NCBI RefSeq assembly: GCF_014930455.1 | Contig: NZ_JAAIYO010000013.1 | Coordinates: forward strand, 1 to 64,000 | Source of the DNA: Corallococcus soli | GTDB lineage: Bacteria > Myxococcota > Myxococcia > Myxococcales > Myxococcaceae | DNA: 64,000 nt | Reading direction: 5' to 3' | Part shown: positions 1 to 64,000 of the stretch, piece by piece | How the letters are laid out: the number at the start of each line of letters is the position of its first letter | How positions within the stretch are numbered: the stretch's first letter is position 1 | The notes under the pieces: generated by a model | Seen by the model: only the letters and a program-made list of their open reading frames with translations | The model's database searches: none | What the model was told of the DNA's origin: nothing | Program-made: the position numbers and the translations under genes

Positions 1-156
1 TTCCGCCGGCCCGGCCCGCCGCCTGCGGTACACCCACGACTGCAACGTGCTCAGCCGCACGCCCCGCGCCAATGCGAACTCCCGCTGCGTCTGGCCGCTG
101 GCCTCGAAGGCTTCCGCGACGCGCTCCCACTCCGGCTTCTCCACCTGCTTCGCCAT
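1..156 (-). CDS. IS66-type OrfA (TnpA-like) fragment, cut by window edge
   Basis: An open frame starts at an ATG (154-156) and runs off the left edge after 52 codons. The visible part resembles the small helix-turn-helix accessory protein of IS66-family elements: a 'W-x3-AEAFEASGQTQREFA' segment, then 'RGVRLSTLQSWVYRRRR', the usual recognition helix and basic tail. These proteins are needed for transposition of IS66 elements but are not the DDE transposase. The remaining ORFs (TnpB, TnpC) would lie to the left and cannot be seen. No terminal inverted repeat is evident to the right of the start. It could also be a free-standing remnant. Family call is fairly secure, intactness unknown. Confidence 0.7.
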   Translation of the reverse strand, partial: MAKQVEKPEWERVAEAFEASGQTQREFALARGVRLSTLQSWVYRRRRAGPAE

Positions 157-299
157 GCCCACCAGCGTCCGCCGCTACCGCCACCCCGGCAATCCCTCAC
201 GGCACGTCGTTGGCCGGACGGTTACGGAGATGCAGCACTTGCAGCAGTTGCTGGAAAGAAGTGGTGTCGAAACCTCAAGGACCCGATTGGACGGCGAGC

Positions 300-770
300 A
301 TGCCTGACCTGCCAAGAGCATCCACGCGGGGCCTCTGGCTGATGCTGTCCCTGGAGCGGGTGACGGGGGCGCAGACCTTGTGGAGGGAGGGGATCCCATT
401 CACGGAGTGCGCCTTCGTGCGCATCGCGGTCGACGGGGAACCACTGCATGACCGCCCTCGGTTCCGCGACGCACTCGTCGTGTTTGAGGAGTTGGAGAAG
501 AGCGCTGAGGCCTCCGGGCGCTATCTGATCTTCACGTGTTCCTGTGGAATCGCGGAGGACGGTGGGTGGGAAGGGGTGGAAGTCGAAGTGAGCACCTCGA
601 CCATCACCTGGCGCCTGGAGGCGGAAGGTGAATCGTTCCATTTCGTCTTCGAGCGAGACCTCTACGTGTCAGAGATTGAAGCGCTCCGGAAGTGTCTGGC
701 GCAGGAAGCGCTTCCCCTCCAGCCCCTGGCTGTCACCTTTCCGGCGCACTTCCGGCGGGAAATCCAATGA
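300..770 (+). CDS. hypothetical protein (156 aa)
   Basis: I do not recognise the family. The frame is open further upstream, but the reading before this ATG is arginine/proline-rich noise overlapping the IS66 OrfA, so the ATG at 300 is the sensible start. The protein is soluble-looking, with no signal peptide or membrane segment. It is rich in Glu and aromatic residues and has a central 'CSCGIAEDGGWEGVEVEV' stretch followed by alternating beta-like segments. It sits alone beside a mobile-element fragment, so it may be part of an accessory cassette. Real coding is supported by balanced amino-acid use compared with the other frames. Confidence 0.55.
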   Translation: MPDLPRASTRGLWLMLSLERVTGAQTLWREGIPFTECAFVRIAVDGEPLHDRPRFRDALVVFEELEKSAEASGRYLIFTCSCGIAEDGGWEGVEVEVSTSTITWRLEAEGESFHFVFERDLYVSEIEALRKCLAQEALPLQPLAVTFPAHFRREIQ

Positions 771-1076
771 GTCTGAAGCGGATCAAAAGTGTGCGGAGCG
801 ACTGGAGTTCAAACGCGTCTTCCTTGAGCGAGGGTAGGAATCGGGAGAGGCGCGGCTGACACCCCTGCCGGGTCTACCGGAGGAGGTTTTCAGTCTTGAT
901 GCGAGGGTTGATGAGGATTGCAGCGCCTTGTGAAGGTCGCGGCTGGGCTTTGGGTGTTGTCGCTGGTCTCCCGCCAAGTCACGAGCCAGACGCAGAAGCC
1001 CCCTGCTCGATTTCGATGACAGCGTGTCGCCCGTTCGCGAGTTGCCTCGGCGGGCCCCGGCCACAATCCTGTCCGC
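771..1076. other. gap without a recognisable gene
   Basis: About 300 bases between the hypothetical protein and the pirin gene. Short open frames exist on both strands but have shadow-like composition. No terminator, repeat or RNA gene could be seen. A promoter for the pirin gene is expected here but no convincing -35/-10 pair was found. Confidence 0.4.
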
Positions 1077-1901
1077 ATGCCTTCACACCTGCGTGTCCCG
1101 CTTCGTGAACTTCGTGAGCCTGGCTTTCGGGTCGTCGGTATTCGCGGCGCGATTCGTACCGGCCACGTGCTCCATGTCGATCGCTTCCGGATGACCGAGC
1201 CCGTCATTCCACCGCATCCACACGCTGGCTTCTCGGCTTTGACCTACGTGCTCCCGAACTCGCCAGGCTCAATGATGAACCGAGACAGCCATGGCGAGCA
1301 CCGGGAGATCCCACCGGGGGCGCTCCACTTCACGACGGCGGGCCGCGGAATCGTTCACGAAGAGGTTCCGTCGCGCCGAGGCATCGAGTCCCACGGCCTT
1401 CAGATCTTCTCGAAGCTCCCGCGCGAGCGCGAGCAGGTGGCTCCGGAGGTGCAGCACTACGGCCCGTCCGAGCTGCCCATTGTCGAGCGAGATGGCGTCA
1501 CCGTGCGCGTCATTGCTGGCGCATATGAAGGTCACGTCTCTCCGCTGCGATTGGATCCACCGACGACGCTCCTCCACCTGGAGGTCACCCCGGGGGCATC
1601 GCTCACGCTGTCGCTTCCATCCCATGACGCCTTCGCGCTCGTGCTCGACGGGAGCGGCAGCATCGAGGCCAGTGAGGTCCAGGAGTCGGACGCGTGCGTC
1701 CTCGTCCCCGGCGAAGCACGCATCGAGGCAGCCGTACGCCTGCGCCTGCTCGTTGGAGTGAGCCCGCCACTCGACGCGCCCGTGCATTGGGCGGGCCCTT
1801 TCTGCTTCTTCGCCCCCGAGCGTCTCGCCGAGGCGCAAGCGCGCTATCGCGCTGGGGAGATGGGTGGGCTGGAACCCACGCATCGGGACATCGGGCCATG
1901 A
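1077..1901 (+). CDS. pirin family protein
   Basis: A 274-residue bicupin. Pirins bind a single iron in the N-terminal cupin; some act as quercetinases, others as redox-sensitive regulators. The metal-binding signature is intact: H47-x-H49 in 'PPHPHAGF' and H94-x-E96 in 'GRGIVHEE', with the usual 'PPGALHFTTAGRG' loop between. The C-terminal half carries the second, degenerate cupin and the typical 'FCFFAPERLAEAQARYRAGEMG' type ending. Length is normal for the family (about 230-300). A LysR regulator follows 94 bp downstream on the same strand; pirin/LysR pairs are common, so that regulator is the obvious candidate controller. No clear ribosome-binding site precedes the ATG. Confidence 0.9.
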   Translation: MPSHLRVPLRELREPGFRVVGIRGAIRTGHVLHVDRFRMTEPVIPPHPHAGFSALTYVLPNSPGSMMNRDSHGEHREIPPGALHFTTAGRGIVHEEVPSRRGIESHGLQIFSKLPREREQVAPEVQHYGPSELPIVERDGVTVRVIAGAYEGHVSPLRLDPPTTLLHLEVTPGASLTLSLPSHDAFALVLDGSGSIEASEVQESDACVLVPGEARIEAAVRLRLLVGVSPPLDAPVHWAGPFCFFAPERLAEAQARYRAGEMGGLEPTHRDIGP

Positions 1902-1995
1902 AGTGTTCTCCCGCCTGAGCGGCAGCCGCACATTCGCGTCCGGCTGACCCAGGCCCTGTGTGTCTTCGATGACGAAGTTGATAGAAGGAGCCTCT

Positions 1996-2946
1996 ATGTC
2001 ATCGAAAACGCCCGGGCTTGCTCCTGCTCTCGATTTGAACGGGCTTGCTCGCTTCGCGGCAGTGGTCGAGCACGGAGGTTTCAGCGCGGCCGCCCGGGTG
2101 CTCGGTCTGCCGCGACAGGTGGTGCATCGCAGCGTGGCCGGGTTGGAGGCGACCGCGGGCACGGCGCTGCTCGAGCGCAGCGGCGGTCGCGTGCGTGTGA
2201 CCGACGCCGGGCAGCGCCTATGGATTCACGCCGCCGCCATCCTGTCCGAAGCACGGGCTGCTCGGGCGAACATGGCGGCGGCGCGAAGCCGCCCACGCGG
2301 CCGGCTGCGCCTGACCGCGCCGCATCTGTTCGCTGAGCATTTCCTGGGTCGCTCGATCCAGGACTTCCTGCTCGCGTGGCCGGATGTCGAGATCGACGCC
2401 AGTCTCACGGTGGCCAGGAACAACCTGATCCGCGAAGAGCTCGACCTGGCGATTCGCCTCGGGCCTCGACCGAGCGAGCCCGGGTTCGTGGTGTCGCTGG
2501 GAACCCTTGGGCAGACGTGCTGCGCGTCGCCAGCGTACCTCGCGCGTGCCGGCACTCCAACGAGCCCGCATGAGCTGGGAAACCACGCGCTGGCGCTCTA
2601 CGGCAGCGCGAACGCCCAACCCCGCCTGGAGTTCCAGCGGCGCGGTGAATCGGTCTCGGTCGCGGTTCGCCCGCGTTTGCGAATCGACAGCGCGCGTGTG
2701 GCCCTCTCGGCGTGCCGTGCAGGGGTGGGCATCGCATGGCTGCCGGAGTTCCTCTGCGCGGACGAACTCGAGAGCCGTTCGCTGGTGCGCATCCTCCCGG
2801 ACTGGGAACTGCCGCGCGCGCCGGTCTGGGCGTTCTCGGTCGTATCCCTGAAGCGCAACGCAACGCTGCGAGCTTTCGTGGAACTCGTGCAAGCGCACCT
2901 CTCCACGTTCGAGCAAGCCTTCGACTCTCGCACGCGGAACAGGTGA
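1996..2946 (+). CDS. LysR family transcriptional regulator
   Basis: A 316-residue LysR-type regulator. The N-terminal winged helix-turn-helix (about residues 8-68) has the standard 'LARFAAVVEHGGFSAAARVLG' pattern, followed by the linker helix and a substrate-binding domain (from about residue 90, 'RLRLTAPHLF'), ending in the 'W-F-V-...-FVEL' C-terminus. The ATG at 1996 is chosen because 'AGAAGGAG' sits just upstream; an earlier in-frame ATG at 1960 would add a non-conserved extension over this site. It lies downstream of, not divergent from, the pirin gene, a slightly unusual arrangement. The inducer is unknown. Confidence 0.9.
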   Translation: MSSKTPGLAPALDLNGLARFAAVVEHGGFSAAARVLGLPRQVVHRSVAGLEATAGTALLERSGGRVRVTDAGQRLWIHAAAILSEARAARANMAAARSRPRGRLRLTAPHLFAEHFLGRSIQDFLLAWPDVEIDASLTVARNNLIREELDLAIRLGPRPSEPGFVVSLGTLGQTCCASPAYLARAGTPTSPHELGNHALALYGSANAQPRLEFQRRGESVSVAVRPRLRIDSARVALSACRAGVGIAWLPEFLCADELESRSLVRILPDWELPRAPVWAFSVVSLKRNATLRAFVELVQAHLSTFEQAFDSRTRNR

Positions 2947-3002
2947 CAAGGCCCGGGCTGACGCTCTCGTTGCGTCAGGCACAGGCCCAACCCCCATCAG
3001 CC

Positions 3003-3815
3003 CTACGGCTTCTTCACATCAAACGAAACCAGCTCCTCCGTCCGTTCCCCCTCCTCGCGGACCTTGCCCACGCCGGGAACGAGCCAGTACATGCGCTGCT
3101 TCTCCTCCTTCACCTCGCCGTTCTTGTTCAGCTTGTCGCGCTGGACCTTCACGGCGTTGGTGAACGTGCCTGCGGGCGTCGTCACCGTCACGTCCTTCGC
3201 GAGCACCTTCCAGACGTAGGTGGGGTCCTTCCCCTCCGTCCCGCCCGCGTCATACGTAATCAGCTCGCGCACCGCGTCCTGGTGCTCCCAGGGCACGGAG
3301 ACCGGCGCCGTCGCCAGCGACTTCATCATCGCCGGGGACCAGGTCGTGGCCCTCGTGCGCAGGCCGTCCGTGAGGTCCTCCTCACGCAGGCGCACCACCA
3401 ATCCGTTCGTCAGCTCCAACTGCCAGGAGTTCTCCTCGTACACGGTGCCCGTCGTCGCCGTGCGGTCCTGCTTGCTGTGCACCTTGATGGCCGTCATCTG
3501 GGTCTCCGGCACCGTCTCCGGCCCCAGCACCGTCACCGTCTTGTTGAACACCCCGCTCACCGGGTCGTCGATGCGGTAGCTCCACGTCGAGCCCTGCGTC
3601 AGCGGCCACAGCTTCGTGAACTCCGCCTGCGGGTTCTCCCCGTCGGTCTTCGTGCCGCCCGGCTGCACCGCGTCCCCCGGCAGGTCCACCGTGCCGTCCG
3701 GATTCGTCGTGGGCGCGCCCGGGTCGTTCCCCGTGGGCAGGCTTCCGGCGCCACCACCACACGCCACCAGGGAGCCACACGCCGCGAACAGCACCGCCAA
3801 GTTCCTGAACTTCAT
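3003..3815 (-). CDS. putative lipoprotein, last gene of VTC/DUF4956 operon
   Basis: A 270-residue secreted lipoprotein. The N-terminus has a short hydrophobic signal with lipobox 'SLVAC' followed by a Gly/Pro/Asp-rich linker. The rest is a beta-rich domain with 'WPLTQGSTWSYRI' and 'VWKVLAKDVTVTTPAGTF', a pattern seen in myxobacterial lipoproteins annotated only as hypothetical. The start ATG overlaps the stop of the upstream DUF4956 gene in an ATGA arrangement, so the two are translationally coupled. That coupling suggests it is a surface or periplasmic partner of the operon. No catalytic motif is visible. Confidence 0.8.
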   Translation of the reverse strand: MKFRNLAVLFAACGSLVACGGGAGSLPTGNDPGAPTTNPDGTVDLPGDAVQPGGTKTDGENPQAEFTKLWPLTQGSTWSYRIDDPVSGVFNKTVTVLGPETVPETQMTAIKVHSKQDRTATTGTVYEENSWQLELTNGLVVRLREEDLTDGLRTRATTWSPAMMKSLATAPVSVPWEHQDAVRELITYDAGGTEGKDPTYVWKVLAKDVTVTTPAGTFTNAVKVQRDKLNKNGEVKEEKQRMYWLVPGVGKVREEGERTEELVSFDVKKP

Positions 3816-4531
3816 GCCATCTCCTCCCGCGCGCCCTTGGCGCTCACCGACGTCCACCGCAACCCCCGCAGGGATGCCCCTTCCGTCTTGCCCAACGCCG
3901 CCGCCAGTGTCCCGGGCTCCGGCTCTTCCACTTCCAATTCCAACCGCCTCGCGGAGAAGTCCAACGCGCAGCTCTTCACCATCACGTTGCGCTCCCCCAG
4001 CGCCTGGCGCAGCGTCGCCTCCGCGCCCACCAGGTCGTCCGACTGCGCCGACAACACCAGCCGCTGCTTCGCGCCCGCCGTCGGCGCCGCCTTCTTCTCG
4101 AACAAATCCAACACCAGCAGCAGCACCATCACGAACGCCGTGCCCACGCTCGCCAGCACCAGGTTGCCGTGGCCACACGCCATGCCCAGGCCAATCACCA
4201 GGAACAGGATGGCCGCGTCGCGCGGGTCCTTCAGCCCCGAGCGGAACCGCACGAAGCCGCCCAGCCCCACCAGGCCGAACGCCTTCGCCACGCTGTCGCC
4301 AATCACGGCCGTAATCACCGCCGCCGCCGCGCAGAGGAGGATCTGCGCCTGCACCATCTCCGACTTCGGCAGCGGCTTGCCCATCACGAGCCGCCAGGGC
4401 CGCGACGACAGCAGCGCTCCAATGAGCGCCGCCGCCAGCAGCCGGGGCAGCATCGACGCCATCGACAGCGACTGAAGCTCCCGCTCCACATCCTGGAACA
4501 TCGTCGCGAACGGACCTTCCATGGGCGTCAT
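3812..4531 (-). CDS. DUF4956 domain membrane protein
   Basis: A 239-residue protein matching the DUF4956 pattern: four hydrophobic segments between about residues 28 and 150 ('LLAAALIGALL', 'AQILLCAAAAVITAVIG', 'AAILFLVIGLGMACG', 'GTAFVMVLLLVLDLF') with the conserved loop 'FGLVGLGGFVRFRSGLKDP'. A cytoplasmic alpha/beta C-terminal domain follows. In other bacteria DUF4956 genes often accompany VTC-domain and CotH genes; its function is unknown. The ATG (4529-4531) overlaps the stop of the upstream kinase-like gene and the gene's own stop overlaps the next ATG, giving two ATGA couplings in a row. A second ATG three codons downstream is possible. Confidence 0.85.
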   Translation of the reverse strand: MTPMEGPFATMFQDVERELQSLSMASMLPRLLAAALIGALLSSRPWRLVMGKPLPKSEMVQAQILLCAAAAVITAVIGDSVAKAFGLVGLGGFVRFRSGLKDPRDAAILFLVIGLGMACGHGNLVLASVGTAFVMVLLLVLDLFEKKAAPTAGAKQRLVLSAQSDDLVGAEATLRQALGERNVMVKSCALDFSARRLELEVEEPEPGTLAAALGKTEGASLRGLRWTSVSAKGAREEMA

Positions 4532-6240
4532 GCCTCCTGCCGTCCCATGTCCGCCGCGGCCGGCTCCACGCCGGGCCGCGCTGCGCGTCCCGCCTGCTCC
4601 AGCGCCCGGGCCTGCGCCACCACCGCATAGGCGTTGCGCAGCACCGGCAGCTTTCCGTCCTGCTCGGAGATCACCCGCTCCAGCAGCGCGCGCGTCTCCG
4701 CCACCAGCGGCAGCCCGCGCATGGAGGACACCACCGTCGCCGGCCACCGGCGCGCCGCCGAGGCCCGCAGCTTCCACGCCCGCGGGTCATCCATCCCGTC
4801 CACGGAGTCCAGCGCCTCCTTCGTCTGCAGCGCCCCCCGCTCGCGCAGCTCCCACGCCCGGGGTGAATCCACGCCGGTGAGCGAGCGCAACACCAGCTTC
4901 AGCGCGCCCTTCTCCAACTGCTCGCGCAGGCCCAGCGCCAGCGGCGTCTCCAGCCCCGTGGTGCTCTTGAGCACCGCCAGCCGGTCGTGCTTGAGCAGCA
5001 CCTCGCGCAGCGCGTCCGCGCGCTCCGTGGCGAGGCCGCCCAGGCTGCGCGCCACCTCCGAGTACAGCTTGCGCTGCATGCCCGCCTCGCGGACCACCCA
5101 GGACTCCTCGCCATCCACCCCGGCGAGCCCCAGCAGCACCGCGCCCAGGTGGCCATCCCTCATGCCCCGCTCGCGCAGCGCCCACGCCTCCGGCGCGTCC
5201 TGGCGCTTGAGCCCCTCCAGCACGGCGGCCGGCGCCTGCGCGTACAGCCGCTGCCTGAGGGCGTGCGAGCGCGGGGAGGTGACGAACCCCAGGCCCTCCG
5301 CCACGTCCACCGGCACGCTCGCCGCCAGCACCTCGCGCAGCGTCCAGGCCGTGTCGTCGTCCAGGCCCACCAAGCTGCGCGCCACCAGCCCCGGCAGCCG
5401 CTCCGCGTACGCCAGCCGGCGCTGGTGCGCGGGCAGGCCCGGGATGCCATTGAGCAGCCACACGGCCAGCTGCGGCTCGCGCGCCTCCAGGCTGTCCAGA
5501 GCGTGGAAGAAGCGCTGCTCCACGTCGTCCACCGATGGCGCGCCCGGCATGGGCAGGGCAGGGGCCGGCACCAGCCGCTGCACCGGCTGCTCGCGACCCT
5601 CCAGCCGCGCGACGACGGCCTCCACCAGGCGCTGCTCCAGCACGCGCAGGGGCTGGTCGTTGTTCTCCAGGATGATCCACCGCGCGGGGTCCTTGCGGGC
5701 CTGCTCCAGGAAGGCCTCGCGCACGCGCACCGCCAGCCCCGCGCCCACCAGCCCCTTGCGGCTGTCCGTGTCGTTGGCGCGCCCGCTCTGCACCTTGCCC
5801 AGCCGCTTGCGCAGCCGCGCCAGCTCCGGATCCACGTCCACCAGGATGACCAGGTCCGGCCACAGGCCCTGCGAGGCCAGCTCGCACGCGGGCAGCAGCG
5901 CGCCTTCCTTCAGGCCCCGGCCCCCCGCCGTCAGCGCGAGCTGCGAGTACAGGTAGCGGTCGGTGATGCACACCTCGCCCCGCTTGAGCGAGGGCGCGAT
6001 GATCTCCTCCAGTTGCTGCGCGTCCCGCGCCAGGTTCAGGAAGAACTCGGCGCGCGGCCCCATCTCCAGCAGGCGCGAGTCCCGCGTCAGTTCACGGATG
6101 CGCCGCGCCGTGGGCGACTGCAGTTCGCCGCCTTCCCGCGCATGCGCCACTTTGTAGCCCAGCCGCTTGAGCCGCGCGGCGAGGAGGTTGGACAGCGTCG
6201 TCTTGCCGCTGCCGTCGATGCCTTCGAAGTCGATGAACAC
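4528..6240 (-). CDS. thymidylate-kinase-like P-loop protein fused to ~27-residue repeats
   Basis: A 570-residue fusion. Residues 1 to about 215 have the dTMP-kinase fold signature: P-loop 'GIDGSGKT' (7-14), DR-Y at 94-96, and 'PDLVILVDVDPELARLRKR'. True dTMP kinases have REPGG near residue 35; here it is REGG, and the usual SSxAYQ after DRY is replaced by 'YSQLALT', so substrate preference is doubtful. From about residue 255 to the end lie roughly nine helical repeats of 26-28 residues, each with an 'AW-x-LRE' core. Housekeeping dTMP kinases are about 210 residues, so the C-terminal half is extra. It sits between the VTC and DUF4956 genes, which argues for a role in that system rather than dTTP synthesis. 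The gene symbol tmk is therefore withheld. Confidence 0.8.
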   Translation of the reverse strand: MFIDFEGIDGSGKTTLSNLLAARLKRLGYKVAHAREGGELQSPTARRIRELTRDSRLLEMGPRAEFFLNLARDAQQLEEIIAPSLKRGEVCITDRYLYSQLALTAGGRGLKEGALLPACELASQGLWPDLVILVDVDPELARLRKRLGKVQSGRANDTDSRKGLVGAGLAVRVREAFLEQARKDPARWIILENNDQPLRVLEQRLVEAVVARLEGREQPVQRLVPAPALPMPGAPSVDDVEQRFFHALDSLEAREPQLAVWLLNGIPGLPAHQRRLAYAERLPGLVARSLVGLDDDTAWTLREVLAASVPVDVAEGLGFVTSPRSHALRQRLYAQAPAAVLEGLKRQDAPEAWALRERGMRDGHLGAVLLGLAGVDGEESWVVREAGMQRKLYSEVARSLGGLATERADALREVLLKHDRLAVLKSTTGLETPLALGLREQLEKGALKLVLRSLTGVDSPRAWELRERGALQTKEALDSVDGMDDPRAWKLRASAARRWPATVVSSMRGLPLVAETRALLERVISEQDGKLPVLRNAYAVVAQARALEQAGRAARPGVEPAAADMGRQEA

Positions 6241-6246
6241 GGTGCC

Positions 6247-6966
6247 CTATCCCCCTACAACCCCAACCCCGGCCGAAGCGAAGGCATGCACCCTCGCCAT
6301 TCCTTCCGCGAACTTGCTGTAGGCCGGCGCGCCCCCCGGATTGAGGGCCGCCAGCCACTCGGGCAGTTCCGCCCCGAGGTGCTTCACCTCCACCACCACC
6401 CGCGAGTCCTCCCACACCGGCAATCCCAGACGCTCCACCGTCAGCGCGACTGGCGACAACGCCAGCTCCGGCGACACCTGGTGGAAGCCGATGCCCCGGT
6501 CCACCGTCACCCGCCACGCCTGTGACACCTGATACACGTGCCGCCGGTACGTCACCGCCAGCACCGGCATCAGGCTGCCGCCCGCGATGAGCGGCAACAG
6601 GCTCACGCCGCCGCGAATGGCCCGGCCCAGCTCCGCGCGGGGCACCCACACCCGGCGCTTCTGCGTGAGCCCGCCGCGCTCGCGCTTCACCTCCAGCACC
6701 ACGCGCTCGCGGCCCGCCGCGCCCACGTCCGGCGAGTACTCCTTCGTCCTCACCTTGATGCAGTTGTCCGGCGTGAGCACCGCGCGCTCCGCCAGGGGAA
6801 GCCCCGGCTTGTCGAAGTACACCGACACGATGCGCGTGGGCGGTGGCAGGCACCCCCCCAGGTCCTGCGACAGCCGCGTGCACACCGCGGCGGCCTCGGT
6901 GCCCTCCAGCACCACCTTGAATTCACGGCGCAGCTTGGTGACTCCGCCTTCAGCGAACGAGAGCAT
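6247..6966 (-). CDS. VTC-domain protein (polyphosphate polymerase fold)
   Basis: A 239-residue soluble protein with the triphosphate-tunnel pattern of VTC domains: 'KLRREFKVVL' at the N-terminus, 'SVYFDKP', 'IKVRTKEY', 'LEVKRERGGLTQKRRVWV', 'VTVDRGIGF', 'VVVEVKH' and a terminal 'YSKFAEG'. These alternating basic and acidic strands line the tunnel that binds polyphosphate or nucleotide triphosphate in yeast Vtc4. Bacterial versions are widespread but mostly uncharacterised. It begins 12 bp after the porin-like gene and ends 6 bp before the kinase-repeat gene, so it is the second gene of a five-gene operon. Whether it polymerises polyphosphate is inference. Confidence 0.85.
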   Translation of the reverse strand: MLSFAEGGVTKLRREFKVVLEGTEAAAVCTRLSQDLGGCLPPPTRIVSVYFDKPGLPLAERAVLTPDNCIKVRTKEYSPDVGAAGRERVVLEVKRERGGLTQKRRVWVPRAELGRAIRGGVSLLPLIAGGSLMPVLAVTYRRHVYQVSQAWRVTVDRGIGFHQVSPELALSPVALTVERLGLPVWEDSRVVVEVKHLGAELPEWLAALNPGGAPAYSKFAEGMARVHAFASAGVGVVGG

Positions 6967-6978
6967 GGTCGAGTCTCC

Positions 6979-8253
6979 TCACCGGAAGCGGGTGGCGAGC
7001 TGCAATGACAGCTCGAGCGCGGGCTCCAGGTCCCCGGGCCGGAGCGCACGCTCCGCCTGGACCTGGGCCTTGAAGGAATCCGCCAACAACACGTTGAAGC
7101 CCCCCGTCAGTGCATGTCCCTGTGCCTGGATACCGCCCTGCAATTGCAGGGCCTCCGCGCCCACCATGGGCTGGACGGCCCAACCGCTGTGGCCCACCGG
7201 CACCGTCCAGTACGCCAGCACCGACTGCGACATGAAGGGCCCCAATGCCAGCTGTCCGCGCGCCACCTCGCCCGTCAATGACAGCCCCCAGAGCGTCAGC
7301 TCCGCGTCCGCCGCGGCCGCGTAGCGCTGCGTCCCGTCGATGACCTGCGTGAGGTACGTGCTGGCGCCCACGGTGAGGAACTTGAAGGGCCGCAGGCTCA
7401 GGCGCGCCGCGCCGTCCTCGCTCAGCCGCTCCCCCTGGGGGCCTTCACCGCCCTCGAAGAGGCCCGCGGACAGCTTCAGGCCCCACGCCTCCTTGAGTCG
7501 CACCTCGCCCATCAATCCCAGACGCCGGCCGCCCAGGTCGTTGGTGTCCGTGAGGTAGTCCTCCACCAGGCCGCGCCCCTGGAGCGGCAGGCTCCAGGCC
7601 GACTCCAGCGAGCGCTGGAGGAAGGGCGACTTGAAGCGGCCCGCGTACAGGCGCAGCTGCTTGGCGTCGTTCGCCAGCCGCACGAAGGCGTCCTTGAGGA
7701 TGGTCTTGGAGGCGAGGTCCGCGCTCACCTCCGCCTCCAGGTTGGACAGCGACGCGGCCACGCCCACGCGCGCTGATTCAATGCCCAGGTCGCGCTGGTA
7801 CTTCGCGCGCTCGTCGGCGGTGCCCTTCGCGAACACGCGGCCGAACACGCGGATGCGCTGCGAAGGCTTGCCCTTGTCGTCCGCCTTGTCCGCTTCGGCC
7901 GGGGCCTCGCCCAGTGTGTCCGCCTTGGGGCCCTTGTTCTTCTTCTTCGCGCCCGGCACCGCCGCGTCGGGCACCGGCGCGCCCGGCTCGTTCACCTGCT
8001 CCGGCGCGCCCCGCACCGGACCCTGGGAGCCCCCGGGCATCGCCTGGGCGACGGCGCCATCCAGCGCGTCCTCCGACGTCGGCTCCGGGGCAGGCGCCTG
8101 CGCGCCGTCCTCCTGCGCGACGGCGAGCGGCTGATCCGCGTCCTCCGCCCCCGCGTCCTCCACCGGCTCGGCGACCGCCCCCGCCGGCAGTCCCAGGAGG
8201 ACCGCGACGAGCAGCCCCCGCCACCCCTGTTCCTCCATCCCCCGCCCGCCCAT
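6979..8253 (-). CDS. outer-membrane porin-like protein (phosphate-selective porin O/P type)
   Basis: A 424-residue exported protein. The chosen ATG (8251-8253) follows 'GGGGAG' at good distance and leads into a signal peptide ('GLLVAVLLGLPAGAVA'); an ATG five codons later is possible. Residues about 20-125 are an Ala/Pro/Asp-rich linker. The remainder alternates amphipathic strands, with 'RLYAGRFKSPFLQRSLES', 'GGRRLGLMGEVRL' and a terminal 'LELSLQLATRFR' ending in an arginine after an aromatic, as in 16-stranded barrels. The 'GRFK-P' and repeated beta-strand layout resemble OprO/OprP porins. First gene of the VTC operon. Phosphate selectivity is not shown by the sequence. Confidence 0.7.
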   Translation of the reverse strand: MGGRGMEEQGWRGLLVAVLLGLPAGAVAEPVEDAGAEDADQPLAVAQEDGAQAPAPEPTSEDALDGAVAQAMPGGSQGPVRGAPEQVNEPGAPVPDAAVPGAKKKNKGPKADTLGEAPAEADKADDKGKPSQRIRVFGRVFAKGTADERAKYQRDLGIESARVGVAASLSNLEAEVSADLASKTILKDAFVRLANDAKQLRLYAGRFKSPFLQRSLESAWSLPLQGRGLVEDYLTDTNDLGGRRLGLMGEVRLKEAWGLKLSAGLFEGGEGPQGERLSEDGAARLSLRPFKFLTVGASTYLTQVIDGTQRYAAAADAELTLWGLSLTGEVARGQLALGPFMSQSVLAYWTVPVGHSGWAVQPMVGAEALQLQGGIQAQGHALTGGFNVLLADSFKAQVQAERALRPGDLEPALELSLQLATRFR

Positions 8254-8474
8254 GCCTGATCTCTCCCCGCCCAGATAACCCGACGCCGTACGTCCCTGCC
8301 TGCCCTCCCGTGCAACCCTGGTGCCCAGGGCAGGGACGTGCACTGACGGACATTGGGACGCGGCTTGCGGCCCGGATGCCATGTGACAGGGGCGTGACGG
8401 GACCCAACCTGGGAAGGTTTTTTCCCTGTCGGGGCGGTGCGGGGCTGTAACGCCGGGCTGTAAGAAGGCCGGTG

Positions 8475-9164
8475 TTACCGATCAGCGCGCGGATCCACCG
8501 GTGGGGTGGGGGCGGGCTCCGCCGGGGTTTCGGCTGTGGCTCCGGCGGGCGGCGCGGCGGCGGCTTCGTCCGCGGCGTCGGCGGGGGGCTCGGCGGGGAC
8601 CTCGCGCCGCGTCATGGCGGTCAGCACCCTCAGCAGCAGCAGCACCGCGAAGAGCCCCAGGAGGCTGCGCCACACGAAGAGGGGGACCCCGGTTTCGCTC
8701 ACCGTGAAACGCGCATGGAGCGCCTTGGGGCGGGTGGTGAGGAAGCGGACGTCCACGTCCCAGGCGCCTGGCTCCGGGGGGATGAACTCCGTGCTCCAGC
8801 CCACCGCGTCCTTCTTCAGGGCGCGCGTCACCTGACCGGGCACGCCCTCCTGGGAGAAGGAGACGGTGACGCCCCCTTCAAAGGGGGGGCCCTGGAGGTT
8901 GCCCACCGACAGCGTCAGGCGCAGCGGCTCGCCGGGGTGGGGGTCGGCGGGGGTGATGACACCCTGGAGCCGGTCCTCGGCGTCCTGCCAGCTCAGCGCC
9001 AGCACCTCGTTGCGACGCTCGACCTTGATCAGATCCACCGCCGGGGCGGCGACGGCAGGCAGGGCCAGCAGGCAGGTCGCGACGACCCACCCCAGGAAGG
9101 AGGACGTGCGGCTTTGCCTCGACGGCCGGTGTCCCCTAAGATGCGCTGCCCTGTCACCTTCCAC
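8475..9164 (-). CDS. exported membrane-anchored protein with FixH/YtkA-like domain
   Basis: A 229-residue protein. An N-terminal signal ('WVVATCLLALPAVAA') leads to an Ig-like domain with 'HPGEPLRLTLSVGNLQGPPFEG' and 'FIPPEPGAWDVDVRF', the pattern of YtkA/FixH/CopC-type domains. A C-terminal membrane helix ('FVWRSLLGLFAVLLLLRVL') is followed by an Ala/Pro-rich tail. There is no ATG; the GTG at 9162-9164, preceded by a GGGGAG-like site, is the best start, although the frame is open far upstream through the opposite strand of the kinase gene. It diverges from kinase 1, with only 30 bp between start codons. The function is unknown. Confidence 0.65.
   Translation of the reverse strand: MEGDRAAHLRGHRPSRQSRTSSFLGWVVATCLLALPAVAAPAVDLIKVERRNEVLALSWQDAEDRLQGVITPADPHPGEPLRLTLSVGNLQGPPFEGGVTVSFSQEGVPGQVTRALKKDAVGWSTEFIPPEPGAWDVDVRFLTTRPKALHARFTVSETGVPLFVWRSLLGLFAVLLLLRVLTAMTRREVPAEPPADAADEAAAAPPAGATAETPAEPAPTPPVDPRADR
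9114..9142 (+). promoter_or_regulatory. sigma-70-type promoter for Ser/Thr kinase 1
   Basis: TTGCCT (9114-9119), a 17-bp spacer and TAAGAT (9137-9142), about 50 bp before the kinase start. It overlaps the 5' end of the divergent gene. The match to TTGACA/TATAAT is good for such a GC-rich genome. Confidence 0.55.
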
Positions 9165-9194
9165 TGAGCCCGCTCCCCCCGGGGAGTACCCGGG

Positions 9195-11432
9195 ATGAAC
9201 CCTCAAGCCTTCGGGAAATACCAGCTCCTCAAGAAGCTCGCCACGGGCGGCATGGCCGAGGTCTGGCTTGCGCGTCAGTCCGGAATCGAGGGCTTCCAGA
9301 AGGACGTTGTCGTCAAGCGCATCCTCCCGCACCTGGCGGAGGACCGCGAGTTCGTGGAGATGTTCCGCAACGAGGCGCTGATCGCCGCGCGCTTCAACCA
9401 CCCGAACATCGCGCAGGTGTACGAGTTCGGCGAGGCCAACGGGACCTACTACATCGCCATGGAGTTCATCCATGGCGAGGACCTGGGCCGGGTCATGCGC
9501 AAGGCCAGCGGGATGAACCAGTGGATCGCCCGGCCGCTGGCGGTGCGCATCGTCGCCTCCGCGTGCGAGGGCCTCTTCTACGCGCACACCCGCTCGGATG
9601 ACCGGGGCCAGCCGCTGAACGTGGTGCACCGCGACATCTCCCCGCAGAACATCCTGATCAGCTTTGATGGTTCGGTGAAGCTCGTGGACTTCGGCATCGC
9701 GAAGGCCGCGGATCAGGCGTCGATGACGAAGTCCGGCGCCATCAAGGGCAAGTTCGCGTACATGGCGCCCGAACAGGCCGCCGGCAAGCACCTGGACGCG
9801 CGCGCGGACATCTTCGCCATCGGCCTGGTGCTGTACGAGATGCTCACCGGGCACCGGCCGCTCAAGAAGGACTCGGAGCTGGCCACGCTGCAGGCGGCCA
9901 TGGAGTGCGCCATCCCCGCCCCGTCCGAGGTGGCCGACGTGCCCCGGGACATGGACCACGTGGTGATGCGCGCCCTGGCCAAGAGCGCGGATGATCGCTA
10001 CGACAACGCCCGCGAGCTGCAGTCCTCCCTGGAGGAACTGCTCGTCAACGAGCGCTGGGTGGTGGGCTCGGTGCAGATCTCCGAGCTGATGAAGACGCTC
10101 TTCGCGGACCGGCTGGCGGAGGAGCTGAAGCAGGGCCAGTTCGTCCCGGTGGGCGAGGACTCCAACACGTCGCCGCCCCGTCCGCCCGCGGAGATGAGCT
10201 GGGAGGCCCCGCCGGGCGAGTCGTCGTCGCAGCGCGAGCGCGCGCGCGGCAACACCCGCGCCGGTCCCGCGCCCCGCCGCGCGACGGGCATGGCCCCCGC
10301 GGTCATCCCGGAGGATCCGAACGAGTACGACGCGCCGTCGCTCACGGGCGTGGAGTCCCAGCCGCGCCGCCGCTCCAGCGTGTCGGAGCCGGTGGCCCGC
10401 CGCAGCACGTCCTCCAGCAACCCGGGCGTCACGCAGGTGGCGCGCACCAACTCGCGCTCGGACCTGCGCAGCCAGCCCGTGGACGACGACGACGTGCCTC
10501 CGCCTCCGGTGGCCCGGCGCACGATGTCGCGCGTCATGCAGGTGGCGGAGCCGCCCGTGCGCTCGCGCTCTTCCGGCGTGCAGCGCATGGACGTGGAGGA
10601 GGACGACGAGCGCACCCGCCTGCCTCCTCCGGACGATGAGCCGGAGACGGTGCCGGCGCCCGTCGTGGTGCGGCGGCGCACGAACACCAGCCAGCAGTCC
10701 GCCGTGGATGCGCCGCGCCGGCGCACCTCCAGCCGCGTGGACGCCCCCCGCGCGCGCCCCGCGCCCGTGGACCCGGATGACTCCGGCGAGCGGAGGCCCT
10801 CCCGGAGCAGCGCTGCCGCGGTGCGGGACGAGCCGTCGCGTCCCCGCGGCCAGAGCGTGCGCGCGGTGGCCATGGTGGCCTTCATCGTGGGCCTGCTCGC
10901 GGTGCTGGTGCTCTTCCGCGAGCCCATCCTCGCGGCGGCGACCTCCAAGGCCGCGGACGCGCAGGGCGTGTGGCTCACGGTGAACACCAACCAGCCGGTG
11001 AAGGTGTCGGTGCGGCACACGGAGCGCTGTGGCAGCCCGGAGCCGGTGACGCAGCTGGGCACCGCGCCGCTCACCCGCGCGCAGGGGGCCCACCTGCAGG
11101 ACACGCTCATCCTGGAGAACGAGGCCCAGGGCATCTACCTGGAGGACTCGGAGGAGCTCGCGTTCGGTCAGCCCGGCGAGCTGAAGACCTTCGAGCGCAG
11201 CTTCAAGGAAGGCACCCTCAAGCTGAAGATCACCCCGCGGAACATGTCGGGGCTGACGGTGTTCCGCAACAACCAGCCGCTGGGCAGCGCCTCCACCACG
11301 CTGAAGCTGATGGAGGGCAAGCAGCGGCTGGAGCTGCGGGGCAACAAGCTCAAGGAGCCCGTCGCCTTCGAGGTCATCATCAAGCCGGGTGAGACGACGG
11401 ACCAGGCGCTGGACCTGGAGTCCGCGTTCTAG
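9195..11432 (+). CDS. transmembrane Ser/Thr protein kinase 1
   Basis: A 745-residue Hanks-type kinase. Cytoplasmic kinase domain about residues 5-275: glycine loop 'LATGGMAEVW', lysine in 'VVVKRI', catalytic loop 'HRDISPQN', 'DFGIAK' and an APE motif ('MAPEQA'). The SPQN variant of the catalytic loop is typical of myxobacterial kinases. Residues about 320-550 are an Arg/Ser/Pro-rich linker with acidic clusters. A single membrane helix follows ('AMVAFIVGLLAVLVLF', about 557-575), then a 165-residue extracytoplasmic domain resembling PEGA-type beta domains ('LKLKITPRNMSGLTVFRNNQPLG'). All catalytic residues are present, so it should be active. The substrate is unknown. Confidence 0.9.
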   Translation: MNPQAFGKYQLLKKLATGGMAEVWLARQSGIEGFQKDVVVKRILPHLAEDREFVEMFRNEALIAARFNHPNIAQVYEFGEANGTYYIAMEFIHGEDLGRVMRKASGMNQWIARPLAVRIVASACEGLFYAHTRSDDRGQPLNVVHRDISPQNILISFDGSVKLVDFGIAKAADQASMTKSGAIKGKFAYMAPEQAAGKHLDARADIFAIGLVLYEMLTGHRPLKKDSELATLQAAMECAIPAPSEVADVPRDMDHVVMRALAKSADDRYDNARELQSSLEELLVNERWVVGSVQISELMKTLFADRLAEELKQGQFVPVGEDSNTSPPRPPAEMSWEAPPGESSSQRERARGNTRAGPAPRRATGMAPAVIPEDPNEYDAPSLTGVESQPRRRSSVSEPVARRSTSSSNPGVTQVARTNSRSDLRSQPVDDDDVPPPPVARRTMSRVMQVAEPPVRSRSSGVQRMDVEEDDERTRLPPPDDEPETVPAPVVVRRRTNTSQQSAVDAPRRRTSSRVDAPRARPAPVDPDDSGERRPSRSSAAAVRDEPSRPRGQSVRAVAMVAFIVGLLAVLVLFREPILAAATSKAADAQGVWLTVNTNQPVKVSVRHTERCGSPEPVTQLGTAPLTRAQGAHLQDTLILENEAQGIYLEDSEELAFGQPGELKTFERSFKEGTLKLKITPRNMSGLTVFRNNQPLGSASTTLKLMEGKQRLELRGNKLKEPVAFEVIIKPGETTDQALDLESAF

Positions 11433-11438
11433 CCCTGC

Positions 11439-11771
11439 CTAGTAGCGGGGCAGGGACGGGTCCACGGTGCGCGAGTACAGGTCGATGCCGCCCTTGAGCG
11501 ACACGGCCTCCAGCCCCCGGTCGCGCAGGTAGGCGGCGCCGTCCAGGCTGCGCACCCCGTGGTGGCAGTAGACGACGACGGGCCGGCCCCGGAGGGCCTC
11601 CAGGGCCTCGGCGTGCTCCTCCAGCTCCGGCAGGGGCATCAGCACGGAGTCCGGCAGGGCCACCCACTCGTGCTCGTGCGCGAAGCGCACATCCACCAGG
11701 ACGGGACGGGATTCAGGGGGGCCGGCCAGGCGCCGGGCCAGCTCGGCCGGGGTGATTTCAGGGATGGGCAT
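11439..11771 (-). CDS. single-domain rhodanese
   Basis: A 110-residue rhodanese homology domain, the normal length for single-domain members. The active-site loop is 'YCHHGVRS', so the sulfur-carrying cysteine is present; 'VLVDVRFAHEHE' is the conserved N-terminal half. It would transfer sulfane sulfur from thiosulfate or a persulfide donor. The ATG (11769-11771) begins at the domain boundary; an upstream GTG extension is not conserved-looking. It lies opposite the Fe-S carrier gene, with 99 bp between the two starts, a suggestive sulfur-metabolism pairing, and converges on kinase 1 with a 6-bp gap between stops. Confidence 0.88.
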   Translation of the reverse strand: MPIPEITPAELARRLAGPPESRPVLVDVRFAHEHEWVALPDSVLMPLPELEEHAEALEALRGRPVVVYCHHGVRSLDGAAYLRDRGLEAVSLKGGIDLYSRTVDPSLPRY

Positions 11772-11870
11772 GGGGCACTCGTGTGTTGTGACGGGAAGGG
11801 GCCCGTGGGGTCCCATGGCTTTTCAGGCGCCAGGGCGTTATGAGGCGCCGTTCACGAGGAGTTTAAGCAC

Positions 11871-12254
11871 ATGGACACTTCCACCGCCGTCGCCGGCTCC
11901 ACGCCGGACTCCCAGCCCGCCGCCAACGTGCCCGTCCAGTTGACGGCCGCCGCCCTCACCCAGGTGAAGACGGTCATCCAGGCCCAGGGGTTCCAGGACT
12001 ACTTCTTCTCCATCCGCGTGGTGCCGTCCGGCTGCAGCGGCCTGGGCTACGACCTGAACCTCGTCAAGGAGACCAAGGCCGGCGACCAGATCTGGGAGCA
12101 GGATGGCGTGAAGATCGCCACGGATGCGCTGAGCGCCCAGTACCTGTCGGGCACGCACATCGACTACGTCACCAGCATCACCGGCGCGGGCTTCAAGTTC
12201 GAGAACCCGAACGCCAAGTCGTCCTGCGGCTGCGGCACGTCGTTCACGACCTGA
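11871..12254 (+). CDS. ErpA/IscA-type iron-sulfur carrier (HesB family)
   Basis: A 127-residue A-type Fe-S carrier. The three conserved cysteines are present: one in 'PSGCSGLGYDL' and two in the terminal 'SSCGCGTSF'. These ligate a cluster that is handed from the assembly scaffold to apo-proteins. A 20-residue Ala/Thr-rich N-terminal extension precedes the domain. 'GAGGAG' nine bases before the ATG is a good ribosome-binding site. The specific subfamily (IscA, SufA or ErpA) cannot be decided by eye, so no symbol is given. It is divergent from a rhodanese. Confidence 0.88.
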   Translation: MDTSTAVAGSTPDSQPAANVPVQLTAAALTQVKTVIQAQGFQDYFFSIRVVPSGCSGLGYDLNLVKETKAGDQIWEQDGVKIATDALSAQYLSGTHIDYVTSITGAGFKFENPNAKSSCGCGTSFTT

Positions 12255-12282
12255 GTCGCACCTGAAGCAGCAGGCAGGGCAG

Positions 12283-12321
12283 GGGCCGGGATGGGACGCC
12301 ACGCAGGCGTGCCCCCGGCCC
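12283..12321. terminator. long nested hairpin between convergent genes
   Basis: GGGCCGGG (12283-12290) pairs with CCCGGCCC (12314-12321), with an inner ACGCC/GGCGT hairpin. It lies between the stops of the Fe-S carrier and the thioesterase. There is no U-tract on either side, so termination is inferred from position only. Confidence 0.35.
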
Positions 12322-12352
12322 TTCGTCCGTCAAGGGGCCCGGGGGCCAGGCT

Positions 12353-12871
12353 TCAGGCGCCGGCCACGGGCTTCATCACCTTCATCCAGGACTGCTCCTC
12401 CTTGCCACGGCCCCGGCGCTGGGCGCGGCGGGCCTCGGCTTCGGAGAAGGCGGAGCGCTCCGCGTCCGTCTCCAGGAGCAGCGGGGGCACCGGCACGCCC
12501 TTGCCGTCCTTGTCCTGCGTCACGAAGGTGAGCAGCGCGCTGGTGGTGAGGTGGCGCTCGCCCGTGAGCGGGTTCTCCGCGTGCACGGTGACGCCCACCT
12601 CCAGCGACGTGCGGAACGTGGCGAGCACGCGCGAGTGGAGCAGGGCGATCCAGCCCACGCGGATGGGGGCGTGGAAGTGCAGGTCGTCCATGGACGCCGT
12701 CACCACGACCTGACGGCAGTGGCGCTGGGCGGCCACGGCGCCGCAGATGTCGATCCACTGCATCACCTTCCCGCCGAACGCGGCGTTCAGGTTGTTGGCG
12801 TCCGGGGGGAGGATGAGCTGCGTCATCACCACTTCGGAGTCGCGCGGGCTCTTGGGGGTCAGGTCGTGCAT
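12353..12871 (-). CDS. acyl-CoA thioesterase, hotdog fold (YciA/BFIT-like)
   Basis: A 172-residue single hotdog-fold thioesterase. The motif 'NNLNAAFGGKVMQWIDICGAVAAQRHC' type region (about residues 25-52) carries the conserved Asn, Gly-Gly and Asp of acyl-CoA hydrolases, and 'VTASMDDLHFHAPIRVG' is the central strand. It would cleave acyl-CoA to the free acid and CoA in the cytoplasm. A basic tail of about 25 residues follows the domain. It is just downstream of the deoxynucleoside kinase gene on the same strand with a short gap, but the functions do not obviously connect. Confidence 0.87.
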   Translation of the reverse strand: MHDLTPKSPRDSEVVMTQLILPPDANNLNAAFGGKVMQWIDICGAVAAQRHCRQVVVTASMDDLHFHAPIRVGWIALLHSRVLATFRTSLEVGVTVHAENPLTGERHLTTSALLTFVTQDKDGKGVPVPPLLLETDAERSAFSEAEARRAQRRGRGKEEQSWMKVMKPVAGA

Positions 12872-12902
12872 GGCCCTGAAGCGTGTAACGGATGGCGCGG
12901 CG

Positions 12903-13670
12903 TCAGGCCAGGAATGCGGAGACGCGGTCGAGGAACTCCTCGCGGCCCGGGCCCCGGCGGATGTCCTGCTGGGACACGTCCACCACGAGGCAGTCCACGC
13001 CGTACTTCTCCTGGAGCACCTGGGGGAAGCCCGCGTAGTAGCCGTTGAGGCCCTTCAGGAACTGCTTGCCGATGCCCTTCTCCTCCGCCCGGCCGCGCGT
13101 GCGGATGCGCTGCAGGAGGACCTCTTCCGAGGACACGTCGAAGCAGATGACCTTGTCGGGCCGGACGATGTTGCGCGACAGCCGCTGGAAGTACTCGTAG
13201 TACAGGTCCAGCTCCGCGTTCGTCATGTGCCCCAGGCCGTGCAGGTACTTGGCGAAGATTTCGGGGTCCTCGTACAGGGTGCGGTCCTGCACGCAGCTCT
13301 TCCTCACGGAGTGGATGAGCTCGTGGTGCTCCACGCGCCGGATGAGGAACTCCAGCTGCAGCGTGAACGACCACCGCGACATGTCGCCGTAGTAGTTCCG
13401 CAGGAAGCGGTTGTCGATGACGGGCTCGTCGAACAGCTCGAAGCCGAAGCCCTGGCTGATCATCTTCGCGGCCGTCGTCTTGCCCGCGCCGATGTTGCCC
13501 GCGAGCGCCACGAAGCGCCGGGCGCGGGGCACCTTCACCTTGAGGCTGTTGCGGCCCCTGGACCTGGTCTTGGGCTCCGGCTCCAGCTCGGAGACGGTCG
13601 GGGGCGGCGCCTTGGGGGAGGGCGGCTCGGCGCGGGTCGCCGGACGCGCGCGTGCGGTGGGGCGGGGCAT
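12903..13670 (-). CDS. deoxynucleoside kinase
   Basis: A 255-residue deoxynucleoside kinase (dCK/dGK type). After a basic, Pro-rich extension of about 45 residues comes the P-loop 'GNIGAGKTT', then 'FELFDEPVIDNRFL', the 'DRTLYED' motif in place of the classical DRS, and the lid 'RIRTRGRAEEKG'. It phosphorylates deoxyribonucleosides for salvage; base specificity is not readable. The ATG at 13668-13670 is preferred; a TTG three codons earlier is possible and would sit only 3 bp after the upstream stop. It probably shares a transcript with the glycerophosphodiesterase gene. Confidence 0.85.
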   Translation of the reverse strand: MPRPTARARPATRAEPPSPKAPPPTVSELEPEPKTRSRGRNSLKVKVPRARRFVALAGNIGAGKTTAAKMISQGFGFELFDEPVIDNRFLRNYYGDMSRWSFTLQLEFLIRRVEHHELIHSVRKSCVQDRTLYEDPEIFAKYLHGLGHMTNAELDLYYEYFQRLSRNIVRPDKVICFDVSSEEVLLQRIRTRGRAEEKGIGKQFLKGLNGYYAGFPQVLQEKYGVDCLVVDVSQQDIRRGPGREEFLDRVSAFLA

Positions 13671-13682
13671 GGAAGCCAAGGC

Positions 13683-14501
13683 TTAGCCCGGCTTTCCGGA
13701 CGCGTCCATTCGCTGGCGGAGCAGGTCCGGCCGGTCCGTCATGATGCCGCCGATGCCCTCGTGGATGAGCCGGTCCATCTCCGCCGGATCATCCACGGTC
13801 CACACGTTGATCCACTTGCCGCGCTCCGCCGCGGCCTTCAGGAGCACGTCGTCCACCAGCCGCACCTCCCCGAAGTACAGCGGCATGTCGAGCACCGTGT
13901 AGCGCGCGTCCTCCGGTGGGACCTCCCCGGCCTTCAGCGCCAGGATGAACGCGGCCAGCGCATCCCGTGGGTAGAAGTGGCAGGCGTCGGGCAGCACCCG
14001 CACCAGCCGCTCCGCGATGGCGTCCTGCTCGCTGCCCAGGCAGACGCGGCCCACGGCGGCTTCGTCTGTCAGCAGGCGGGCGAGCACGTCCTCGGCGCCG
14101 GCCACGTCCGGCTTGAGCTCCACGTTGAGGCGCAGGGAAGGGAAGGCGCGCAGCACCTCGCGCAGCGTTGGCAGGCGCACGCCCTGGCCCCGGAAGGGAA
14201 AGGTGCGCCCCTCGTCCGGACTGAACCGGTAGCCCGCATCCAGCTCCCGCAGCTCCCGCAGGGTGAGCGCCGCGAGCGGCCCCTCGCCGTCGGTGCAGCG
14301 CTCCAGCGTGTCGTCGTGCGCGACGATGACCTCCCCGTCGCGCGACAGGTGCACGTCGAGCTCCAGCATGTCGGTGTGGTGCACCTCCACCGCGCGGCGG
14401 AAGGCCTCCAGCGTGTTCTCCGGCGCGACCAGGGCTCCGCCGCGGTGCGCGATGTGCAGCGTGGGCTTCAGACCCTGCAAAAACGTGTCACGCGGCAGCA
14501 T
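13683..14501 (-). CDS. glycerophosphodiester phosphodiesterase
   Basis: A 272-residue GDPD-family enzyme with a TIM-barrel layout. Key motifs: 'HIAHRGGALVAPENTLEAF' (catalytic His and Arg, then Glu-Asn), 'LELDVHLSRDGEVIVAHD' (metal-binding Glu and Asp plus second catalytic His), 'NVELKPD' and the terminal 'VWTVDDPAEMDRLIHEGIGGI'. It hydrolyses glycerophosphodiesters to sn-glycerol-3-phosphate and an alcohol. No signal peptide, so cytoplasmic, as in the UgpQ branch. ATG at 14499-14501 with AGGTGG just upstream is chosen over an upstream GTG. It heads a short minus-strand run with the deoxynucleoside kinase gene. Confidence 0.92.
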   Translation of the reverse strand: MLPRDTFLQGLKPTLHIAHRGGALVAPENTLEAFRRAVEVHHTDMLELDVHLSRDGEVIVAHDDTLERCTDGEGPLAALTLRELRELDAGYRFSPDEGRTFPFRGQGVRLPTLREVLRAFPSLRLNVELKPDVAGAEDVLARLLTDEAAVGRVCLGSEQDAIAERLVRVLPDACHFYPRDALAAFILALKAGEVPPEDARYTVLDMPLYFGEVRLVDDVLLKAAAERGKWINVWTVDDPAEMDRLIHEGIGGIMTDRPDLLRQRMDASGKPG

Positions 14502-14664
14502 TGATCCACCTATTCCTGAATTCACGGCGATGTCACAGGCAGGGCGCGGGTCCCTTCCTTGCCGGCCCCAGTGAGCGGCCGGTATAAGGGCCTGAATCCT
14601 CAGCCCGACAGGCGTCGGACTTCAAGAAGCGCGGCGCCCTCTCTCACCCCCCGGAGACATACGA

Positions 14665-15720
14665 ATGGAACTGCGCAAGAAACTGGGCGCTGCGGCCCTC
14701 CTGGCTGCTGCCGCGATGGCGTCCGCTGCTGGCTGTGGTGGACGTGACAATGATCCGGATCCCGTCCCCGACGCCGGCTGTACGGGCGTCTGCAGCACGG
14801 ACGCGGGCACGGATGCGGGTACGGACGCGGGCACGGACGCAGGTACGGACGCGGGCACGACGGGGCAGATCGCCGCGGCGCGCCGGCTGTCGTTCGGCGG
14901 CAAGGCGACGCTGCGCAACGTGGTCGTCACGGACGTCCACTACGAGAAGCTGAGCGAGCAGGGCAACAACGCTTGGCGCTCGTACTTCTGGGTGACGGAT
15001 CCCGCCGCCCCGAAGGAAGGCCTGTTCATCCACAAGTTCTACACGGACACGCCGGACACGTACCGCCCGCAGCCGGGTGACACGGTCGACATCGAGGGCT
15101 ACTTCGGCACGGAGGCCAACTACGAGCCGTTCTCCGGCCGTCGTCACCGCCTGGCCAACCAGCGCACGCCCGCCGTGCCGCTCGCCATCACCCCCAAGAC
15201 GACGGATGCGGGCGTGAGCGCCCGGCCCCCGGCGAATGAGGTGACGGTCGAGCAGCTCGAGGCGTCGCTCGGCACCGCCCAGAACAGCGCGGCCCTGCTG
15301 GGCACGCGCGTGCACCTGGCGGGTCCGCTGACGCTCACCAACCCCACGCCGGAGGCCTTCAAGCGCCTGGACAGCTCCGGCACGCCCCCCACCTATTACG
15401 GCTTCGAGGTCGGCAACGGCATCCTCGTCTACCACGACAAGACGCGCGATCGGAACCTGACCGACGGCGGCGTGGAAGTGCGCTGCGACTTCCAGAAGAA
15501 GGCCCTGGCCGGCGAGACGGTGACGTTCCCCAACGGCATCAGCGGCGTCTGGGACACGTACACCTTCGCCCCCTGCACGGACGGCGGCACGGACATCACC
15601 GGCTGCGGCAGCAACACCCCCGACAGCGGCGTGCCGGGCACGACGAAGCCCTACACGTACACGATCATCCCGCAGGACTGCTCGGACCTCGGCGAAGTGA
15701 CGGCGCCGCCGGCCCCGTAG
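14665..15720 (+). CDS. lipoprotein with (Thr-Asp-Ala-Gly)n linker
   Basis: A 351-residue putative lipoprotein. The signal ends in lipobox 'SAAGC', followed by a Pro/Asp linker and five tandem TDAG units (residues about 45-64). The mature domain contains 'VVVTDVHYEKLSEQGNNAWRSYFWVTDP' type sequence and 'PGDTVDIEGYFGTE', resembling the OB-like 'DUF5689/nucleic-acid-binding-like' lipoproteins, but I cannot assign it with confidence. Asp-Ala-Gly repeats after the lipobox are common in myxobacterial surface lipoproteins and probably act as a spacer. A GGAG site precedes the ATG, and a hairpin terminator follows the gene. Confidence 0.75.
   Translation: MELRKKLGAAALLAAAAMASAAGCGGRDNDPDPVPDAGCTGVCSTDAGTDAGTDAGTDAGTDAGTTGQIAAARRLSFGGKATLRNVVVTDVHYEKLSEQGNNAWRSYFWVTDPAAPKEGLFIHKFYTDTPDTYRPQPGDTVDIEGYFGTEANYEPFSGRRHRLANQRTPAVPLAITPKTTDAGVSARPPANEVTVEQLEASLGTAQNSAALLGTRVHLAGPLTLTNPTPEAFKRLDSSGTPPTYYGFEVGNGILVYHDKTRDRNLTDGGVEVRCDFQKKALAGETVTFPNGISGVWDTYTFAPCTDGGTDITGCGSNTPDSGVPGTTKPYTYTIIPQDCSDLGEVTAPPAP
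14797..14856 (+). repeat. 12-bp tandem repeat x5 encoding TDAG
   Basis: Five copies of a unit of the form ACGGAYGCRGGY, in frame inside the lipoprotein gene. Differences are only at third positions (GAC/GAT, GGC/GGT, GCG/GCA). Confidence 0.9.
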
Positions 15721-15762
15721 TCTCCTGGCAGGACGCCTTTGCCGGCCCTCCGGCTGGCCCTT

Positions 15763-15802
15763 CCGCCTCCCACGGTTCGCGCCGTGGGGGGCGGTCGTGT
15801 TT
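15763..15802 (+). terminator. hairpin terminator after the lipoprotein gene
   Basis: CCGCCTCCCACGG (15763-15775) pairs with CCGTGGGGGGCGG (15782-15794), one wobble pair, loop TTCGCG, followed by TCGTGTTT. It sits 43 bp after the stop codon. Confidence 0.6.
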
Positions 15803-15863
15803 CAGGGGGCCGTTCCGGGGGGCAGGGGGGCTTCGAAAGTTCGCGCAGGGAGGCCGGGTTGCC

Positions 15864-15869
15864 TAGAGT
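15864..15869 (+). promoter_or_regulatory. -10 hexamer TAGAGT upstream of kinase 2
   Basis: TAGAGT about 100 bp before the kinase start. No good -35 is seen at 16-18 bp, so this is a weak prediction supported by the repeated use of the same hexamer elsewhere in the window. Confidence 0.35.
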
Positions 15870-15968
15870 CGGACGCCGGGCGGGTCCGCTGGCTCCCCCC
15901 GGGGCTCGAATGCAGGTAGGCTCCGGAAGCAGTCCCTTGTCCCACCCGCAGGCACACCCGCCACGTCC

Positions 15969-18860
15969 TTGAGCTCGCCCCAGACGGCCACCCCGTTCGG
16001 AAAGTACCTGCTCATCAAGCGCCTCGCGCTGGGTGGGATGGCGGAGCTGTTCCTGGCGCACAAGCCGCCCTCGCAGGCGCTGGTGGTCATCAAGCGCATC
16101 CTCCCGTACCTGTCCGAGGAGCCGGAGTTCGTCCAGATGTTCCTGGACGAGGCGCGCATCGCCGCCCAGCTGCACCACCCCAACGTGGTGCAGGTGCACG
16201 AGCTGGGGAAGGAGGGCGACAACATCTTCATCTGCATGGAGTACGTGGAGGGCGTCGACCTGCGCCGCGTGCTCGTGGAGGAGGCCAAGTTCGGCGGCTC
16301 CATGCCGTACGGGGTCGCGGCGAGGATCTGCGCGTACATCGCCGCCGGGTTGGATCATGCGCACTTCAGCCGGGGCGTGGACGGCCGGCCGCTGGAGCTG
16401 ATCCACCGGGACGTCAGTCCCCAGAACGTGATGATCTCCTACGACGGGCGCGTGAAGCTCGTCGACTTCGGCATCGCCAAGGCCGGCGCGTTCATGGAGC
16501 GCAGCAAGCCGGGCGTCATCAAGGGGAAGTTCCTCTACCTGTCGCCCGAGCAGATCATGCAGGAGCGGCTGGACCACCGGGCGGACATCTACGCGCTCGG
16601 GGTGATGCTGTATGAGATCACCACCGGCAAGCAGCCCTTCTCCCGCCAGACGACGGAGGGCATCCTCTACGCCATCCGCTACGAGGAGGCGACGCCGCCG
16701 CACCTGGTGCGCCCCGACTATCCGGAGGAGCTGTCGCGCATCGTGATGCGGTGCCTGGTGAAGGACCGCACCCAGCGCTACCAGCGGGCCGCCGACGTGC
16801 GGGCGGACCTGGACGCGTTCCTCGCCTCCGGCGTGCTCAAGCAGAGCCTGGACATCCCGCACTACATCGCGCGCCTGCTGGGAGAGGCCGACGAGCGCAC
16901 GGTGCTGCACATCCCGCCAGCGAAGCGCGCGGGCCGGCACGAGGCCACCGTCCCACTGCCGCCGCCTCCTCCGAGGCCGCCGCCCCCGCCAGTGCCGGAC
17001 CTCCCGGAGGACACCGCCGCGCGCACGCTGCCGCTGACGGACGACGTGGAGGACACCGCCGCGCGCACGTCGCCGCTGATGGACGACGTGGAGGACACCG
17101 CCGCGCGCACGCTGCCGCTGACGGACGACGTGGAGGACACCGCCGCGCGCACGCTGCCCCTGGGGGGCTCGGCGTCCGGGCTGGGGCGGGGGCTGCCCCG
17201 GACGGGTCCTGGCGCGGTGACGCCCGCGGGCCTCGTGGCGCGTCCGCCCGCGCGCCGGCCCACCCGCGAGGCCGCGGCGCTGCGCGCCTTCGACGCGACG
17301 GAGGGCGAGCCCGAGACGCAGATGGCGCGGCCTCGCGAGCTGCCCACGCGCGCCTATGACGAGGAGGACGAGGACTTCGACGAGGCCACCGCCGTCGGGA
17401 CGATGCCGGGGGCCCCTGCGCCGCGCAGGCACCTGGAGCCCGTGCTGGAGCAGGAGGCGCTGGAGGACGAGGAGGAGGACGGGGACTCCACCGTGCCGCT
17501 GCGCGCGCGTCGGCCCCGGGGCGTCGTGCCCGCGCCGATACGGCGGGGAGGGGCCGCGGAGCCCACCCCGCGCGCGTCGTCGCCAGGGGAGCGCGGAGAG
17601 GCCGAGCGCGCCCGTCGGATGTCGTCGCCGGGCGTCGCCATGCCGCGCGGCCCGGTGGACGGGGATCCGTTCTCTCCCTCCCCGCGCCGGACGCCGCCTC
17701 ATGCGTCGGAGGACCGTGCGCCGCCGCCTCCGGGCTCGCGCCGGCCGGGCAGTGGCCCGGGGGATGACGGGCGCTCGGAGCCGCTGGCCTCCGGCCCCCG
17801 GCGCATGAACGTGCCCCCAGGGGATGACGGTCGCTCGGAGCCGCTGGCCTCCGGTCCCCGGCGCATGAACGTGCCTCCAGGGGATGACGGTCGCTCGGAT
17901 TCGTCCCGACGTTCGTCAGGCGCTGCGTCCGACGAGGGCAGGGGGCCGGGGCCCCGCCGTCCGGGGCCGCCGTCCAGCGACGCGAACCGCTTCGCCCCCT
18001 CCTCGAACCCGGGCGCGCGGAGCGTCCGCGCTCCGCCGCGTCCGTCCCCCGAGGACGACGAGCGCTTCAGCACCGACCCGGGCATGTCCGGAATGAGCCT
18101 CACGGATCCCACGCCCACCCGGGCGCCGGATCCGGACGACGACGAATCCACCATCGGGTTCCAGGCGCCGCGCCGTCCGTCCCGGAAGCCCGTCCGCGCG
18201 TCCGCCGCCGAAGCCGCGGACGACGAGGAGGAGGCGTTCGACGAGGACGGGCCGGACACCTTCGATGCGCCCGCCTCCCCCCGGCGCTCTCGCGCCGTCG
18301 TGGCGCTGGTGGTGGGCGCGGTGCTCGTCCTGGGCATCCTGGTGCTGGCCTGGATGATGGGCGCCTTCAGTCCGGACGCGCCGCCGCGCCCCACGCCGGT
18401 GAAGGCACCGGCCCCGGGGGCGCCGCCCCGTCCCGGGCCCACCGGCGCGGCTCCCGTGACGCCGCCAGCGGAGGTTCCCGCAGACGCTCCGGTGCCAAAG
18501 CCCTCCACCGAACCGGCCCTCGCGGCCGCCTCCGCGATGGGGGAGGAGGGGCCCGCGGGCGACGCCCCCGTGCTCGTGGCGGTCGCCGCTCCGGCGCCGG
18601 AATCCCCGGCTCCCAGCAGGTCGCCGCCGGCCCCCGCCACGGTGCAGGTCCGGTTCGACGCGCCGGCTCGCACCGTGCTTGGCCGGCCGGGGGGCGAAAA
18701 GCTGCCCGTCAACCAGGTCCTCGCCGTGGCGCCCGGCCCGCTGCGTGTTCAGTACACGTGCCCCGGAAAGCGGATACTTCCGCGCATCGAGACCTACAAC
18801 GTCCGACCTGGAACCGTGGAACTCCAGACGCTCCGGGTCCCATGCCGGAGGCGGCGCTAA
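15969..18860 (+). CDS. transmembrane Ser/Thr protein kinase 2 (long repetitive linker)
   Basis: A 963-residue Hanks-type kinase. Kinase domain about residues 8-275: 'LALGGMAELF', lysine in 'VVIKRI', 'HRDVSPQN', 'DFGIAK', 'SPEQI'. A linker of about 450 residues contains four 14-residue repeats (EDTAARTLPLTDDV type, residues about 347-400) and 20-residue repeats near residue 600, plus acidic and Pro/Arg-rich stretches. Membrane helix 'ALVVGAVLVLGILVLAWMMG' lies at about 778-797, followed by a Pro/Ala region and a small terminal domain. The start is a TTG: upstream in-frame codons contain no ATG or GTG, and the TTG places FGKY at the same position as in kinase 1. Weak or no ribosome-binding site. 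Confidence 0.88.
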   Translation: MSSPQTATPFGKYLLIKRLALGGMAELFLAHKPPSQALVVIKRILPYLSEEPEFVQMFLDEARIAAQLHHPNVVQVHELGKEGDNIFICMEYVEGVDLRRVLVEEAKFGGSMPYGVAARICAYIAAGLDHAHFSRGVDGRPLELIHRDVSPQNVMISYDGRVKLVDFGIAKAGAFMERSKPGVIKGKFLYLSPEQIMQERLDHRADIYALGVMLYEITTGKQPFSRQTTEGILYAIRYEEATPPHLVRPDYPEELSRIVMRCLVKDRTQRYQRAADVRADLDAFLASGVLKQSLDIPHYIARLLGEADERTVLHIPPAKRAGRHEATVPLPPPPPRPPPPPVPDLPEDTAARTLPLTDDVEDTAARTSPLMDDVEDTAARTLPLTDDVEDTAARTLPLGGSASGLGRGLPRTGPGAVTPAGLVARPPARRPTREAAALRAFDATEGEPETQMARPRELPTRAYDEEDEDFDEATAVGTMPGAPAPRRHLEPVLEQEALEDEEEDGDSTVPLRARRPRGVVPAPIRRGGAAEPTPRASSPGERGEAERARRMSSPGVAMPRGPVDGDPFSPSPRRTPPHASEDRAPPPPGSRRPGSGPGDDGRSEPLASGPRRMNVPPGDDGRSEPLASGPRRMNVPPGDDGRSDSSRRSSGAASDEGRGPGPRRPGPPSSDANRFAPSSNPGARSVRAPPRPSPEDDERFSTDPGMSGMSLTDPTPTRAPDPDDDESTIGFQAPRRPSRKPVRASAAEAADDEEEAFDEDGPDTFDAPASPRRSRAVVALVVGAVLVLGILVLAWMMGAFSPDAPPRPTPVKAPAPGAPPRPGPTGAAPVTPPAEVPADAPVPKPSTEPALAAASAMGEEGPAGDAPVLVAVAAPAPESPAPSRSPPAPATVQVRFDAPARTVLGRPGGEKLPVNQVLAVAPGPLRVQYTCPGKRILPRIETYNVRPGTVELQTLRVPCRRRR
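17007..17164 (+). repeat. 42-bp tandem repeat x~3.7 in kinase 2 linker
   Basis: Near-identical units encoding EDTAARTLPLTDDV; the second copy reads TSPLMDDV and the last is truncated before a Gly-Gly. The high nucleotide identity suggests recent duplication. Confidence 0.85.
17761..17899 (+). repeat. 60-bp tandem repeat x2.3 in kinase 2 linker
   Basis: Units start at 17761, 17821 and 17881 (partial). The first two differ at only a few positions and encode a 20-residue Gly-Asp-Asp-Gly-Arg/Pro-Arg-Arg-Met unit. Confidence 0.9.
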
Positions 18861-18978
18861 TCGGGACGGCCACTTGCCCGTATGCGGCATGCGCACCCTG
18901 CGGCGGACACGTAGGACCGGGTAAGCTTGAGTGCCCTTAAGTCGTTGGAATTCCTTGGCTTTCCACCAAGCGGGCGCG

Positions 18979-19007
18979 TTTACACATGTCAGAGGGGTCC
19001 GTAGACT
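18979..19007 (+). promoter_or_regulatory. sigma-70-type promoter for SprT-like gene
   Basis: TTTACA (18979-18984), spacer of exactly 17 bp, TAGACT (19002-19007). The hexamer ends 11 nt before the ATG at 19019, so the transcript would have a leader of only about five bases. An ATG at 18986 lies inside this promoter and is therefore unlikely to be the start. Confidence 0.65.
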
Positions 19008-19018
19008 CCGCCCCCTCT

Positions 19019-19825
19019 ATGGCTCGCGCGAAGAAGCAGAAGAACATCATCCGACAGAGGACCTACCCCGCGGGGAGGGTGGCCCGGCAGCTCCCGGTCG
19101 CCCCTGAGCCCAACCGCCTGGTGAAGGTGTGGCGGCGCGTGCTGGAGCGAAGGCTGCGCACGCGGCTGCGGGGGAAGGTGGCGGTGGAGATCCACGACAA
19201 CACGCACACGATGCTGACGTTCCAGCGCCAGCGCGCGCTGTGGCGGCTGCGGCTGCACCACATGTTCCTGGCCGCGCCGGACGAGGTGCTGCAGGCGCTC
19301 GCCGGCTTCGTGCGCACGGGGGATGCGGAGGCGAGCGCGCTCCTGGACAAGTACATCGAGCGCAACCGCATCTTCATCCGCCGGCTGTCCCCGGCGCAGA
19401 TGCGCAAGCGGCTGCGGCTGTCGCCGGTGGGGCGCTACCACGACCTGGCGCGCATCTACGAGCGGCTCAACGAGCGCTACTTCCAGAGCCGCATCGACGC
19501 GGCCATCACCTACGGGCCGGCGCCCCGGGTGAAGGGCCCGCGCAAGAGCATCAAGATGGGCTCGTATTCGGCGGACTCGAAGGTCATCCGCATCCACCCG
19601 GCGTTGGACCAGCCGCTGGTGCCCCGCTACTTCGTCGAGTGGATCGTCTTCCACGAGATGCTGCACCACGTCTACCGCGCCCGCAGGGGCGAGAACGGCC
19701 GGCGCTGCATCCACCCGCCGGAGCTGATGGAGCACGAGAAGCGCTTCCACGACTACCAGCGGGCGCTGGCCTGGGAGCGGGAGAACCTGGACCTGCTGCT
19801 GTGCGCCCGCACGGAGCAGGCCTGA
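19019..19825 (+). CDS. SprT-like zinc metalloprotease domain protein
   Basis: A 268-residue protein. The metal site is 'VFHEMLHHVY' (HExxH, about residues 212-216), in the context 'RYFVEWIVFHEMLHH' seen in SprT-like and M48-like proteins, with a downstream 'H-EKRFHDYQRA' segment that may supply the third ligand. The N-terminal 100 residues are basic with helical character. It is likely a cytoplasmic or DNA-associated protease or metallopeptidase, but no substrate can be inferred. The start at 19019 is chosen because a promoter with consensus spacing overlaps the earlier ATG at 18986. There is no Shine-Dalgarno sequence, consistent with a near-leaderless mRNA. Confidence 0.75.
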   Translation: MARAKKQKNIIRQRTYPAGRVARQLPVAPEPNRLVKVWRRVLERRLRTRLRGKVAVEIHDNTHTMLTFQRQRALWRLRLHHMFLAAPDEVLQALAGFVRTGDAEASALLDKYIERNRIFIRRLSPAQMRKRLRLSPVGRYHDLARIYERLNERYFQSRIDAAITYGPAPRVKGPRKSIKMGSYSADSKVIRIHPALDQPLVPRYFVEWIVFHEMLHHVYRARRGENGRRCIHPPELMEHEKRFHDYQRALAWERENLDLLLCARTEQA

Positions 19826-19891
19826 CGTCCTGTCCCTCTCCGGGCGCCGTGCTGGCCCTGGAGAGGGGCGCGTCGCACCCGCCCGGGCGCG

Positions 19892-21085
19892 TCAGGGCAG
19901 GATGAGGCCCCCCGGGCCGCGCCGCTCGGACGTGGCCGCGTCAGGCGGGGCGCCCGCTGCCGGAGCCCCCGTCGCCGCCGCTGCCTGGGCCTGCGCGCCC
20001 GCGGCGGCCAGGACGACGACCTTGGCGAAGAGCGTCTCCGCGAACCGGGAGAAGGGCTCCTCGAGCCCGTGGAAGAGCCGCCGCGCCTCGCCCCGGGCCA
20101 TGTCCGCCTGGAGGGCCCGGCCGGTGTCCTCGAAGAAGGGCGCCATCCGCCACAGCCGGCGCGCGTAGCGCTGGCGCACCTCCGGGGTGAAGTACGCCCG
20201 CGCCGCGTCCAGGACCTTCTGCCGGGCCTGTTCCTGGCGCTGCGTCGCGCTCAGCGCCAGGGGGCTGGAGGCCAGCGCCTGCACCTGCTCCATCAGCCGC
20301 CGCACCTCCGCGTCGGGGGGCATCCACTCGGCGATCTCCGGCGTCGCATGGAGCTGGTCGCCTTCCAGCACCCGCCGCGCGTCCTCGGGCTCCGGGGCGG
20401 GCAGCGGCGCGGGGTCGTGGATCGGCTGCACCCCATGGTGGCGCAGCGCCGCCTCCAGGTCCGGCGGGAAGGGCGTGCGGGTGCGCAGGTTGAGGGCCGC
20501 GGCCTCCGCGAGCAGCGCGGCGCCCTCCTCGCGGGAGACCTGCACGCCGAAGCGGTTGTCCTGGGCGTGCTTGAGGATGCGGCGCAGCTCCCCCCGGCTC
20601 ACCTCGGAGCGGGTCAGCTCCAGCACCCCCTGCTCATCCGACACGATGACCTGGAGCAGCTCCACGCCGCCCCGCACCGCGCGCGTGAGCAGCAGCCCGG
20701 ACTGCCCCGTGGAGGAGACCAGCGTCATGAGCGTCGGCAGCGCTTCCTGGGCGGGGGACGGGGCAGGCTCGCGGGGCGGCTCGGGCGGGGTGACGCCGCG
20801 CGAGCGCAGCCGGTAGAGCGCCTTCTTCGCGGCCTTGGCCAGGGGCTTCACGGTGGACGCGGAGAGGGCCTCTGGCAGCGCCACGTGGCCGGCCAGCACG
20901 GCGGCCTCCAGCACCGCGCCCGCCAGGGGCTCCGGCAGGGCCTCCACGAAGGGAGCGGAGGCGGCGGCCACGTCGCCCGCCAGACGCCGGGCCTGCTCGA
21001 CGGCCGCGTCGGGGAAGGCGGGCAGGGCGGTGCCGGCGCGCAGCGCGTCCAGCAGGGGGCGGGGCTCGGTGGAGGCAGGGCTCAT
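19892..21085 (-). CDS. hypothetical protein (397 aa)
   Basis: I do not recognise this family. The protein is Ala/Leu/Glu-rich and mostly helical, with no signal peptide. Residues about 110-170 form a more beta-like block ('LPTLMTLVSSTGQSGLLLTRAVRGGVELLQVIVSDEQG' region), and 'FTPEVRQRYARRLWRMAPFFED' marks a conserved-looking helical block near residue 310. The C-terminus is a low-complexity Ala/Gln/Pro tail. The gene begins 9 bp after the stop of the upstream membrane-protein gene, so the two form an operon. Similar proteins are likely confined to myxobacteria, which is inference. Confidence 0.65.
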   Translation of the reverse strand: MSPASTEPRPLLDALRAGTALPAFPDAAVEQARRLAGDVAAASAPFVEALPEPLAGAVLEAAVLAGHVALPEALSASTVKPLAKAAKKALYRLRSRGVTPPEPPREPAPSPAQEALPTLMTLVSSTGQSGLLLTRAVRGGVELLQVIVSDEQGVLELTRSEVSRGELRRILKHAQDNRFGVQVSREEGAALLAEAAALNLRTRTPFPPDLEAALRHHGVQPIHDPAPLPAPEPEDARRVLEGDQLHATPEIAEWMPPDAEVRRLMEQVQALASSPLALSATQRQEQARQKVLDAARAYFTPEVRQRYARRLWRMAPFFEDTGRALQADMARGEARRLFHGLEEPFSRFAETLFAKVVVLAAAGAQAQAAAATGAPAAGAPPDAATSERRGPGGLILP

Positions 21086-21094
21086 GGGGGCGTT

Positions 21095-22669
21095 CTACTG
21101 CACGCCCTGCCGCCGCCGCACCAGCCAGCTCCGTCCCTGTTGTCCCACGATGACCAGTTCGGACTGGAGCCGCCCGCCGAAGACACGCGACGGGTGCTCC
21201 CCGCGCACGAGGTAGTGGTCGTACCAGCGGCCCTGCGTCGCGTAGTCCATCTGCTGCGGCCGCCACTCGGAGGGGAAGGTGGGCGGCACCGCGTCCCGGT
21301 AGCGCAGCGGTGAATGGGGCGTGGTGGCGAAGGTGAAGTTGGGCACCCCCCCGCGCTCGCGCGCCAGCACCGCCGCGCCATGCAGGAAGACGGGGAAGCG
21401 CACCACGCGCGAGCCCGCGTCGAACACCAGCCCCATCACCCGGGGCCGGCTGGCGGTGACGTCCACGAGCGCGTCCCACTCGCGCGCCTCCTCGGCGAAG
21501 TCCCGGAAGCCGCGCCCCATCACGAACGCCACGAGCAGCGCGCTCGCCGCCGCCGCGACGCACAGGGGGCGCCGCCACTCCAGGCGCGTGGCCGGGATGC
21601 TCGCCACCAGCAGCGCCGCCGCCAGGTGCGCGTAGCGCGTGTTGAGGTAGTAGACGTACCCCCGGATGTCGAAGGGCAGGAGGAAGAACAGCGCCAGCGC
21701 CAGCACCCCCAGCCCCAACAGCCGCCAGCGCGCCACCGGCCCCTCGCGGCGCGTCCCCGGCCGCCAGAGCCCCAGCGCCCAGCCCACCACCGCGACCAGG
21801 CCCACGGCGTACAGCGGCCAGCGGTCCGAGCCGTCGTGGAACGTGTTGGCGAGCACCTGGAGGAGCTCCGCGCGGTTCTGTTCGAAGCCCTTCCACGCCA
21901 GGTTCTGCGGCGAGAACGTGGGCCCCCACGCCTTCCACGGCGCTCCGGGCTGGATGTCCGGCGGGTCGCCGAAGCGCAGCACCACCCACGCCAGGAACAG
22001 CGTCACACCGGGCACCACGCCCGCCAGCGCCGCCACGCGCGGCCGCAGCCGGGCTGTGAAGCCGCGCGCGGCCGCGTCCTCCGGCACCGGCGTGGTGAGC
22101 AGCAGCCACGGCAGCCCGAAGGCCAGGAACCCGAACGCCTGGACGTGGAACAGCAGCACCGCCACCAGGCACGCCGCAAGCCCCACCGCCCACCGCGCGC
22201 GCCGGGGCGCGTCCGTCAGCGTCCGCACGAACAGGCCGCAGCACAGGAGCGTCAGCGGCAGCGCCGCCAGGTAGTTGATGAAGCCCCAGCCGAAGCTGTC
22301 CCCGTACGCCAGGGGCAGCGTGAGCAGCGCGGGCCAGGAGGGCCGGCCCAGGCTGCGCAGCAGGAAGGCCATCCCCAGCGGCAGCCCCACCACGTACGCG
22401 GTGAGGAAGACGCGGTTGGCCACCTCCAGCGGCAGCAGCCAGTTGAGCGCGCTGACCAGGTAGTAGTAGCCCAGGTAGGGCGTCAGCGCGTGCCGCGCGG
22501 CGAACAGCTCCGGGTACAGCGTCGTCGGGTCCTCCAGCCGGTGCAGCACGGAGATGAGGTACAGGTGCTGCGGCAGGTCCACCATCGGCAGGACGCGCGA
22601 CACCCAGAGGGGCAGCGCGCCCAGCACGAGCGCGGCGGCGAAGGCGATGCGGGCGGTTCGGTTCGTCAC
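21095..22669 (-). CDS. polytopic membrane protein, GT-C glycosyltransferase-like
   Basis: A 524-residue membrane protein with about 11 hydrophobic helices and a soluble C-terminal domain (about residues 390-524). The first extracytoplasmic loop has 'LPMVDLPQHLYLI', an acidic motif in the place where GT-C glycosyltransferases carry their catalytic Asp. Such proteins use polyprenyl-linked sugars, but the specific substrate is unknown and the match is by topology only. Start: the GTG at 22667-22669 is preferred because a TACAGT-like -10 lies 16 nt upstream; a GTG at 22706-22708 would add 13 arginine-rich residues. In operon with the following hypothetical gene. Confidence 0.65.
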   Translation of the reverse strand: MTNRTARIAFAAALVLGALPLWVSRVLPMVDLPQHLYLISVLHRLEDPTTLYPELFAARHALTPYLGYYYLVSALNWLLPLEVANRVFLTAYVVGLPLGMAFLLRSLGRPSWPALLTLPLAYGDSFGWGFINYLAALPLTLLCCGLFVRTLTDAPRRARWAVGLAACLVAVLLFHVQAFGFLAFGLPWLLLTTPVPEDAAARGFTARLRPRVAALAGVVPGVTLFLAWVVLRFGDPPDIQPGAPWKAWGPTFSPQNLAWKGFEQNRAELLQVLANTFHDGSDRWPLYAVGLVAVVGWALGLWRPGTRREGPVARWRLLGLGVLALALFFLLPFDIRGYVYYLNTRYAHLAAALLVASIPATRLEWRRPLCVAAAASALLVAFVMGRGFRDFAEEAREWDALVDVTASRPRVMGLVFDAGSRVVRFPVFLHGAAVLARERGGVPNFTFATTPHSPLRYRDAVPPTFPSEWRPQQMDYATQGRWYDHYLVRGEHPSRVFGGRLQSELVIVGQQGRSWLVRRRQGVQ

Positions 22670-22764
22670 GGGCAGGAGGGCGCGGACTGTACGCGCGCGC
22701 CCCCACACCCGGCGAGCGCACCGTGGGCTCTGTCAGCGGGTAGGCAAAGGTACGTGCGCATGTC

Positions 22765-22793
22765 TTGGCAGGGGGAGGGCCCTGCGGTATAGG
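22765..22793 (+). promoter_or_regulatory. sigma-70-type promoter for the Cys-rich protein
   Basis: TTGGCA (22765-22770), 17-bp spacer, TATAGG (22788-22793), 43 bp before the ATG. Good match to the consensus. Confidence 0.6.
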
Positions 22794-22836
22794 CCGGGCT
22801 CCAGGGGCCCGTCGTGCCCCGCCCGAGGAGAGCGAC

Positions 22837-23217
22837 ATGGCCCGCAGCGCGACGTGGATGACCGCCGGATTGCTGATGGGCGGCCTGTGGCTGGTGCCCG
22901 CGCCTGCCCACGCCTGCGCGGCCCACGCGAAGGCGAAGGCGGCCCCGGAGGCGTCCAGGACGCCCGCGCCCCCCCAGGCCGCCGAGGCGAAGCCGGATGA
23001 CGCCCCGCGCCCCCTGGAGGAGCTGGACCGGATGCTGACCGCGAAGTGCTCCTGCGGCAGCAAGGCGGACTGCACCTGCAAGCGCGGCAAGTGCGAGTGC
23101 TCCAAGTGTTCGGGCCGTCACGCCCCCGGGCAGGTGATGGACGCGCTGCGCGGCCGTCCCGCGACGCAGGAACTCCAGGAGGCGCGCTACGACGCCTCCG
23201 CCGGCGTCTTCATCTGA
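22837..23217 (+). CDS. small exported Cys-rich, metallothionein-like protein
   Basis: A 126-residue protein with a signal peptide ('GLLMGGLWLVPAPAHA', cleavage after residue about 26). The mature part has an Ala/Pro linker and then a compact cysteine cluster: nine Cys in 'CSCGSKADCTCKRGKCEC' plus 'SKCSG', arranged as C-x-C and C-x(n)-C pairs typical of metallothioneins and small metal-binding lipoproteins. It probably binds soft metals (Cu, Zn, Cd) in the periplasm. GAGGAG precedes the ATG. A strong promoter is visible upstream. It stands alone, with no transporter or regulator next to it. Confidence 0.7.
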   Translation: MARSATWMTAGLLMGGLWLVPAPAHACAAHAKAKAAPEASRTPAPPQAAEAKPDDAPRPLEELDRMLTAKCSCGSKADCTCKRGKCECSKCSGRHAPGQVMDALRGRPATQELQEARYDASAGVFI

Positions 23218-23259
23218 AGGGAAGCCTGGAGGGCCGGGCGGCACGGGCCGCCCTGTCCG

Positions 23260-23871
23260 TCAGGCAGCCGGGGTGGACGCGCGCTGGCGGGGCGTGGGAG
23301 CCCCGCCCTCGGACACCAGCACCGGCCAGCCACGCGCCATGGCCTCGCGGAAGAACGTCGCCAGCTCGTGCCGGCTGGTGTTCACCGCGCCCTGGAACGG
23401 GTCGATGAGGGCCTCTTCGCCCAGGCTCTGCTGCGAGGACAGCTCCACCGGGTGGCCGCAGCGCTCGCAGCGGATGGACACCTGGCGCACCAGCGCCACG
23501 GGCACCGCGTAGCGGGCATTGCACTGGCCGCACTTCCACACCAGGGCGCGCTCGCCCGCTTCCCGCCGGGCCAGCTGCTCCAGCTCGTCCGCCAGACGCA
23601 GCAGCGCCGGCAGGTCCTGGGGCGGCTGGGCGAAGACGGCGCTGGGCCCGAAGCCCTTGCCCGGCGAACCCAGGGCCGGGGGCCGGTCTCCCTGGAGCAG
23701 GGCGCGCATGCGGTCGCGGGCGCGCAGGTCGCGGAACTCGGCGCCGGCGAGGGCGCGCTCCACGGCCTCGTGGACCGGGGGCAGCTCCGGCTCCAGGCGC
23801 TCGTCGTCCGGCAGGGTCTTGGGGAAGTCCACCAGCCGGTGGGCGGGGATTGCGAGAAATCGGAAGGCCAC
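23260..23871 (-). CDS. MJ0042-type zinc-ribbon protein
   Basis: A 203-residue cytoplasmic protein. Residues about 115-150 form a zinc ribbon of the MJ0042 type: C-x2-C ('KCGQCNARYAVP') then 'IRCERCGHPVEL', giving C-x2-C-x17-C-x2-C. Myxobacteria use this motif at the N-terminus of many regulatory or gliding-related proteins; here it is in the middle. The rest is acidic and helical with no assignable domain. The GTG at 23869-23871 is used, since the upstream frame is Arg-rich and non-conserved-looking and GGAAGA precedes it. Function unknown. Confidence 0.6.
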   Translation of the reverse strand: MAFRFLAIPAHRLVDFPKTLPDDERLEPELPPVHEAVERALAGAEFRDLRARDRMRALLQGDRPPALGSPGKGFGPSAVFAQPPQDLPALLRLADELEQLARREAGERALVWKCGQCNARYAVPVALVRQVSIRCERCGHPVELSSQQSLGEEALIDPFQGAVNTSRHELATFFREAMARGWPVLVSEGGAPTPRQRASTPAA

Positions 23872-23956
23872 GGCTCTTCCATGGCACTTGGGCCCGCCGT
23901 CCGCAAGACGCGAGTTTCCAAACCTGGGACGCGGACGACAGTCCCCATGCAAGACT

Positions 23957-24889
23957 TCAGGCCGACCACTCCAGCATCCGCTTCAGGGGCGCCAGGGCCG
24001 CCCCCTGGAGGTCCGCCGGCAGCACCAGCTCCGGGGTCCGGTCCTTCATGCACCGGTAGAGCTTCTCCAGGGTGTTGAGCCGCATGTACGGGCACTCGTT
24101 GCACGCGCACCCGTTGTCCGGCGGCGCCGGGATGTACGTCTTGTGCGGCGCGCCCTTCTTCATCTGGTGGAGGATGCCGGCCTCCGTCACCACGATGAAC
24201 TTCGTCTTCGGGCTCTTCACCACGTGGTCCAGGATGGCCTTGGTGGAGCCGATGAAGTCCGCGTGCCGCAGCACCTGCTGCTCGCACTCCGGGTGGGCCA
24301 CCACCTCCGCGTCCGGGTGCTCCACCTTCAGCCCCACGAGCTTCTTCTCGCTGAAGATCTCATGGACGATGCAGCTGCCCGGCCACAGCACCATGTCGCG
24401 CCCCGTCTCCTTCATCACGTGGCGGCCCAGGTGCTGATCCGGCGCGAAGAGGATGGGGCGGTCCCTGGGGATCTGGTTGACGATCTTCACCGCGTTGGAC
24501 GACGTGCAGATGACGTCGCTCATCGCCTTCACCGCGGCGGAGCTGTTCACGTACGACACGACGAAGGCGCCGGGGTGCTTCTCCTTGAACGCCTTGAAGG
24601 CCGCGGGCGGGCACCGGTCCGACAGCGAGCAGCCGGCCTTCAGGTCCGGCAGGAGCACCTGTCGGGTCGGGTTCAGGATCTTGGCGGTCTCCGCCATGAA
24701 GTGCACGCCGCAGAAGACGATGACGTCGGCGTCCGTCTTCTCCGCCGCCTGGGCGAGCGCCAGGCTGTCGCCGACGAAGTCGGCCACGTCCTGCACCTCG
24801 CTCTCCTGGTAGTAGTGCGCCAGGATGACCGCGTTCATGGAGCGCTTCAGCGCCCGGATCTCGGCCTCGTAGTCCACCGTCACGCCCAT
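23957..24889 (-). CDS. nadA: quinolinate synthase A
   Basis: A 310-residue NadA. It condenses iminoaspartate (made by NadB) with dihydroxyacetone phosphate to give quinolinate in NAD biosynthesis, using a [4Fe-4S] cluster. Visible motifs: '[25 protein letters not shown]' region at the N-terminus, '[13 protein letters not shown]', the cluster cysteines in 'KAGCSL', 'HPECEQQ' and 'CNECPYM', and '[12 protein letters not shown]'. GAGGAG precedes the ATG at 24887-24889. Neither nadB nor nadC is adjacent in this window. Length matches the short form of the family. Confidence 0.96.
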
Positions 24890-25257
24890 CGTGGTTCTCC
24901 TCGCCGGGCATTCTGTAACCGCCCCCGCCCTCCGCGGCCAGCGCCCTGCCAGGCACTCCGTCCGCGCTTCCTACCCGCCAGGGGGTCTACGATGACCGCG
25001 CGCTTTTAACCTATTCCGAAAAGTCTCTTACCCTCGCGTACATCACCTAATCCATAGGAGCAGGTAAAGTACGCAGCGGTCTGCTGGCGGCTCACCAGGA
25101 CGGCGTCGCGGCGCGGGCTTGCTGGCAGCGGACATCCACCGGGCTCGGACACTCAGACATGCGACTGGCGGGAACGGGGTGGGGTCCAGGCCCCGCGTCG
25201 ACAGCAATGGCGCCTTGCGCGGGCGCCGGTGTGGCCCTTGCGCGTCGGGAAAAATCC
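24890..25257. other. regulatory gap with an AT-rich island
   Basis: About 370 bases between nadA and the signalling operon. The part from about 25005 to 25085 is clearly richer in A and T than its surroundings (TTTTAACC, GAAAAGTC, CTAATCCATAGG), suggesting a control region for the operon. No consensus -35/-10 pair with 16-18 bp spacing could be found, so an alternative sigma factor or an activator may be used. Confidence 0.4.
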
Positions 25258-27711
25258 ATGAGCGTGCCCACTCACGAAGTCCTCATCGTCCACCCCAACG
25301 AAGCCCGTCGCAGCGCGCTGGTGGCGGCCCTGGGGGCGCACCGGGTCGCGGCGGTAGGCTCCCAGGTGGAGGCCGCCCGGCGCATGGAAGCGTCGGTGCC
25401 CACGCTCATCATCGCGCCAGCGGACAACGCGCGGCGCTTCCTGCGCCACGTGGACCGGGCCGCGCCAGAGGCCGTCTGCGTGTTCATCTGCTCCCGGTCG
25501 GATCAGCTGGGGCTGGAGGAGCTGGTGGAGACCGCGGCGGAGGGGCACGTCTTCAGCACCGTGGACGACGGGCTGTCGGAAGGGGAGCTGGGCCTGCGCC
25601 TGCGCGACATCCTCCAGCTGCGTGCCTCCACGCGCGTGTCGCTGGACGCGGGCCTGCGGGTGGACTTCGCGCTGGGGGGACAGCCCTTCGTCGCGGAGTG
25701 CCAGGACCTGGGCAACTTCGGCGCCGCGCTGCGCATCTCCATGGACGCGTCGATGGCGGCCTTCCTGCCGGGGACGGCCCTGGAGGCGCTGTCCATGGTG
25801 CGCGACGGCCAGCAGGTGCTCCACGTGGACCGGGCCTTCGTGCGCCACGCCACGCCGGTGCACCAGGAGGGCCGGTCGTTCCTGCGCGTGGGCATCTCCT
25901 GGCGGCCCGCCCCCGAGGTGTCCCGCGCGGCCCCGCCCCGCACGCTGCGCGACCCGGTGACGGTGCTGGCCGCGCTGCGCAAGGCGCTGCGGCGCGAGCT
26001 GCCCGTGTGGCTGCACCCACCGGACAGCCAGGCGGCGCACTTCCGGCTGGAGTCCGCCACGGTGGATCCCCAGGACGAGCGCGGCATCCTGCGTGGCGTC
26101 GTGTCCCCGGGGCTGCCAGCCAGCGTGGGCGAGGTGGTCCACCTGTGCTTCGAGATGGGCGGCCAGCACTATTCGGGCGTCACCAGCATGCTGGCCGTCG
26201 CGCACGACGGCGTGACGCTGGGCCTGCCCCGCTCGCTGTCGGTGGAGAACCGGCGCGGCCAGCAGCGCTTCCGGCCCGCGGTGAACCACCGCTTCCTCGT
26301 GCGCTTCACGTCGCCCTTCGGCGGCCAGCGCATCACCCGCGCGGTGCTCGACCTGGGCGGCCACGGGTTCGCCTTCCCCATCGACGCGTCGTGCGAGGTG
26401 CTGCCCGTGGGCTCCCGCCTGGACACGGCGCTGCTGCTGCCGGACGGTTCGGAGGTGGCGTGTCGGGTGGAGGTGCGCTCGGTGGACGTCGTCCCGTTCG
26501 AGGCCCGGCATGATCAGCGCCTGCGCCCCTACCGCTGCGGGGTGCGCATCCTGGACGTGCCGACCGCGGTGCGCGACGCGGTGGTGGACGCGTTCGTGTC
26601 CGCCCGCTCGCCCCAGGTGAAGGACGGCACGGAGTTCCGCTTCCCCGACCTCTGGCGGATGATGCAGGACGCCCGCTACACCTTCCACCCGGACCACCCG
26701 TTCGGCGAGGAGCCCCGCGTCCTGCCCGCCCTGGAAGAGCTGCACGCGCGGCTGGCCCACGCCCGCGACCTGGGGCGCTCGCTCGTCTACACCGACGGGC
26801 TGCGTCCGCTGGGGCACGTCAACGGCCTGCGGATGCATTCAGGGACGTGGCTCGTGCAGCACCTGGCCGTGCTGCCCGGCTTCCGCCGCAGCGAGCAGGT
26901 CTCCAGCGAGCTCACGTCGCTCGCGGTGGAGGTGGGCGAGGCGATGGAGGACGTGGAGTTCATCCGTTACATGTGGCGCACCGACAACCGCTGGCCCCAC
27001 CGGCTGGGGACGTGGCTGGCGCGGGTGCTGGAGGGCCAGGGGCTGTGTCACCTGCGCCAGTTCCACTACCTGCGCGCGGAGCTGACCGCCGCCAGCCCCC
27101 CGGCCGCGTCCGCCCCGCTGCCCGCCGTGCGCGAGGCGGGCGCCAGGGATCGCAAGTGGCTGGAGATGCACCTGCGCTCCCACGGCGACATGGTGCGCCT
27201 GCTCAGCGAGGACCTGCTCGCGGACCTGGAGGCGGAGCAGGACCTGGGCGAGCGCTTCCGGGCGGCGGGGCTGCACCGGGAGCGGCGGATGTTCGTGGTG
27301 GACGGGGAGCAGGGGCCGCTCGCGATGGCGCTCCAGGAAGAGGCGACCCCGGGCCTGAGCCTCATCGAGGTCTGCAACAGCTTCAACCTGGTGGTGCCGG
27401 ACCGGACGCACCCGGGCACGCGCCAGGCGGTGGCGGCGCTCGTGGCGCACTGCCTGGCGCACGCGCGCGCGCGGGGCCGGCCCTCCGCGCTGGGGATGGT
27501 GGACGTGGCGGACGTGCCGGTGCTGCTGGAGGCGGGCTTCGTGGACCAGGGCCGCTTCTCCGAGTGGACCTTCCACCGCTCCATGGTGCGCCGCTGGTGC
27601 GAGGCCTGGCGGTCGCTCTTCGAGCGGCAGGCCCCCACGCGCCGGGCGGCCCGCGACGCCGGGGGCACTGCGCGCAATGCCGTCCAGCCGCAGGACCAGG
27701 AGGCCCGGTGA
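25258..27711 (+). CDS. PilZ-domain protein with receiver-like and acetyltransferase-like domains
   Basis: An 817-residue multidomain regulator. Residues 1-110 look like a degenerate response-regulator receiver ('EVLIVHPNEARRSALVAAL'): the site where the phosphoacceptor Asp should be reads 'IIAPADNARR', so phosphorylation is unlikely. Residues about 120-220 and 235-330 resemble PilZ/YcgR-N barrels, and about 333-450 is the best PilZ domain with 'RRGQQRFRP' (RxxxR) and 'LDLGGHGF' (DxSxxG variant) for c-di-GMP binding. From about 460 to 800 is a GNAT-like acyltransferase fold ('HLAVLPGFRRSEQVSSELT'). Start at 25258 by domain boundary. Its stop overlaps the methyltransferase ATG. Confidence 0.75.
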   Translation: MSVPTHEVLIVHPNEARRSALVAALGAHRVAAVGSQVEAARRMEASVPTLIIAPADNARRFLRHVDRAAPEAVCVFICSRSDQLGLEELVETAAEGHVFSTVDDGLSEGELGLRLRDILQLRASTRVSLDAGLRVDFALGGQPFVAECQDLGNFGAALRISMDASMAAFLPGTALEALSMVRDGQQVLHVDRAFVRHATPVHQEGRSFLRVGISWRPAPEVSRAAPPRTLRDPVTVLAALRKALRRELPVWLHPPDSQAAHFRLESATVDPQDERGILRGVVSPGLPASVGEVVHLCFEMGGQHYSGVTSMLAVAHDGVTLGLPRSLSVENRRGQQRFRPAVNHRFLVRFTSPFGGQRITRAVLDLGGHGFAFPIDASCEVLPVGSRLDTALLLPDGSEVACRVEVRSVDVVPFEARHDQRLRPYRCGVRILDVPTAVRDAVVDAFVSARSPQVKDGTEFRFPDLWRMMQDARYTFHPDHPFGEEPRVLPALEELHARLAHARDLGRSLVYTDGLRPLGHVNGLRMHSGTWLVQHLAVLPGFRRSEQVSSELTSLAVEVGEAMEDVEFIRYMWRTDNRWPHRLGTWLARVLEGQGLCHLRQFHYLRAELTAASPPAASAPLPAVREAGARDRKWLEMHLRSHGDMVRLLSEDLLADLEAEQDLGERFRAAGLHRERRMFVVDGEQGPLAMALQEEATPGLSLIEVCNSFNLVVPDRTHPGTRQAVAALVAHCLAHARARGRPSALGMVDVADVPVLLEAGFVDQGRFSEWTFHRSMVRRWCEAWRSLFERQAPTRRAARDAGGTARNAVQPQDQEAR

Positions 27712-28496
27712 TGTACCTGATGGAGTCCGCGGACGAGTCCCGGCGCCTCCTGGAGCAGGAGCAGTCCCAGGACACGCGCGCCATGCTGCGCCGCACCGGG
27801 CTCAAGGCGGGAGACCGGGCGCTGGACGCCGGCTGCGGCCCCGGAGGCATCGCGGAGCTGATGGCGGAGCGGGTGGGGGAGCAGGGCCACGTCACCGGCG
27901 TGGACGTGCACGCGGGTCGCGTCGCGGAGGCCCAGGAGCGCAGCCGCCACCGGCCCCAGTTGACGTTCCTCCAGGCGGACGTGCGCGCCACGGGCCTGCC
28001 GGCGGACACCTTCGACTACGTGTGGAGCCAGTACGTCTTCGAGTACCTTCCGGACCGACAGGCGGCGCTCGCGGAGCTGCTCCGCGTGACGCGGCCGGGG
28101 GGACGGGTGGTGGTGTCCGACATTGACGGGCTGGGGTTCCAGAACTGGCCCTTTCCGGAGCACCTGCGTCAGGGGACGCAGCGCATCCTGGAGGCGCTGG
28201 AGGCGCGCGGGTTCGACCTGTACGTGGGCCGGAAGATGTTCTCCGACTTCCGCCGCGCGGGCCTGAAGGACGTGCGCGTGCACCTGATGCCCTTCTACCT
28301 GGCCCCGGGCGCCGCGGAGGCCCGGCTCCTGAAGGACTGGGAGACGCGCTTCGAGGCCCTGGCCCCGGTGGCGTCCCCCGCCTTCGGGGGCATGGAGGCC
28401 TACCGGGAGCACTGTGAGGGGTTCCTCGCGATGCTGGCGGATCCGGAGGGATTGAAATACGCGGTCACGCTGGTGACCGAAGGAACGAAGCCGTGA
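27711..28496 (+). CDS. class I SAM-dependent methyltransferase
   Basis: A 261-residue methyltransferase. Motif I 'ALDAGCGPGGIAELMAERV' binds S-adenosylmethionine; 'VTGVDVHAGRVAEAQ' is the acidic motif, and 'FDYVWSQYVFEYLPD' and 'RVTRPGGRVVVSDID' complete the Rossmann fold. The substrate is not readable; the C-terminal region resembles UbiE-like small-molecule methyltransferases. Its ATG overlaps the stop of the PilZ gene (TGATG) and its stop overlaps the GTG start of the kinase, so all three genes are translated as one coupled unit. That makes a role in modifying a signal or regulator plausible, which is inference. Confidence 0.88.
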   Translation: MYLMESADESRRLLEQEQSQDTRAMLRRTGLKAGDRALDAGCGPGGIAELMAERVGEQGHVTGVDVHAGRVAEAQERSRHRPQLTFLQADVRATGLPADTFDYVWSQYVFEYLPDRQAALAELLRVTRPGGRVVVSDIDGLGFQNWPFPEHLRQGTQRILEALEARGFDLYVGRKMFSDFRRAGLKDVRVHLMPFYLAPGAAEARLLKDWETRFEALAPVASPAFGGMEAYREHCEGFLAMLADPEGLKYAVTLVTEGTKP

Positions 28497-31420
28497 GTGG
28501 TCGCCTGCCGGCGGTGAAGGTGCTGGACGTGTCGCCGGACAACGCCCCGGAGGTGAGCGTGCGCGCCACCTCCACGTTGCTGCTCTACTTCGAGCACCGC
28601 TACGGCGCGGAGCGCCTGGCGAAGCTGTGGCGCGAGCACGGGTTCAGCCTGGGGCTGGACTACATGCGCACGCCGACCAACTACGTCTCGCTGCACTTCC
28701 TGGAGCGCGTGGCGGTGGCGCTGCGCGACGCCTCCGGCGATTCGAAGTTCATGCGCGAGGCGGGCCTGTTCACCGCGTCCCCGCAGGCGCTGGGCTTCGT
28801 CTTCTACATGCTGCGCGCGTTCGGTTCGCCGCGCGCCTGCTACAAGCAGACCATCGACTTCTCCCCCAGCTACAACCGGGTGGGCGCGTTCACGGTGGAC
28901 CTGCTGGAGCACAAGCGGCTCAAGCTGTCCTACCGCAGCAGCATCCCGGAGCAGAACCGCAACATCTGCGAGCTGCGCATGGGCCAGTTCGCGTCCTTCC
29001 CCACCATCTGGGGCCTGGCGCCCGCGGAGGTGAAGGAGACGGAGTGCCAGGTGCTGGGCGGCGAGGCGTGCCGCTACCACCTGACGTGGACGGATCCCCC
29101 CACCATGTGGGGCCACTACCTGGGCCTGCTGCTGGGCATGGTGAGCGGCCTGCTGGCCACGCACCTGGGCTGGGGGGACGCGCTCTTCTCCGTGACGGCG
29201 CTGGGCGTGGGCGGCTTCGCGCTGGGCGGCTGGCTGGACCGGCGGCGGGAGCTGCAGCGCAAGGACGAACTGCTCGCGGCCCAGGCGCAGGCGAACCTGG
29301 GCTCGCTGCGCGAATTGCAGCAGCGCTACGACGAGGTCTACGGCAGCAACGTGGCGCTGGAGGACCGCGTCGCGGCGCGCACGCGCGAGCTGTCGGAGGC
29401 CAACACGAAGCTGGAGGCGGCGCTGATCAAACAGCGCGAGCAGGACCGGCTGAAGACGGAGTTCTTCGACAACGTGAGCCATGAGCTGAGGACGCCGCTC
29501 ACGCTCATCCTGCTGTCGCTGGACGCGCTCCAGAAGGAGCCGGAGTCGCTGCCCACGGTGGTGCGCCAGCACCTGACGACGTTGGACCGGAGCACGCAGC
29601 GGCTCCTGCGGCTCATCGACAACCTGCTCAACCTGGCGCAGCTGGAGGCGGGCAAGGTGCGCCTGCGCCGCCAGACGGTGGAGCTGCACGGCTTCCTCAC
29701 GTCGCAGCTCTTGCCCTTCCGCACGGTGGCGGAGAAGCAGGGGCTGACGCTCACGCTGGAGGGCGGGCCGCTGACGCCGGTGTCGGTGGACCTGGAGCGC
29801 ATTGAAGGCGTGTTCCACAACCTGGTCTCCAACGCGCTCAAGTTCACCCCGGCCGGGGGCAGCATCGCGGTGCGCCTGCGCGAGGACGCCACTGACGTGC
29901 ACGTGGAGGTGGTGGACACCGGGCTGGGCATGGCCCCCGCGGACCTGGCCGTCATCTTCGACCGCTTCGCCCAGGCGGACACGTCCGGCACGCGGCGCTT
30001 CGGGGGCAGCGGCATCGGCCTGGCGCTGGTGAAGGAGACGCTGGAGCTGCACTCGGGCGGCATTGAGGTGTCGAGCACGCCGGGCCAGGGCTCCAGCTTC
30101 CGCGTGCGCCTGCCCAAGGCGCCCGCGGTGGTGCGCGAGGAGGTGCGCGAGCGCCGCTACTCCGACCCGACGGCCCGGCGCGAGCGGCGCAGCTCCGGCC
30201 GCTTCGCCACGGTGCTGGCCGCGACGGTCACCGGGGCGCAGCGCCCCACGGAGCCGCAGGACCACTCGCGCGCGGACGCGAAGGCGCCCCGCATCCTGGT
30301 GGTGGAGGACGACGCGGAGATCCGCGCCTTCATCGCGGACATCCTCGCGCCCAGTTACCGGGTGCTGGAGGCGGCCAACGGCGAGGAGGGCGTGCGCCGG
30401 GCCATGGAGGACCGGCCGGACCTGGTGGTGTCGGACGTGATGATGCCGGTGTTGTCCGGCCTCAACCTGCTCGTGCAGCTGCGCGCCCATGCGCAGACGG
30501 TGGACCTGCCCGTCATCCTGCTCACCGCGCGCCAGGAGGTGTCCGCCAAGGTGGAGGCCCTGGGCGCGGGCGCCAACGACTACCTGGGCAAGCCCTTCAG
30601 CCCGCGCGAGCTGCTGGCGCGCGTGGAGACGCAGCTGCGGCTGCGCGAGGCCGCGGTGCGCGCGGCGGAGAACGAGCGGCTGGCCGCCATTGGCCTGCTC
30701 ACCTCCGGCTTCGCGCACGAGGTGCGCAACCCGCTCAACGGGCTGATGAACGCGCTGATGCCGCTCAAGGACGTGCTCCAGGGCCGGGACACCGGCGGCG
30801 ACCCCAACATGGGCCCGGCGATGCTGGAGGTGATGGAGGAGTGCGGCCAGCGCATCCGCCACCTGGCGGAGTCGCTGCTGTCCTTCGTGCGCACGGCGGA
30901 CAAGCCCGTGGCGGTGCGGTTGGACCATGCGCTCGACTCCACGCTCAGCGTGCTGGGCTGGCGCATCCCCCCGGGCGTCGCCGTGGAGCGCGCCTACCAT
31001 TGCACCGACCCCATCTGGGGTGACCCCGGCACGCTCAACCAGGTGTGGCTCAACCTGCTGGACAACGCGCTGCGCGCGGTGGGCGACACCGGCCGCGTGC
31101 TGGTGGAGACGACGCAGCAGGACGACGACGCGGTGGTCAGCATCGTCGACAGCGGTGTGGGCATCCGCCCGGAGGACCTGGAGCGGCTCTTCCAGCCCTT
31201 CTTCTCCACCCGCGCCGCGGGCGAGGGCACGGGCCTGGGACTGGCGCTCAGCCGCCGCATCGTGTTGCAGCACGGCGGGCGCATCCACATCACGAGCCAG
31301 GTGGGGCAGGGCACCCGGGTGGAGGTGCGGCTGCCCATGCGCCCGCTGATGTCGGAGCCGCTCACGACCACCCCGACTGGGGGTACGGGTCGGGGGCGGT
31401 GGACGCGGCGGCTCGGCTGA
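28493..31420 (+). CDS. hybrid histidine kinase with two kinase modules around a receiver
   Basis: A 975-residue sensor. Residues about 20-200 look like a V4R/heme-NO-like sensor domain ending in 'ECQVLGGEACRYHLTW'. Two adjacent membrane helices (about 205-250), a coiled coil, then HisKA 1 with 'FFDNVSHELRTPLTL' (His about 328), HATPase 1 ('NLVSNALKFTPAGG', 'GSGIGLALV'), a receiver at about 598-715 (phosphoacceptor in 'LVVSDVMMPV'), HisKA 2 ('GFAHEVRNPLNGLM', about 737) and HATPase 2 ('NLLDNALRAVGD', 'GTGLGLALS'). Two complete kinase modules with a receiver between them is unusual. GTG start by the overlap with the methyltransferase stop. The operon lacks an output regulator, so a partner must lie elsewhere. 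Confidence 0.88.
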   Translation: MSGRLPAVKVLDVSPDNAPEVSVRATSTLLLYFEHRYGAERLAKLWREHGFSLGLDYMRTPTNYVSLHFLERVAVALRDASGDSKFMREAGLFTASPQALGFVFYMLRAFGSPRACYKQTIDFSPSYNRVGAFTVDLLEHKRLKLSYRSSIPEQNRNICELRMGQFASFPTIWGLAPAEVKETECQVLGGEACRYHLTWTDPPTMWGHYLGLLLGMVSGLLATHLGWGDALFSVTALGVGGFALGGWLDRRRELQRKDELLAAQAQANLGSLRELQQRYDEVYGSNVALEDRVAARTRELSEANTKLEAALIKQREQDRLKTEFFDNVSHELRTPLTLILLSLDALQKEPESLPTVVRQHLTTLDRSTQRLLRLIDNLLNLAQLEAGKVRLRRQTVELHGFLTSQLLPFRTVAEKQGLTLTLEGGPLTPVSVDLERIEGVFHNLVSNALKFTPAGGSIAVRLREDATDVHVEVVDTGLGMAPADLAVIFDRFAQADTSGTRRFGGSGIGLALVKETLELHSGGIEVSSTPGQGSSFRVRLPKAPAVVREEVRERRYSDPTARRERRSSGRFATVLAATVTGAQRPTEPQDHSRADAKAPRILVVEDDAEIRAFIADILAPSYRVLEAANGEEGVRRAMEDRPDLVVSDVMMPVLSGLNLLVQLRAHAQTVDLPVILLTARQEVSAKVEALGAGANDYLGKPFSPRELLARVETQLRLREAAVRAAENERLAAIGLLTSGFAHEVRNPLNGLMNALMPLKDVLQGRDTGGDPNMGPAMLEVMEECGQRIRHLAESLLSFVRTADKPVAVRLDHALDSTLSVLGWRIPPGVAVERAYHCTDPIWGDPGTLNQVWLNLLDNALRAVGDTGRVLVETTQQDDDAVVSIVDSGVGIRPEDLERLFQPFFSTRAAGEGTGLGLALSRRIVLQHGGRIHITSQVGQGTRVEVRLPMRPLMSEPLTTTPTGGTGRGRWTRRLG

Positions 31421-31462
31421 CCGGGTGGGTGGTTCCCTGAAAGCGTGACTCCTCCGTGACTC

Positions 31463-31471
31463 TGCTAGAGT
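31463..31471 (+). promoter_or_regulatory. extended -10 element before POT transporter 1
   Basis: TGCTAGAGT: an extended -10 (TGN) directly joined to TAGAGT, about 50 bp upstream of the ATG. No clear -35, which extended -10 promoters can do without. Confidence 0.4.
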
Positions 31472-31522
31472 CGCGCGTCTTTCATTTCACCCCCTTCAAA
31501 GTCAGTACGAGGAACTCACGGC

Positions 31523-32911
31523 ATGCAAAGCACCGTCGCCGCGGGCGAGGCCCGCAAGGGGCATCCCCCGGGCCTCTACCTGTTGTTCGCCACCGAGATG
31601 TGGGAGCGCATGTCGTATTACGGCATGCGCGGCCTGTTGGTGCTCTTCCTCACCGACAAGGTGCGTGGCGGCTTCGGCTGGTCCACGGCGGACGCGCTGA
31701 GCCTGTACGGCACGTACACGGGCCTCGTGTACCTGACGCCCATCGTGGGTGGCTACATCGCGGACCGCTACATCGGCCAGCGCAAGGCGGTGTTGCTGGG
31801 CGGTGTGCTGATGATCATCGGGCACCTGTTACTGGCGTTGCCAGGCACCAGCATCTTCTACACGGGCCTGGGCTTCCTCATCGTGGGCAACGGCTTCTTC
31901 AAGCCGAACATCTCCACCATGGTGGGCGGGCTGTACCCGGCGGGCGACGGCCGGCGCGACGGTGCCTTCACCATCTTCTACATGGGCATCAACCTGGGCG
32001 CGGTGCTGGGCAACTTCATCTGCGGCACGCTGGGTGAGCGGGTGGGCTGGCACTGGGGCTTCGGCTCCGCGGGCGTGGGCATGACCCTGGGCGTCATCAT
32101 CTTCATGGCCCTCCAGAACCGGATGTTGGGCCAGGTGGGCCTCGCGCCCGCGCCGCGTCCGGCCGCGTCGGTGACGGCGGCGACGGATGGGAAGAAGTCC
32201 GGCTTCTCCCGCGAGGAGTGGGACCGCATCATCGTCATCTTCATCATCGCGCTGTTCGTGGTGGCGTTCTGGACGGGCTTCGAGCAGGCCGGCGGCCTGA
32301 TGAACCTCTACACGGACCAGAAGGTGGACCGCTCCATGTTCGGCTGGGTGGTGCCCACGACGTGGTTCCAGAACTTCAACTCCGTCTTCATCGTCGCGCT
32401 GGCGCCGGTGTTCGCGATGCTGTGGAGCTCCCTGGCGGCGCGCGGCAAGGACCTGAGCATCCCGGTGAAGATGAGCCTGGGCCTCATCTTCCTGTCGGTG
32501 GGCTTCGCCTTCATGCTGGGCGCCTCCAAGGAGAGCGCGGCGGACGGCAAGGCGGCGGCGTGGTGGGTCATCATGGCGTACCTCTTCCACACCATGGGCG
32601 AGCTGTGCCTGTCGCCGGTGGGCCTGTCCATGGTCAGCAAGGTGGCGCCCATGCGCGTCGTCTCCGCGATGATGGGCGTGTGGTTCCTGGCCAACGCCGC
32701 GGCGAACAAGCTGTCCGGCGTGCTGGGCGGCTACTCGGAGAAGATGGGCGAGTTCAGCGTGTTCCTCACCATCGTCGTCGGCGCGGGCCTGGCGGGCATC
32801 ATCCTGCTGTTCCTCGCCCCCACGCTGAAGCGGATGATGCACGGCACGGACGAAGTGACGCCGGAGCCCGCCAGCACCCAGCAGGGCGGCGCGGCGCACC
32901 CGGCCACCTGA
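31523..32911 (+). CDS. POT/PTR family proton-dependent oligopeptide transporter 1
   Basis: A 462-residue member of the POT (PTR2) family, with about 13 hydrophobic segments. The family's N-terminal ExxER motif is present in 'ATEMWERMSYYGMRGLL', and 'GIADRYIG'-like ('GGYIADRYIG') and 'GNGFFKPNIS' correspond to the conserved helix 2-3 loop and helix 4. It likely imports di- and tripeptides with protons, which suits a proteolytic predator. An amino-acid-rich loop (about residues 208-235) separates the two halves. Divergent in family from the paralogue at 33.4-34.8 kb on the opposite strand. A strong terminator follows. Confidence 0.88.
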   Translation: MQSTVAAGEARKGHPPGLYLLFATEMWERMSYYGMRGLLVLFLTDKVRGGFGWSTADALSLYGTYTGLVYLTPIVGGYIADRYIGQRKAVLLGGVLMIIGHLLLALPGTSIFYTGLGFLIVGNGFFKPNISTMVGGLYPAGDGRRDGAFTIFYMGINLGAVLGNFICGTLGERVGWHWGFGSAGVGMTLGVIIFMALQNRMLGQVGLAPAPRPAASVTAATDGKKSGFSREEWDRIIVIFIIALFVVAFWTGFEQAGGLMNLYTDQKVDRSMFGWVVPTTWFQNFNSVFIVALAPVFAMLWSSLAARGKDLSIPVKMSLGLIFLSVGFAFMLGASKESAADGKAAAWWVIMAYLFHTMGELCLSPVGLSMVSKVAPMRVVSAMMGVWFLANAAANKLSGVLGGYSEKMGEFSVFLTIVVGAGLAGIILLFLAPTLKRMMHGTDEVTPEPASTQQGGAAHPAT

Positions 32912-32952
32912 TGCGATCCGGGCCCCGCGCCCGGGGGAGTGCTTGAAGACCG

Positions 32953-32988
32953 ACGCCGGAGCGCTGTCACCGCGCTCCGGCGTTTTTC
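32953..32988 (+). terminator. rho-independent terminator after POT transporter 1
   Basis: A perfect 12-bp stem, ACGCCGGAGCGC (32953-32964) with GCGCTCCGGCGT (32972-32983), loop of 7 nt, followed by TTTTTCGTTTC. It is 42 bp after the stop codon and is the clearest terminator in the window. Confidence 0.9.
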
Positions 32989-33025
32989 GTTTCAGGACCG
33001 AGGCCCCCTTGCGGAGGATGCCGGG

Positions 33026-33400
33026 ATGCACGTCTTCGAAGGGAAGCAGGCCGTGGAGGAGCTGGGGTGGTTGCTGGACGGGACCGTGACGGGCCTCACC
33101 CTGCGCGCGGACGCATCCGGTGGCCTGGTGCTGGAGGCCATGTGCATCCCGCGCGCGGACAAGCCCGTGCGCGAGCTGCGCATGCGCTTCACGGAGGTGA
33201 CGCGCTTCGACTTCGCCTGGGAGTCGGAGCAGGCGTTCTTCTTCGTCCCCGGCTTCAAGGCGCTCCTGCTGGAGTCCGGCTCCGTCTACGTGTCGCTCGA
33301 CCCCTACGATGACCGGGTCCAGGCGCCCGACACGCGGGATGGTTGCGTCATCGAGGCGCGCGGAGTCCGGACGGAGTCGGTCTTGAAGTCCGACCCCTGA
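33026..33400 (+). CDS. hypothetical protein (124 aa)
   Basis: A small soluble acidic protein of unknown family. It has a beta-strand-like pattern ('GTVTGLTLRADASGGLVLEAMC', 'VRELRMRFTEVTRFDFAWESEQAFFFV') without any catalytic motif, signal peptide or membrane segment. GGAGG eight bases before the ATG gives a good start. It lies between two oppositely oriented transporter genes, immediately after a terminator, so it has its own transcript. It ends 3 bp before the stop of the second transporter. Function not inferable. Confidence 0.65.
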   Translation: MHVFEGKQAVEELGWLLDGTVTGLTLRADASGGLVLEAMCIPRADKPVRELRMRFTEVTRFDFAWESEQAFFFVPGFKALLLESGSVYVSLDPYDDRVQAPDTRDGCVIEARGVRTESVLKSDP

Positions 33401-33403
33401 GCG

Positions 33404-34849
33404 CTACGCCGGCTTCGCCTCCACCCCGGGCGTGCGGCCATCCAGCGGGGCCTTGGCGTCCGTCTGGAAGTAGTCGTGCACGACGAAGCGGCGCGCCACC
33501 AGCGCCATGCCCACCGCGGCCACCAGCGCCATGCCCGCGTAGAAGAAGAACTGCCCCGCGCCGGTGAAGACGTTGAGCGCCGCGGCGATGGCCACCGCCA
33601 CGTTCGCGAGCGTGTTCGTCACCAGCCACACGCTCTGCACGGTGCCCTTCATCTCCCGGGGCGCCTGCGTGTACGCGAACTCCAGGCCCGTGGTGGACAC
33701 CAGGATTTCTCCCACCGTCAGCACGATGTACGGCAGCAGCTGCCACGCGATGTTCAGCGTCGTCCCGCCATTCATCACCACCTGGAAGAAGCCGGCGATG
33801 ACGAACGACACCGCGCCAAACACCAGCCCCATGGGCATGCGCCGCAGCGGCGTCAGCTCCCAGCCCATGCGCTGGAAGGCCGGGTAGACGATGGCCGTGA
33901 GGAACGGGATCAGCATCATCACCAGCAGCGGGTTGATGAACTGCATCTGGCTGGGCTGGAACACGATGCCGCCCACGTGCGGGTCCATGGCGCGCGCCTG
34001 CACCACCCAGGTGGACGCCTTCTGGTCGAACAACATCCAGAAGAAGGGGATGAAGGGCAGCATCAGCCCGGCCACCCGGAACACCGCCTTCACTCCGTCC
34101 ACCGCCTCCGCCGGGTGCGCCGCCTTCGCGCGATCCAACCAGTGACCGCCCCGGGGGGCGTCCTTCTTGAACGCGCTGAACACCACCTTGAGGAACGAGT
34201 GCGGGTTGGGGCCGGTGGGCGGCACCAGGATGTAGTGCTTGCGGCCGGCCCAGAAGATGACCGTCGCCACGAACATCAGGATGCCCGGCACGCCGAACGC
34301 CACCGACGGCCCGAACTTCGTCATCAGCAGCGGCACGAACAGCGACGCGAAGAACGAACCGAAGTTGATGGTCCAGTAGAAGATGGCGAAGACCTTCTTC
34401 ACCAAGTGGCTGTTGCTCTGCGTGAACTGGTCACCCACCATCGCGGAGACGCACGGCTTGATGCCGCCGCTGCCAATCGCGATGAGCGTCAGGCCCGTGT
34501 AGAAGCCCGTGGCGTTGTTCTCGAAGATCGCCAGGCACGCGTGCCCCGCGCAGTACACCAGGCTCAGCGCGAAGATGGTCTGGAACTTCCCGAAGAAGCG
34601 ATCCGCCAGGTACCCACCGATGAGCGGGAAGAAATACACCCCCGCCATGAACAGGTGGAACAGGCCCTTCGCCTGCGCCTCGCGAGCCCCCGACTCAGGC
34701 ACCTGCGTGCGCAGCAGGTAGTCGATGAAGAACACCGTCAGGATGTTCCGCATCCCGTAGAAGCTGAAGCGCTCGCAGGCCTCGTTCCCGATGATGTACG
34801 GGATCTGCGGCGGGAAGCGGTTGGACGGTGCGGTCGTGGTTTCGGCCAT
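33404..34849 (-). CDS. POT/PTR family transporter 2
   Basis: A 481-residue transporter of the POT family, with 'GNEACERFSFYGMRNIL' (ExxER motif), 'GGYLADRFFGKFQTIF' and 'GSGGIKPCVSAMVGDQF'. The three-residue spacing and the GIKPCVS motif resemble the eukaryotic/bacterial PTR2 branch more than transporter 1, so the two are not recent duplicates. It probably carries peptides or other small anions with protons. The start is the ATG at 34847-34849; a TAGTAG -10 lies 11 nt upstream, and there is no Shine-Dalgarno sequence. It lies downstream of uvrA on the same strand, 40 bp away. Confidence 0.87.
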   Translation of the reverse strand: MAETTTAPSNRFPPQIPYIIGNEACERFSFYGMRNILTVFFIDYLLRTQVPESGAREAQAKGLFHLFMAGVYFFPLIGGYLADRFFGKFQTIFALSLVYCAGHACLAIFENNATGFYTGLTLIAIGSGGIKPCVSAMVGDQFTQSNSHLVKKVFAIFYWTINFGSFFASLFVPLLMTKFGPSVAFGVPGILMFVATVIFWAGRKHYILVPPTGPNPHSFLKVVFSAFKKDAPRGGHWLDRAKAAHPAEAVDGVKAVFRVAGLMLPFIPFFWMLFDQKASTWVVQARAMDPHVGGIVFQPSQMQFINPLLVMMLIPFLTAIVYPAFQRMGWELTPLRRMPMGLVFGAVSFVIAGFFQVVMNGGTTLNIAWQLLPYIVLTVGEILVSTTGLEFAYTQAPREMKGTVQSVWLVTNTLANVAVAIAAALNVFTGAGQFFFYAGMALVAAVGMALVARRFVVHDYFQTDAKAPLDGRTPGVEAKPA

Positions 34850-34860
34850 GGGGCGCCACC

Positions 34861-34866
34861 CTACTA
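34861..34866 (-). promoter_or_regulatory. -10 hexamer TAGTAG before POT transporter 2
   Basis: On the minus strand TAGTAG ends 11 nt before the ATG, the same spacing as three other genes in this window. No matching -35 was found. A hairpin-forming inverted repeat (TGGGGCG ... CGCCCCA) overlaps the spacer. Confidence 0.35.
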
Positions 34867-34889
34867 GAGGGGGACGCCCCAGGGGAGCA

Positions 34890-37763
34890 TCAGGCTGCGT
34901 CCACGCGCTTGCCCACGCGGGCCCGGCGCGCCTTGCCCAGCACGTGCTTCAGGTAGCGGCCCGTGTGGCTGGCCTCCACCCGGGCGACCTCCTCCGGCGT
35001 GCCCACGGCCAGAATCTGTCCGCCGCCCGCGCCGCCCTCCGGCCCCAGGTCGATGAGCCAGTCCGCGCTCTTGATGACGTCCAGGTTGTGCTCGATGACG
35101 AGCACTGAATTGCCCGCTTCCACCAGCCGGTTGAGCACGGACAGGAGCTTGCGGATGTCCTCGAAGTGCAGGCCGGTGGTGGGCTCGTCCAGGATGTAGA
35201 GCGTGCGGCCGGTGGCCACGCGCGCCAGCTCGCGCGCCAGCTTGATGCGCTGCGCCTCGCCGCCGGACAGGGTGGGGGAGGGCTGGCCCAGCCGCAGGTA
35301 GCCCAGGCCCACGTCCGTGAGCGTCTGGAGCACGCGCAGGATGTCCTTGTGCGCGCCGAAGTGCTCCACGCCCTCGCGCACGCTCATGTCCAGCGTCTCC
35401 GCGATGTTCTTGCCCTTGTAGCGCACGCGCAGCGTCGCTTCGTTGAAGCGCTTGCCGTTGCAGACCTCGCAGGGCACGTACACGTCCGCCAGGAAGTGCA
35501 TCTCCACCAGCTTCACGCCGTCGCCCTCGCACGCCTCGCAGCGTCCGCCCTTGATGTTGAAGCTGAAGCGGCCCGGGCCGTAGCCGAACGTGCGCGCCTC
35601 CGGCGTCATCGCGAAGACCTCGCGGATGGCGTCGAACACCTTGGTGTACGTGGCCGGGTTGCTGCGCGGCGTGCGGCCAATGGGCCGCTGGTCGATGTCG
35701 ATGACCTTGTCCAGGTGCTCCAGGCCCTTGATGGACTTGTGCTTGCCCATCCGCTCGCGGCTCTCATAGAGGGCCCGCGCCAGCGCCGGGTAGAGGATTT
35801 CGTTGATGAGCGTGGACTTGCCCGCGCCGGACACGCCCGTCACCGCGGTGAAGATGCCCAGCGGGATGTCCGCGTCCACGTTCTTCAGGTTGTTCTCCGT
35901 CGCCCCCACGATGGAGATCTGATGCTTGGGATTGGGCGGCCGGCGCGACTCCGGGATCTCAATCTCCTTGCGCCCGGACAGGTACGCGCCGGTGAGGCTG
36001 TTCTCGTCCGCCATCACCTGCTTGGGCGTGCCCTGGGACACCACCTGTCCGCCCAGCTCGCCCGCGCCCGGCCCGAAGTCCACCAGGTAGTCGGACTCCT
36101 CCATCGTCTCCTCGTCGTGCTCCACGACGATGACGGAGTTGCCCAGGTCGCGCAGCCGCTTGAGCGTGGTCAAGAGCTTGCCGTTGTCGCGCTGGTGCAG
36201 GCCGATGGAGGGCTCATCCAGGATGTAGATGACGCCCGTCAGCTCGCTGCCCATCTGCGACGCCAGCCGGATGCGCTGGCTCTCTCCGCCGGACAGCGTG
36301 GACGCGGTGCGGTCCAACGTCAGGTAGCCCAGGCCCACGTCCACCAGGAACGACAGGCGGCTGCGGATCTCCTTGAGCAGCTCCTGGGCGATCTTCTCCT
36401 CCTGCTTGGACAGGTCCAGCTTCGTCAGGAACGCGCGCGTGTCGGTGATGGTCATCCGGCTCAGGTCCACCAGCGTGCGCTCGTGCACCTTCACCGCGCG
36501 GCTCTCCGGGCGCAGGCGCTCGCCCTTGCAGGACGGGCAGGGCTTGTCGCTGAAGTACTTCTGGAGCTCCGCCTTGCGCGCCTCCGACGTGGTCGTCTTG
36601 AAGTTGCGCATGGTGCGCGCGAGCAGGCCTTCCCACTCCATCTTGTACTGGCCGCTCTCGCCCCACTCCACGGTGAAGGACTTGCCCTTGACGCCGTTCA
36701 TCAGGGTGTCCTTCTCCCGCTTCGTCAGCTTCGCGTACGGCACGTCCAGGTCGATCTTGAAGGCCGCCGCCAGGCTCTCCACGAAGTCCGCCGTCCAGCC
36801 CTCGCCCCGGTTCATGCCGCTGGCCCACGGCTCGATGGCGCCGTCGCGGATGCTGCGCGTCTGGTCCGGCACCAGCAGGTCCGCGTCCATCTCCGGCCGG
36901 GTGCCCAGGCCGTTGCAGTCCGTGCACATGCCCAGCGGGTTGTTGAAGGAGAACGACGCGGGCGTCAGGTCGCCGAAGGACAGACCGCACGCGGGGCACG
37001 CGTTCAGTTCGCTCATCACGCGGTCGGACGCGAGCGTGCCCTTCTCGTCCGTGATGATGAGCGTGCCCTTGCCCTCGCGCAGCGCCGTCTCCACGGAGTC
37101 GGTGAGGCGCGTGCGCAGGTCCGGCTTCAACACCAGCCGGTCGATGACGAGCGCGATGTCGTGCTTGGACTTCTTGTCCAGCTCGATGCGCTCCTCCAGC
37201 TCCCGCAGCTTCCCGTCCACGCGCGCGCGGGAGAAGCCGCGCTTCTGCGCCTCCGTGAGCAGGTCCTTGTGCTCGCCCTTGCGGTTGGTGACGATGGGCG
37301 CCAGCACCTGGAGCTTGGTGCCCGCGGGCAGCTTCATGATCTCATCCACGATCTGCTGCGCGCTCTGCTTGCCCACCTTGCGCCCGCACTGGGGGCAGTG
37401 CTGCACGCCGATGGAGGCGTAGAGCACGCGCAGGTAGTCGTGCACCTCCGTGACGGTGCCCACCGTGGAGCGCGGGTTGTTGCTGGCCGCCTTCTGCTCG
37501 ATGGAGATGGTGGGCGACAGGCCGCGCAGCGTGTCGTAGCGGGGCTTCTCCATCTGCCCCAGGAACTGGCGCGCGTAGGAGGACAGGCTCTCCACGTAGC
37601 GGCGCTGGCCCTCCGCGTAGAGCGTGTCGAACGCGAGCGAACTCTTACCGGAGCCCGACACGCCGGTGAACACCACGAGCTTCTTCTTCGGGATGTCCAG
37701 GGAGACGGTCTTGAGGTTGTGCTCCCTGGCACCGCGGATGGAGATGACGTCGGGCTCGGACAT
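34890..37763 (-). CDS. uvrA: excinuclease ABC subunit A
   Basis: A 957-residue UvrA, full length. It is the damage-sensing ATPase of nucleotide excision repair, acting as a dimer with UvrB. Two ABC ATPase modules: Walker A '[10 protein letters not shown]' (about 31-40) and '[10 protein letters not shown]' (about 650), signatures '[12 protein letters not shown]' and '[12 protein letters not shown]'. Zinc modules: 'CPACGLSF' with 'CTDCNG', and 'CEACEGDG' with 'CEVCNG'. ATG at 37761-37763 matches the usual N-terminus; an upstream in-frame extension is not conserved. uvrB and uvrC are not in this window. A short palindrome overlaps the likely promoter and could be a repressor site. Confidence 0.98.
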
Positions 37764-38184
37764 GGGGGCGCGCTTTATCACTGAAAGGGTGTTCCGGTGA
37801 ACGCAAAGCCGTCCTACCGGGAGGGATTCTGCGCGAACACCCGGCGCCGCCTCCCGCATCCCCCGGGCCGCCCAGGCGGCGCGCGGCCGTCTCCCAGCCA
37901 TCACCCACCCCCGCGAAAAGGCGGACAGCCCTCCAGGACGAGAGGTCGGTGAGGCATCCACCGTTTTAGAAGGTTTTGCAGAGAGTTCCACGAAACGTTG
38001 AATCCACGTTTTGCGGCTCTGAATGCCTGCGCGAGTCATGCCGCCCGGTTGCCGTGTCGGCGGTGAGACGTCGCCTCGTTGGGAAGGCAGGCACCCTCGT
38101 TGCATCTTTCCACGCCAACCGGATCCACGTGCAGCGCAGTTCGGGGGGACACCGGTGCCAGGTGTGGGAAGGACGGGACTCTGT
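37764..38184. other. intergenic region between divergent uvrA and ASH/vWA gene
   Basis: About 420 bases. Near uvrA it holds a GATAAA-like -10 and the palindrome at 37791-37802. Around 37965-38015 it is A/T-richer than its surroundings and contains an imperfect inverted repeat, CGAAACG (37991-37997) and CGTTTTG (38007-38013). No gene with convincing composition lies here. Confidence 0.4.
37791..37802. promoter_or_regulatory. palindrome GTTC-N4-GAAC upstream of uvrA
   Basis: GTTCCGGTGAAC, 28 bp upstream of the uvrA ATG and overlapping the position expected for its -35. Its symmetry suggests an operator. A LexA-type SOS site is an attractive reading for uvrA, but the match to any described myxobacterial LexA box is only partial. 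Confidence 0.35.
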
Positions 38185-41136
38185 ATGGGTGGATCTCGAT
38201 GGGTGGCGGTGGCGGTGGCCTTGGCGATGGGGGTGTGGACGGGGGGCTGTGAGCGCCCGGCGTCACACCAGGCACGCACGGGCTTCGCCGCCAGACCGGA
38301 GCTGCTGGAGTTCGGCGCGTCCGCGCTGGGCCGCACGAAGGCGATGAAGCTGCGGCTGGCGAACCAGGGGCGCGCGTCCTACCGCGTGGAGGGGGCCCGC
38401 TCGTCGCTCCCCAACGTCAGCATTCCCCCCTTCGAACCCTTCACGCTGTCGGCGGGCGCGGAGCAGGAGATTGAAGTGCGCTTCACGCCCGACGTGGAGG
38501 GCGACGTGCAGGGACAGCTGGAGGTGCTCACCGACGCGTCGGGGGAGAGCGTGGCGCAGGTGCCCGTCACCGGGCGCGGCGTGAAGGCGCTGGTGGAGGT
38601 GCCGGAGACGGCGCTCGACTTCGGCAACGTGAGCCTGGGGCTGGTGGAGATGCGCGAGGTGACGGTGCGCAACCCGTCCGACGTGGAGAGCCCGCTGGTG
38701 GTGTCGGTGCACGGCTCGGACGCGGATCAATTCTCCGCCGGGGCGGAGCTGCCGTCGGTGCTCGCGCCGCATGAGACGCGCAAGGTGCCGGTGGCCTTCA
38801 GCCCGGTGCGGCTGGGCCCGGCGCAGGCGGCCGTGCACGTCACGGTGTGCGAGGGCTGCGAGCCCGCGGTGGTGACGCTCGCCGGCACGGGCGTCGCCAG
38901 CATGCTGGAGGTGACGCCGCTGCGCGTGGACTTCGGCCGGGTGGCGGTGGGGGCCACCGCGGAGGCGCGCATCACCGTGCGCAACCAGGGCGCGGAGGCG
39001 CTCAGCTACAAGGGCGCGGCGCTCCTGGAGGACCCGTCCGGCGTGTTCAAGGTGGTGAGCGCGCCGGTGCTCTCCAACGACCTGCTGCCGCCGGGCGCGG
39101 TGGCGGAGGTGCGCGTGTCCTTCACGCCCGTGGCCACGGGCCGGGTGCGCGACGGCCGCGTGGAGGTGGCCGTGCGCAAGCCGGACACCACGTCGCCGGG
39201 GCCCAAGGTGTCGCTCGCGGGGGAGGGCGGCGCGTCGTGCGTGGAGGTGACGCCCGCGCGGCTGGACTTCGGCGCGGTGGCCTTCGGCATGACGGCCACG
39301 CGCGACGTCACCGTGCACAACCACTGCCGCGACGAGGCGGCCGTCACGGGGCTCGCGCTCACCACGCGGACGGGCGGCTACTTCACGCTCGCGCAGCCGC
39401 CGGCCAGCCTGCCCGTGGCCCCCGGGAGCAGCGTGAAGGTGGGGCTGACCTTCAGCCCCCGCGTGGGCCTCACGGGTGAGAGCGGCGGACAGCTCACCGT
39501 CACCACGTCGCACGCCGGGGCCACCGCCACCGACGGCGTGGAGCTCGCGGGGGAGGGCCGGGCCTTCCCGCCGTGCGAGTACGTCCTGCCCCCGTCGCTG
39601 GACTTCGGCCAGGTGCCGGTGGGCTCGAAGGTGGCGCTGGGCGTGACGCTGCGCAACACCGGCACGCAGGCGTGCTACCTGTCGGCGCTGCAGCTCGCGT
39701 CGGGTTCGGACGGGACCTTCCAGGCGGAGCCGGTGGGCCACCGCGTGCTCGCGCCCGGCAAGAAGGCGACGCTCGTCGTGCGCTTCCAGCCGGACGTGGA
39801 GGGGGCCTTCCAGGGGCTCGCGGAGGGCTGGGTGAGCCACCCGACCCTGGGCCATCCCCTGGTGTCGCTGTCCGGCCGGGGCGTGCAGGGGTGCTTCTCC
39901 GTGCAGCCCACCACGGTGGACTTCGGCCTCAGCCGGCTGTCGTGCGGCGCGCGCACCCGCGAGTTCATGGCCTACAACGACTGTCCGGGCGACGTGAAGG
40001 TGACGGGCATGACGCTGGTGCAGCCCGGCCCGGAGTTCGCGGTGTCGGGGCCGCTGCCGGCCACGCTGCCGGCCGGGGCCCGGGTGAAGCTCACCGCGAA
40101 GTACACGCCGCGGGAGGAGGGGGACGACGCGGCGACGGTGCGCTTCACGCTGGCGGACGGCACCGTCTACAACGCGGGCCTGCTGGCGCGCGCGCTGTCG
40201 AAGACGGACCAGACCGACCGCTTCTTCCAGGAGGCGGAGGCGAAGGTGGACGTGCTCTTCGTCATCGACAACTCGGGCTCCATGATGGAGGAGCAGCAGA
40301 GCCTGGGGGCGAACTTCTCCGCCTTCCTCTCCGCCGCCACCGCCGCGCACGTGGACTACCGCATCGGCGTGACGACCACCGGCCTGGACCCTTCGCCGGG
40401 CGGCTGGTCCGAGTGCCCCGGCGGCGCGCTCGGCGGTGAGAACGGGCGCCTGTTCCCGGTGGACGGCTCCAGCCCGCGCATCATCACCCCGGAGACGCCC
40501 CACGCGGCCCAGGTCTTCGCCACCAACACGCAGGTGGGCGTGTGCCACTGGAACGAGCAGGGCCTGGACGCGGCGTGGCGCGCGCTGTCGGATCCGCTGC
40601 TCTACAACCTGGACGACCCGCGCACGCCGCAGTCGGCGGACGGCAACGGGGGCTTCCTGCGCCAGGACGCGAAGCTGGCCATCATCGCGCTGTCGGACGA
40701 GGAGGACTTCAGCTCGCAGCCGGTGGCCTTCTACGAGACGTACTTCCTGGCCCTCAAGGGCAACGACCCGGCGAAGGTGACCTTCAACGCGGTGGTGGGC
40801 CCGGAGGACCTCTCCACCTGCCCCACCTCCAGCAGCTCCGGCACCCGCTACATGGCGCTCGCCCAGAAGCTGGGGGGCGTGGTGGACAGCATCTGCACGC
40901 CCAACTGGGCCGCGTCGCTGGAGAAGCTGTCGGAGAGCGCCTTCGGCCCCAACCGCAACTTCCCCCTGACGCAGAAGCCCGCGGACGCCGGGGCCCTCAC
41001 CGTCCGGGTGGACGGCGCGCCCGTGGCCGACGGGTGGACCTATGACGCGCGCACCAACGCGGTCATCTTCGACCGCCAGCGCGCCCCGATGCCCGGCGCC
41101 CTGGTGGAAGTCACCTATCCCCTGGGCTGCCCGTAG
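38185..41136 (+). CDS. ASH-repeat (choice-of-anchor D) protein with C-terminal vWA domain
   Basis: A 983-residue exported protein. The signal ends near 'GVWTGGC', a poor but possible lipobox. Six or seven ASH/Hydin-type Ig repeats follow, each starting with an 'LDFG-V-GxxxxxxV' pattern (e.g. 'ALDFGNVSLGLVEMREVTV', 'RVDFGRVAVGATAEARITV', 'RLDFGAVAFGMTATRDVTV', 'SLDFGQVPVGSKVALGVTL'). From about residue 680 there is a von Willebrand A domain with an intact MIDAS start 'DVLFVIDNSGSMMEEQQ'. Such proteins are probably surface-exposed and bind other proteins via the metal site. The ATG at 38185 follows GGAAGGA; upstream in-frame ATGs lack a signal peptide. Confidence 0.82.
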   Translation: MGGSRWVAVAVALAMGVWTGGCERPASHQARTGFAARPELLEFGASALGRTKAMKLRLANQGRASYRVEGARSSLPNVSIPPFEPFTLSAGAEQEIEVRFTPDVEGDVQGQLEVLTDASGESVAQVPVTGRGVKALVEVPETALDFGNVSLGLVEMREVTVRNPSDVESPLVVSVHGSDADQFSAGAELPSVLAPHETRKVPVAFSPVRLGPAQAAVHVTVCEGCEPAVVTLAGTGVASMLEVTPLRVDFGRVAVGATAEARITVRNQGAEALSYKGAALLEDPSGVFKVVSAPVLSNDLLPPGAVAEVRVSFTPVATGRVRDGRVEVAVRKPDTTSPGPKVSLAGEGGASCVEVTPARLDFGAVAFGMTATRDVTVHNHCRDEAAVTGLALTTRTGGYFTLAQPPASLPVAPGSSVKVGLTFSPRVGLTGESGGQLTVTTSHAGATATDGVELAGEGRAFPPCEYVLPPSLDFGQVPVGSKVALGVTLRNTGTQACYLSALQLASGSDGTFQAEPVGHRVLAPGKKATLVVRFQPDVEGAFQGLAEGWVSHPTLGHPLVSLSGRGVQGCFSVQPTTVDFGLSRLSCGARTREFMAYNDCPGDVKVTGMTLVQPGPEFAVSGPLPATLPAGARVKLTAKYTPREEGDDAATVRFTLADGTVYNAGLLARALSKTDQTDRFFQEAEAKVDVLFVIDNSGSMMEEQQSLGANFSAFLSAATAAHVDYRIGVTTTGLDPSPGGWSECPGGALGGENGRLFPVDGSSPRIITPETPHAAQVFATNTQVGVCHWNEQGLDAAWRALSDPLLYNLDDPRTPQSADGNGGFLRQDAKLAIIALSDEEDFSSQPVAFYETYFLALKGNDPAKVTFNAVVGPEDLSTCPTSSSSGTRYMALAQKLGGVVDSICTPNWAASLEKLSESAFGPNRNFPLTQKPADAGALTVRVDGAPVADGWTYDARTNAVIFDRQRAPMPGALVEVTYPLGCP

Positions 41137-41219
41137 GCAGGGCGGCCATTCGTCCTTCATCGGGCAGACGCGGGGGCGGGTGACTCGACAGCGCGGGACG
41201 GGGGGCTTTGAGTTGGGGC

Positions 41220-42179
41220 ATGCCGCAGGACTCCCTCCTCGTCGCCGCGCTGGGTGACATCCACGGACGCTTCCACCGGGTGGAGGCGTGGCTGGATGCG
41301 TTGGAGGCGGCGCGGGGACGCCGCGTGGACCTGGTGCTGGCGGTGGGCGACGTGGAGGCCTTCCGCCACGCGGACGACCACCGGCGCAAGGCCGCCAAGC
41401 GGGCCATGCCCGCGGAGTTCGCCGAGTACGCGGACGGCCTCAAGCGCGTGAAGCGGCCGCTGTACTTCATTGGCGGCAACAACGAGGACTTCGAGGCGCT
41501 GCACGACCTGCCGGACGGCGGCGAGCTGGCCCCGGATGTCCACTACCTGGGCCGCGCCGGCCTGCGCACGCTGGGCGGCCTGCGCGTGGCGTACCTGTCC
41601 GGCATCCACGCGCCGCGCTTCATCGACCAGCCGCTCAAGCGGCCCACGTCGCTGGATACCGCGAAGCAGGCCGGCTACTTCCGCACCGACGAGGTGGCGC
41701 GGGTGGCCGCGCTCCAGGACGTGGACCTGCTGCTCGTGCACGAGTGGCCCCGGGGCATCGTGCAGAAGGCCCGCGACGAACGGCTGGCCCCGGAGCGGCC
41801 GCTGCCCTCGCCGTGGATCGGCAACCCGGTGACGCGCCGGCTGGTGGACGGGCTGCACCCGCGCTGGGTGGCGTGTGGCCACTCGCACAAGCCCTTCGCC
41901 GTGTCGCTGGAGGCCCACGGGCGCCCGGCGTCGCGCGTGGTGTGCCTGGACCAGGCGGCGAAGCCCGACACCGCCGTCTTCTGGTGGGAGTTCGAGGGCC
42001 GCGAGGCCCGGCGCGCGGGCTGGGGCGTCAGCGGCGCCGTCGCGTGGCAGGTGGGCCAGCGCTGGGGCCTGCACACGCTGCCGCCGCTGACGGAGTCCGG
42101 GACCCCTGGCCCAGCGGGTTCGGCGGGCTCGGATGACGGGCCGGGCAACGCGCCGCCCAACGACGGCGCTACAGCTTGA
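41220..42179 (+). CDS. metallophosphoesterase resembling RNA-lariat debranching enzyme (DBR1)
   Basis: A 319-residue calcineurin-type phosphoesterase. Metal ligands by position: D13 and H15 ('GDIHG'), D44 ('AVGDVEAFRHADD'), N87 ('FIGGNNED'), H174 ('VHEWPRGI'), H221 and H223 ('GHSHK'). The order, spacing and text around them, such as 'FIGGNNEDFEAL', 'LAPDVHYLGRAG' and 'VAYLSGI', closely parallel eukaryotic DBR1 ('FIGGNHEASN', 'APNIYYLG', 'GISGI', 'SHDWPR'). Two differences: Asp replaces DBR1's first Cys, and Asn88 replaces the general-acid His. An Ala/Pro/Gly tail follows. Start is the ATG; a TTG four codons upstream is possible. Its end overlaps the convergent kinase gene by 11 bp. Confidence 0.8.
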   Translation: MPQDSLLVAALGDIHGRFHRVEAWLDALEAARGRRVDLVLAVGDVEAFRHADDHRRKAAKRAMPAEFAEYADGLKRVKRPLYFIGGNNEDFEALHDLPDGGELAPDVHYLGRAGLRTLGGLRVAYLSGIHAPRFIDQPLKRPTSLDTAKQAGYFRTDEVARVAALQDVDLLLVHEWPRGIVQKARDERLAPERPLPSPWIGNPVTRRLVDGLHPRWVACGHSHKPFAVSLEAHGRPASRVVCLDQAAKPDTAVFWWEFEGREARRAGWGVSGAVAWQVGQRWGLHTLPPLTESGTPGPAGSAGSDDGPGNAPPNDGATA

Positions 42180-43284
42180 CGACGTCCACGCCCCGGCGCG
42201 GCAGCTCCACGCGGAACTCCGTGTAGGGGCCGGCGCCGGAGAGCACCTCCACGCCGCCCTGATGGGCCTGGATGATCTGCTGGACGATGTAGAGGCCCAG
42301 GCCCAGGCCCTCGCCCCGGCCCCGGTCCTGCTGGCCGCCATGGAACGGGTCGAAGAGGTAGGGCAGCAGGTGGGGCGGGATGACGCCCACGTTGGTGACG
42401 GTGAAGCGCAGGGCGTCCCCCTGGGTGCCGTCCACGCGGATGCGCACCGGCTCCACGGTGTCGCCGTGCTGGAGCGCGTTGCCAATCAGGTTGGAGGCCA
42501 CCTGCGCCAGCCGGTCCGCGTCCCAGTCCCCCACGAGGTCGCCGTCCTGCTGCACCTCGATGGTGTGCTGGGGCCACGCCGTCTGGTGCTCCTGCACCAT
42601 GCGCTGCACCAGCAGGCCGAAGTCCGTCTCACCCCGGCGCAGCGGGATGCCGCCCGCGAGCCGCGCGCGCGCCAGGTCCAGCACGTCTTCAATCATGCGG
42701 CCCATGCGCTTTCCGGCGGTGAGCATGCGGCCCGCCGTCTTGCGCACGGCGTCGTCCTCCGTGCGGCGCAGGAGCAGGTCCGCCGCGGTGAGCATGGCGG
42801 AGAGGGGGTTGCGCAGGTCGTGGCCCAGCACGGCGGTGAACATCTCGTTGAGGCGCAGGGTCTCCGCCAGCATGTCCAGCTGTTCGGCCAGCTGCTGCTT
42901 CTGCTGGTGCATGTGGAAGAAGACGTCCGCCTTGGTGCGCAGCACGTACGCGTCCAGCGGCTTGTAGAGGAAGTCCACCGCGCCCGCGTCGTAGCCCTTG
43001 AACATGCGGCGGGGGTCGCCCACGCCCGCGGTGACGAAGATGATGGGCACGTCGCGCGTGCGCTCCGAGCCCCGCATCAGCTCCGCCAGCTCGAAGCCGT
43101 CCATGTCCGGCATCTGCACGTCCACGAGCGCGAGCGCGAACTCGTGCTGGAGCAGCAGCTCCAGGGCGTGCGCGCCGGACGAGGCGCAGTACACCTCCAC
43201 GTCGTCGCGCCGCAGCACGGCGGACAGCGCCAGGAGGTTCTCCTCCAGGTCATCGACGAGCAGGCACTTCACCCGGTAGGGCAC
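42169..43284 (-). CDS. response-regulator/histidine-kinase hybrid
   Basis: A 371-residue soluble protein: receiver (about 1-120, phosphoacceptor in 'LALVDVQMPDMDG') followed by a coiled linker, HisKA with 'VLGHDLRNPLSAML' (His about 170) and HATPase ('SNLIGNALQHGD', 'GEGLGLGLYIV'). It lacks membrane segments, so it is a cytoplasmic kinase whose activity is probably set by phosphorylation of its receiver by another kinase. The GTG at 43282-43284 is preferred because AAGGAG sits nine bases upstream; a GTG at 43324 would add a poorly conserved 14 residues. Its stop overlaps the end of the opposite DBR1-like gene. Confidence 0.88.
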   Translation of the reverse strand: MPYRVKCLLVDDLEENLLALSAVLRRDDVEVYCASSGAHALELLLQHEFALALVDVQMPDMDGFELAELMRGSERTRDVPIIFVTAGVGDPRRMFKGYDAGAVDFLYKPLDAYVLRTKADVFFHMHQQKQQLAEQLDMLAETLRLNEMFTAVLGHDLRNPLSAMLTAADLLLRRTEDDAVRKTAGRMLTAGKRMGRMIEDVLDLARARLAGGIPLRRGETDFGLLVQRMVQEHQTAWPQHTIEVQQDGDLVGDWDADRLAQVASNLIGNALQHGDTVEPVRIRVDGTQGDALRFTVTNVGVIPPHLLPYLFDPFHGGQQDRGRGEGLGLGLYIVQQIIQAHQGGVEVLSGAGPYTEFRVELPRRGVDVVKL

Positions 43285-43315
43285 GCCCTGGAACTCCTTT
43301 CGGGAGAGGCTCGAA

Positions 43316-43498
43316 TCAGACAGCACCGCGACCTCCCCCTGCCCTCATCACGGCCGGCATCTGTTCACGAGGCAGCACCGTGTCCACCGGTCCCTGCGCG
43401 AGCGCCGCAGCCATGGTGGACACGAGCGCGGTGTCCGGCACCTGCACGCTCGTGATGCCGCCCACCGCGGCCCGTCCCAGCGCTCCCTCCGTGTCCAC
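43316..43498 (-). CDS. possible small protein upstream of the hybrid kinase
   Basis: A 60-codon frame from a GTG (43496-43498) to a TGA 32 bp before the kinase start. The composition ('VQVPDTALVSTMAAALAQGPVDTVLP') is less arginine-rich than shadow frames, and its position would make it the first gene of the kinase transcript. No ribosome-binding site or family is recognised. It may equally be untranslated leader. Confidence 0.3.
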   Translation of the reverse strand: MDTEGALGRAAVGGITSVQVPDTALVSTMAAALAQGPVDTVLPREQMPAVMRAGGGRGAV

Positions 43499-43560
43499 TT
43501 TCGAAAGGGGATGCCGCGCGGGCGCTCGCCCGTGTCGTGCCCGCCCGCCTGCCCGGCGTC

Positions 43561-44463
43561 CTAGAAGGCTCCGGAGACCCCCACCATCTGCCGGCCGAAG
43601 GAGGGATTGAGCGACAGGGTGGAGGCGCGGCCGGACGCGGAAGGGGCGTCGTGGGTGCGGCCGTGGAGGAGCAGCGGCACCGCCACGCCGAACGCGGAGC
43701 CGATGACGGCGCCGGTGAGCACGTCGGACAGGTAGTGCTTGTCCGCGCCCATGCGCAGCAGGCCCACGGACGCGGCCAGCGGCAGGCCCACGCCCCAGAC
43801 GAGGGCCTGGTGCTTGTAGCCGCGCAGCGCGGCGACGGTGCCAGCGGAGACGGCCAGGGAGAAGGCCAGGTTGGTGTGCCCGCTGTAGAAGGACAGGTTG
43901 TTGTCGGTGGGGTGCGCGGTGAGGCCCTTGTCAGCGTCGGACAGGACGTGGACGAAGGGGCGCTCGCGGCCCACGGCGAACTTCACCGCCTGGTTGGCGA
44001 CGGAGGCGAGGACGGCGGTCTCAATCATGATGGTGGCGTCCTGGGCGAAGTACTCGCCGGACGCGCCCGTCGCGTGGCCCGCGACGTACTGGGCGCCGAA
44101 CAGGCCCAGGGGCAGGCCCGCGAACCCGATGATGTTGCTCCAGGTGTCCGCGCGCTTGCGGGACTCCGCGCTGCTGCCCGCGATGCCCCGGCCCCAGCGG
44201 TCCAGGCGGTTGAGCGTGTCGGTGCCATCCGGCGCGCGGTCGCACCAGCGGCACCGGGCCGGGGCGAGGTCGTCCTTGAACACGGTCTCGCTGGAGATCC
44301 ACAGCGCGCCCGCGGCGCCGGTGAGGATGCCGTCCCGGGTCCAGTTGAAGCGCAGCGCGTGCGGCGTGTCGGAGGCCGGCTCCTGGGCGGAGGCACGTGA
44401 CAGCGGCGCCAGCGTCAGGAGGAGGAGCCAGAGGGGGAGGAGGGTCCGGAAGGAGGCGGGCAT
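43561..44463 (-). CDS. exported PAP2-family phosphatase
   Basis: A 300-residue PAP2 superfamily enzyme. Signal peptide 'LWLLLLTLAPLSRASA' at the N-terminus. The three phosphatase motifs are present: 'KFAVGRERP' (KxxxxxxRP), 'SFYSGHTNLAF' (SGH; Tyr in place of the common Pro) and 'LRMGADKHYLSDVL' (RxxxxxHxxxD). It likely dephosphorylates lipid or polyprenyl phosphates on the periplasmic side. A ~100-residue N-terminal region with a Cys pair ('RCRWCDRAPD') precedes the catalytic core. A TATGCT -10-like element lies 12 nt before the ATG. Divergent from the AddB-like gene. Confidence 0.87.
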   Translation of the reverse strand: MPASFRTLLPLWLLLLTLAPLSRASAQEPASDTPHALRFNWTRDGILTGAAGALWISSETVFKDDLAPARCRWCDRAPDGTDTLNRLDRWGRGIAGSSAESRKRADTWSNIIGFAGLPLGLFGAQYVAGHATGASGEYFAQDATIMIETAVLASVANQAVKFAVGRERPFVHVLSDADKGLTAHPTDNNLSFYSGHTNLAFSLAVSAGTVAALRGYKHQALVWGVGLPLAASVGLLRMGADKHYLSDVLTGAVIGSAFGVAVPLLLHGRTHDAPSASGRASTLSLNPSFGRQMVGVSGAF

Positions 44464-44705
44464 ATGGGCGCGCGGAGCATAGGGGCGCAGGGCCCCCTGG
44501 CGGCAATTCCGGCGCCTGTCTTCAGCGGCCTGCTCCTTCGACGGGGCGCGCCTGGAGCCCCTGGCCATGGGGGCACGCCCCGGGTCGCGCTCCGGCTCCG
44601 CGACGTCGGACTTCCCGGGTTCCGAAGGGCGGCAGGCGGGCGGACAACGGGCCAGGGTGTGGGAATGCGACGAAAGGAGCATGAAAAGGGCGCCCCTGGC
44701 CGTTC

Positions 44706-44711
44706 TAGAGT
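44706..44711 (+). promoter_or_regulatory. -10 hexamer TAGAGT for the AddB-like gene
   Basis: TAGAGT ends 11 nt before the ATG at 44723, implying a leader of about five bases and no Shine-Dalgarno site. This position defines the start codon; the open frame extends upstream but overlaps this element. Confidence 0.45.
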
Positions 44712-44722
44712 CCTCGCCCCGC

Positions 44723-47700
44723 ATGTCCCGCCCTGGCCGCACACTCCACGTCTTTCCCGATGCCGCACGCCGTCAGGCCGCGCTGCGGGCGGAGCGGCGC
44801 GTGCGGGGCATCTCCCTGGGGGCCCGGCTGCTGACGTGGGACGACTTCGTCCACGCGCTGGGTGGGGCGCGGGAGCTCAACCGGCGCCCCTGTCCGGCGA
44901 CGGCGGCCCGCGCGGTGGTGGCCGGGCTGGGCGGCGCGCTGGGCACGACGCCGTTCGGGGACTACGTGCGCGAGCCCGCGTTCGCCCGGGCCGCGGCGGA
45001 CGTGCTGCTGGACCTGAAGGCGGGCCGCCTCTCCGCGCGTGAGTTGCAGGACGCCGCGGAGGTGCTGCCCCCGGAGCGGCGCACGCGCGTGCGCGTCCTG
45101 GCCCGGCTGTATCACCTGTATGAGCAGCGGATGGCGGAGCTGGGGCTCGCGGACCGCGAGGACGTGCTCCGGGGCGCCCGTGAGGCGCTGGACCGGGGCG
45201 CATGGCCGGCGGGCTGGGACGGGGTGACGGGCCTGGTGCTCCACGGCGTCTACGACGTGCGGCCCTCGAAGCTGGAGCTGCTGCTGGGGCTGGCGGCGGC
45301 GTGCGAGTCGCGCCGGGTGTCGCTGCGCGTGGAGACGCCGGTGGGTGGCTCGCCGGTGGCGGACGCGGCGCTGGCGGCGCTGTTCCGGGCCTTCGAGAAC
45401 CGGGGCGAGTCGATGCCCCACGTGGACCTCTTCAAGGCGGACGTGACGTTCGAGGGCCGGCCCTTCACCGACCTGGGCCGGCACCTGTTCTCCCCCCGCT
45501 CCGCGCGCGACGTGCTGAAGGACGCGGTGGACGGGCTGTCGGTGTGGAACGCGACGTCCGCGCGCGAGGAGGCCCGCATCGTGGCCCGCGACGTGCGGCG
45601 GCTCATCGCGGCGGGCAGCGCGCCGTCCGACATCGCCATCGCGTACCGCGACCTGGGTCCGGAGGCGGGCTGGCTGGCGGAGGCGCTGGGGGAGCTGGGC
45701 GTGCCCGTGCGCCTGCCCTGGGGCGAACCGCTCGCGCTCGCGGGGCCGGTTCGGCTGGCGCTGGAGCTGCCGGTGCTGATCGAGGACGGCTTCCCGGCGG
45801 AGCGCGTGGCGGAGATCGTCGCCAGCCGCTACGTGCCCTCGCTGTCGCGCGGAGGGCCGGACGCGCCCGCGGCGCTCCTGGCGTTGGCGGCCGCGCGGGA
45901 TGACCGGCTGGGCGCGACGCGGGGCAAGGGGGCCTACGACGTGCGGCTGGAGGACCTCGCGCGCCGGATGCAGGCCCAGGGCGGCCGGCACAAGGAGGAC
46001 GCGGTCCGGGTGATGGCCGTGCGCGCGCTGCGCGACCGCGTGATGCGGCTCATCAACGAGTGTCGCCACATCCCGAAGGAGGGCACGGCCGCGGAGCTGG
46101 TCGCCGCGTGGTGGAAGGTCGTGGAGCGGCTGGGCCTGCTGGACTCGGCGGGCAAGCTGGAGCCGCGCGAAGAGGGCAGCCTGGGGGCGCGCATCGAGGA
46201 CGCGAGGGCCCGGGACGACGCGGCGCTGGCGGCGTTCCGTCAGCGGATGGAGGCGCTGCTGCGCTCCCTGCGCGCGGTGGGCGGCGGCCCGGAGCTCACC
46301 CGGCGCATGCTGGGACGGTGGCTGGCGGATGCGCTGCGGGACGTGCACCTGCCCGCGCGGGGACCCACCACGGGCGCGGTGGAGGTCCTGGACCTGGGCG
46401 AGGTGCCGGGCCGCACCTTCCGCCACCTCTTCGTCGCGGGGCTCACGGAAGGACGGCTGCCCGGGCGCGACCCGCCGTCGCCATTGCTGGGAGACGCGGA
46501 GCGCGTGGCGCTCAACCAGCACCTGACCCGGGACGTGTTCCGGCTGACGGGCGGCGAGTTCGACGACCGCGCGCCCTGGCGCCTCACGGAGGACCGGCTG
46601 CTCTTCGCCAGCGCGCTCGCGGCGGCGGAGGCGTCGTTGAGCCTGTCGTTCGCGGTGAAGGCGGCGGGGGGCCAGGAGCAGGTGCCGTCCGCGTTCCTGG
46701 AGGAGGTGCGCCGGCTCACGGGTCACCACTGGCGCACGCGCACGCTGCCGCCGGTGCTGCCGCTGGACGAAGTGCTCACGCGCGCGGAGCTGCGGCGCAC
46801 CGTGGCGCTGGAGGCCTTGGCGGGACAGTCCTACCCAGGCCTGCGCGTCACCGAACCGGATCCCGCGGGCACGGTCCTCAAGGAGCGCTTCGGGACGGAG
46901 GACTGGTTCCGGGGCGCCCGCGAGCTGGCCCACATGGAGGCCGCGCGTCTGCGCTTCTTCGGCAACGAGGAAGAGGCGCCGGGCGAGTTCACCGGCGGCG
47001 TGCAGGGGCCGGAGCTGGAGCAGAAGCTGCGGGAGACGTTCCACTTCGGCCTGGAGCGGCCGCTGTCCGCGAGCGCCCTGGCCCGCTTCGGCAACTGCGG
47101 CTTCCAGGGCTTCATCGCGTACGGGCTGAAGGTGGCGGAGCCCGTGGTGCCCGGCGAGGAGTTCGACGCCCGGGGACGCGGCACCTTCTGGCACCGCGTG
47201 ATGGAGGAGGTGTTCAAGGCGCTCCGGGACGAGAAGCTCCTGGGGCAGGCGCCGGAGGACATCCCCAAGGAGGTGCTGGAGAAGGCCGTGAAGAAGGCCA
47301 GCCGGCACTTCGAGGAGCTGCACCACGTGGGGCACCGCGAGCTGTGGAAGCTCGCGGGAGAGAAGGCCCACGCGATGGTCCGGCGCATCCTCACGGATCA
47401 GGGGCGCGGGCTGCCGTTTGATCCGCTGAAGCCGGAGGGCTTCGAGCTGAAGTTCGGTCCCGCTGCGAAGGACCCTCGCTGGAGCGACGTGAAGCTCCTG
47501 GTGGCGAACGACGCCATCGTCTTCGAGGGGCAGATCGACCGGCTGGACACGGCCGGCGTGGAGGTGGGCGTCATCGACTACAAGACGGGCAAGTTGGACA
47601 AGCGCGCGCTGAAGGAGAACCTGCTGCGCTCGGACTTCCAGCTCCCGCTGTACCTCTACGCGGCGCGGGAGAGCGGCCACGTCGGCGCGCGCAACGCGGC

Positions 47701-47968
47701 GTGGTTCTCGCTGCGCACGGGCGCCAGCATCCACCTGTCGGACGTGATGCCGCCCGCGGAGCTGGAGGACCTGCTGTCCACCGACCCGGAGGTGCGCCAG
47801 CGGGTGGCGGACGCGCAGGGCCTCAACCTGCCCAACGCGGTGGAGATGCTGGTGACGCGCCTGCGCAAGGGGGACTTCCCGGCGCGGCCCAATGACTGTG
47901 GCCGCTGCGGCTACCGCGCGGTGTGCCGCATCACCGAGCGGCGCGTGATGGACGAGGGGAGCGGATGA
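44723..47968 (+). CDS. AddB-like PD-(D/E)XK nuclease subunit
   Basis: A 1081-residue RecBCD/AddAB-type protein. The N-terminus lacks the Walker A motif found in Bacillus AddB ('LHVFPDAARRQAAL' instead). The middle is helicase-like without motor motifs. The C-terminal nuclease looks active: 'FEGQIDRLD' then 'VGVIDYKTGKLDKR' supplies the Asp, Asp and Lys. An Fe-S cluster set is present: Cys in 'FGNCGFQGF' and 'NDCGRCGYRAVC' (C-x2-C-x5-C) at the end. Its stop overlaps the ATG of the helicase gene. The pair would process double-strand ends for recombination. The symbol is withheld because it is divergent and could belong to another helicase-nuclease system. Confidence 0.75.
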   Translation: MSRPGRTLHVFPDAARRQAALRAERRVRGISLGARLLTWDDFVHALGGARELNRRPCPATAARAVVAGLGGALGTTPFGDYVREPAFARAAADVLLDLKAGRLSARELQDAAEVLPPERRTRVRVLARLYHLYEQRMAELGLADREDVLRGAREALDRGAWPAGWDGVTGLVLHGVYDVRPSKLELLLGLAAACESRRVSLRVETPVGGSPVADAALAALFRAFENRGESMPHVDLFKADVTFEGRPFTDLGRHLFSPRSARDVLKDAVDGLSVWNATSAREEARIVARDVRRLIAAGSAPSDIAIAYRDLGPEAGWLAEALGELGVPVRLPWGEPLALAGPVRLALELPVLIEDGFPAERVAEIVASRYVPSLSRGGPDAPAALLALAAARDDRLGATRGKGAYDVRLEDLARRMQAQGGRHKEDAVRVMAVRALRDRVMRLINECRHIPKEGTAAELVAAWWKVVERLGLLDSAGKLEPREEGSLGARIEDARARDDAALAAFRQRMEALLRSLRAVGGGPELTRRMLGRWLADALRDVHLPARGPTTGAVEVLDLGEVPGRTFRHLFVAGLTEGRLPGRDPPSPLLGDAERVALNQHLTRDVFRLTGGEFDDRAPWRLTEDRLLFASALAAAEASLSLSFAVKAAGGQEQVPSAFLEEVRRLTGHHWRTRTLPPVLPLDEVLTRAELRRTVALEALAGQSYPGLRVTEPDPAGTVLKERFGTEDWFRGARELAHMEAARLRFFGNEEEAPGEFTGGVQGPELEQKLRETFHFGLERPLSASALARFGNCGFQGFIAYGLKVAEPVVPGEEFDARGRGTFWHRVMEEVFKALRDEKLLGQAPEDIPKEVLEKAVKKASRHFEELHHVGHRELWKLAGEKAHAMVRRILTDQGRGLPFDPLKPEGFELKFGPAAKDPRWSDVKLLVANDAIVFEGQIDRLDTAGVEVGVIDYKTGKLDKRALKENLLRSDFQLPLYLYAARESGHVGARNAAWFSLRTGASIHLSDVMPPAELEDLLSTDPEVRQRVADAQGLNLPNAVEMLVTRLRKGDFPARPNDCGRCGYRAVCRITERRVMDEGSG

Positions 47969-50900
47969 GCGACACCGCGCCCCACATGCTCGCGCTGGAG
48001 AAGAACCTGGCCCTGATGGCCGGCGCCGGCGCGGGCAAGACGTACAGCCTGGTGACGATGACGCTGCACCTGTTCGCGGGCGCGCGCGAGGCGGTCCCCA
48101 CGCCGCTGCTCGCGGGGGCGCGCGAGGCGGGATCCGCGCTGCGGCCGTCGCGGCTGGGCATGCTCACGTTCACGGACAAGGCCGCCGCGGAGATGCGCAG
48201 GCGGGTCCGTGAACGGCTGGACGCGCTGGCCCAGGGCGACGTGCCCCTGGACGCGGAGAAGGACCTGAGGGCGTCGCTCGCGAGGCTGGAGCGGCCGTTC
48301 CCCACGCAGGACGAATGGCGCAAGGTGCGCGAGGAGCTGGGCGCCGCGACGGTGGGTACCTTCCACTCGCTCTGCGGTCAGATCCTCCGTCGCGCGCCGC
48401 CCTCGGTGGGCATCGATCCCGCCTTCGAGGTGCTGGACGAGCTGGAGTCTTCGGGCCTGCTGGAGGACGTCACCGAGCGCGTGGTGCTGGACGCGCTGGA
48501 GGGTGGCGACGCGAAGGTGCGCGAGCTGTGCGCGGAGCTGGGCTTCTCCGGTTCAGGCTTCTCCGACGGGCTCGTGGCCGCGCTGATGGACGTCTACCGC
48601 ACGCTGCGCGAGGAGGGCCTGAAGGCGGCGACGGCCCGCGTGGGCGACGGCGCGGCGGACAAGGTGCAGCTCGAAGGCCTCATCCAGGACTGTCGCCGGC
48701 TGTGCACGGAGGCCCGCGCCCAGGACGCCAAGGGCGAGTGGAGCCCCCTGCTGTCCGTGTGTGAGCGGGCGCTGGAGGGGATGACGCCGGACACCTTCCT
48801 CCAGACGGAGCGCTTCCCCGCGCTGAGGAACGCGCTGCTGTCGGAGCCGCGCAACCTGGCGCACCTGCGCAAGGGCGCGGGCGCGTGCCTCAAGGAGCTG
48901 CTCTGGAGGGTGAAGGGCAAGAGCGATGGCTCGGTGCGGAGGCTGGAGGATGCCTACGCCGCGTGGCGCACGGCCCCCTTCGAGGAGACCTTCCGCGACC
49001 TGCTGGGCCAACTGGAGGAGCGCCACGACGCGGAGCTGTCGCGGCGCAACGTGTTCGACTTCACGTCGCTGCTGGTGAAGGCGCGCGACCTGCTGCGCGA
49101 CCATCCGGAGTTCCGCCAGCAGATTCAAGAGCGGTTGGGCGCGCTGCTGGTGGACGAGTTCCAGGACACCAACCGGTTGCAGTTGGAGCTGGTGCTGCTG
49201 TTGTCGGAGCGACGGGAGGGCGGCCCGCGCGAGCTGGCGCCGGGCGCGGACCTGGTGGCCGCGCTGCCGCTGGAGCCCGCGTTCCTGTGCGCGGTGGGTG
49301 ATCGCAAGCAGTCCATCTACGAGTTCCGTGGCGCGGACGTGTCCGTGTTCACGGTGCTGGCGGACAAGATTGAAGCGGAGGGTGGGGCGCGCGGCTTCCT
49401 CCAGCACAACTACCGCTCGCTGCCGGGCGTCCTGTCCTTCTTCAACCGCGCGTTCGCCGGGCTGCTCGTGGCGAAAGAGGCGACGCCCCGTCCGTTCGAG
49501 GTCGTCTACGACGCGGCGACGGACGACCTGTCCCCCACGCGGCCGGAGCTGGCGGACGGGCCGGTGGTGGAGCGCCTGTCGCTGCCGGAGGCCGACACCG
49601 CCCCGGAGCTGCGCGAGCACGAAGCGGACGCGGTGGCCCGGCGCCTGCGGGTGATGCTCGCGCCCGGTGCGCCCGCGACGGTGATGGCGGAGGACCGCAA
49701 GGGCCTGCGTCCCGCGAGGGGCGGGGACGTGGCCATCCTCTTCCGGACCTTCACGCACCTGGAGGAGTACCGCACCGCGCTCATCCGTCACGGCGTGCCG
49801 CACCGGGTGCTGCGCGGGCGCGGCTTCTACGGGGCGCAGGAGGTGCGCGACCTCGCCTCGCTGCTGGCGCTGTTGTCGGACGCGGACGACGCGCTGGCCT
49901 TCGCCGCGGTGCTGCGCTCGCCGCTAGTGGGCCTGTCGGACGCCGCGCTGTTCCGGCTGGCGGGAGACCTGCCCCTGTCGCTCGGTTCACCGCGCCTGGT
50001 GGACGCGAACGTGCGCGCCGCGATGTCCGCGCGCGAGCAGACCCGGCTGGCGTGCTTCCTGGACCTCATCCCGGTGCTGCGGCGTGAGCGGGACCGCCTG
50101 GGCGTGCACGCGCTGCTGCACGCGGCCCTGGAGGCGACGGGCTACCGCGAGGCGTTGGCGGGCTCGCCGTACGCGGAGCAGGCGAGCGCCAACGTGGAGA
50201 AGCTGCTGTCCCTGGCGGCCAGGAGGGACGAGCGGGGGACGGGCAGCTGCGTGGCCTTCGCGCGCGAGCTGCGCCAGCTGGCGGACTCCGACCCCAACGA
50301 GGCGCAGGCGGACCTGCTGGACGAAGGCGACCCGCGCGCCGTGCAGTTGCTGACCATCCACCGCGCCAAGGGCCTGGAGTGGCCCGTGGTGGTGGTGCCC
50401 GGCATGGGAGGCCGCAGGCGCACCACGTCGGCCCGCGCCTACTTCGAACGCTCGTTCGGCCTGGCGCTGCGGCCCTGGATGCCGGACTCGCTGGACACCT
50501 TCACCTCCGAACGCTTCGAGGCGGTGCGCGCCGAACTCAAGGCCCGCGAGGACGCCGAATACCTGCGCCTGCTCTACGTGGCCCTCACCCGCGCCAAGGA
50601 CCTGCTGGTGCTGTCGGGCGGCGAGGAGAAGCGCGCGGGCACCGATAGTTGGTGGCACCGCGTGGATCGGCGCCTGGACGCGGATCCGGAGCTGCGCGAG
50701 CTGGCGAAGGACGTGGACGTGGAGCAGTTGCCCCCGCCCGCGGATCCGGAGCCGCCCACCGAGGAGCAGACCCTCCAGGCACGGATCCGCGTCGAAGCCG
50801 CCCTGGCCCGCGTGGCCGAGGCCGGGGCCTCCGCGTTCGGGGAGGATGCCCTCCGGGCGGGGCGTGCCCAGGCCCCGCGCCCCGACGCCGACCTCGAAGA

Positions 50901-51738
50901 GGGGGACTCGGCATTCTCCGATGCGCCGGCCATCGCCTCCGTGCGCGCGTTGCAGGACTTCCTCTCGTGCCCGCGTCGCTATCATCACCTCCACCGGCTG
51001 GGGCTCGCCGTCGGCTCGGAGCCGTGGGAGGCGCCCGCGCGGTCATCCCCGCTGCTCGTGGAGTCGGAGGGCTGGCTGCCGGTGGAGCGTCCGGATCAAC
51101 TCGTGACGCGGTTGTTACGGGAGGTGGACCTGTCGCTCGCGGGGCCGGACGCGGAGGGCTCCGAGCGCCGGGCGCACCTGGAGCAGTTGCTGCGCGGCGC
51201 GGGGCGGGATCCGGAGGAGGAGGACCTGGGCGCCGTGCTGACCACGGCGGAGCGCTTCCTGGGCACGGCCTTCGCGAAGCGGCTCGCCGCCTCGCCCGCG
51301 TCCAGCGTGCACCGGGGGCTCGACTTCGTGCTGGACCTGGAGGACGGGGCGGCGCTGGAGGGGGTGTTGGATCTGCTCTGGGAGTCCCCGGAGGGCGAGG
51401 CCGTGGCGGTGCTCCTGCGCCCGGGGGCCCGTCATCCGCTGGGCCCGGCCGCGTGCGCGCATGAGCTGGCGGCCCTGGCCCTGGCGGCGTCGCGGATGGT
51501 GCGCGACGGGGTGCCGGTGCGGGTGGGGGTGGCCTTCCTGGGTGAGGGCTCCCCGGAGCCGGAGTTCCTTGCGAGCGGTGCCGGGGATGAAGCGGCTGCG
51601 CGCCGGCTCGCCCTGGGGGTCCGGGCGCTTGTCCAGTCTGAATCGATGGGGGCGGGGGCGGGGTGGGACAAAGCGGCCTGCCAGGCCCTTCATTGCGGCT
51701 TCGCGGAACACTGTCACCCGGCCCCTCCCGCGTGCTAA
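47965..51738 (+). CDS. AddA-like UvrD-family helicase with degenerate nuclease domain
   Basis: A 1257-residue superfamily 1 helicase. Walker A 'MAGAGAGKTYSLV' (about 18-30), 'LTFTDKAAAEMRRRV', Walker B 'LLVDEFQDTN', motif III 'VGDRKQSIYEFRGAD', 'HNYRSLPGVL', and 'LLTIHRAKGLEWPVVVVP' with 'LLYVALTRAKDLLVL'. All motor motifs are intact. The C-terminal nuclease fold keeps 'GVLDLLWE' but the DYK catalytic motif is replaced by 'AVLLRPGARHP', so this subunit should not cut DNA. Terminal cysteines ('ACQALHCGFAEHC') still resemble an Fe-S motif. ATG overlaps the previous stop (ATGA). Together they look like a helicase plus single active nuclease. Confidence 0.85.
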   Translation: MSDTAPHMLALEKNLALMAGAGAGKTYSLVTMTLHLFAGAREAVPTPLLAGAREAGSALRPSRLGMLTFTDKAAAEMRRRVRERLDALAQGDVPLDAEKDLRASLARLERPFPTQDEWRKVREELGAATVGTFHSLCGQILRRAPPSVGIDPAFEVLDELESSGLLEDVTERVVLDALEGGDAKVRELCAELGFSGSGFSDGLVAALMDVYRTLREEGLKAATARVGDGAADKVQLEGLIQDCRRLCTEARAQDAKGEWSPLLSVCERALEGMTPDTFLQTERFPALRNALLSEPRNLAHLRKGAGACLKELLWRVKGKSDGSVRRLEDAYAAWRTAPFEETFRDLLGQLEERHDAELSRRNVFDFTSLLVKARDLLRDHPEFRQQIQERLGALLVDEFQDTNRLQLELVLLLSERREGGPRELAPGADLVAALPLEPAFLCAVGDRKQSIYEFRGADVSVFTVLADKIEAEGGARGFLQHNYRSLPGVLSFFNRAFAGLLVAKEATPRPFEVVYDAATDDLSPTRPELADGPVVERLSLPEADTAPELREHEADAVARRLRVMLAPGAPATVMAEDRKGLRPARGGDVAILFRTFTHLEEYRTALIRHGVPHRVLRGRGFYGAQEVRDLASLLALLSDADDALAFAAVLRSPLVGLSDAALFRLAGDLPLSLGSPRLVDANVRAAMSAREQTRLACFLDLIPVLRRERDRLGVHALLHAALEATGYREALAGSPYAEQASANVEKLLSLAARRDERGTGSCVAFARELRQLADSDPNEAQADLLDEGDPRAVQLLTIHRAKGLEWPVVVVPGMGGRRRTTSARAYFERSFGLALRPWMPDSLDTFTSERFEAVRAELKAREDAEYLRLLYVALTRAKDLLVLSGGEEKRAGTDSWWHRVDRRLDADPELRELAKDVDVEQLPPPADPEPPTEEQTLQARIRVEAALARVAEAGASAFGEDALRAGRAQAPRPDADLEEGDSAFSDAPAIASVRALQDFLSCPRRYHHLHRLGLAVGSEPWEAPARSSPLLVESEGWLPVERPDQLVTRLLREVDLSLAGPDAEGSERRAHLEQLLRGAGRDPEEEDLGAVLTTAERFLGTAFAKRLAASPASSVHRGLDFVLDLEDGAALEGVLDLLWESPEGEAVAVLLRPGARHPLGPAACAHELAALALAASRMVRDGVPVRVGVAFLGEGSPEPEFLASGAGDEAAARRLALGVRALVQSESMGAGAGWDKAACQALHCGFAEHCHPAPPAC

Positions 51739-53061
<1,323 letters not shown>

Positions 53062-53474
53062 GAAGGGCGTGGACGCCCGGCGCCGCCGGGGATTGGCCTT
53101 GAGGGCCATCCCCGGAACGGGCATGCCGGGCCTGTCCCAGGCCGCACCCACCGCCGTCCCCGTGGAGGTCGCGTGCATCGCGCGCGGCCCGTGGACGCGG
53201 TGGTGGTGGCGCAATCCCCCGCGGGTCCCCAGGCCTTCCGGGTGCGTCCCAGCGCATGCATCGCCCCTTCGCGGAGGTCGGACGCACGGCGCGCACGGGG
53301 TGGGAATGCGGCTGGATGCGCAGGATGGGCGTGACCTGCGCTACGGTGTCGTCCCCCCTGCCTCGGGTAGGGTCTGGGGTGCCCCTCCTCTCTGCGATCG
53401 CAAGGTCGGCTGACGGACGGTGGGGCGCGACGGCAGGAATCCTCGCCCGCCGGGGGCGGGGACGGGAGAGGGAC
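53062..53474. other. intergenic region without a clear gene
   Basis: About 410 bases between purA and the TPR gene. Short high-GC frames run on both strands but show no domain, signal peptide or codon pattern that convinces. A small perfect hairpin (GGGCGT-GG-ACGCCC) lies just after purA but has no U-tract. Confidence 0.4.
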
Positions 53475-54488
53475 ATGGTTCGCACGCGCAGGTTCCAGCT
53501 CGGTGTGTCGGCGGTGGTGTTGCTCGGCACGGCGTCGACGTCCGCCTGGGGGCAGGGGACGACCCCGGCGAAGGACGGTGTCACCCGGCCGGCAGCCCCG
53601 GTGGCGGGTGCCCCCGGGACGGCACCGGCCGCCGAGACGAAGACGCCGGCCCCATCGGGCGAAGCCTCCGCCACCCGTGCCCAGGGCGCGTCCGCCGAAG
53701 CGAAGGGCGCCGCCGCGCCTGCCCCGGGCGTCGCGCCCGCCCGGCACGCGGAGCCGGCGCTGGTGGATCCGCAGCGCACGTCGCAGGTGGTGCTTGCGGC
53801 CACGCGGATCCGGGATGGGGACGCGCTGATGCGCGAGCGTCGCTACCGTGAGGCGGCCTTCGCCTTCCTCGACGCGAAGCACGCGGCGCCGGAGCACGTG
53901 GAGGCGCGCTTCAAGCTGGGCAACGCGCTGGCGGTGCTCGGCTACTACGGGCGCGCCATCGAGGAGTGGGAGCGGGCCTCGCAGCTCACCCAGGACGCGG
54001 CCATCCGCCAGAGCGCGCAGGACAACATCACCCGGGCGCGCGCGAAGCAGGCGGAAGCCGGTACCTCTCCGCAGGCCGTGGGGCAGCCGCCCGGCTCCGG
54101 TCCCGTGGCGGACACGACCCGGACCCAGGCCCGCCGGGCCTACGAGCAGGGCGTCCAGCACATCAGCCAGCGCTCCTACGCGGCCGCGCTCCAGACGCTG
54201 ACGCAGGCCATCCAACTGGAGCCCATGCTGACCGTGGCCTACACCGCGCGGGGGAGCGCCAACATCGGGCTGCGCCGGTACGCGGAGGCCGCGGCGGACT
54301 ACCAGTTCGCGCTGAAGCTGGAGCCGGACATGGCCTCCCCCCTGTACGGCCTGGCGGAGGCGTACCGGGCGCTGGGGCGCAACCTGGAGGCCCGGGACCT
54401 CTACGCCCGCTATGCGAAGTCCAGCGCGGCGGACGTGCGCCCGGAGCTCCAGGCGGAATCCCGCCAGAAGGCCGAGCGCCTGCGCTGA
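53475..54488 (+). CDS. exported TPR-repeat protein
   Basis: A 337-residue protein with a signal peptide ('LGVSAVVLLGTASTSAWG', cleavage about residue 27), an Ala/Pro/Thr-rich linker (about 28-95) and then TPR units from about residue 105 ('GDALMRERRYREAAFAFLDAKHAAPEHVEARFKLGNALAVLGYYGRAIEEWERA' region) and a second group at about 215-320. TPRs bind other proteins; the location is periplasmic or outer membrane. 'GAGAGGGA' before the ATG at 53475 selects this start. No catalytic function is implied. The PH-like gene follows after 64 bp. Confidence 0.78.
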   Translation: MVRTRRFQLGVSAVVLLGTASTSAWGQGTTPAKDGVTRPAAPVAGAPGTAPAAETKTPAPSGEASATRAQGASAEAKGAAAPAPGVAPARHAEPALVDPQRTSQVVLAATRIRDGDALMRERRYREAAFAFLDAKHAAPEHVEARFKLGNALAVLGYYGRAIEEWERASQLTQDAAIRQSAQDNITRARAKQAEAGTSPQAVGQPPGSGPVADTTRTQARRAYEQGVQHISQRSYAAALQTLTQAIQLEPMLTVAYTARGSANIGLRRYAEAAADYQFALKLEPDMASPLYGLAEAYRALGRNLEARDLYARYAKSSAADVRPELQAESRQKAERLR

Positions 54489-54552
54489 CTGCCCGGTTGG
54501 AGAGCGACCGGGCACCCCGAAAGGGGCTGTCCCCATCACTATTTTACGAGTC

Positions 54553-54993
54553 ATGGACGGACTCGAACGGACGGTGGAGGGGAAGCAGTCGCAGCAGGTC
54601 TTTCGCCCCCGGCGGGTGCTCGCCGCGACGATGGCGGCGGCGGGCCTGCTGTGGCTCGGAGTGCTCGTCTACCTGCTCCGCTTCGACGGCGTGCCGCTGA
54701 AGACGTTCCTGTCCGCGGCCTTCTTCGTCCTCTTCTTCGCGGTGTCCGTCGCCTACTACGGACGCACCCGCATCGAAGTGGACTCCCGGGGCATCACCTG
54801 TCGCGGCATGGTGCGCACGCGTCGCTTCTCCTTCGCGGACATCCGCAAGCTGGACGTGCTCCCCGGCCCGGTGACGGTCTACGCCATCCGGGGCCACAAG
54901 GGCTTCGTGCACTTCACCAGCTTCTTCCGCCACCACCGCTACCTGGCCACGCTCCTGGTGGAGCGCGCGGGCCTCTCCCCCCTGCACGGCTGA
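54553..54993 (+). CDS. small PH-like membrane protein (bacterial PH domain)
   Basis: A 146-residue protein. Two membrane helices ('VLAATMAAAGLLWLGVLVYLL' region and 'SAAFFVLFFAVSVAYYG') are followed by a cytoplasmic or periplasmic bPH-type domain ('RTRIEVDSRGITCRGMVRTRR', 'FSFADIRKLDVLPG'). This layout, two helices and a PH-like domain, is common in bacterial proteins of unknown function. A TATTTT hexamer lies 7 nt before the ATG with no Shine-Dalgarno site, suggesting a leaderless mRNA. It lies 64 bp after the TPR gene and converges on the FHA gene. Confidence 0.7.
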   Translation: MDGLERTVEGKQSQQVFRPRRVLAATMAAAGLLWLGVLVYLLRFDGVPLKTFLSAAFFVLFFAVSVAYYGRTRIEVDSRGITCRGMVRTRRFSFADIRKLDVLPGPVTVYAIRGHKGFVHFTSFFRHHRYLATLLVERAGLSPLHG

Positions 54994-55009
54994 CGCTCGG
55001 CGCCCGGCT

Positions 55010-55843
55010 TCACTCCGCCGTCGTCAGCACGTAGGTGAGGAGCAACCCGACCAGCGCCAGCACCGCGCCCACGGCGACGAGCCACGCCTCCGAACGGGGG
55101 CCCCGTGGCTCGTGCCCGGGAGGCAGGAGCGTCCCGGGGCCTCCGTCGTCCGGCGGCACTGGCAGGACGGGCCCGCCGCCCTCCGGAGCCTCGTCGAAGG
55201 CCGCCTGGAAGCGCAGCAGGGAACGCCCCAGCTCCACGACGTCGCCATCCGCCAGGAGCCCGGGCGCCTCCAGGCGCACGCCGTTGAGCAGCACGCCGTT
55301 GGGCGTGCCCAGGTCCTCCAGCATGAAGCCCTGGCCCTCGCGGCGGATCCGCGCGTGCAGCCGGGACACGGAGCGGTCCCGCAGTCGCAGGGCCACCCCA
55401 TCTCCCCGCCCGATGTCCGTGGTCGCCTCCGCGAGCGCATGACAGCGGCCCACGTCCAGCCCGGTGAGGCAGGTGAGGCTCGCGGCGCGGGAGGGACGCG
55501 ACTCCGCGTCCGTCAGCAGTCCCTTGAGCACCGCGACGGTGCCCACGCCGCGCTCGGGGGCGCTCGGCTCGGCGAGCACGCGCAGGCACATTCCGTCCGG
55601 AAGGCCTAGCACCTCGCCGGGCACCACCAGGCGCGACACCCCGGGCAGCACGCGCACCGCGTTCACCGTGAAGCTGCGGACCGCTTGCACCATGAGCCGC
55701 TGGGACTCGATGCGCAGGGTCAACAACCCGGGCGGGAGTCCCTCCAGGTGGACCTGGTCCTCCGGGCCGCCTCCCAGCAGGTGCTGGCCCTCGGTCAGCT
55801 CGAACGGGGTGGGTGTGCCCAGGTGCTCGAATTCGAAGCGCAT
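55010..55843 (-). CDS. FHA-domain membrane protein
   Basis: A 277-residue protein. An FHA domain lies at about residues 130-215 ('IGRGDGVALRLRDRSVSRLHARI', 'DLGTPNGVLLNGVRL'), with the Arg, Ser and Asn that bind phosphothreonine in place. A Pro/Gly linker and a C-terminal membrane helix ('WLVAVGAVLALVGLLLTYVL') follow. The first 110 residues may be a second degenerate FHA-like domain. It probably reads phosphorylation by Ser/Thr kinases, of which two are in this window, although neither is adjacent. ATG at 55841-55843 preferred over an upstream GTG. Confidence 0.82.
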   Translation of the reverse strand: MRFEFEHLGTPTPFELTEGQHLLGGGPEDQVHLEGLPPGLLTLRIESQRLMVQAVRSFTVNAVRVLPGVSRLVVPGEVLGLPDGMCLRVLAEPSAPERGVGTVAVLKGLLTDAESRPSRAASLTCLTGLDVGRCHALAEATTDIGRGDGVALRLRDRSVSRLHARIRREGQGFMLEDLGTPNGVLLNGVRLEAPGLLADGDVVELGRSLLRFQAAFDEAPEGGGPVLPVPPDDGGPGTLLPPGHEPRGPRSEAWLVAVGAVLALVGLLLTYVLTTAE

Positions 55844-55966
55844 GCGAACGCCCGGCAGCAAGCGTCACGCCTGCCACCGGGCGCTGGATTTTCGCGAGGT
55901 TGCCTCGTGGGCCCCATCCGTCCCGGACCTCCCATGTCCGGAGGTCGGGACGGCGGCCGGCCGCGC

Positions 55967-56602
55967 CTAGAAGGTGGCGCCCAGGTTGAGCGTGCCGATG
56001 TAGCGGCCACCCTTGCTGAAGGTCTCGTCACCGCCCAGGTCCACGTCGGACGCGGGCAGGGACGCGGCGAACCCCTGGTCGAACAGGAAGTTGTAGTTCA
56101 CGCGCGCATCCGCGGTGAAGCTGCCCAACTGCAGGCGCAGGCCGCCGCCCACCGGCACGTTGCCCACCGTGTCGTCCTGGAAGCCCGGCGCGATCGCGCG
56201 CACGTTGTAGCGGCTGGCACCCACGCCGCCCATGACGTACGGCTGGAGCCGCGTGGCCGTGAGGCCAATCGTCACCGCGGCCTGGACGCCGTTGCGCACG
56301 ATGTCCGGGCCGTTCGCGTTCGTCGCCAGCACGCCGCCCGAGTTGAACTCGCTGATGCCGCCCGTGTAGGCCAGCTCCAGGCCCACCACGTTCGTCGGCT
56401 TGAGGCCCACCGTCACGCCGTAGGCCAGGCCTGGATCAATCTGGGTCCGGAGCGCGTCGGTGTAGCCCTCCACGCCGCCGCCCACCATGAAGGACAGGCC
56501 GCGCGTGTTCGTGGACCTGCGCAGCTCCGTGGAGGCCGCTTGCGCGGATCCCGCCGCCAACATCGAAATCGCCACCGCTCCCGCCAACAGTCCCTTGTTC
56601 AT
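55967..56602 (-). CDS. outer-membrane beta-barrel protein
   Basis: A 211-residue exported protein with a clear signal peptide ('LLAGAVAISMLAAGSAQA', cleavage AQA-A). The mature part is a small eight-stranded barrel of the OmpA/OmpX-like type: alternating Gly and hydrophobics such as 'FMVGGGVEGYTDALRT', 'AVTIGLTATRLQPYVMGGVGASRYN' region and a terminal 'YIGTLNLGATF' ending in Phe. No peptidoglycan-binding domain follows. GGGAGGGG before the ATG is a good ribosome-binding site. Role unknown; such proteins are frequent envelope components. Confidence 0.83.
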   Translation of the reverse strand: MNKGLLAGAVAISMLAAGSAQAASTELRRSTNTRGLSFMVGGGVEGYTDALRTQIDPGLAYGVTVGLKPTNVVGLELAYTGGISEFNSGGVLATNANGPDIVRNGVQAAVTIGLTATRLQPYVMGGVGASRYNVRAIAPGFQDDTVGNVPVGGGLRLQLGSFTADARVNYNFLFDQGFAASLPASDVDLGGDETFSKGGRYIGTLNLGATF

Positions 56603-56771
56603 CCGGTTACCCCTCCCTGTGGTGGACCGAAACATGGGGTGCCCTTCAGGGCACGCCAACAAGGACCTGGGGCACGACAGCTCGCTCGCCCTCCCTTGCG
56701 GACGGGTTGCCCATGCACGGGAACCGCACGCCCCACGGATGGAAGAAGGCTCCCCGGAAGACGGGGAAGGG

Positions 56772-56777
56772 TAGACT
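56772..56777 (+). promoter_or_regulatory. -10 hexamer TAGACT for the CBM9-like lipoprotein gene
   Basis: TAGACT ends 11 nt before the ATG at 56789, identical in sequence and spacing to the SprT-like gene. The -35 region is not a good match. Confidence 0.45.
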
Positions 56778-56788
56778 CCGCGCCCTCG

Positions 56789-57991
56789 ATGCGCGTCCAT
56801 CCCTGCGTCCTGTTCCCGCTGCTGTCCTCCCTCCTCCTCGTCGGCGCCTGCCGCGACGAACAGGCGGGGCCCGCCCACCGCACGCCCCGGCTGCCCGCGC
56901 CCGCGACGCGCAGGACCCTGGACGCGGCCCCGGCGGAGCTCACCTTCCGCAGCGGCGCCACCTTCGCGGGCGGCGCCATCGTCTACCTGGGCTCGCGCGT
57001 GACGCCGGAGAAGGCCCGCCCCGGGCAGCCGGTGAAGCTCGCGCACTACTTCCAGGCGGTGCGCACGCCCCCGCAGGGCTTCCACTTCTTCGTGCACGTC
57101 GTGGAGCCGGAGAGCGGCCAGATGCTCAACAACGCCGACCATGAGTTCCAGGAAGGCGCCGCGCCGCTGGAGACGTGGCCGGTGGGCAAGGTGCTGGAGG
57201 ACGTGCACACCGTCGTCATGCCGGCCAGCCCCGGCCGCGTGGTGCTGGGCTTCTGGCGCGACGAGGAGCGCCTGGCGGTGGATGATCCGCGCGCGCAACT
57301 GGGCGCCAACCGCGTGCGCGGCCCGCTCCTGGGCGGCGAACCCCCCGCGCTGCCGGAGTACACCGTCACGCGGGTGAAGAAGGCGCCCGTGCTCGACGGC
57401 GTGCTCGACGACGAGGCCTGGAAGGGCGCGAAGGCGGTGACGCTGGTGGGCAGCTTCGATGGCCGGCCCGTGCGGCTGCGCACCGAGGCGCGGCTCGTCT
57501 ACGACGACGCGAACCTGTACGTGGCCTTCGACGTGGAGGACCCGGACGTCTGGGGCACGCTGCGCGACCGCGACGCCCCCATCTACGAGCAGGAGGTCGT
57601 GGAGGTCTTCCTCGACGCCAACGCGGACGGGCGCACGTACAACGAGCTGCAGGTGTCACCGCACAACGTCCTCTTCGACGCGTACTTCCCCGCGCGGCGC
57701 CAGGGCATGGACCTGTCGTGGGACTCGGGGATGAAGACGGCGGTGAAGGTGCGCGGGACGCTGGACGACGCATCGGACCGCGACGAGGGCTGGCGCGTGG
57801 AGATGGCCATCCCGTTCAAGAACCTGGCGGAAGTGCCCCACGTGCCCCCCACGCCGGGCGAGCGCTGGCGCTTCAACCTCTACCGGCTGGAGCACCACGA
57901 CCGACGGCAGGTGGAAGGCCAGGCCTTCTCACCGCTCTTCATCGGGGACTTCCACGCCCTGCCGCGCTTCGCGTGGCTCGTCTTCCAATAG
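56789..57991 (+). CDS. lipoprotein with CBM9-like domain
   Basis: A 400-residue lipoprotein. The signal ends in 'LLVGAC'. The N-terminal domain (about 45-180) is beta-rich and unassigned. From about residue 190 a carbohydrate-binding-module-9-like fold begins ('APVLDGVLDDEAWKGAKAVTLVGSF'), with 'RLVYDDANLYVAFDVEDPDVWG', 'EVVEVFLDANADGRTYNELQVSP' and 'WRVEMAIPFKNLAEV', the classical text of CBM9 or DOMON-like domains. It probably binds sugar or heme on the cell surface. The start is fixed by the TAGACT element 11 nt upstream. The neighbouring barrel protein is divergent. Confidence 0.8.
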   Translation: MRVHPCVLFPLLSSLLLVGACRDEQAGPAHRTPRLPAPATRRTLDAAPAELTFRSGATFAGGAIVYLGSRVTPEKARPGQPVKLAHYFQAVRTPPQGFHFFVHVVEPESGQMLNNADHEFQEGAAPLETWPVGKVLEDVHTVVMPASPGRVVLGFWRDEERLAVDDPRAQLGANRVRGPLLGGEPPALPEYTVTRVKKAPVLDGVLDDEAWKGAKAVTLVGSFDGRPVRLRTEARLVYDDANLYVAFDVEDPDVWGTLRDRDAPIYEQEVVEVFLDANADGRTYNELQVSPHNVLFDAYFPARRQGMDLSWDSGMKTAVKVRGTLDDASDRDEGWRVEMAIPFKNLAEVPHVPPTPGERWRFNLYRLEHHDRRQVEGQAFSPLFIGDFHALPRFAWLVFQ

Positions 57992-58006
57992 ACGCGCCAC
58001 GCCCCA

Positions 58007-58267
58007 TTACGTGTGCGGTGAGATATCCCAGGGCGCGTCGGCGACCGAGCGCTCCGCCGGATCCCCCAGGAAGCGCACGAAGCCCCGCGCCTCCAGCGTG
58101 TCGACCAGCTCCTCGGCCTCCAGTTCGGAGAAGTGATTCGTGCGCATGTCGAGCAGCATGTCGCGCATGAGGGACTTGCCGCGCAGGTAGCCCACGGGCT
58201 CGCCCGGGCGAAGCTTGGACTTCAGGTCACGGGTCAGTTGCTGGAGATCAAGGTCATCGGAGATCAT
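58007..58267 (-). CDS. small conserved-looking hypothetical protein (86 aa)
   Basis: An 86-residue acidic, helical protein ('DLDLQQLTRDLKSKLRPGEPVGYLRG', 'MRDMLLDMRTNHFSELEAEELVDTLEARGFVRFLGD' regions). The second half looks like a small winged-helix or DNA/RNA-binding-like helical module, but I cannot name a family. Its ATG lies inside the last codons of comEC and overlaps it by 14 bp, so it is translated from the comEC transcript. Composition is clearly protein-like, unlike the surrounding shadow frames. Confidence 0.6.
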   Translation of the reverse strand: MISDDLDLQQLTRDLKSKLRPGEPVGYLRGKSLMRDMLLDMRTNHFSELEAEELVDTLEARGFVRFLGDPAERSVADAPWDISPHT

Positions 58268-60728
58268 CGGCGCTACGGTGGGTCTGCTTCCCACTTGCCG
58301 CAATGGGGAGGGGGACCCCTTCGACGTGCGGCAGGAAGGACACCAGGCGGACGTCCTTGCCGTCGCTCTCCAGGGTGATGGCGCCATCCCGGTCGGTGCG
58401 CCAGCACTCGGTGCCCAGGGCCCGGTAGCGCGCCTCCACCTCCGGATGGGGAAAGCCGTACCGGTTGCGCCGGCCCACGCAGAACACGGCGTGCCGGGGC
58501 CGCGTCCGGGCCAGCAGCGGCGCGGTGGAGGAGGTGCGCGAGCCATGGTGCGGCACCTTCAGGACGGTGACCTCACCCACGGCCTCCCCGAGCGCGGCCT
58601 CGCCTTCCTCCTCCACGTCGCCCGCGAGCAGCACGGTGACGTCGCCATGGCGCACGCGCAGCACCACGCTCCGGTCGTTCGCGCCCTCCATCAGCTCCCG
58701 GTCCACCGGAGGCCCCAGCACCTCCAGCGTCGCCTCGCCCAGGGTGAACGGGGGCCGCCCCACCTGGACCTCCTCCACCTGCGCGCCCCGGGCCGCCGCC
58801 ACGACGCGCCGGGAGAGGGGCCCGTCGGTGGTCCCCGCAGACAGCCACAGCCGCTGGGTGGGCACCTGCGCCAGCGTGGACACCAGCCCGAGCGCATGGT
58901 CGGGGTGCGGGTGTGACAGCACCGCGAGGTCCAGCCGGGACACCCCCTGGTCCTTGAGGAAGGGCAGCACGAAGCGCTCGCCGGTGTCCGCGCCCTCCGG
59001 CACGCCGCCCGCGTCCACCAGCGCATGCTGGCCCCGGGAGCGCAGCACCACCGCGTCCCCCTGACCCACCGACAGGAACGTGATGCGCAGCGCGGGCTCC
59101 GGGGCGAGCGCGGGAAGCAGCACGGCGCCCAGCACGGCCAGGGGCGTGAGCACTCCCGCGTACCGCCAGCGCCCCGAACCCAGCGCCCAGCACGCAAGCC
59201 CCGCCGCGTACGTGAAGGCGAGCAGCGGCCCCAGCCCGGGCACCTCCACCGCGGCGAAGGGCACCGAAGCGAAGCCCCGCGTCAGCCCCAGCAGCAGCTC
59301 CGACGCCCACGCGCCCGCCCACAGCACCGGGGTGGCCAGTCCGGGGAGCACGACGAAGAGCGCCGCGCCTCCGGCCGCGAGCCCCGTGAGCACGCCACAC
59401 AGGGGCAGGGCGACGATGTTGGACACGAGCCCCGCCAGGCTCACGCGCCCGAACGCCGTCGCCACCACGGGCAGGCCCACCAGCGTCGCCGCGGCGCTGG
59501 CGCACAGCGTCTGCGCCACCGTCTCCCTCACCTGCGCCGCCCAGCGCTTCAGCCGGCGGGGCTCGGCGGGGTCGGGCCTGGCCAGGGGCAGGGCCTCGCG
59601 CAGCGCGGGGGACAGCAGCACCAGCCCCAGCACCGCGAGGAACGACAGCCGGAGCGACAGGTCCACCACGCTGGAAGGCGTCCACGCCACCAGCACGAGG
59701 GCCGCGAGCGACAGGCCATTGAGCCCGTCCGCGCGCCGCCACAGCCCCAGCCCCAGCAACACCGCCGTGGCCATCACCGCCGAGCGCACCGCCGGGGCCT
59801 GGGTCCCCGTGAAGAGCACGTAGGCCCAGACGAAGGGCACCGCCGCCGGGGCCGCCACCCGCCGGGCCTCCAGCGAGCGCCACCGTCCTCCCAGCCGCAC
59901 CAGGACCCGCCGCAGGAGCGCCAGCGTCATCAGGGCCAGCGCCGCGACGTGCAGCCCGCTGACGCTGAGCACGTGCGCGAGCCCCGCCCGCGAGAACGCC
60001 TCCTCCCAGGCGTCATCCAGGTCCGCGCGCTGCCCGGCCGCCAGCGTGAGGAACAGCGCCGCCGCGTCGGGCGAGGGTGCCACCCGCCGCACCGCCTGTC
60101 CCAGCCGGCCCCGGACGTCCTCCAGGGCCAGCCGCCACGCCGGGGCAGGGGAGAGCACCAGCAGGCGCCCCGGGACGAAGCCCCCCGTGAAGGCCACGCC
60201 CTGCCGCCGCCGCGCAGACGCGAAGTCCCGCTCCCCCGGATTGGACGGGGGCGCGTCCGGCACCAGCGAGGCCTCCACCCGGAGCCGCTGCCCGGGGTGC
60301 AGGTCCAGCTCCCCACTCCGGCCGGAGAGGCTCGCGCGGAAGCGGGCGGCCACCTCCGGACCCGTGGCCGGGCCCGCCCTGGCCACCGCGAGCCGCAGGC
60401 GGGTGGCCCCGTCGAAGCGGTCCACGCGCTCCAGTTCCCCCTCCAGCACCGCGCGGCCACCGTCCGCCAGCGCCGGGGGAACCTCCACCCGTGCCTCAAA
60501 ACCGGAAAGACCCGCGCCGGTGAGGACTAGGGCCAGGAGCACCGCCAGATGGGCTCCGGGCAATGGACCGAGGGCCGTCCCCACCAGTCCCAGACAAAGC
60601 GCGCAGAGGAGAAATACCCCGTCGGCGCTCCCTGTTCCGGTTGCCCAGAGGGCGCCGAGCGTGAGGCTCAGCGCCGGAAAGAACAAAGGACGCGTGCCCA
60701 GGTCGCGCCACACATAACGAACCAACAC
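58254..60728 (-). CDS. comEC: ComEC/Rec2 family DNA-uptake channel
   Basis: An 824-residue ComEC/Rec2. It forms the inner-membrane channel for single-stranded DNA uptake in natural transformation. N-terminal ComEC domain with OB-like segment (about 100-170), competence domain from about residue 210 with '[21 protein letters not shown]' (the conserved 'HLxxxSGxH' motif) and about ten membrane helices. The C-terminal metallo-beta-lactamase domain (about 560 to end) carries 'VGQGDAVVLRSRGQHALVDAGG', 'LSHPHPDHALG' and 'VPHHGSRTSS', so the putative nuclease site is present. No ATG is available; GTG at 60726-60728 is used. Divergent from cdnL. Confidence 0.92.
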   Translation of the reverse strand: MLVRYVWRDLGTRPLFFPALSLTLGALWATGTGSADGVFLLCALCLGLVGTALGPLPGAHLAVLLALVLTGAGLSGFEARVEVPPALADGGRAVLEGELERVDRFDGATRLRLAVARAGPATGPEVAARFRASLSGRSGELDLHPGQRLRVEASLVPDAPPSNPGERDFASARRRQGVAFTGGFVPGRLLVLSPAPAWRLALEDVRGRLGQAVRRVAPSPDAAALFLTLAAGQRADLDDAWEEAFSRAGLAHVLSVSGLHVAALALMTLALLRRVLVRLGGRWRSLEARRVAAPAAVPFVWAYVLFTGTQAPAVRSAVMATAVLLGLGLWRRADGLNGLSLAALVLVAWTPSSVVDLSLRLSFLAVLGLVLLSPALREALPLARPDPAEPRRLKRWAAQVRETVAQTLCASAAATLVGLPVVATAFGRVSLAGLVSNIVALPLCGVLTGLAAGGAALFVVLPGLATPVLWAGAWASELLLGLTRGFASVPFAAVEVPGLGPLLAFTYAAGLACWALGSGRWRYAGVLTPLAVLGAVLLPALAPEPALRITFLSVGQGDAVVLRSRGQHALVDAGGVPEGADTGERFVLPFLKDQGVSRLDLAVLSHPHPDHALGLVSTLAQVPTQRLWLSAGTTDGPLSRRVVAAARGAQVEEVQVGRPPFTLGEATLEVLGPPVDRELMEGANDRSVVLRVRHGDVTVLLAGDVEEEGEAALGEAVGEVTVLKVPHHGSRTSSTAPLLARTRPRHAVFCVGRRNRYGFPHPEVEARYRALGTECWRTDRDGAITLESDGKDVRLVSFLPHVEGVPLPIAASGKQTHRSADDLR

Positions 60729-60839
60729 CCACCCCCACCCACCACCGCGTTCGTCCTGCGGCGCTCGTACCCCGAGCCATTCCGCACACAAAACCGGACA
60801 CCGTAGTGCGGCCCGCTTCGGGTGGTCAAGGCGATTTCG

Positions 60840-60868
60840 TTGCCCGTGGATGTGGTTTGTGGTAGTAG
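60840..60868 (+). promoter_or_regulatory. sigma-70-type promoter for cdnL
   Basis: TTGCCC (60840-60845), 17-bp spacer, TAGTAG (60863-60868), about 48 bp before the GTG start. Confidence 0.55.
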
Positions 60869-60916
60869 TGGCCGGCTTGAAGGCCGGGGTCGAAGCTTTC
60901 TCCAAGGAGGCAGTTA

Positions 60917-61411
60917 GTGCAGACCAGCTTCAAGACTGGTGACAAGGCGGTTTATCCGGGCCAGGGCGTCGGCGAGGTGATGGGCATCGAGCACACCGAG
61001 GTCGCCGGGCAGCGCCAGTCGTTCTACGTGCTGCGCATCTTGGAGAACGGGATGCGGATCATGATCCCCATCAACAAGGTCGGTTCCGTCGGCCTTCGGG
61101 AGATCATCAGCGAGGAGGACGTCAAGCAGGTCTATTCCATCCTCCGTGAGAAGGACATCTCGGTCGATTCGACGACGTGGAACCGTCGCTATCGCGAGTA
61201 CATGGAGAAGATCAAGACGGGCTCCGTCTTCGAGATCGCCGAAGTGCTGCGCGACCTGTACCTGCTCAAGGGTGACAAGGACCTGTCGTTCGGCGAGCGC
61301 AAGATGCTCGACACGGCGCGCTCGCTGCTCATCAAGGAGCTGTCGCTGGCCAAGGACTGCACCGAGGAAGAGGTCGAGTCCGACCTGAAGAAGATCTTCA
61401 ACCTCGCCTGA
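60917..61411 (+). CDS. cdnL: CdnL, CarD-family RNA polymerase-binding protein
   Basis: A 164-residue protein of the CarD/CdnL family. The N-terminal Tudor-like RNAP-interaction domain (about 1-65: 'FKTGDKAVYPGQGVGEVMGIE', 'VLRILENGMRIMIPINKV') binds the beta subunit. The helical C-terminal domain ('LREIISEEDVKQVYSILREKD', 'FEIAEVLRDLYLLKGDKDLSFGERKMLDTARSLL' regions) contacts promoter DNA; a Trp in 'STTWNRRYREY' is the conserved fork-contacting residue. In Myxococcus CdnL (164 aa) is essential and stabilises open complexes at rRNA promoters. It lacks the HMGA-like tail of CarD proper. GTG start with AAGGAGG eight bases upstream. Confidence 0.95.
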   Translation: MQTSFKTGDKAVYPGQGVGEVMGIEHTEVAGQRQSFYVLRILENGMRIMIPINKVGSVGLREIISEEDVKQVYSILREKDISVDSTTWNRRYREYMEKIKTGSVFEIAEVLRDLYLLKGDKDLSFGERKMLDTARSLLIKELSLAKDCTEEEVESDLKKIFNLA

Positions 61412-61457
61412 TGCCTTCGGGTCCGGCGGGCCTCCTGGCCGCCGCGCTCGCATCGTC

Positions 61458-61497
61458 GCCCCGGGTTCCCTCGTTGGGACTCGGGGCTTCGTGTTCC
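61458..61497 (+). terminator. probable terminator after cdnL
   Basis: GCCCCGGGTTCCC (61458-61470) pairs imperfectly with GGGACTCGGGGC (61476-61487), loop TCGTT, followed by TTCGTGTTCC. It lies between cdnL and the convergent FHA gene. Confidence 0.45.
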
Positions 61498-61513
61498 TGG
61501 AGGGTGCTTCGCC

Positions 61514-63307
61514 CTACGGCCCCGGCGGGCTGCCCTGGCCGTCGAGCGCCGCCAGCTGGGCGCGGGCCTGGGCGTTGCTTGCGTCGTGCTTCAGGGCCTC
61601 GTTGAAGGCCCCGCGCGCTTCGGCCCAGCGGCTTGCGCGGACGGCGTCCAGGCCCGAGCGCACGTAGAGCCCGGCCAACTGCCGGCGCAGCTCGATTCCC
61701 TGGCGGCTCCATCCCTGGGACAGCTCCTGGTCCAGGCGCACGGCGGCCAGGAGCGCGTCGAGTGCCCGGGGCGGGTCCTGCTGGGCCAGCGCGGCCCGGG
61801 CGGCGGACTCGGCGGTCTGGAACCGGGTGAGCTGCTGCACCAACTGCGGGAGGTTCGCGCGCCGTGCCTGGGCCAGGGCCCCCGCGACGTCGCCGGACTC
61901 ATAGCGCGAGAGGATGTTCTCGCGAGTGAGCGCGCCCGGAGGGCCATTCCCCGGGGCGCCGTCTCCCAGGGGCTTCCGTCCGGTCGCCCGGGGCCCCGCC
62001 GATGCCTGGGCAGTGCCGCGAGCAACGTCCGGCGCCTCGGGGTCGTGAGCCACGGCCTTCGCGGAGGTGCCGCGCTGCCCCTTGGCGATGTCCGTAGCGG
62101 AGGGCGTCTCGGTGGCCTTGGCGGCAGTGGGGGCTTCCCGCTGTCCCCGGGCGATGTCCGCCGCGCTGAGCGTCTCGCCGGCCTTGGTGACAGGGGGGGC
62201 CTCCCGCTGTCCCCGGGCGATGTCCGTCGCGCTGAGCGTCTCGCTGGCCTTCGCGGCAGAAGTGCCCTCCCGCTGCCCCCGGGCGATGTCCGCCGCGCTG
62301 GCCGGCGCGGATGCACCGTGCTCGTCGCGAGCAATTCCGGTCGCGCTGGGCGCCTCGCCATTCTTCAAGGACGTGGGCTGCGTGGGCACGGCGTCCGTCA
62401 CGCCGGAGGCCGGGGCCGCCAGGCCCGCCTTCACGTCCACGGCCCGTTCCCCGGTGGCGGAAGGCACCGCGACGCCGGACGGCTGTGGACCCGGGGACTC
62501 CCCGCCGGTGCCCGCCCCGACGGCCTGGACCTCCTTCGCCGGAGCCGGCGTACCCGCGCCCTTCGCGGACGTCGCGCTCCGCGCCGGTGACGTCTCCGTC
62601 ATCCGCATGGCCACCAGGCTGATCACCGCCGCCACCGCCGAGCCCACGACGGCCGCCGCCAGCGCCACGACGACGACCCCCACCGGACGCTTCCCGGCGC
62701 GCGTCCGGATGGGATCCAACGTGGTCTTGATGACCGCCGGAGACGGGCCCGAGCCGCGCAGGCGCAGCATGGCGTTGCCCAGGCTCAGCTCGTCTCCGGG
62801 TTGGATCTCCACCTCGCCCTTGATGCGCGAGCGGTTGACGAACGTGCCGTTCTGGCTGCCCAGGTCGCGCACCGCGAACGCGTTGCCGCGCCGGGTGAGC
62901 TGCGCATGGCGCCGGCTGATGGACGCGTGCTGGAGCCGCAGGTCGGACGTGGACGAGCGCCCCAGCGTGATGGAGCCTTGGTGCAGCGGCACGAGCTGCC
63001 CCGCGCCCGGGCCCCGCTCCACGTACAGGAACGCGGGCGCCAGACCCGGATCCGAGTACTCCTTCTGCCAGTCGTACCGGGGCGACAGCTCGCGGTCGGA
63101 CTTCGAGCGCTCGCCCGGCCCACGCCGCTTCACCCGCCGGGAGCCCGCCGGATACTGCGGCACGCGCTGGGGCCGCGGATCATCCGCCTGGAGGGGCGCC
63201 ACCTCGTCGTCGTCGAACGGGAGCTCCTCCGCCGGGTCCTCCTTGGTCGCCTGCTGCCCCGGCGGGCGGGGAGGGCGCGGTGGACGCTTGGGATTCGGCG
63301 GAGCCAT
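61514..63307 (-). CDS. FHA-domain membrane protein with TPR-like C-terminus
   Basis: A 597-residue protein. After a Pro/Arg-rich start, an FHA domain lies at about residues 95-185 ('ITLGRSSTSDLRLQHASISRRHAQL', 'DLGSQNGTFVNRSRI' regions), with the Arg/Ser/His and Asn of phosphothreonine readers. A membrane helix follows ('VVVVALAAAVVGSAVAAVISLVAM', about 212-235). The extracytoplasmic part has a Pro/Ala stretch, 22-residue 'SATDIARGQREA' repeats (about 335-415) and a TPR-like helical domain (about 465-590). The likely role is a kinase-signal relay across the membrane. Start is ATG at 63305-63307, with GGGAGA upstream; an ATG three codons earlier is possible. Confidence 0.82.
   Translation of the reverse strand: MAPPNPKRPPRPPRPPGQQATKEDPAEELPFDDDEVAPLQADDPRPQRVPQYPAGSRRVKRRGPGERSKSDRELSPRYDWQKEYSDPGLAPAFLYVERGPGAGQLVPLHQGSITLGRSSTSDLRLQHASISRRHAQLTRRGNAFAVRDLGSQNGTFVNRSRIKGEVEIQPGDELSLGNAMLRLRGSGPSPAVIKTTLDPIRTRAGKRPVGVVVVALAAAVVGSAVAAVISLVAMRMTETSPARSATSAKGAGTPAPAKEVQAVGAGTGGESPGPQPSGVAVPSATGERAVDVKAGLAAPASGVTDAVPTQPTSLKNGEAPSATGIARDEHGASAPASAADIARGQREGTSAAKASETLSATDIARGQREAPPVTKAGETLSAADIARGQREAPTAAKATETPSATDIAKGQRGTSAKAVAHDPEAPDVARGTAQASAGPRATGRKPLGDGAPGNGPPGALTRENILSRYESGDVAGALAQARRANLPQLVQQLTRFQTAESAARAALAQQDPPRALDALLAAVRLDQELSQGWSRQGIELRRQLAGLYVRSGLDAVRASRWAEARGAFNEALKHDASNAQARAQLAALDGQGSPPGP
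62069..62299 (-). repeat. 66-bp tandem repeat x~3.5 in the FHA protein gene
   Basis: Units of 22 codons encoding S-A-A/T-D-I-A-R-G-Q-R-E plus a variable Ala/Lys/Thr/Glu tail. The invariant core and divergent tails suggest selection on the DIARGQRE motif, perhaps as a binding or cleavage site. Confidence 0.8.
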
Positions 63308-63418
63308 GCGGGCCATTCTCCCAGGTTGCGGGGCCGCGAACAGGGCCCCCGGCGGCGTTTTCCGTGGTTGTCCAACGCTTCCGGCGTCTAAGGCTGGCCT
63401 GTGTGGGACTGGGGATCC

Positions 63419-63424
63419 TAGAGT
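63419..63424 (+). promoter_or_regulatory. -10 hexamer TAGAGT upstream of cysS
   Basis: TAGAGT about 58 bp before the cysS start, in the divergent gap with the FHA gene. The -35 is weak. Confidence 0.35.
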
Positions 63425-63481
63425 GTGTACCGCGCCGCGCAAGTGTCGCGCCCGCCCCGCTCCCCAGGAGGACCCTCCACC

Positions 63482-64000
63482 GTGGCCCCCCCATCCATCC
63501 GGCTCTTCAACACGTTGTCCATGCAGAAGGAGCCGCTGGAGCCGCTCGTGCCCGGCGAAGTGAAGGTCTATGTCTGTGGGCCTACGGTCTACAGCTACAT
63601 CCATATCGGGAACGCGCGCACCTTCACGTCGTTCGACGTGGTGGTCCGGTACCTGCGCTACCGGGGCTTCAAGGTGACGTACGTGCGCAACTTCACGGAC
63701 GTCGACGACAAGATCATCAAGGCCGCGCACGAGACGGGGGAGACGCCCGTGGCGCTCGCGTCGCGCTTCGTGGAGATCTTCCGCGAGGACACGCAGGCGC
63801 TGCGCCTGCGCGAACCGGACGTGTCCCCGCGCGTGAGCGAAACCATCCCCGAAATCGTCGCCCTCATCCAGACGCTGGTGGACAAGGGCTTCGCCTACGA
63901 GGCGAAGGGCGACGTGTACTTCGAGGTCGGCAAGGACGACGACTACGCGAAGCTGTCCAAGCGCAACCTGGACGAGCTGTGCCAGGGCGAGCGCGTGCAG
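63482..64000 (+). CDS. cysS: cysteinyl-tRNA synthetase (5' part; continues past window)
   Basis: The first 173 codons of CysS, the class I synthetase that charges tRNA-Cys. Visible motifs: 'LFNTLSMQKEPLEPLVPGEVKVYVCGPTVY' region with the zinc-binding Cys in 'YVCGPTVY', the HIGH-like signature 'YIHIGNAR', and 'VTYVRNFTDVDDKIIKAA', which is diagnostic for CysRS. The KMSKS loop lies beyond the window. GTG start with AGGAGGA about 12 bases upstream. The right end of the window cuts the gene. Confidence 0.96.
   Translation, partial: MAPPSIRLFNTLSMQKEPLEPLVPGEVKVYVCGPTVYSYIHIGNARTFTSFDVVVRYLRYRGFKVTYVRNFTDVDDKIIKAAHETGETPVALASRFVEIFREDTQALRLREPDVSPRVSETIPEIVALIQTLVDKGFAYEAKGDVYFEVGKDDDYAKLSKRNLDELCQGERVQ

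Follow-up and report, generated by a model that had tools for sequence, protein, structure and literature searches.

A five-gene operon-like cluster conserved in Myxococcales

The window (the whole 64-kb stretch of DNA that was analysed) carries five consecutive minus-strand genes between positions 3003 and 8253: a porin gene (8253-6979, 424 aa), a VTC gene (6966-6247, 239 aa), a kinase-repeat gene with a GTG start (6240-4528, 570 aa), a DUF4956 gene (4531-3812, 239 aa) and a lipoprotein gene (3815-3003, 270 aa). The porin and VTC genes are separated by 12 bp (6967-6978), the VTC and kinase-repeat genes by 6 bp (6241-6246), and ATGA overlaps occur at the kinase-repeat/DUF4956 and DUF4956/lipoprotein junctions, in full agreement with the gaps, overlaps and coordinates reported in a previous sequence-only reading of this DNA. 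Judged from spacing alone, all five genes would lie on one transcript. A consensus scan of positions 2700-9300, which is little informative for this genome, revealed no sigma-70-like promoter and no terminator.

Because a simple gene caller erred at several high-GC loci, gene order was scored from profile matches to six-frame ORFs. The genes follow one another as porin - VTC - kinase-repeat - DUF4956 - lipoprotein, all on the same strand, at 25 of the 27 loci examined in the family (each genome contributing one, that of the window included), the two exceptions being L035, where the lipoprotein was not detected, and L053, whose contig ends within the kinase gene; at L048 and L052 a contig end cuts the porin gene. 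The five-gene order also mostly recurs in sister families, showing that the set singled out in the sequence-only reading is a conserved linkage in other Myxococcales. Chance adjacency of the five genes was set aside on the basis of this conserved linkage in the family and at other VTC loci of the phylum. Myxococcus xanthus AM003 has the operon (L210), which is followed there by a purple-acid-phosphatase-like gene. In one fragmented genome of the same genus (G019, 960 contigs) a VTC match was not found, fragmentation being the only explanation to hand. Negatives from the phylum search and from the scan of genome contigs are soft, since the former scored the best 14 candidates in most genomes and the latter required exact peptide patterns.

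Predicted properties of the gene products

The VTC protein exceeds the Pfam cut-off for PF09359 (52.6 versus 23 bits, E 6e-14) and a VTC profile matches the yeast Vtc4 structure 3g3q (E 2.6e-8), as expected from the polyphosphate-polymerase fold that had been ascribed to it. In the excerpted text of PMC9911596, the yeast Vtc4 enzyme is described as impaired when R264, R266 and E426 are altered together. The Vtc4 profile alignment maps these residues to R73, K75 and E193, such that R266 of Vtc4 corresponds to a lysine in the operon protein. Together with K94, R142, D156, K195, S217 and K218, they are kept in 14/14 operon VTC proteins, and the alignment therefore upholds the catalytic and basic tunnel positions on which the earlier proposal hinged. 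Fold and kept catalytic residues lead us to infer that the VTC protein is a candidate polyphosphate polymerase. Pfam detected the VTC domain alone in this 239-aa protein, with neither an SPX nor a fused membrane domain, and hydropathy analysis revealed a single hydrophobic stretch (residues 120-138) that lies within the VTC domain, with none after it.

The kinase-repeat protein comprises a thymidylate-kinase-like P-loop domain (5611-6240, minus strand) and a helical repeat domain at about residues 237-552 (4585-5532, minus strand), as delimited by AF2 secondary structure and autocorrelation. Within the P-loop EGIDGSGKTT (6196-6225, minus strand), G-I-D-G-x-G-K is invariant in 20 aligned sequences. 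A thymidylate-kinase-like P-loop protein in mid-operon had been predicted earlier and was recovered here by Pfam (Thymidylate_kin, E 9e-26, over cut-off), by TIGR00041 (94.7 bits versus a cut-off of 83.25) and by the match of the AF2 model (mean pLDDT 90.3) to 4edh (VIA Z 27.3). In a fold search with the fusion model, the kinase domain filled the match list. Autocorrelation gave a period of 27 residues for the alpha-hairpin repeats that lie C-terminal to the kinase domain. The protein resembles bacterial dTMP kinase (Tmk) in fold, P-loop and the DR motif (present in the alignment), but differs from it by these C-terminal repeats and by the absence of the AYQ motif of the thymidylate pocket. 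AYQ occurs in 0/20 aligned sequences and is present in T. thermophilus Tmk (chain 5x98_B) and in the two standard paralogues over the Tmk cut-off, which lie at two further loci of the genome. With AYQ lost and two other loci above the Tmk cut-off, a dTMP kinase assignment was set aside: the fusion is probably not a dTMP kinase and probably has a changed acceptor pocket. A PPK2 identity was also set aside for want of a Pfam match, PPK2 not being among the nine Pfam families listed at E up to 1.

The porin has a signal peptide and a low-complexity linker until about residue 130, followed by a 16-strand barrel (AF2 model, barrel blocks at pLDDT 83-97). None of the Pfam or NCBIfam families, PF07396 (Porin_O_P) included, matched the porin itself, and PF07396 is matched by 6/15 members of its alignment (best 7e-14), the window protein not being among the six. 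The best Foldseek match of the model is OprO (4rjw, E 6.5e-12), with general porins ranking close behind, while VIA Z reached 29.8 for OprP and 29.6 for OprO and at most 25.2 (about 4 lower) for other porins. The OprO/P likeness claimed in the sequence-only reading thus holds for the fold and for the family of the relatives, but not for a PF07396 match of the window porin, and both this miss and the proximity of general porins in Foldseek count against the envelope-spanning model proposed below. Through its relatives and fold, we identify it as a predicted OprO/P-type porin, with polyphosphate as its putative substrate. It shares with Pseudomonas OprP and OprO the barrel fold, these being its best PDB matches, but is only 14 percent identical to them, has a long pre-barrel linker and is encoded next to a candidate polymerase in the same cluster.

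At the other end of the operon, the lipoprotein displays LVAC at Cys19 (by eye), presumably its lipobox motif, and its only Pfam match is a sub-threshold one to DUF3108_like at the C-terminus; at L110 a lipoprotein of the same family adjoins the porin and scores just over the DUF3108_like cut-off. The DUF4956 protein matches PF16316 (45.9 versus 30.6 bits, E 7e-12), shows a weak similarity to MgtC that is under the cut-off (E 6.5e-5) and has five hydrophobic peaks, some overlapping, by hydropathy, making it a candidate inner-membrane channel. VTC and DUF4956 occur in one cluster at 21 of 24 other VTC loci of the phylum, and also in clusters described in part of PMC7112168, consistent with the earlier remark that the two are often neighbours.

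A possible envelope-spanning polyphosphate system

We consider it about evenly poised that these genes encode one envelope-spanning phosphate-polymer system, in which polyphosphate made by VTC leaves via DUF4956 and the porin, export being the likelier direction. VTC would use ATP to build polyphosphate on the cytoplasmic side, DUF4956 might carry the chain across the inner membrane in the manner of the fused membrane domain of yeast Vtc4, the OprO/P-type porin would offer passage through the outer membrane and the lipoprotein would be an accessory anchored in the envelope. The P-loop kinase, a thymidylate-kinase relative with a presumably altered acceptor pocket on a helical scaffold, could act on a nucleotide or on the polyphosphate chain itself. 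An envelope-spanning phosphate or polyphosphate system had been suggested before: its linkage and catalytic positions stand, whereas the polyphosphate product, translocation by DUF4956 and direction of transport stay conjectural.

In the yeast VTC complex, making polyphosphate from ATP is coupled to moving it out of the cytosol (excerpts of PMC9911596). The operon resembles this complex in having a VTC domain with kept catalytic positions and, as proposed, in cytoplasmic polymer synthesis followed by passage across a membrane, but its bacterial 239-aa VTC protein has neither SPX nor a fused membrane domain, and the operon instead has a separate DUF4956 membrane protein and an outer-membrane porin. 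PPK1 is also encoded in the window's genome, so the operon is not required for polyphosphate, which weighs against the proposed model.

Conduits and CotH/PPDK_N proteins at related loci

Comparison with 24 other VTC loci of the phylum revealed two features that are new here: an outer-membrane conduit of porin or HlyD/TolC type at 18/24 (Pfam confirms part) and CotH kinases or PPDK_N ATP-grasp proteins (by Pfam) at 18/24. The conduit is a porin at 11 loci, HlyD with a TolC-like protein at L060, L061, L104, L105 and L107, and HlyD alone, close to a contig end, at L106 and L108. CotH alone was found by Pfam at 13/24, including all 5 order-level loci examined, and several CotH/PPDK_N proteins have lipobox-like N-termini (by eye). 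An own-profile PPDK_N-like match at L106 that Pfam did not confirm was left out of the counts, and L113, where CotH was matched by our own profile only (a stretch with a stop), was not scored as CotH and was counted via PPDK_N. The order-level loci retain porin-VTC-kinase-repeat-DUF4956 in 5/5 cases, with the lipoprotein detected in three (L100, L101 and L103) and no match to it at L102 by profile search; at L099 a CotH gene lies immediately 3' of DUF4956. The sequence-only reading had missed the CotH/PPDK_N link, as well as the upstream repeat described below.

Export is favoured in the proposed system because an HlyD/TolC conduit replaces the porin at some sister VTC-DUF4956 loci and because many loci adjoin CotH/PPDK_N, which would use an extracytoplasmic phosphoryl donor. 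A more specific and, in our estimation, unlikely version is that VTC-DUF4956 serves diderms as a fuel line: the polymer made in the cytoplasm would be polyphosphate or else a nucleotide polyphosphate that the kinase-repeat protein completes, and it would pass via DUF4956 and the OprO/P porin or HlyD/TolC conduit to the cell surface, where, without ATP, it would be the phosphoryl donor for CotH kinases and PPDK_N ATP-grasp lipoproteins. CotH is absent from the window's own cluster and has 2 copies elsewhere in the genome, which counts against the envelope-spanning model. Three genomes of Planctomycetota have the order barrel-like protein - VTC - kinase-repeat, which speaks for the model, in clusters whose first gene encodes a Lamin-Tail-Domain protein. 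The placement of DUF4956 there counts against it: DUF4956 does not adjoin these clusters, and away from them one genome has a match over the cut-off, another a match below it and the third none. On the contigs that carry these clusters (53.7, 64.1 and 7.7 kb) there is no CotH match, the genomes have 12, 32 and 25, and in G197 a second VTC shares a contig (C371) with a CotH match.

A VTC-DUF4956-CotH core has a precedent in Gram-positive bacteria: according to excerpts of PMC7112168, cotH - polyphosphate polymerase - DUF4956 accessory genes lie next to Pel clusters there. The operon is similar in clustering a VTC-type polymerase with DUF4956, CotH being present at 13/24 other loci, but relative to the cassette as given in these excerpts it adds the OprO/P porin, the kinase-repeat fusion and the lipoprotein, and it lacks CotH in the window's cluster and noticeable Pel genes. 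These shared core genes, and the CotH counts including 5/5 order-level loci, could point to an accessory set that makes or phosphorylates a surface polymer, with the phosphate chain as a means only; yet inspection by eye of the operon and its close surroundings showed no polysaccharide synthase and CotH is unlinked in the window's genome. We take this reading to be decidedly unlikely.

A PhoB-box-like repeat upstream of the operon

A direct repeat resembling a PhoB box, CCGTCAC-GCCC-CTGTCAC (8383-8400, minus strand), lies 147 bp ahead of the porin start and is the sole match with at most one mismatch within the 64-kb window. It fits a degenerate PhoB-box pattern exactly, the genome having 2 such matches, and scored p 0.0013 with a matrix built on the boxes of phoB-pstS loci, which comprises only boxes found in this analysis. 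Such repeats precede the operon in 8/8 regions of the window's genus (p <=0.0077) and in 14/28 overall (p <0.05; L003, without upstream sequence, was left out). In the window's genus the operon is probably expressed under PhoB. Their absence from half of the 28 upstream regions counts against the model. In some relatives phoB and pstS are separated by a gene that is porin-like, to judge from its C-terminus and where it lies.

These data bear on a scavenging role in phosphate starvation, in which the porin would import polyphosphate or pyrophosphate, DUF4956 would work inward and VTC and the kinase would convert the import to nucleotide phosphates. OprO/P porins are uptake channels that become more abundant when phosphate is limiting (PMC9769906, in part), which also counts against export, and the porin-like gene between phoB and pstS, the same class of box ahead of the operon in the window's genus and the phosphatase-like gene 3' of the operon in M. 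xanthus AM003 agree with uptake. Opposed to it are the outward coupling of synthesis and translocation in yeast VTC (PMC9911596, in part), the replacement of the porin by HlyD/TolC-type genes at sister loci and the CotH/PPDK_N neighbours, which it leaves without explanation; we regard scavenging as possible but somewhat unlikely.

Triphosphate-tunnel proteins include phosphatases and cyclases, and the Pho-box-like repeat would also suit genes that are merely co-regulated in phosphate starvation without a shared machine, the VTC-domain protein being a small phosphohydrolase or sensor. Against this, the arrangement of the genes and the uncommon kinase-repeat fusion are conserved across families and in another phylum, beyond what co-regulation by itself would require, and we hold this explanation to be very unlikely.

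Implications

If export through an envelope-spanning system is the true reading, the operon would be a bacterial counterpart to the eukaryotic VTC principle that spans two membranes and exists alongside PPK1. It would also offer a hypothesis on the function of DUF4956 and of a thymidylate-kinase relative scoring above the curated dTMP kinase cut-off. The linkage of related loci to CotH/PPDK_N would open to direct testing the question of what serves secreted bacterial kinases as phosphoryl donor outside the cytoplasm, and since M. xanthus carries the operon, a genetic model is at hand for testing the proposal.

Gene order and conservation of the operon

The five minus-strand genes that the sequence-only reading had placed at 8253-3003 were recovered at the same coordinates, with the 12-bp and 6-bp gaps and two ATGA overlaps that it had claimed. 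They encode a porin (8253-6979), a VTC protein (6966-6247), a kinase-repeat protein (6240-4528) and a DUF4956 protein (4531-3812), the last three matching Pfam VTC, Thymidylate_kin and DUF4956 over cut-off, and a lipoprotein (3815-3003) with only a sub-threshold DUF3108_like match. The porin gave no family match in a search of Pfam and curated families. Two genes read by eye lie upstream of the operon and recur in a majority of the longer loci of the family: one for a small exported/membrane protein (about 9140-8475), the other, divergent, for a Ser/Thr kinase (9195-11432).

The cluster is conserved. The VTC protein found a match in 72 of 96 Myxococcaceae genomes, 67 of them near full-length relatives of at least 51% identity and the remaining five weak. 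Porin, VTC and kinase-repeat genes occur together in all 30 loci of about 3.5-3.7 kb, drawn from 30 of these 67 genomes with the window's own counted in. In a second set of 27 family loci (4.7-20 kb), all five genes kept one order and strand in 25, the exceptions being L035, without a detected lipoprotein, and L053, which stops inside the kinase gene. VTC was also present in six genomes from other families of Myxococcales, and the five of these loci examined (L099-L103) all carry porin-VTC-kinase-repeat-DUF4956. The lipoprotein was detected in L100, L101 and L103, a CotH lipoprotein gene takes its position at L099, and a search for it at L102 gave no match. When the kinase-repeat alignment was compared with contigs of 84,980 species, 36 loci emerged, including Myxococcus xanthus and three Planctomycetota with the order Lamin-Tail-Domain protein, protein of about 500 aa, VTC, kinase-repeat. 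The 500-aa protein, for which a Pfam search returned no match, is a candidate outer-membrane barrel, judged by eye from two sequences ending in Phe. At L208 (BNCN01000003.1), the operon, with a 73% identical kinase, sits in an entry named Comamonas sp. KCTC 72670, apparently a Myxococcus-type genome under the wrong label. The operon of M. xanthus AM003 is followed by a purple-acid-phosphatase-like gene that also encodes a PKD domain (L210:8946-10577).

Passages of published work describe a cotH-polyphosphate polymerase-DUF4956 cassette beside Gram-positive Pel clusters (PMC7112168) and, for Clostridium perfringens, VTC close to CotH (PMC2879425). A table of the latter (CP4_0460-0465) has, next to VTC and CotH, membrane proteins of 222-226 aa under the name 'tubulin/FtsZ', which by size and position are probably DUF4956 proteins. 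We found no open-licence PMC paper containing both 'VTC domain' and 'DUF4956' and, among the matches listed from that literature, no title, abstract opening or passage describing the five-gene set. Because the VTC-DUF4956-CotH cassette is already in print and the five-gene set was not found described in these open-licence sources, novelty is confined to a variant of the published cassette.

Features of the encoded proteins

The VTC site is kept. Yeast Vtc4 was the first PDB match of an 18-protein VTC profile (3g3q, E 2.6e-8), its R264, R266 and E426 aligning with R73, K75 and E193 of the window protein; a passage of PMC9911596 reports that the triple change R264A/R266A/E426N was used to impair the yeast enzyme. 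These three residues, together with Y50, F51, D52, E92, K94, R142, D156, K195, S217 and K218, are kept in 14/14 operon VTC proteins and only partly in four distant paralogues. Since the operon proteins keep all these positions, the tunnel predicted from them looks intact.

The porin has an OprO/P fold. Its AF2 model contains a confident 16-strand barrel starting at about residue 131. Foldseek ranked OprO top (E 6.5e-12) with general porins not far behind, and VIA scored OprP at Z 29.8 (rmsd 2.7, 292 aligned), OprO at 29.6 and the next porins at 25.2, thereby separating OprP/OprO from general porins for the modelled barrel. Pfam Porin_O_P matched 6 of 15 alignment members (best 7e-14) and not the window porin itself. 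At 14% identity to OprP/OprO, its selectivity is not deducible.

In the AF2 model of the kinase-repeat protein (mean pLDDT 90.3), residues 1-217 adopt a thymidylate kinase fold (VIA Z 27.3 to 4edh) and the rest forms an alpha-hairpin array with a 27-residue period (self-identity by autocorrelation 0.198 at spacing 27, while no other spacing between 15 and 44 exceeded 0.117). The kinase pocket motif is altered: AYQ has a role in thymidylate binding, and AYQG is missing in the alignment from the operon kinase and 19 relatives. Two further TIGR00041 loci over cut-off in the window's genome both keep AYQG. In one of these two paralogues (L064, G000:C8:351718-352299), Thr replaces the P-loop Lys (GLDGAGTTT).

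Related VTC loci and the proposed direction of transport

Related loci are linked to CotH or PPDK_N proteins and to conduits. The wider sample comprised 24 other VTC loci of Myxococcota. Eight are second copies or come from further genera within Myxococcaceae (L047, L054, L060, L061, L104, L105, L115, L116), and 16 are from outside that family (L099-L103, L106-L114, L117, L118), the four f3 loci among the 24 representing one genus and hence not independent. DUF4956 lies in the cluster at 21/24 and was not found at the second copy of L047, at L054 or at L109. Pfam confirmed CotH or PPDK_N at 18/24 (L060, L061, L099-L105, L107, L110, L112-L118), CotH at 13 and PPDK_N at 7, with both at L112 and L115. 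As CotH is rare, with 2 to 6 matches per genome in the four myxobacterial genomes counted, we do not take its linkage to VTC for chance. Several CotH and PPDK_N proteins begin, by eye, with lipobox-like signal peptides. At L060, L061, L104, L105, L112, L113 and L115 the PPDK_N ATP-grasp domain is C-terminal, in several of these proteins behind a lipobox-like start, which is an odd location for an ATP-binding domain.

Our own profiles detected a conduit at 18/24, either a porin (L099-L103, L110, L112-L116) or HlyD and/or TolC-like proteins (L060, L061, L104-L108, with the contig ending within L106 and L108); Pfam confirmed the porin at L110 and L115 and HlyD or TolC-like proteins at L061, L104, L106 and L107, the others resting on our own profiles. 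The second-copy locus L115 unites CotH, VTC, a porin that barely clears the PF07396 cut-off, kinase-repeat, DUF4956, lipoproteins, PPDK_N and a member of the operon's own lipoprotein family. It is mainly because HlyD/TolC substitutes for the porin in these sister loci that we infer export as the direction of transport.

The alternative, import, draws mainly on the OprO/P family of the porin and on a Pho-box-like repeat. CCGTCAC-GCCC-CTGTCAC precedes the porin gene and is the only match in the 64 kb to CTGTCAY-N4-CTGTCAY with at most one mismatch. Genome-wide, the degenerate pattern has 27 such matches, where the reversed control has 4; two of its matches are exact, one of them before the operon porin. 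One of the 27 is flanked by a response-regulator gene on one side and a PstS gene on the other, a pair read by eye as putative phoB and pstS. In relatives, the gene before pstS is that regulator in some loci and a porin-like gene in others; of the latter arrangement, 9 of 12 loci examined have a box of the same class, in five directly after the called regulator gene, and none was found at L181, L182 and L184. With a matrix built from 15 boxes at such regulator/pstS loci, the operon upstream region scored p <0.05 in 14 of 28 regions and not in the other 14. The positives comprise 8/8 from the window's genus (p <=0.0077) and six from three other genera, the p-values being uncorrected, the repeat first spotted by eye and the genus members not independent. 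Genome sites at L125 and L142, CTGACATAAGGCTGTCAY, each lie just 5' of a gene that by eye resembles the glutathione-dependent formaldehyde-activating family.

Under the export reading, the operon's product would be polyphosphate, DUF4956 may act as its channel, and the exported polyphosphate would be used as a donor. PPK1 is present in the window's genome, and the operon would therefore serve a separate pool.
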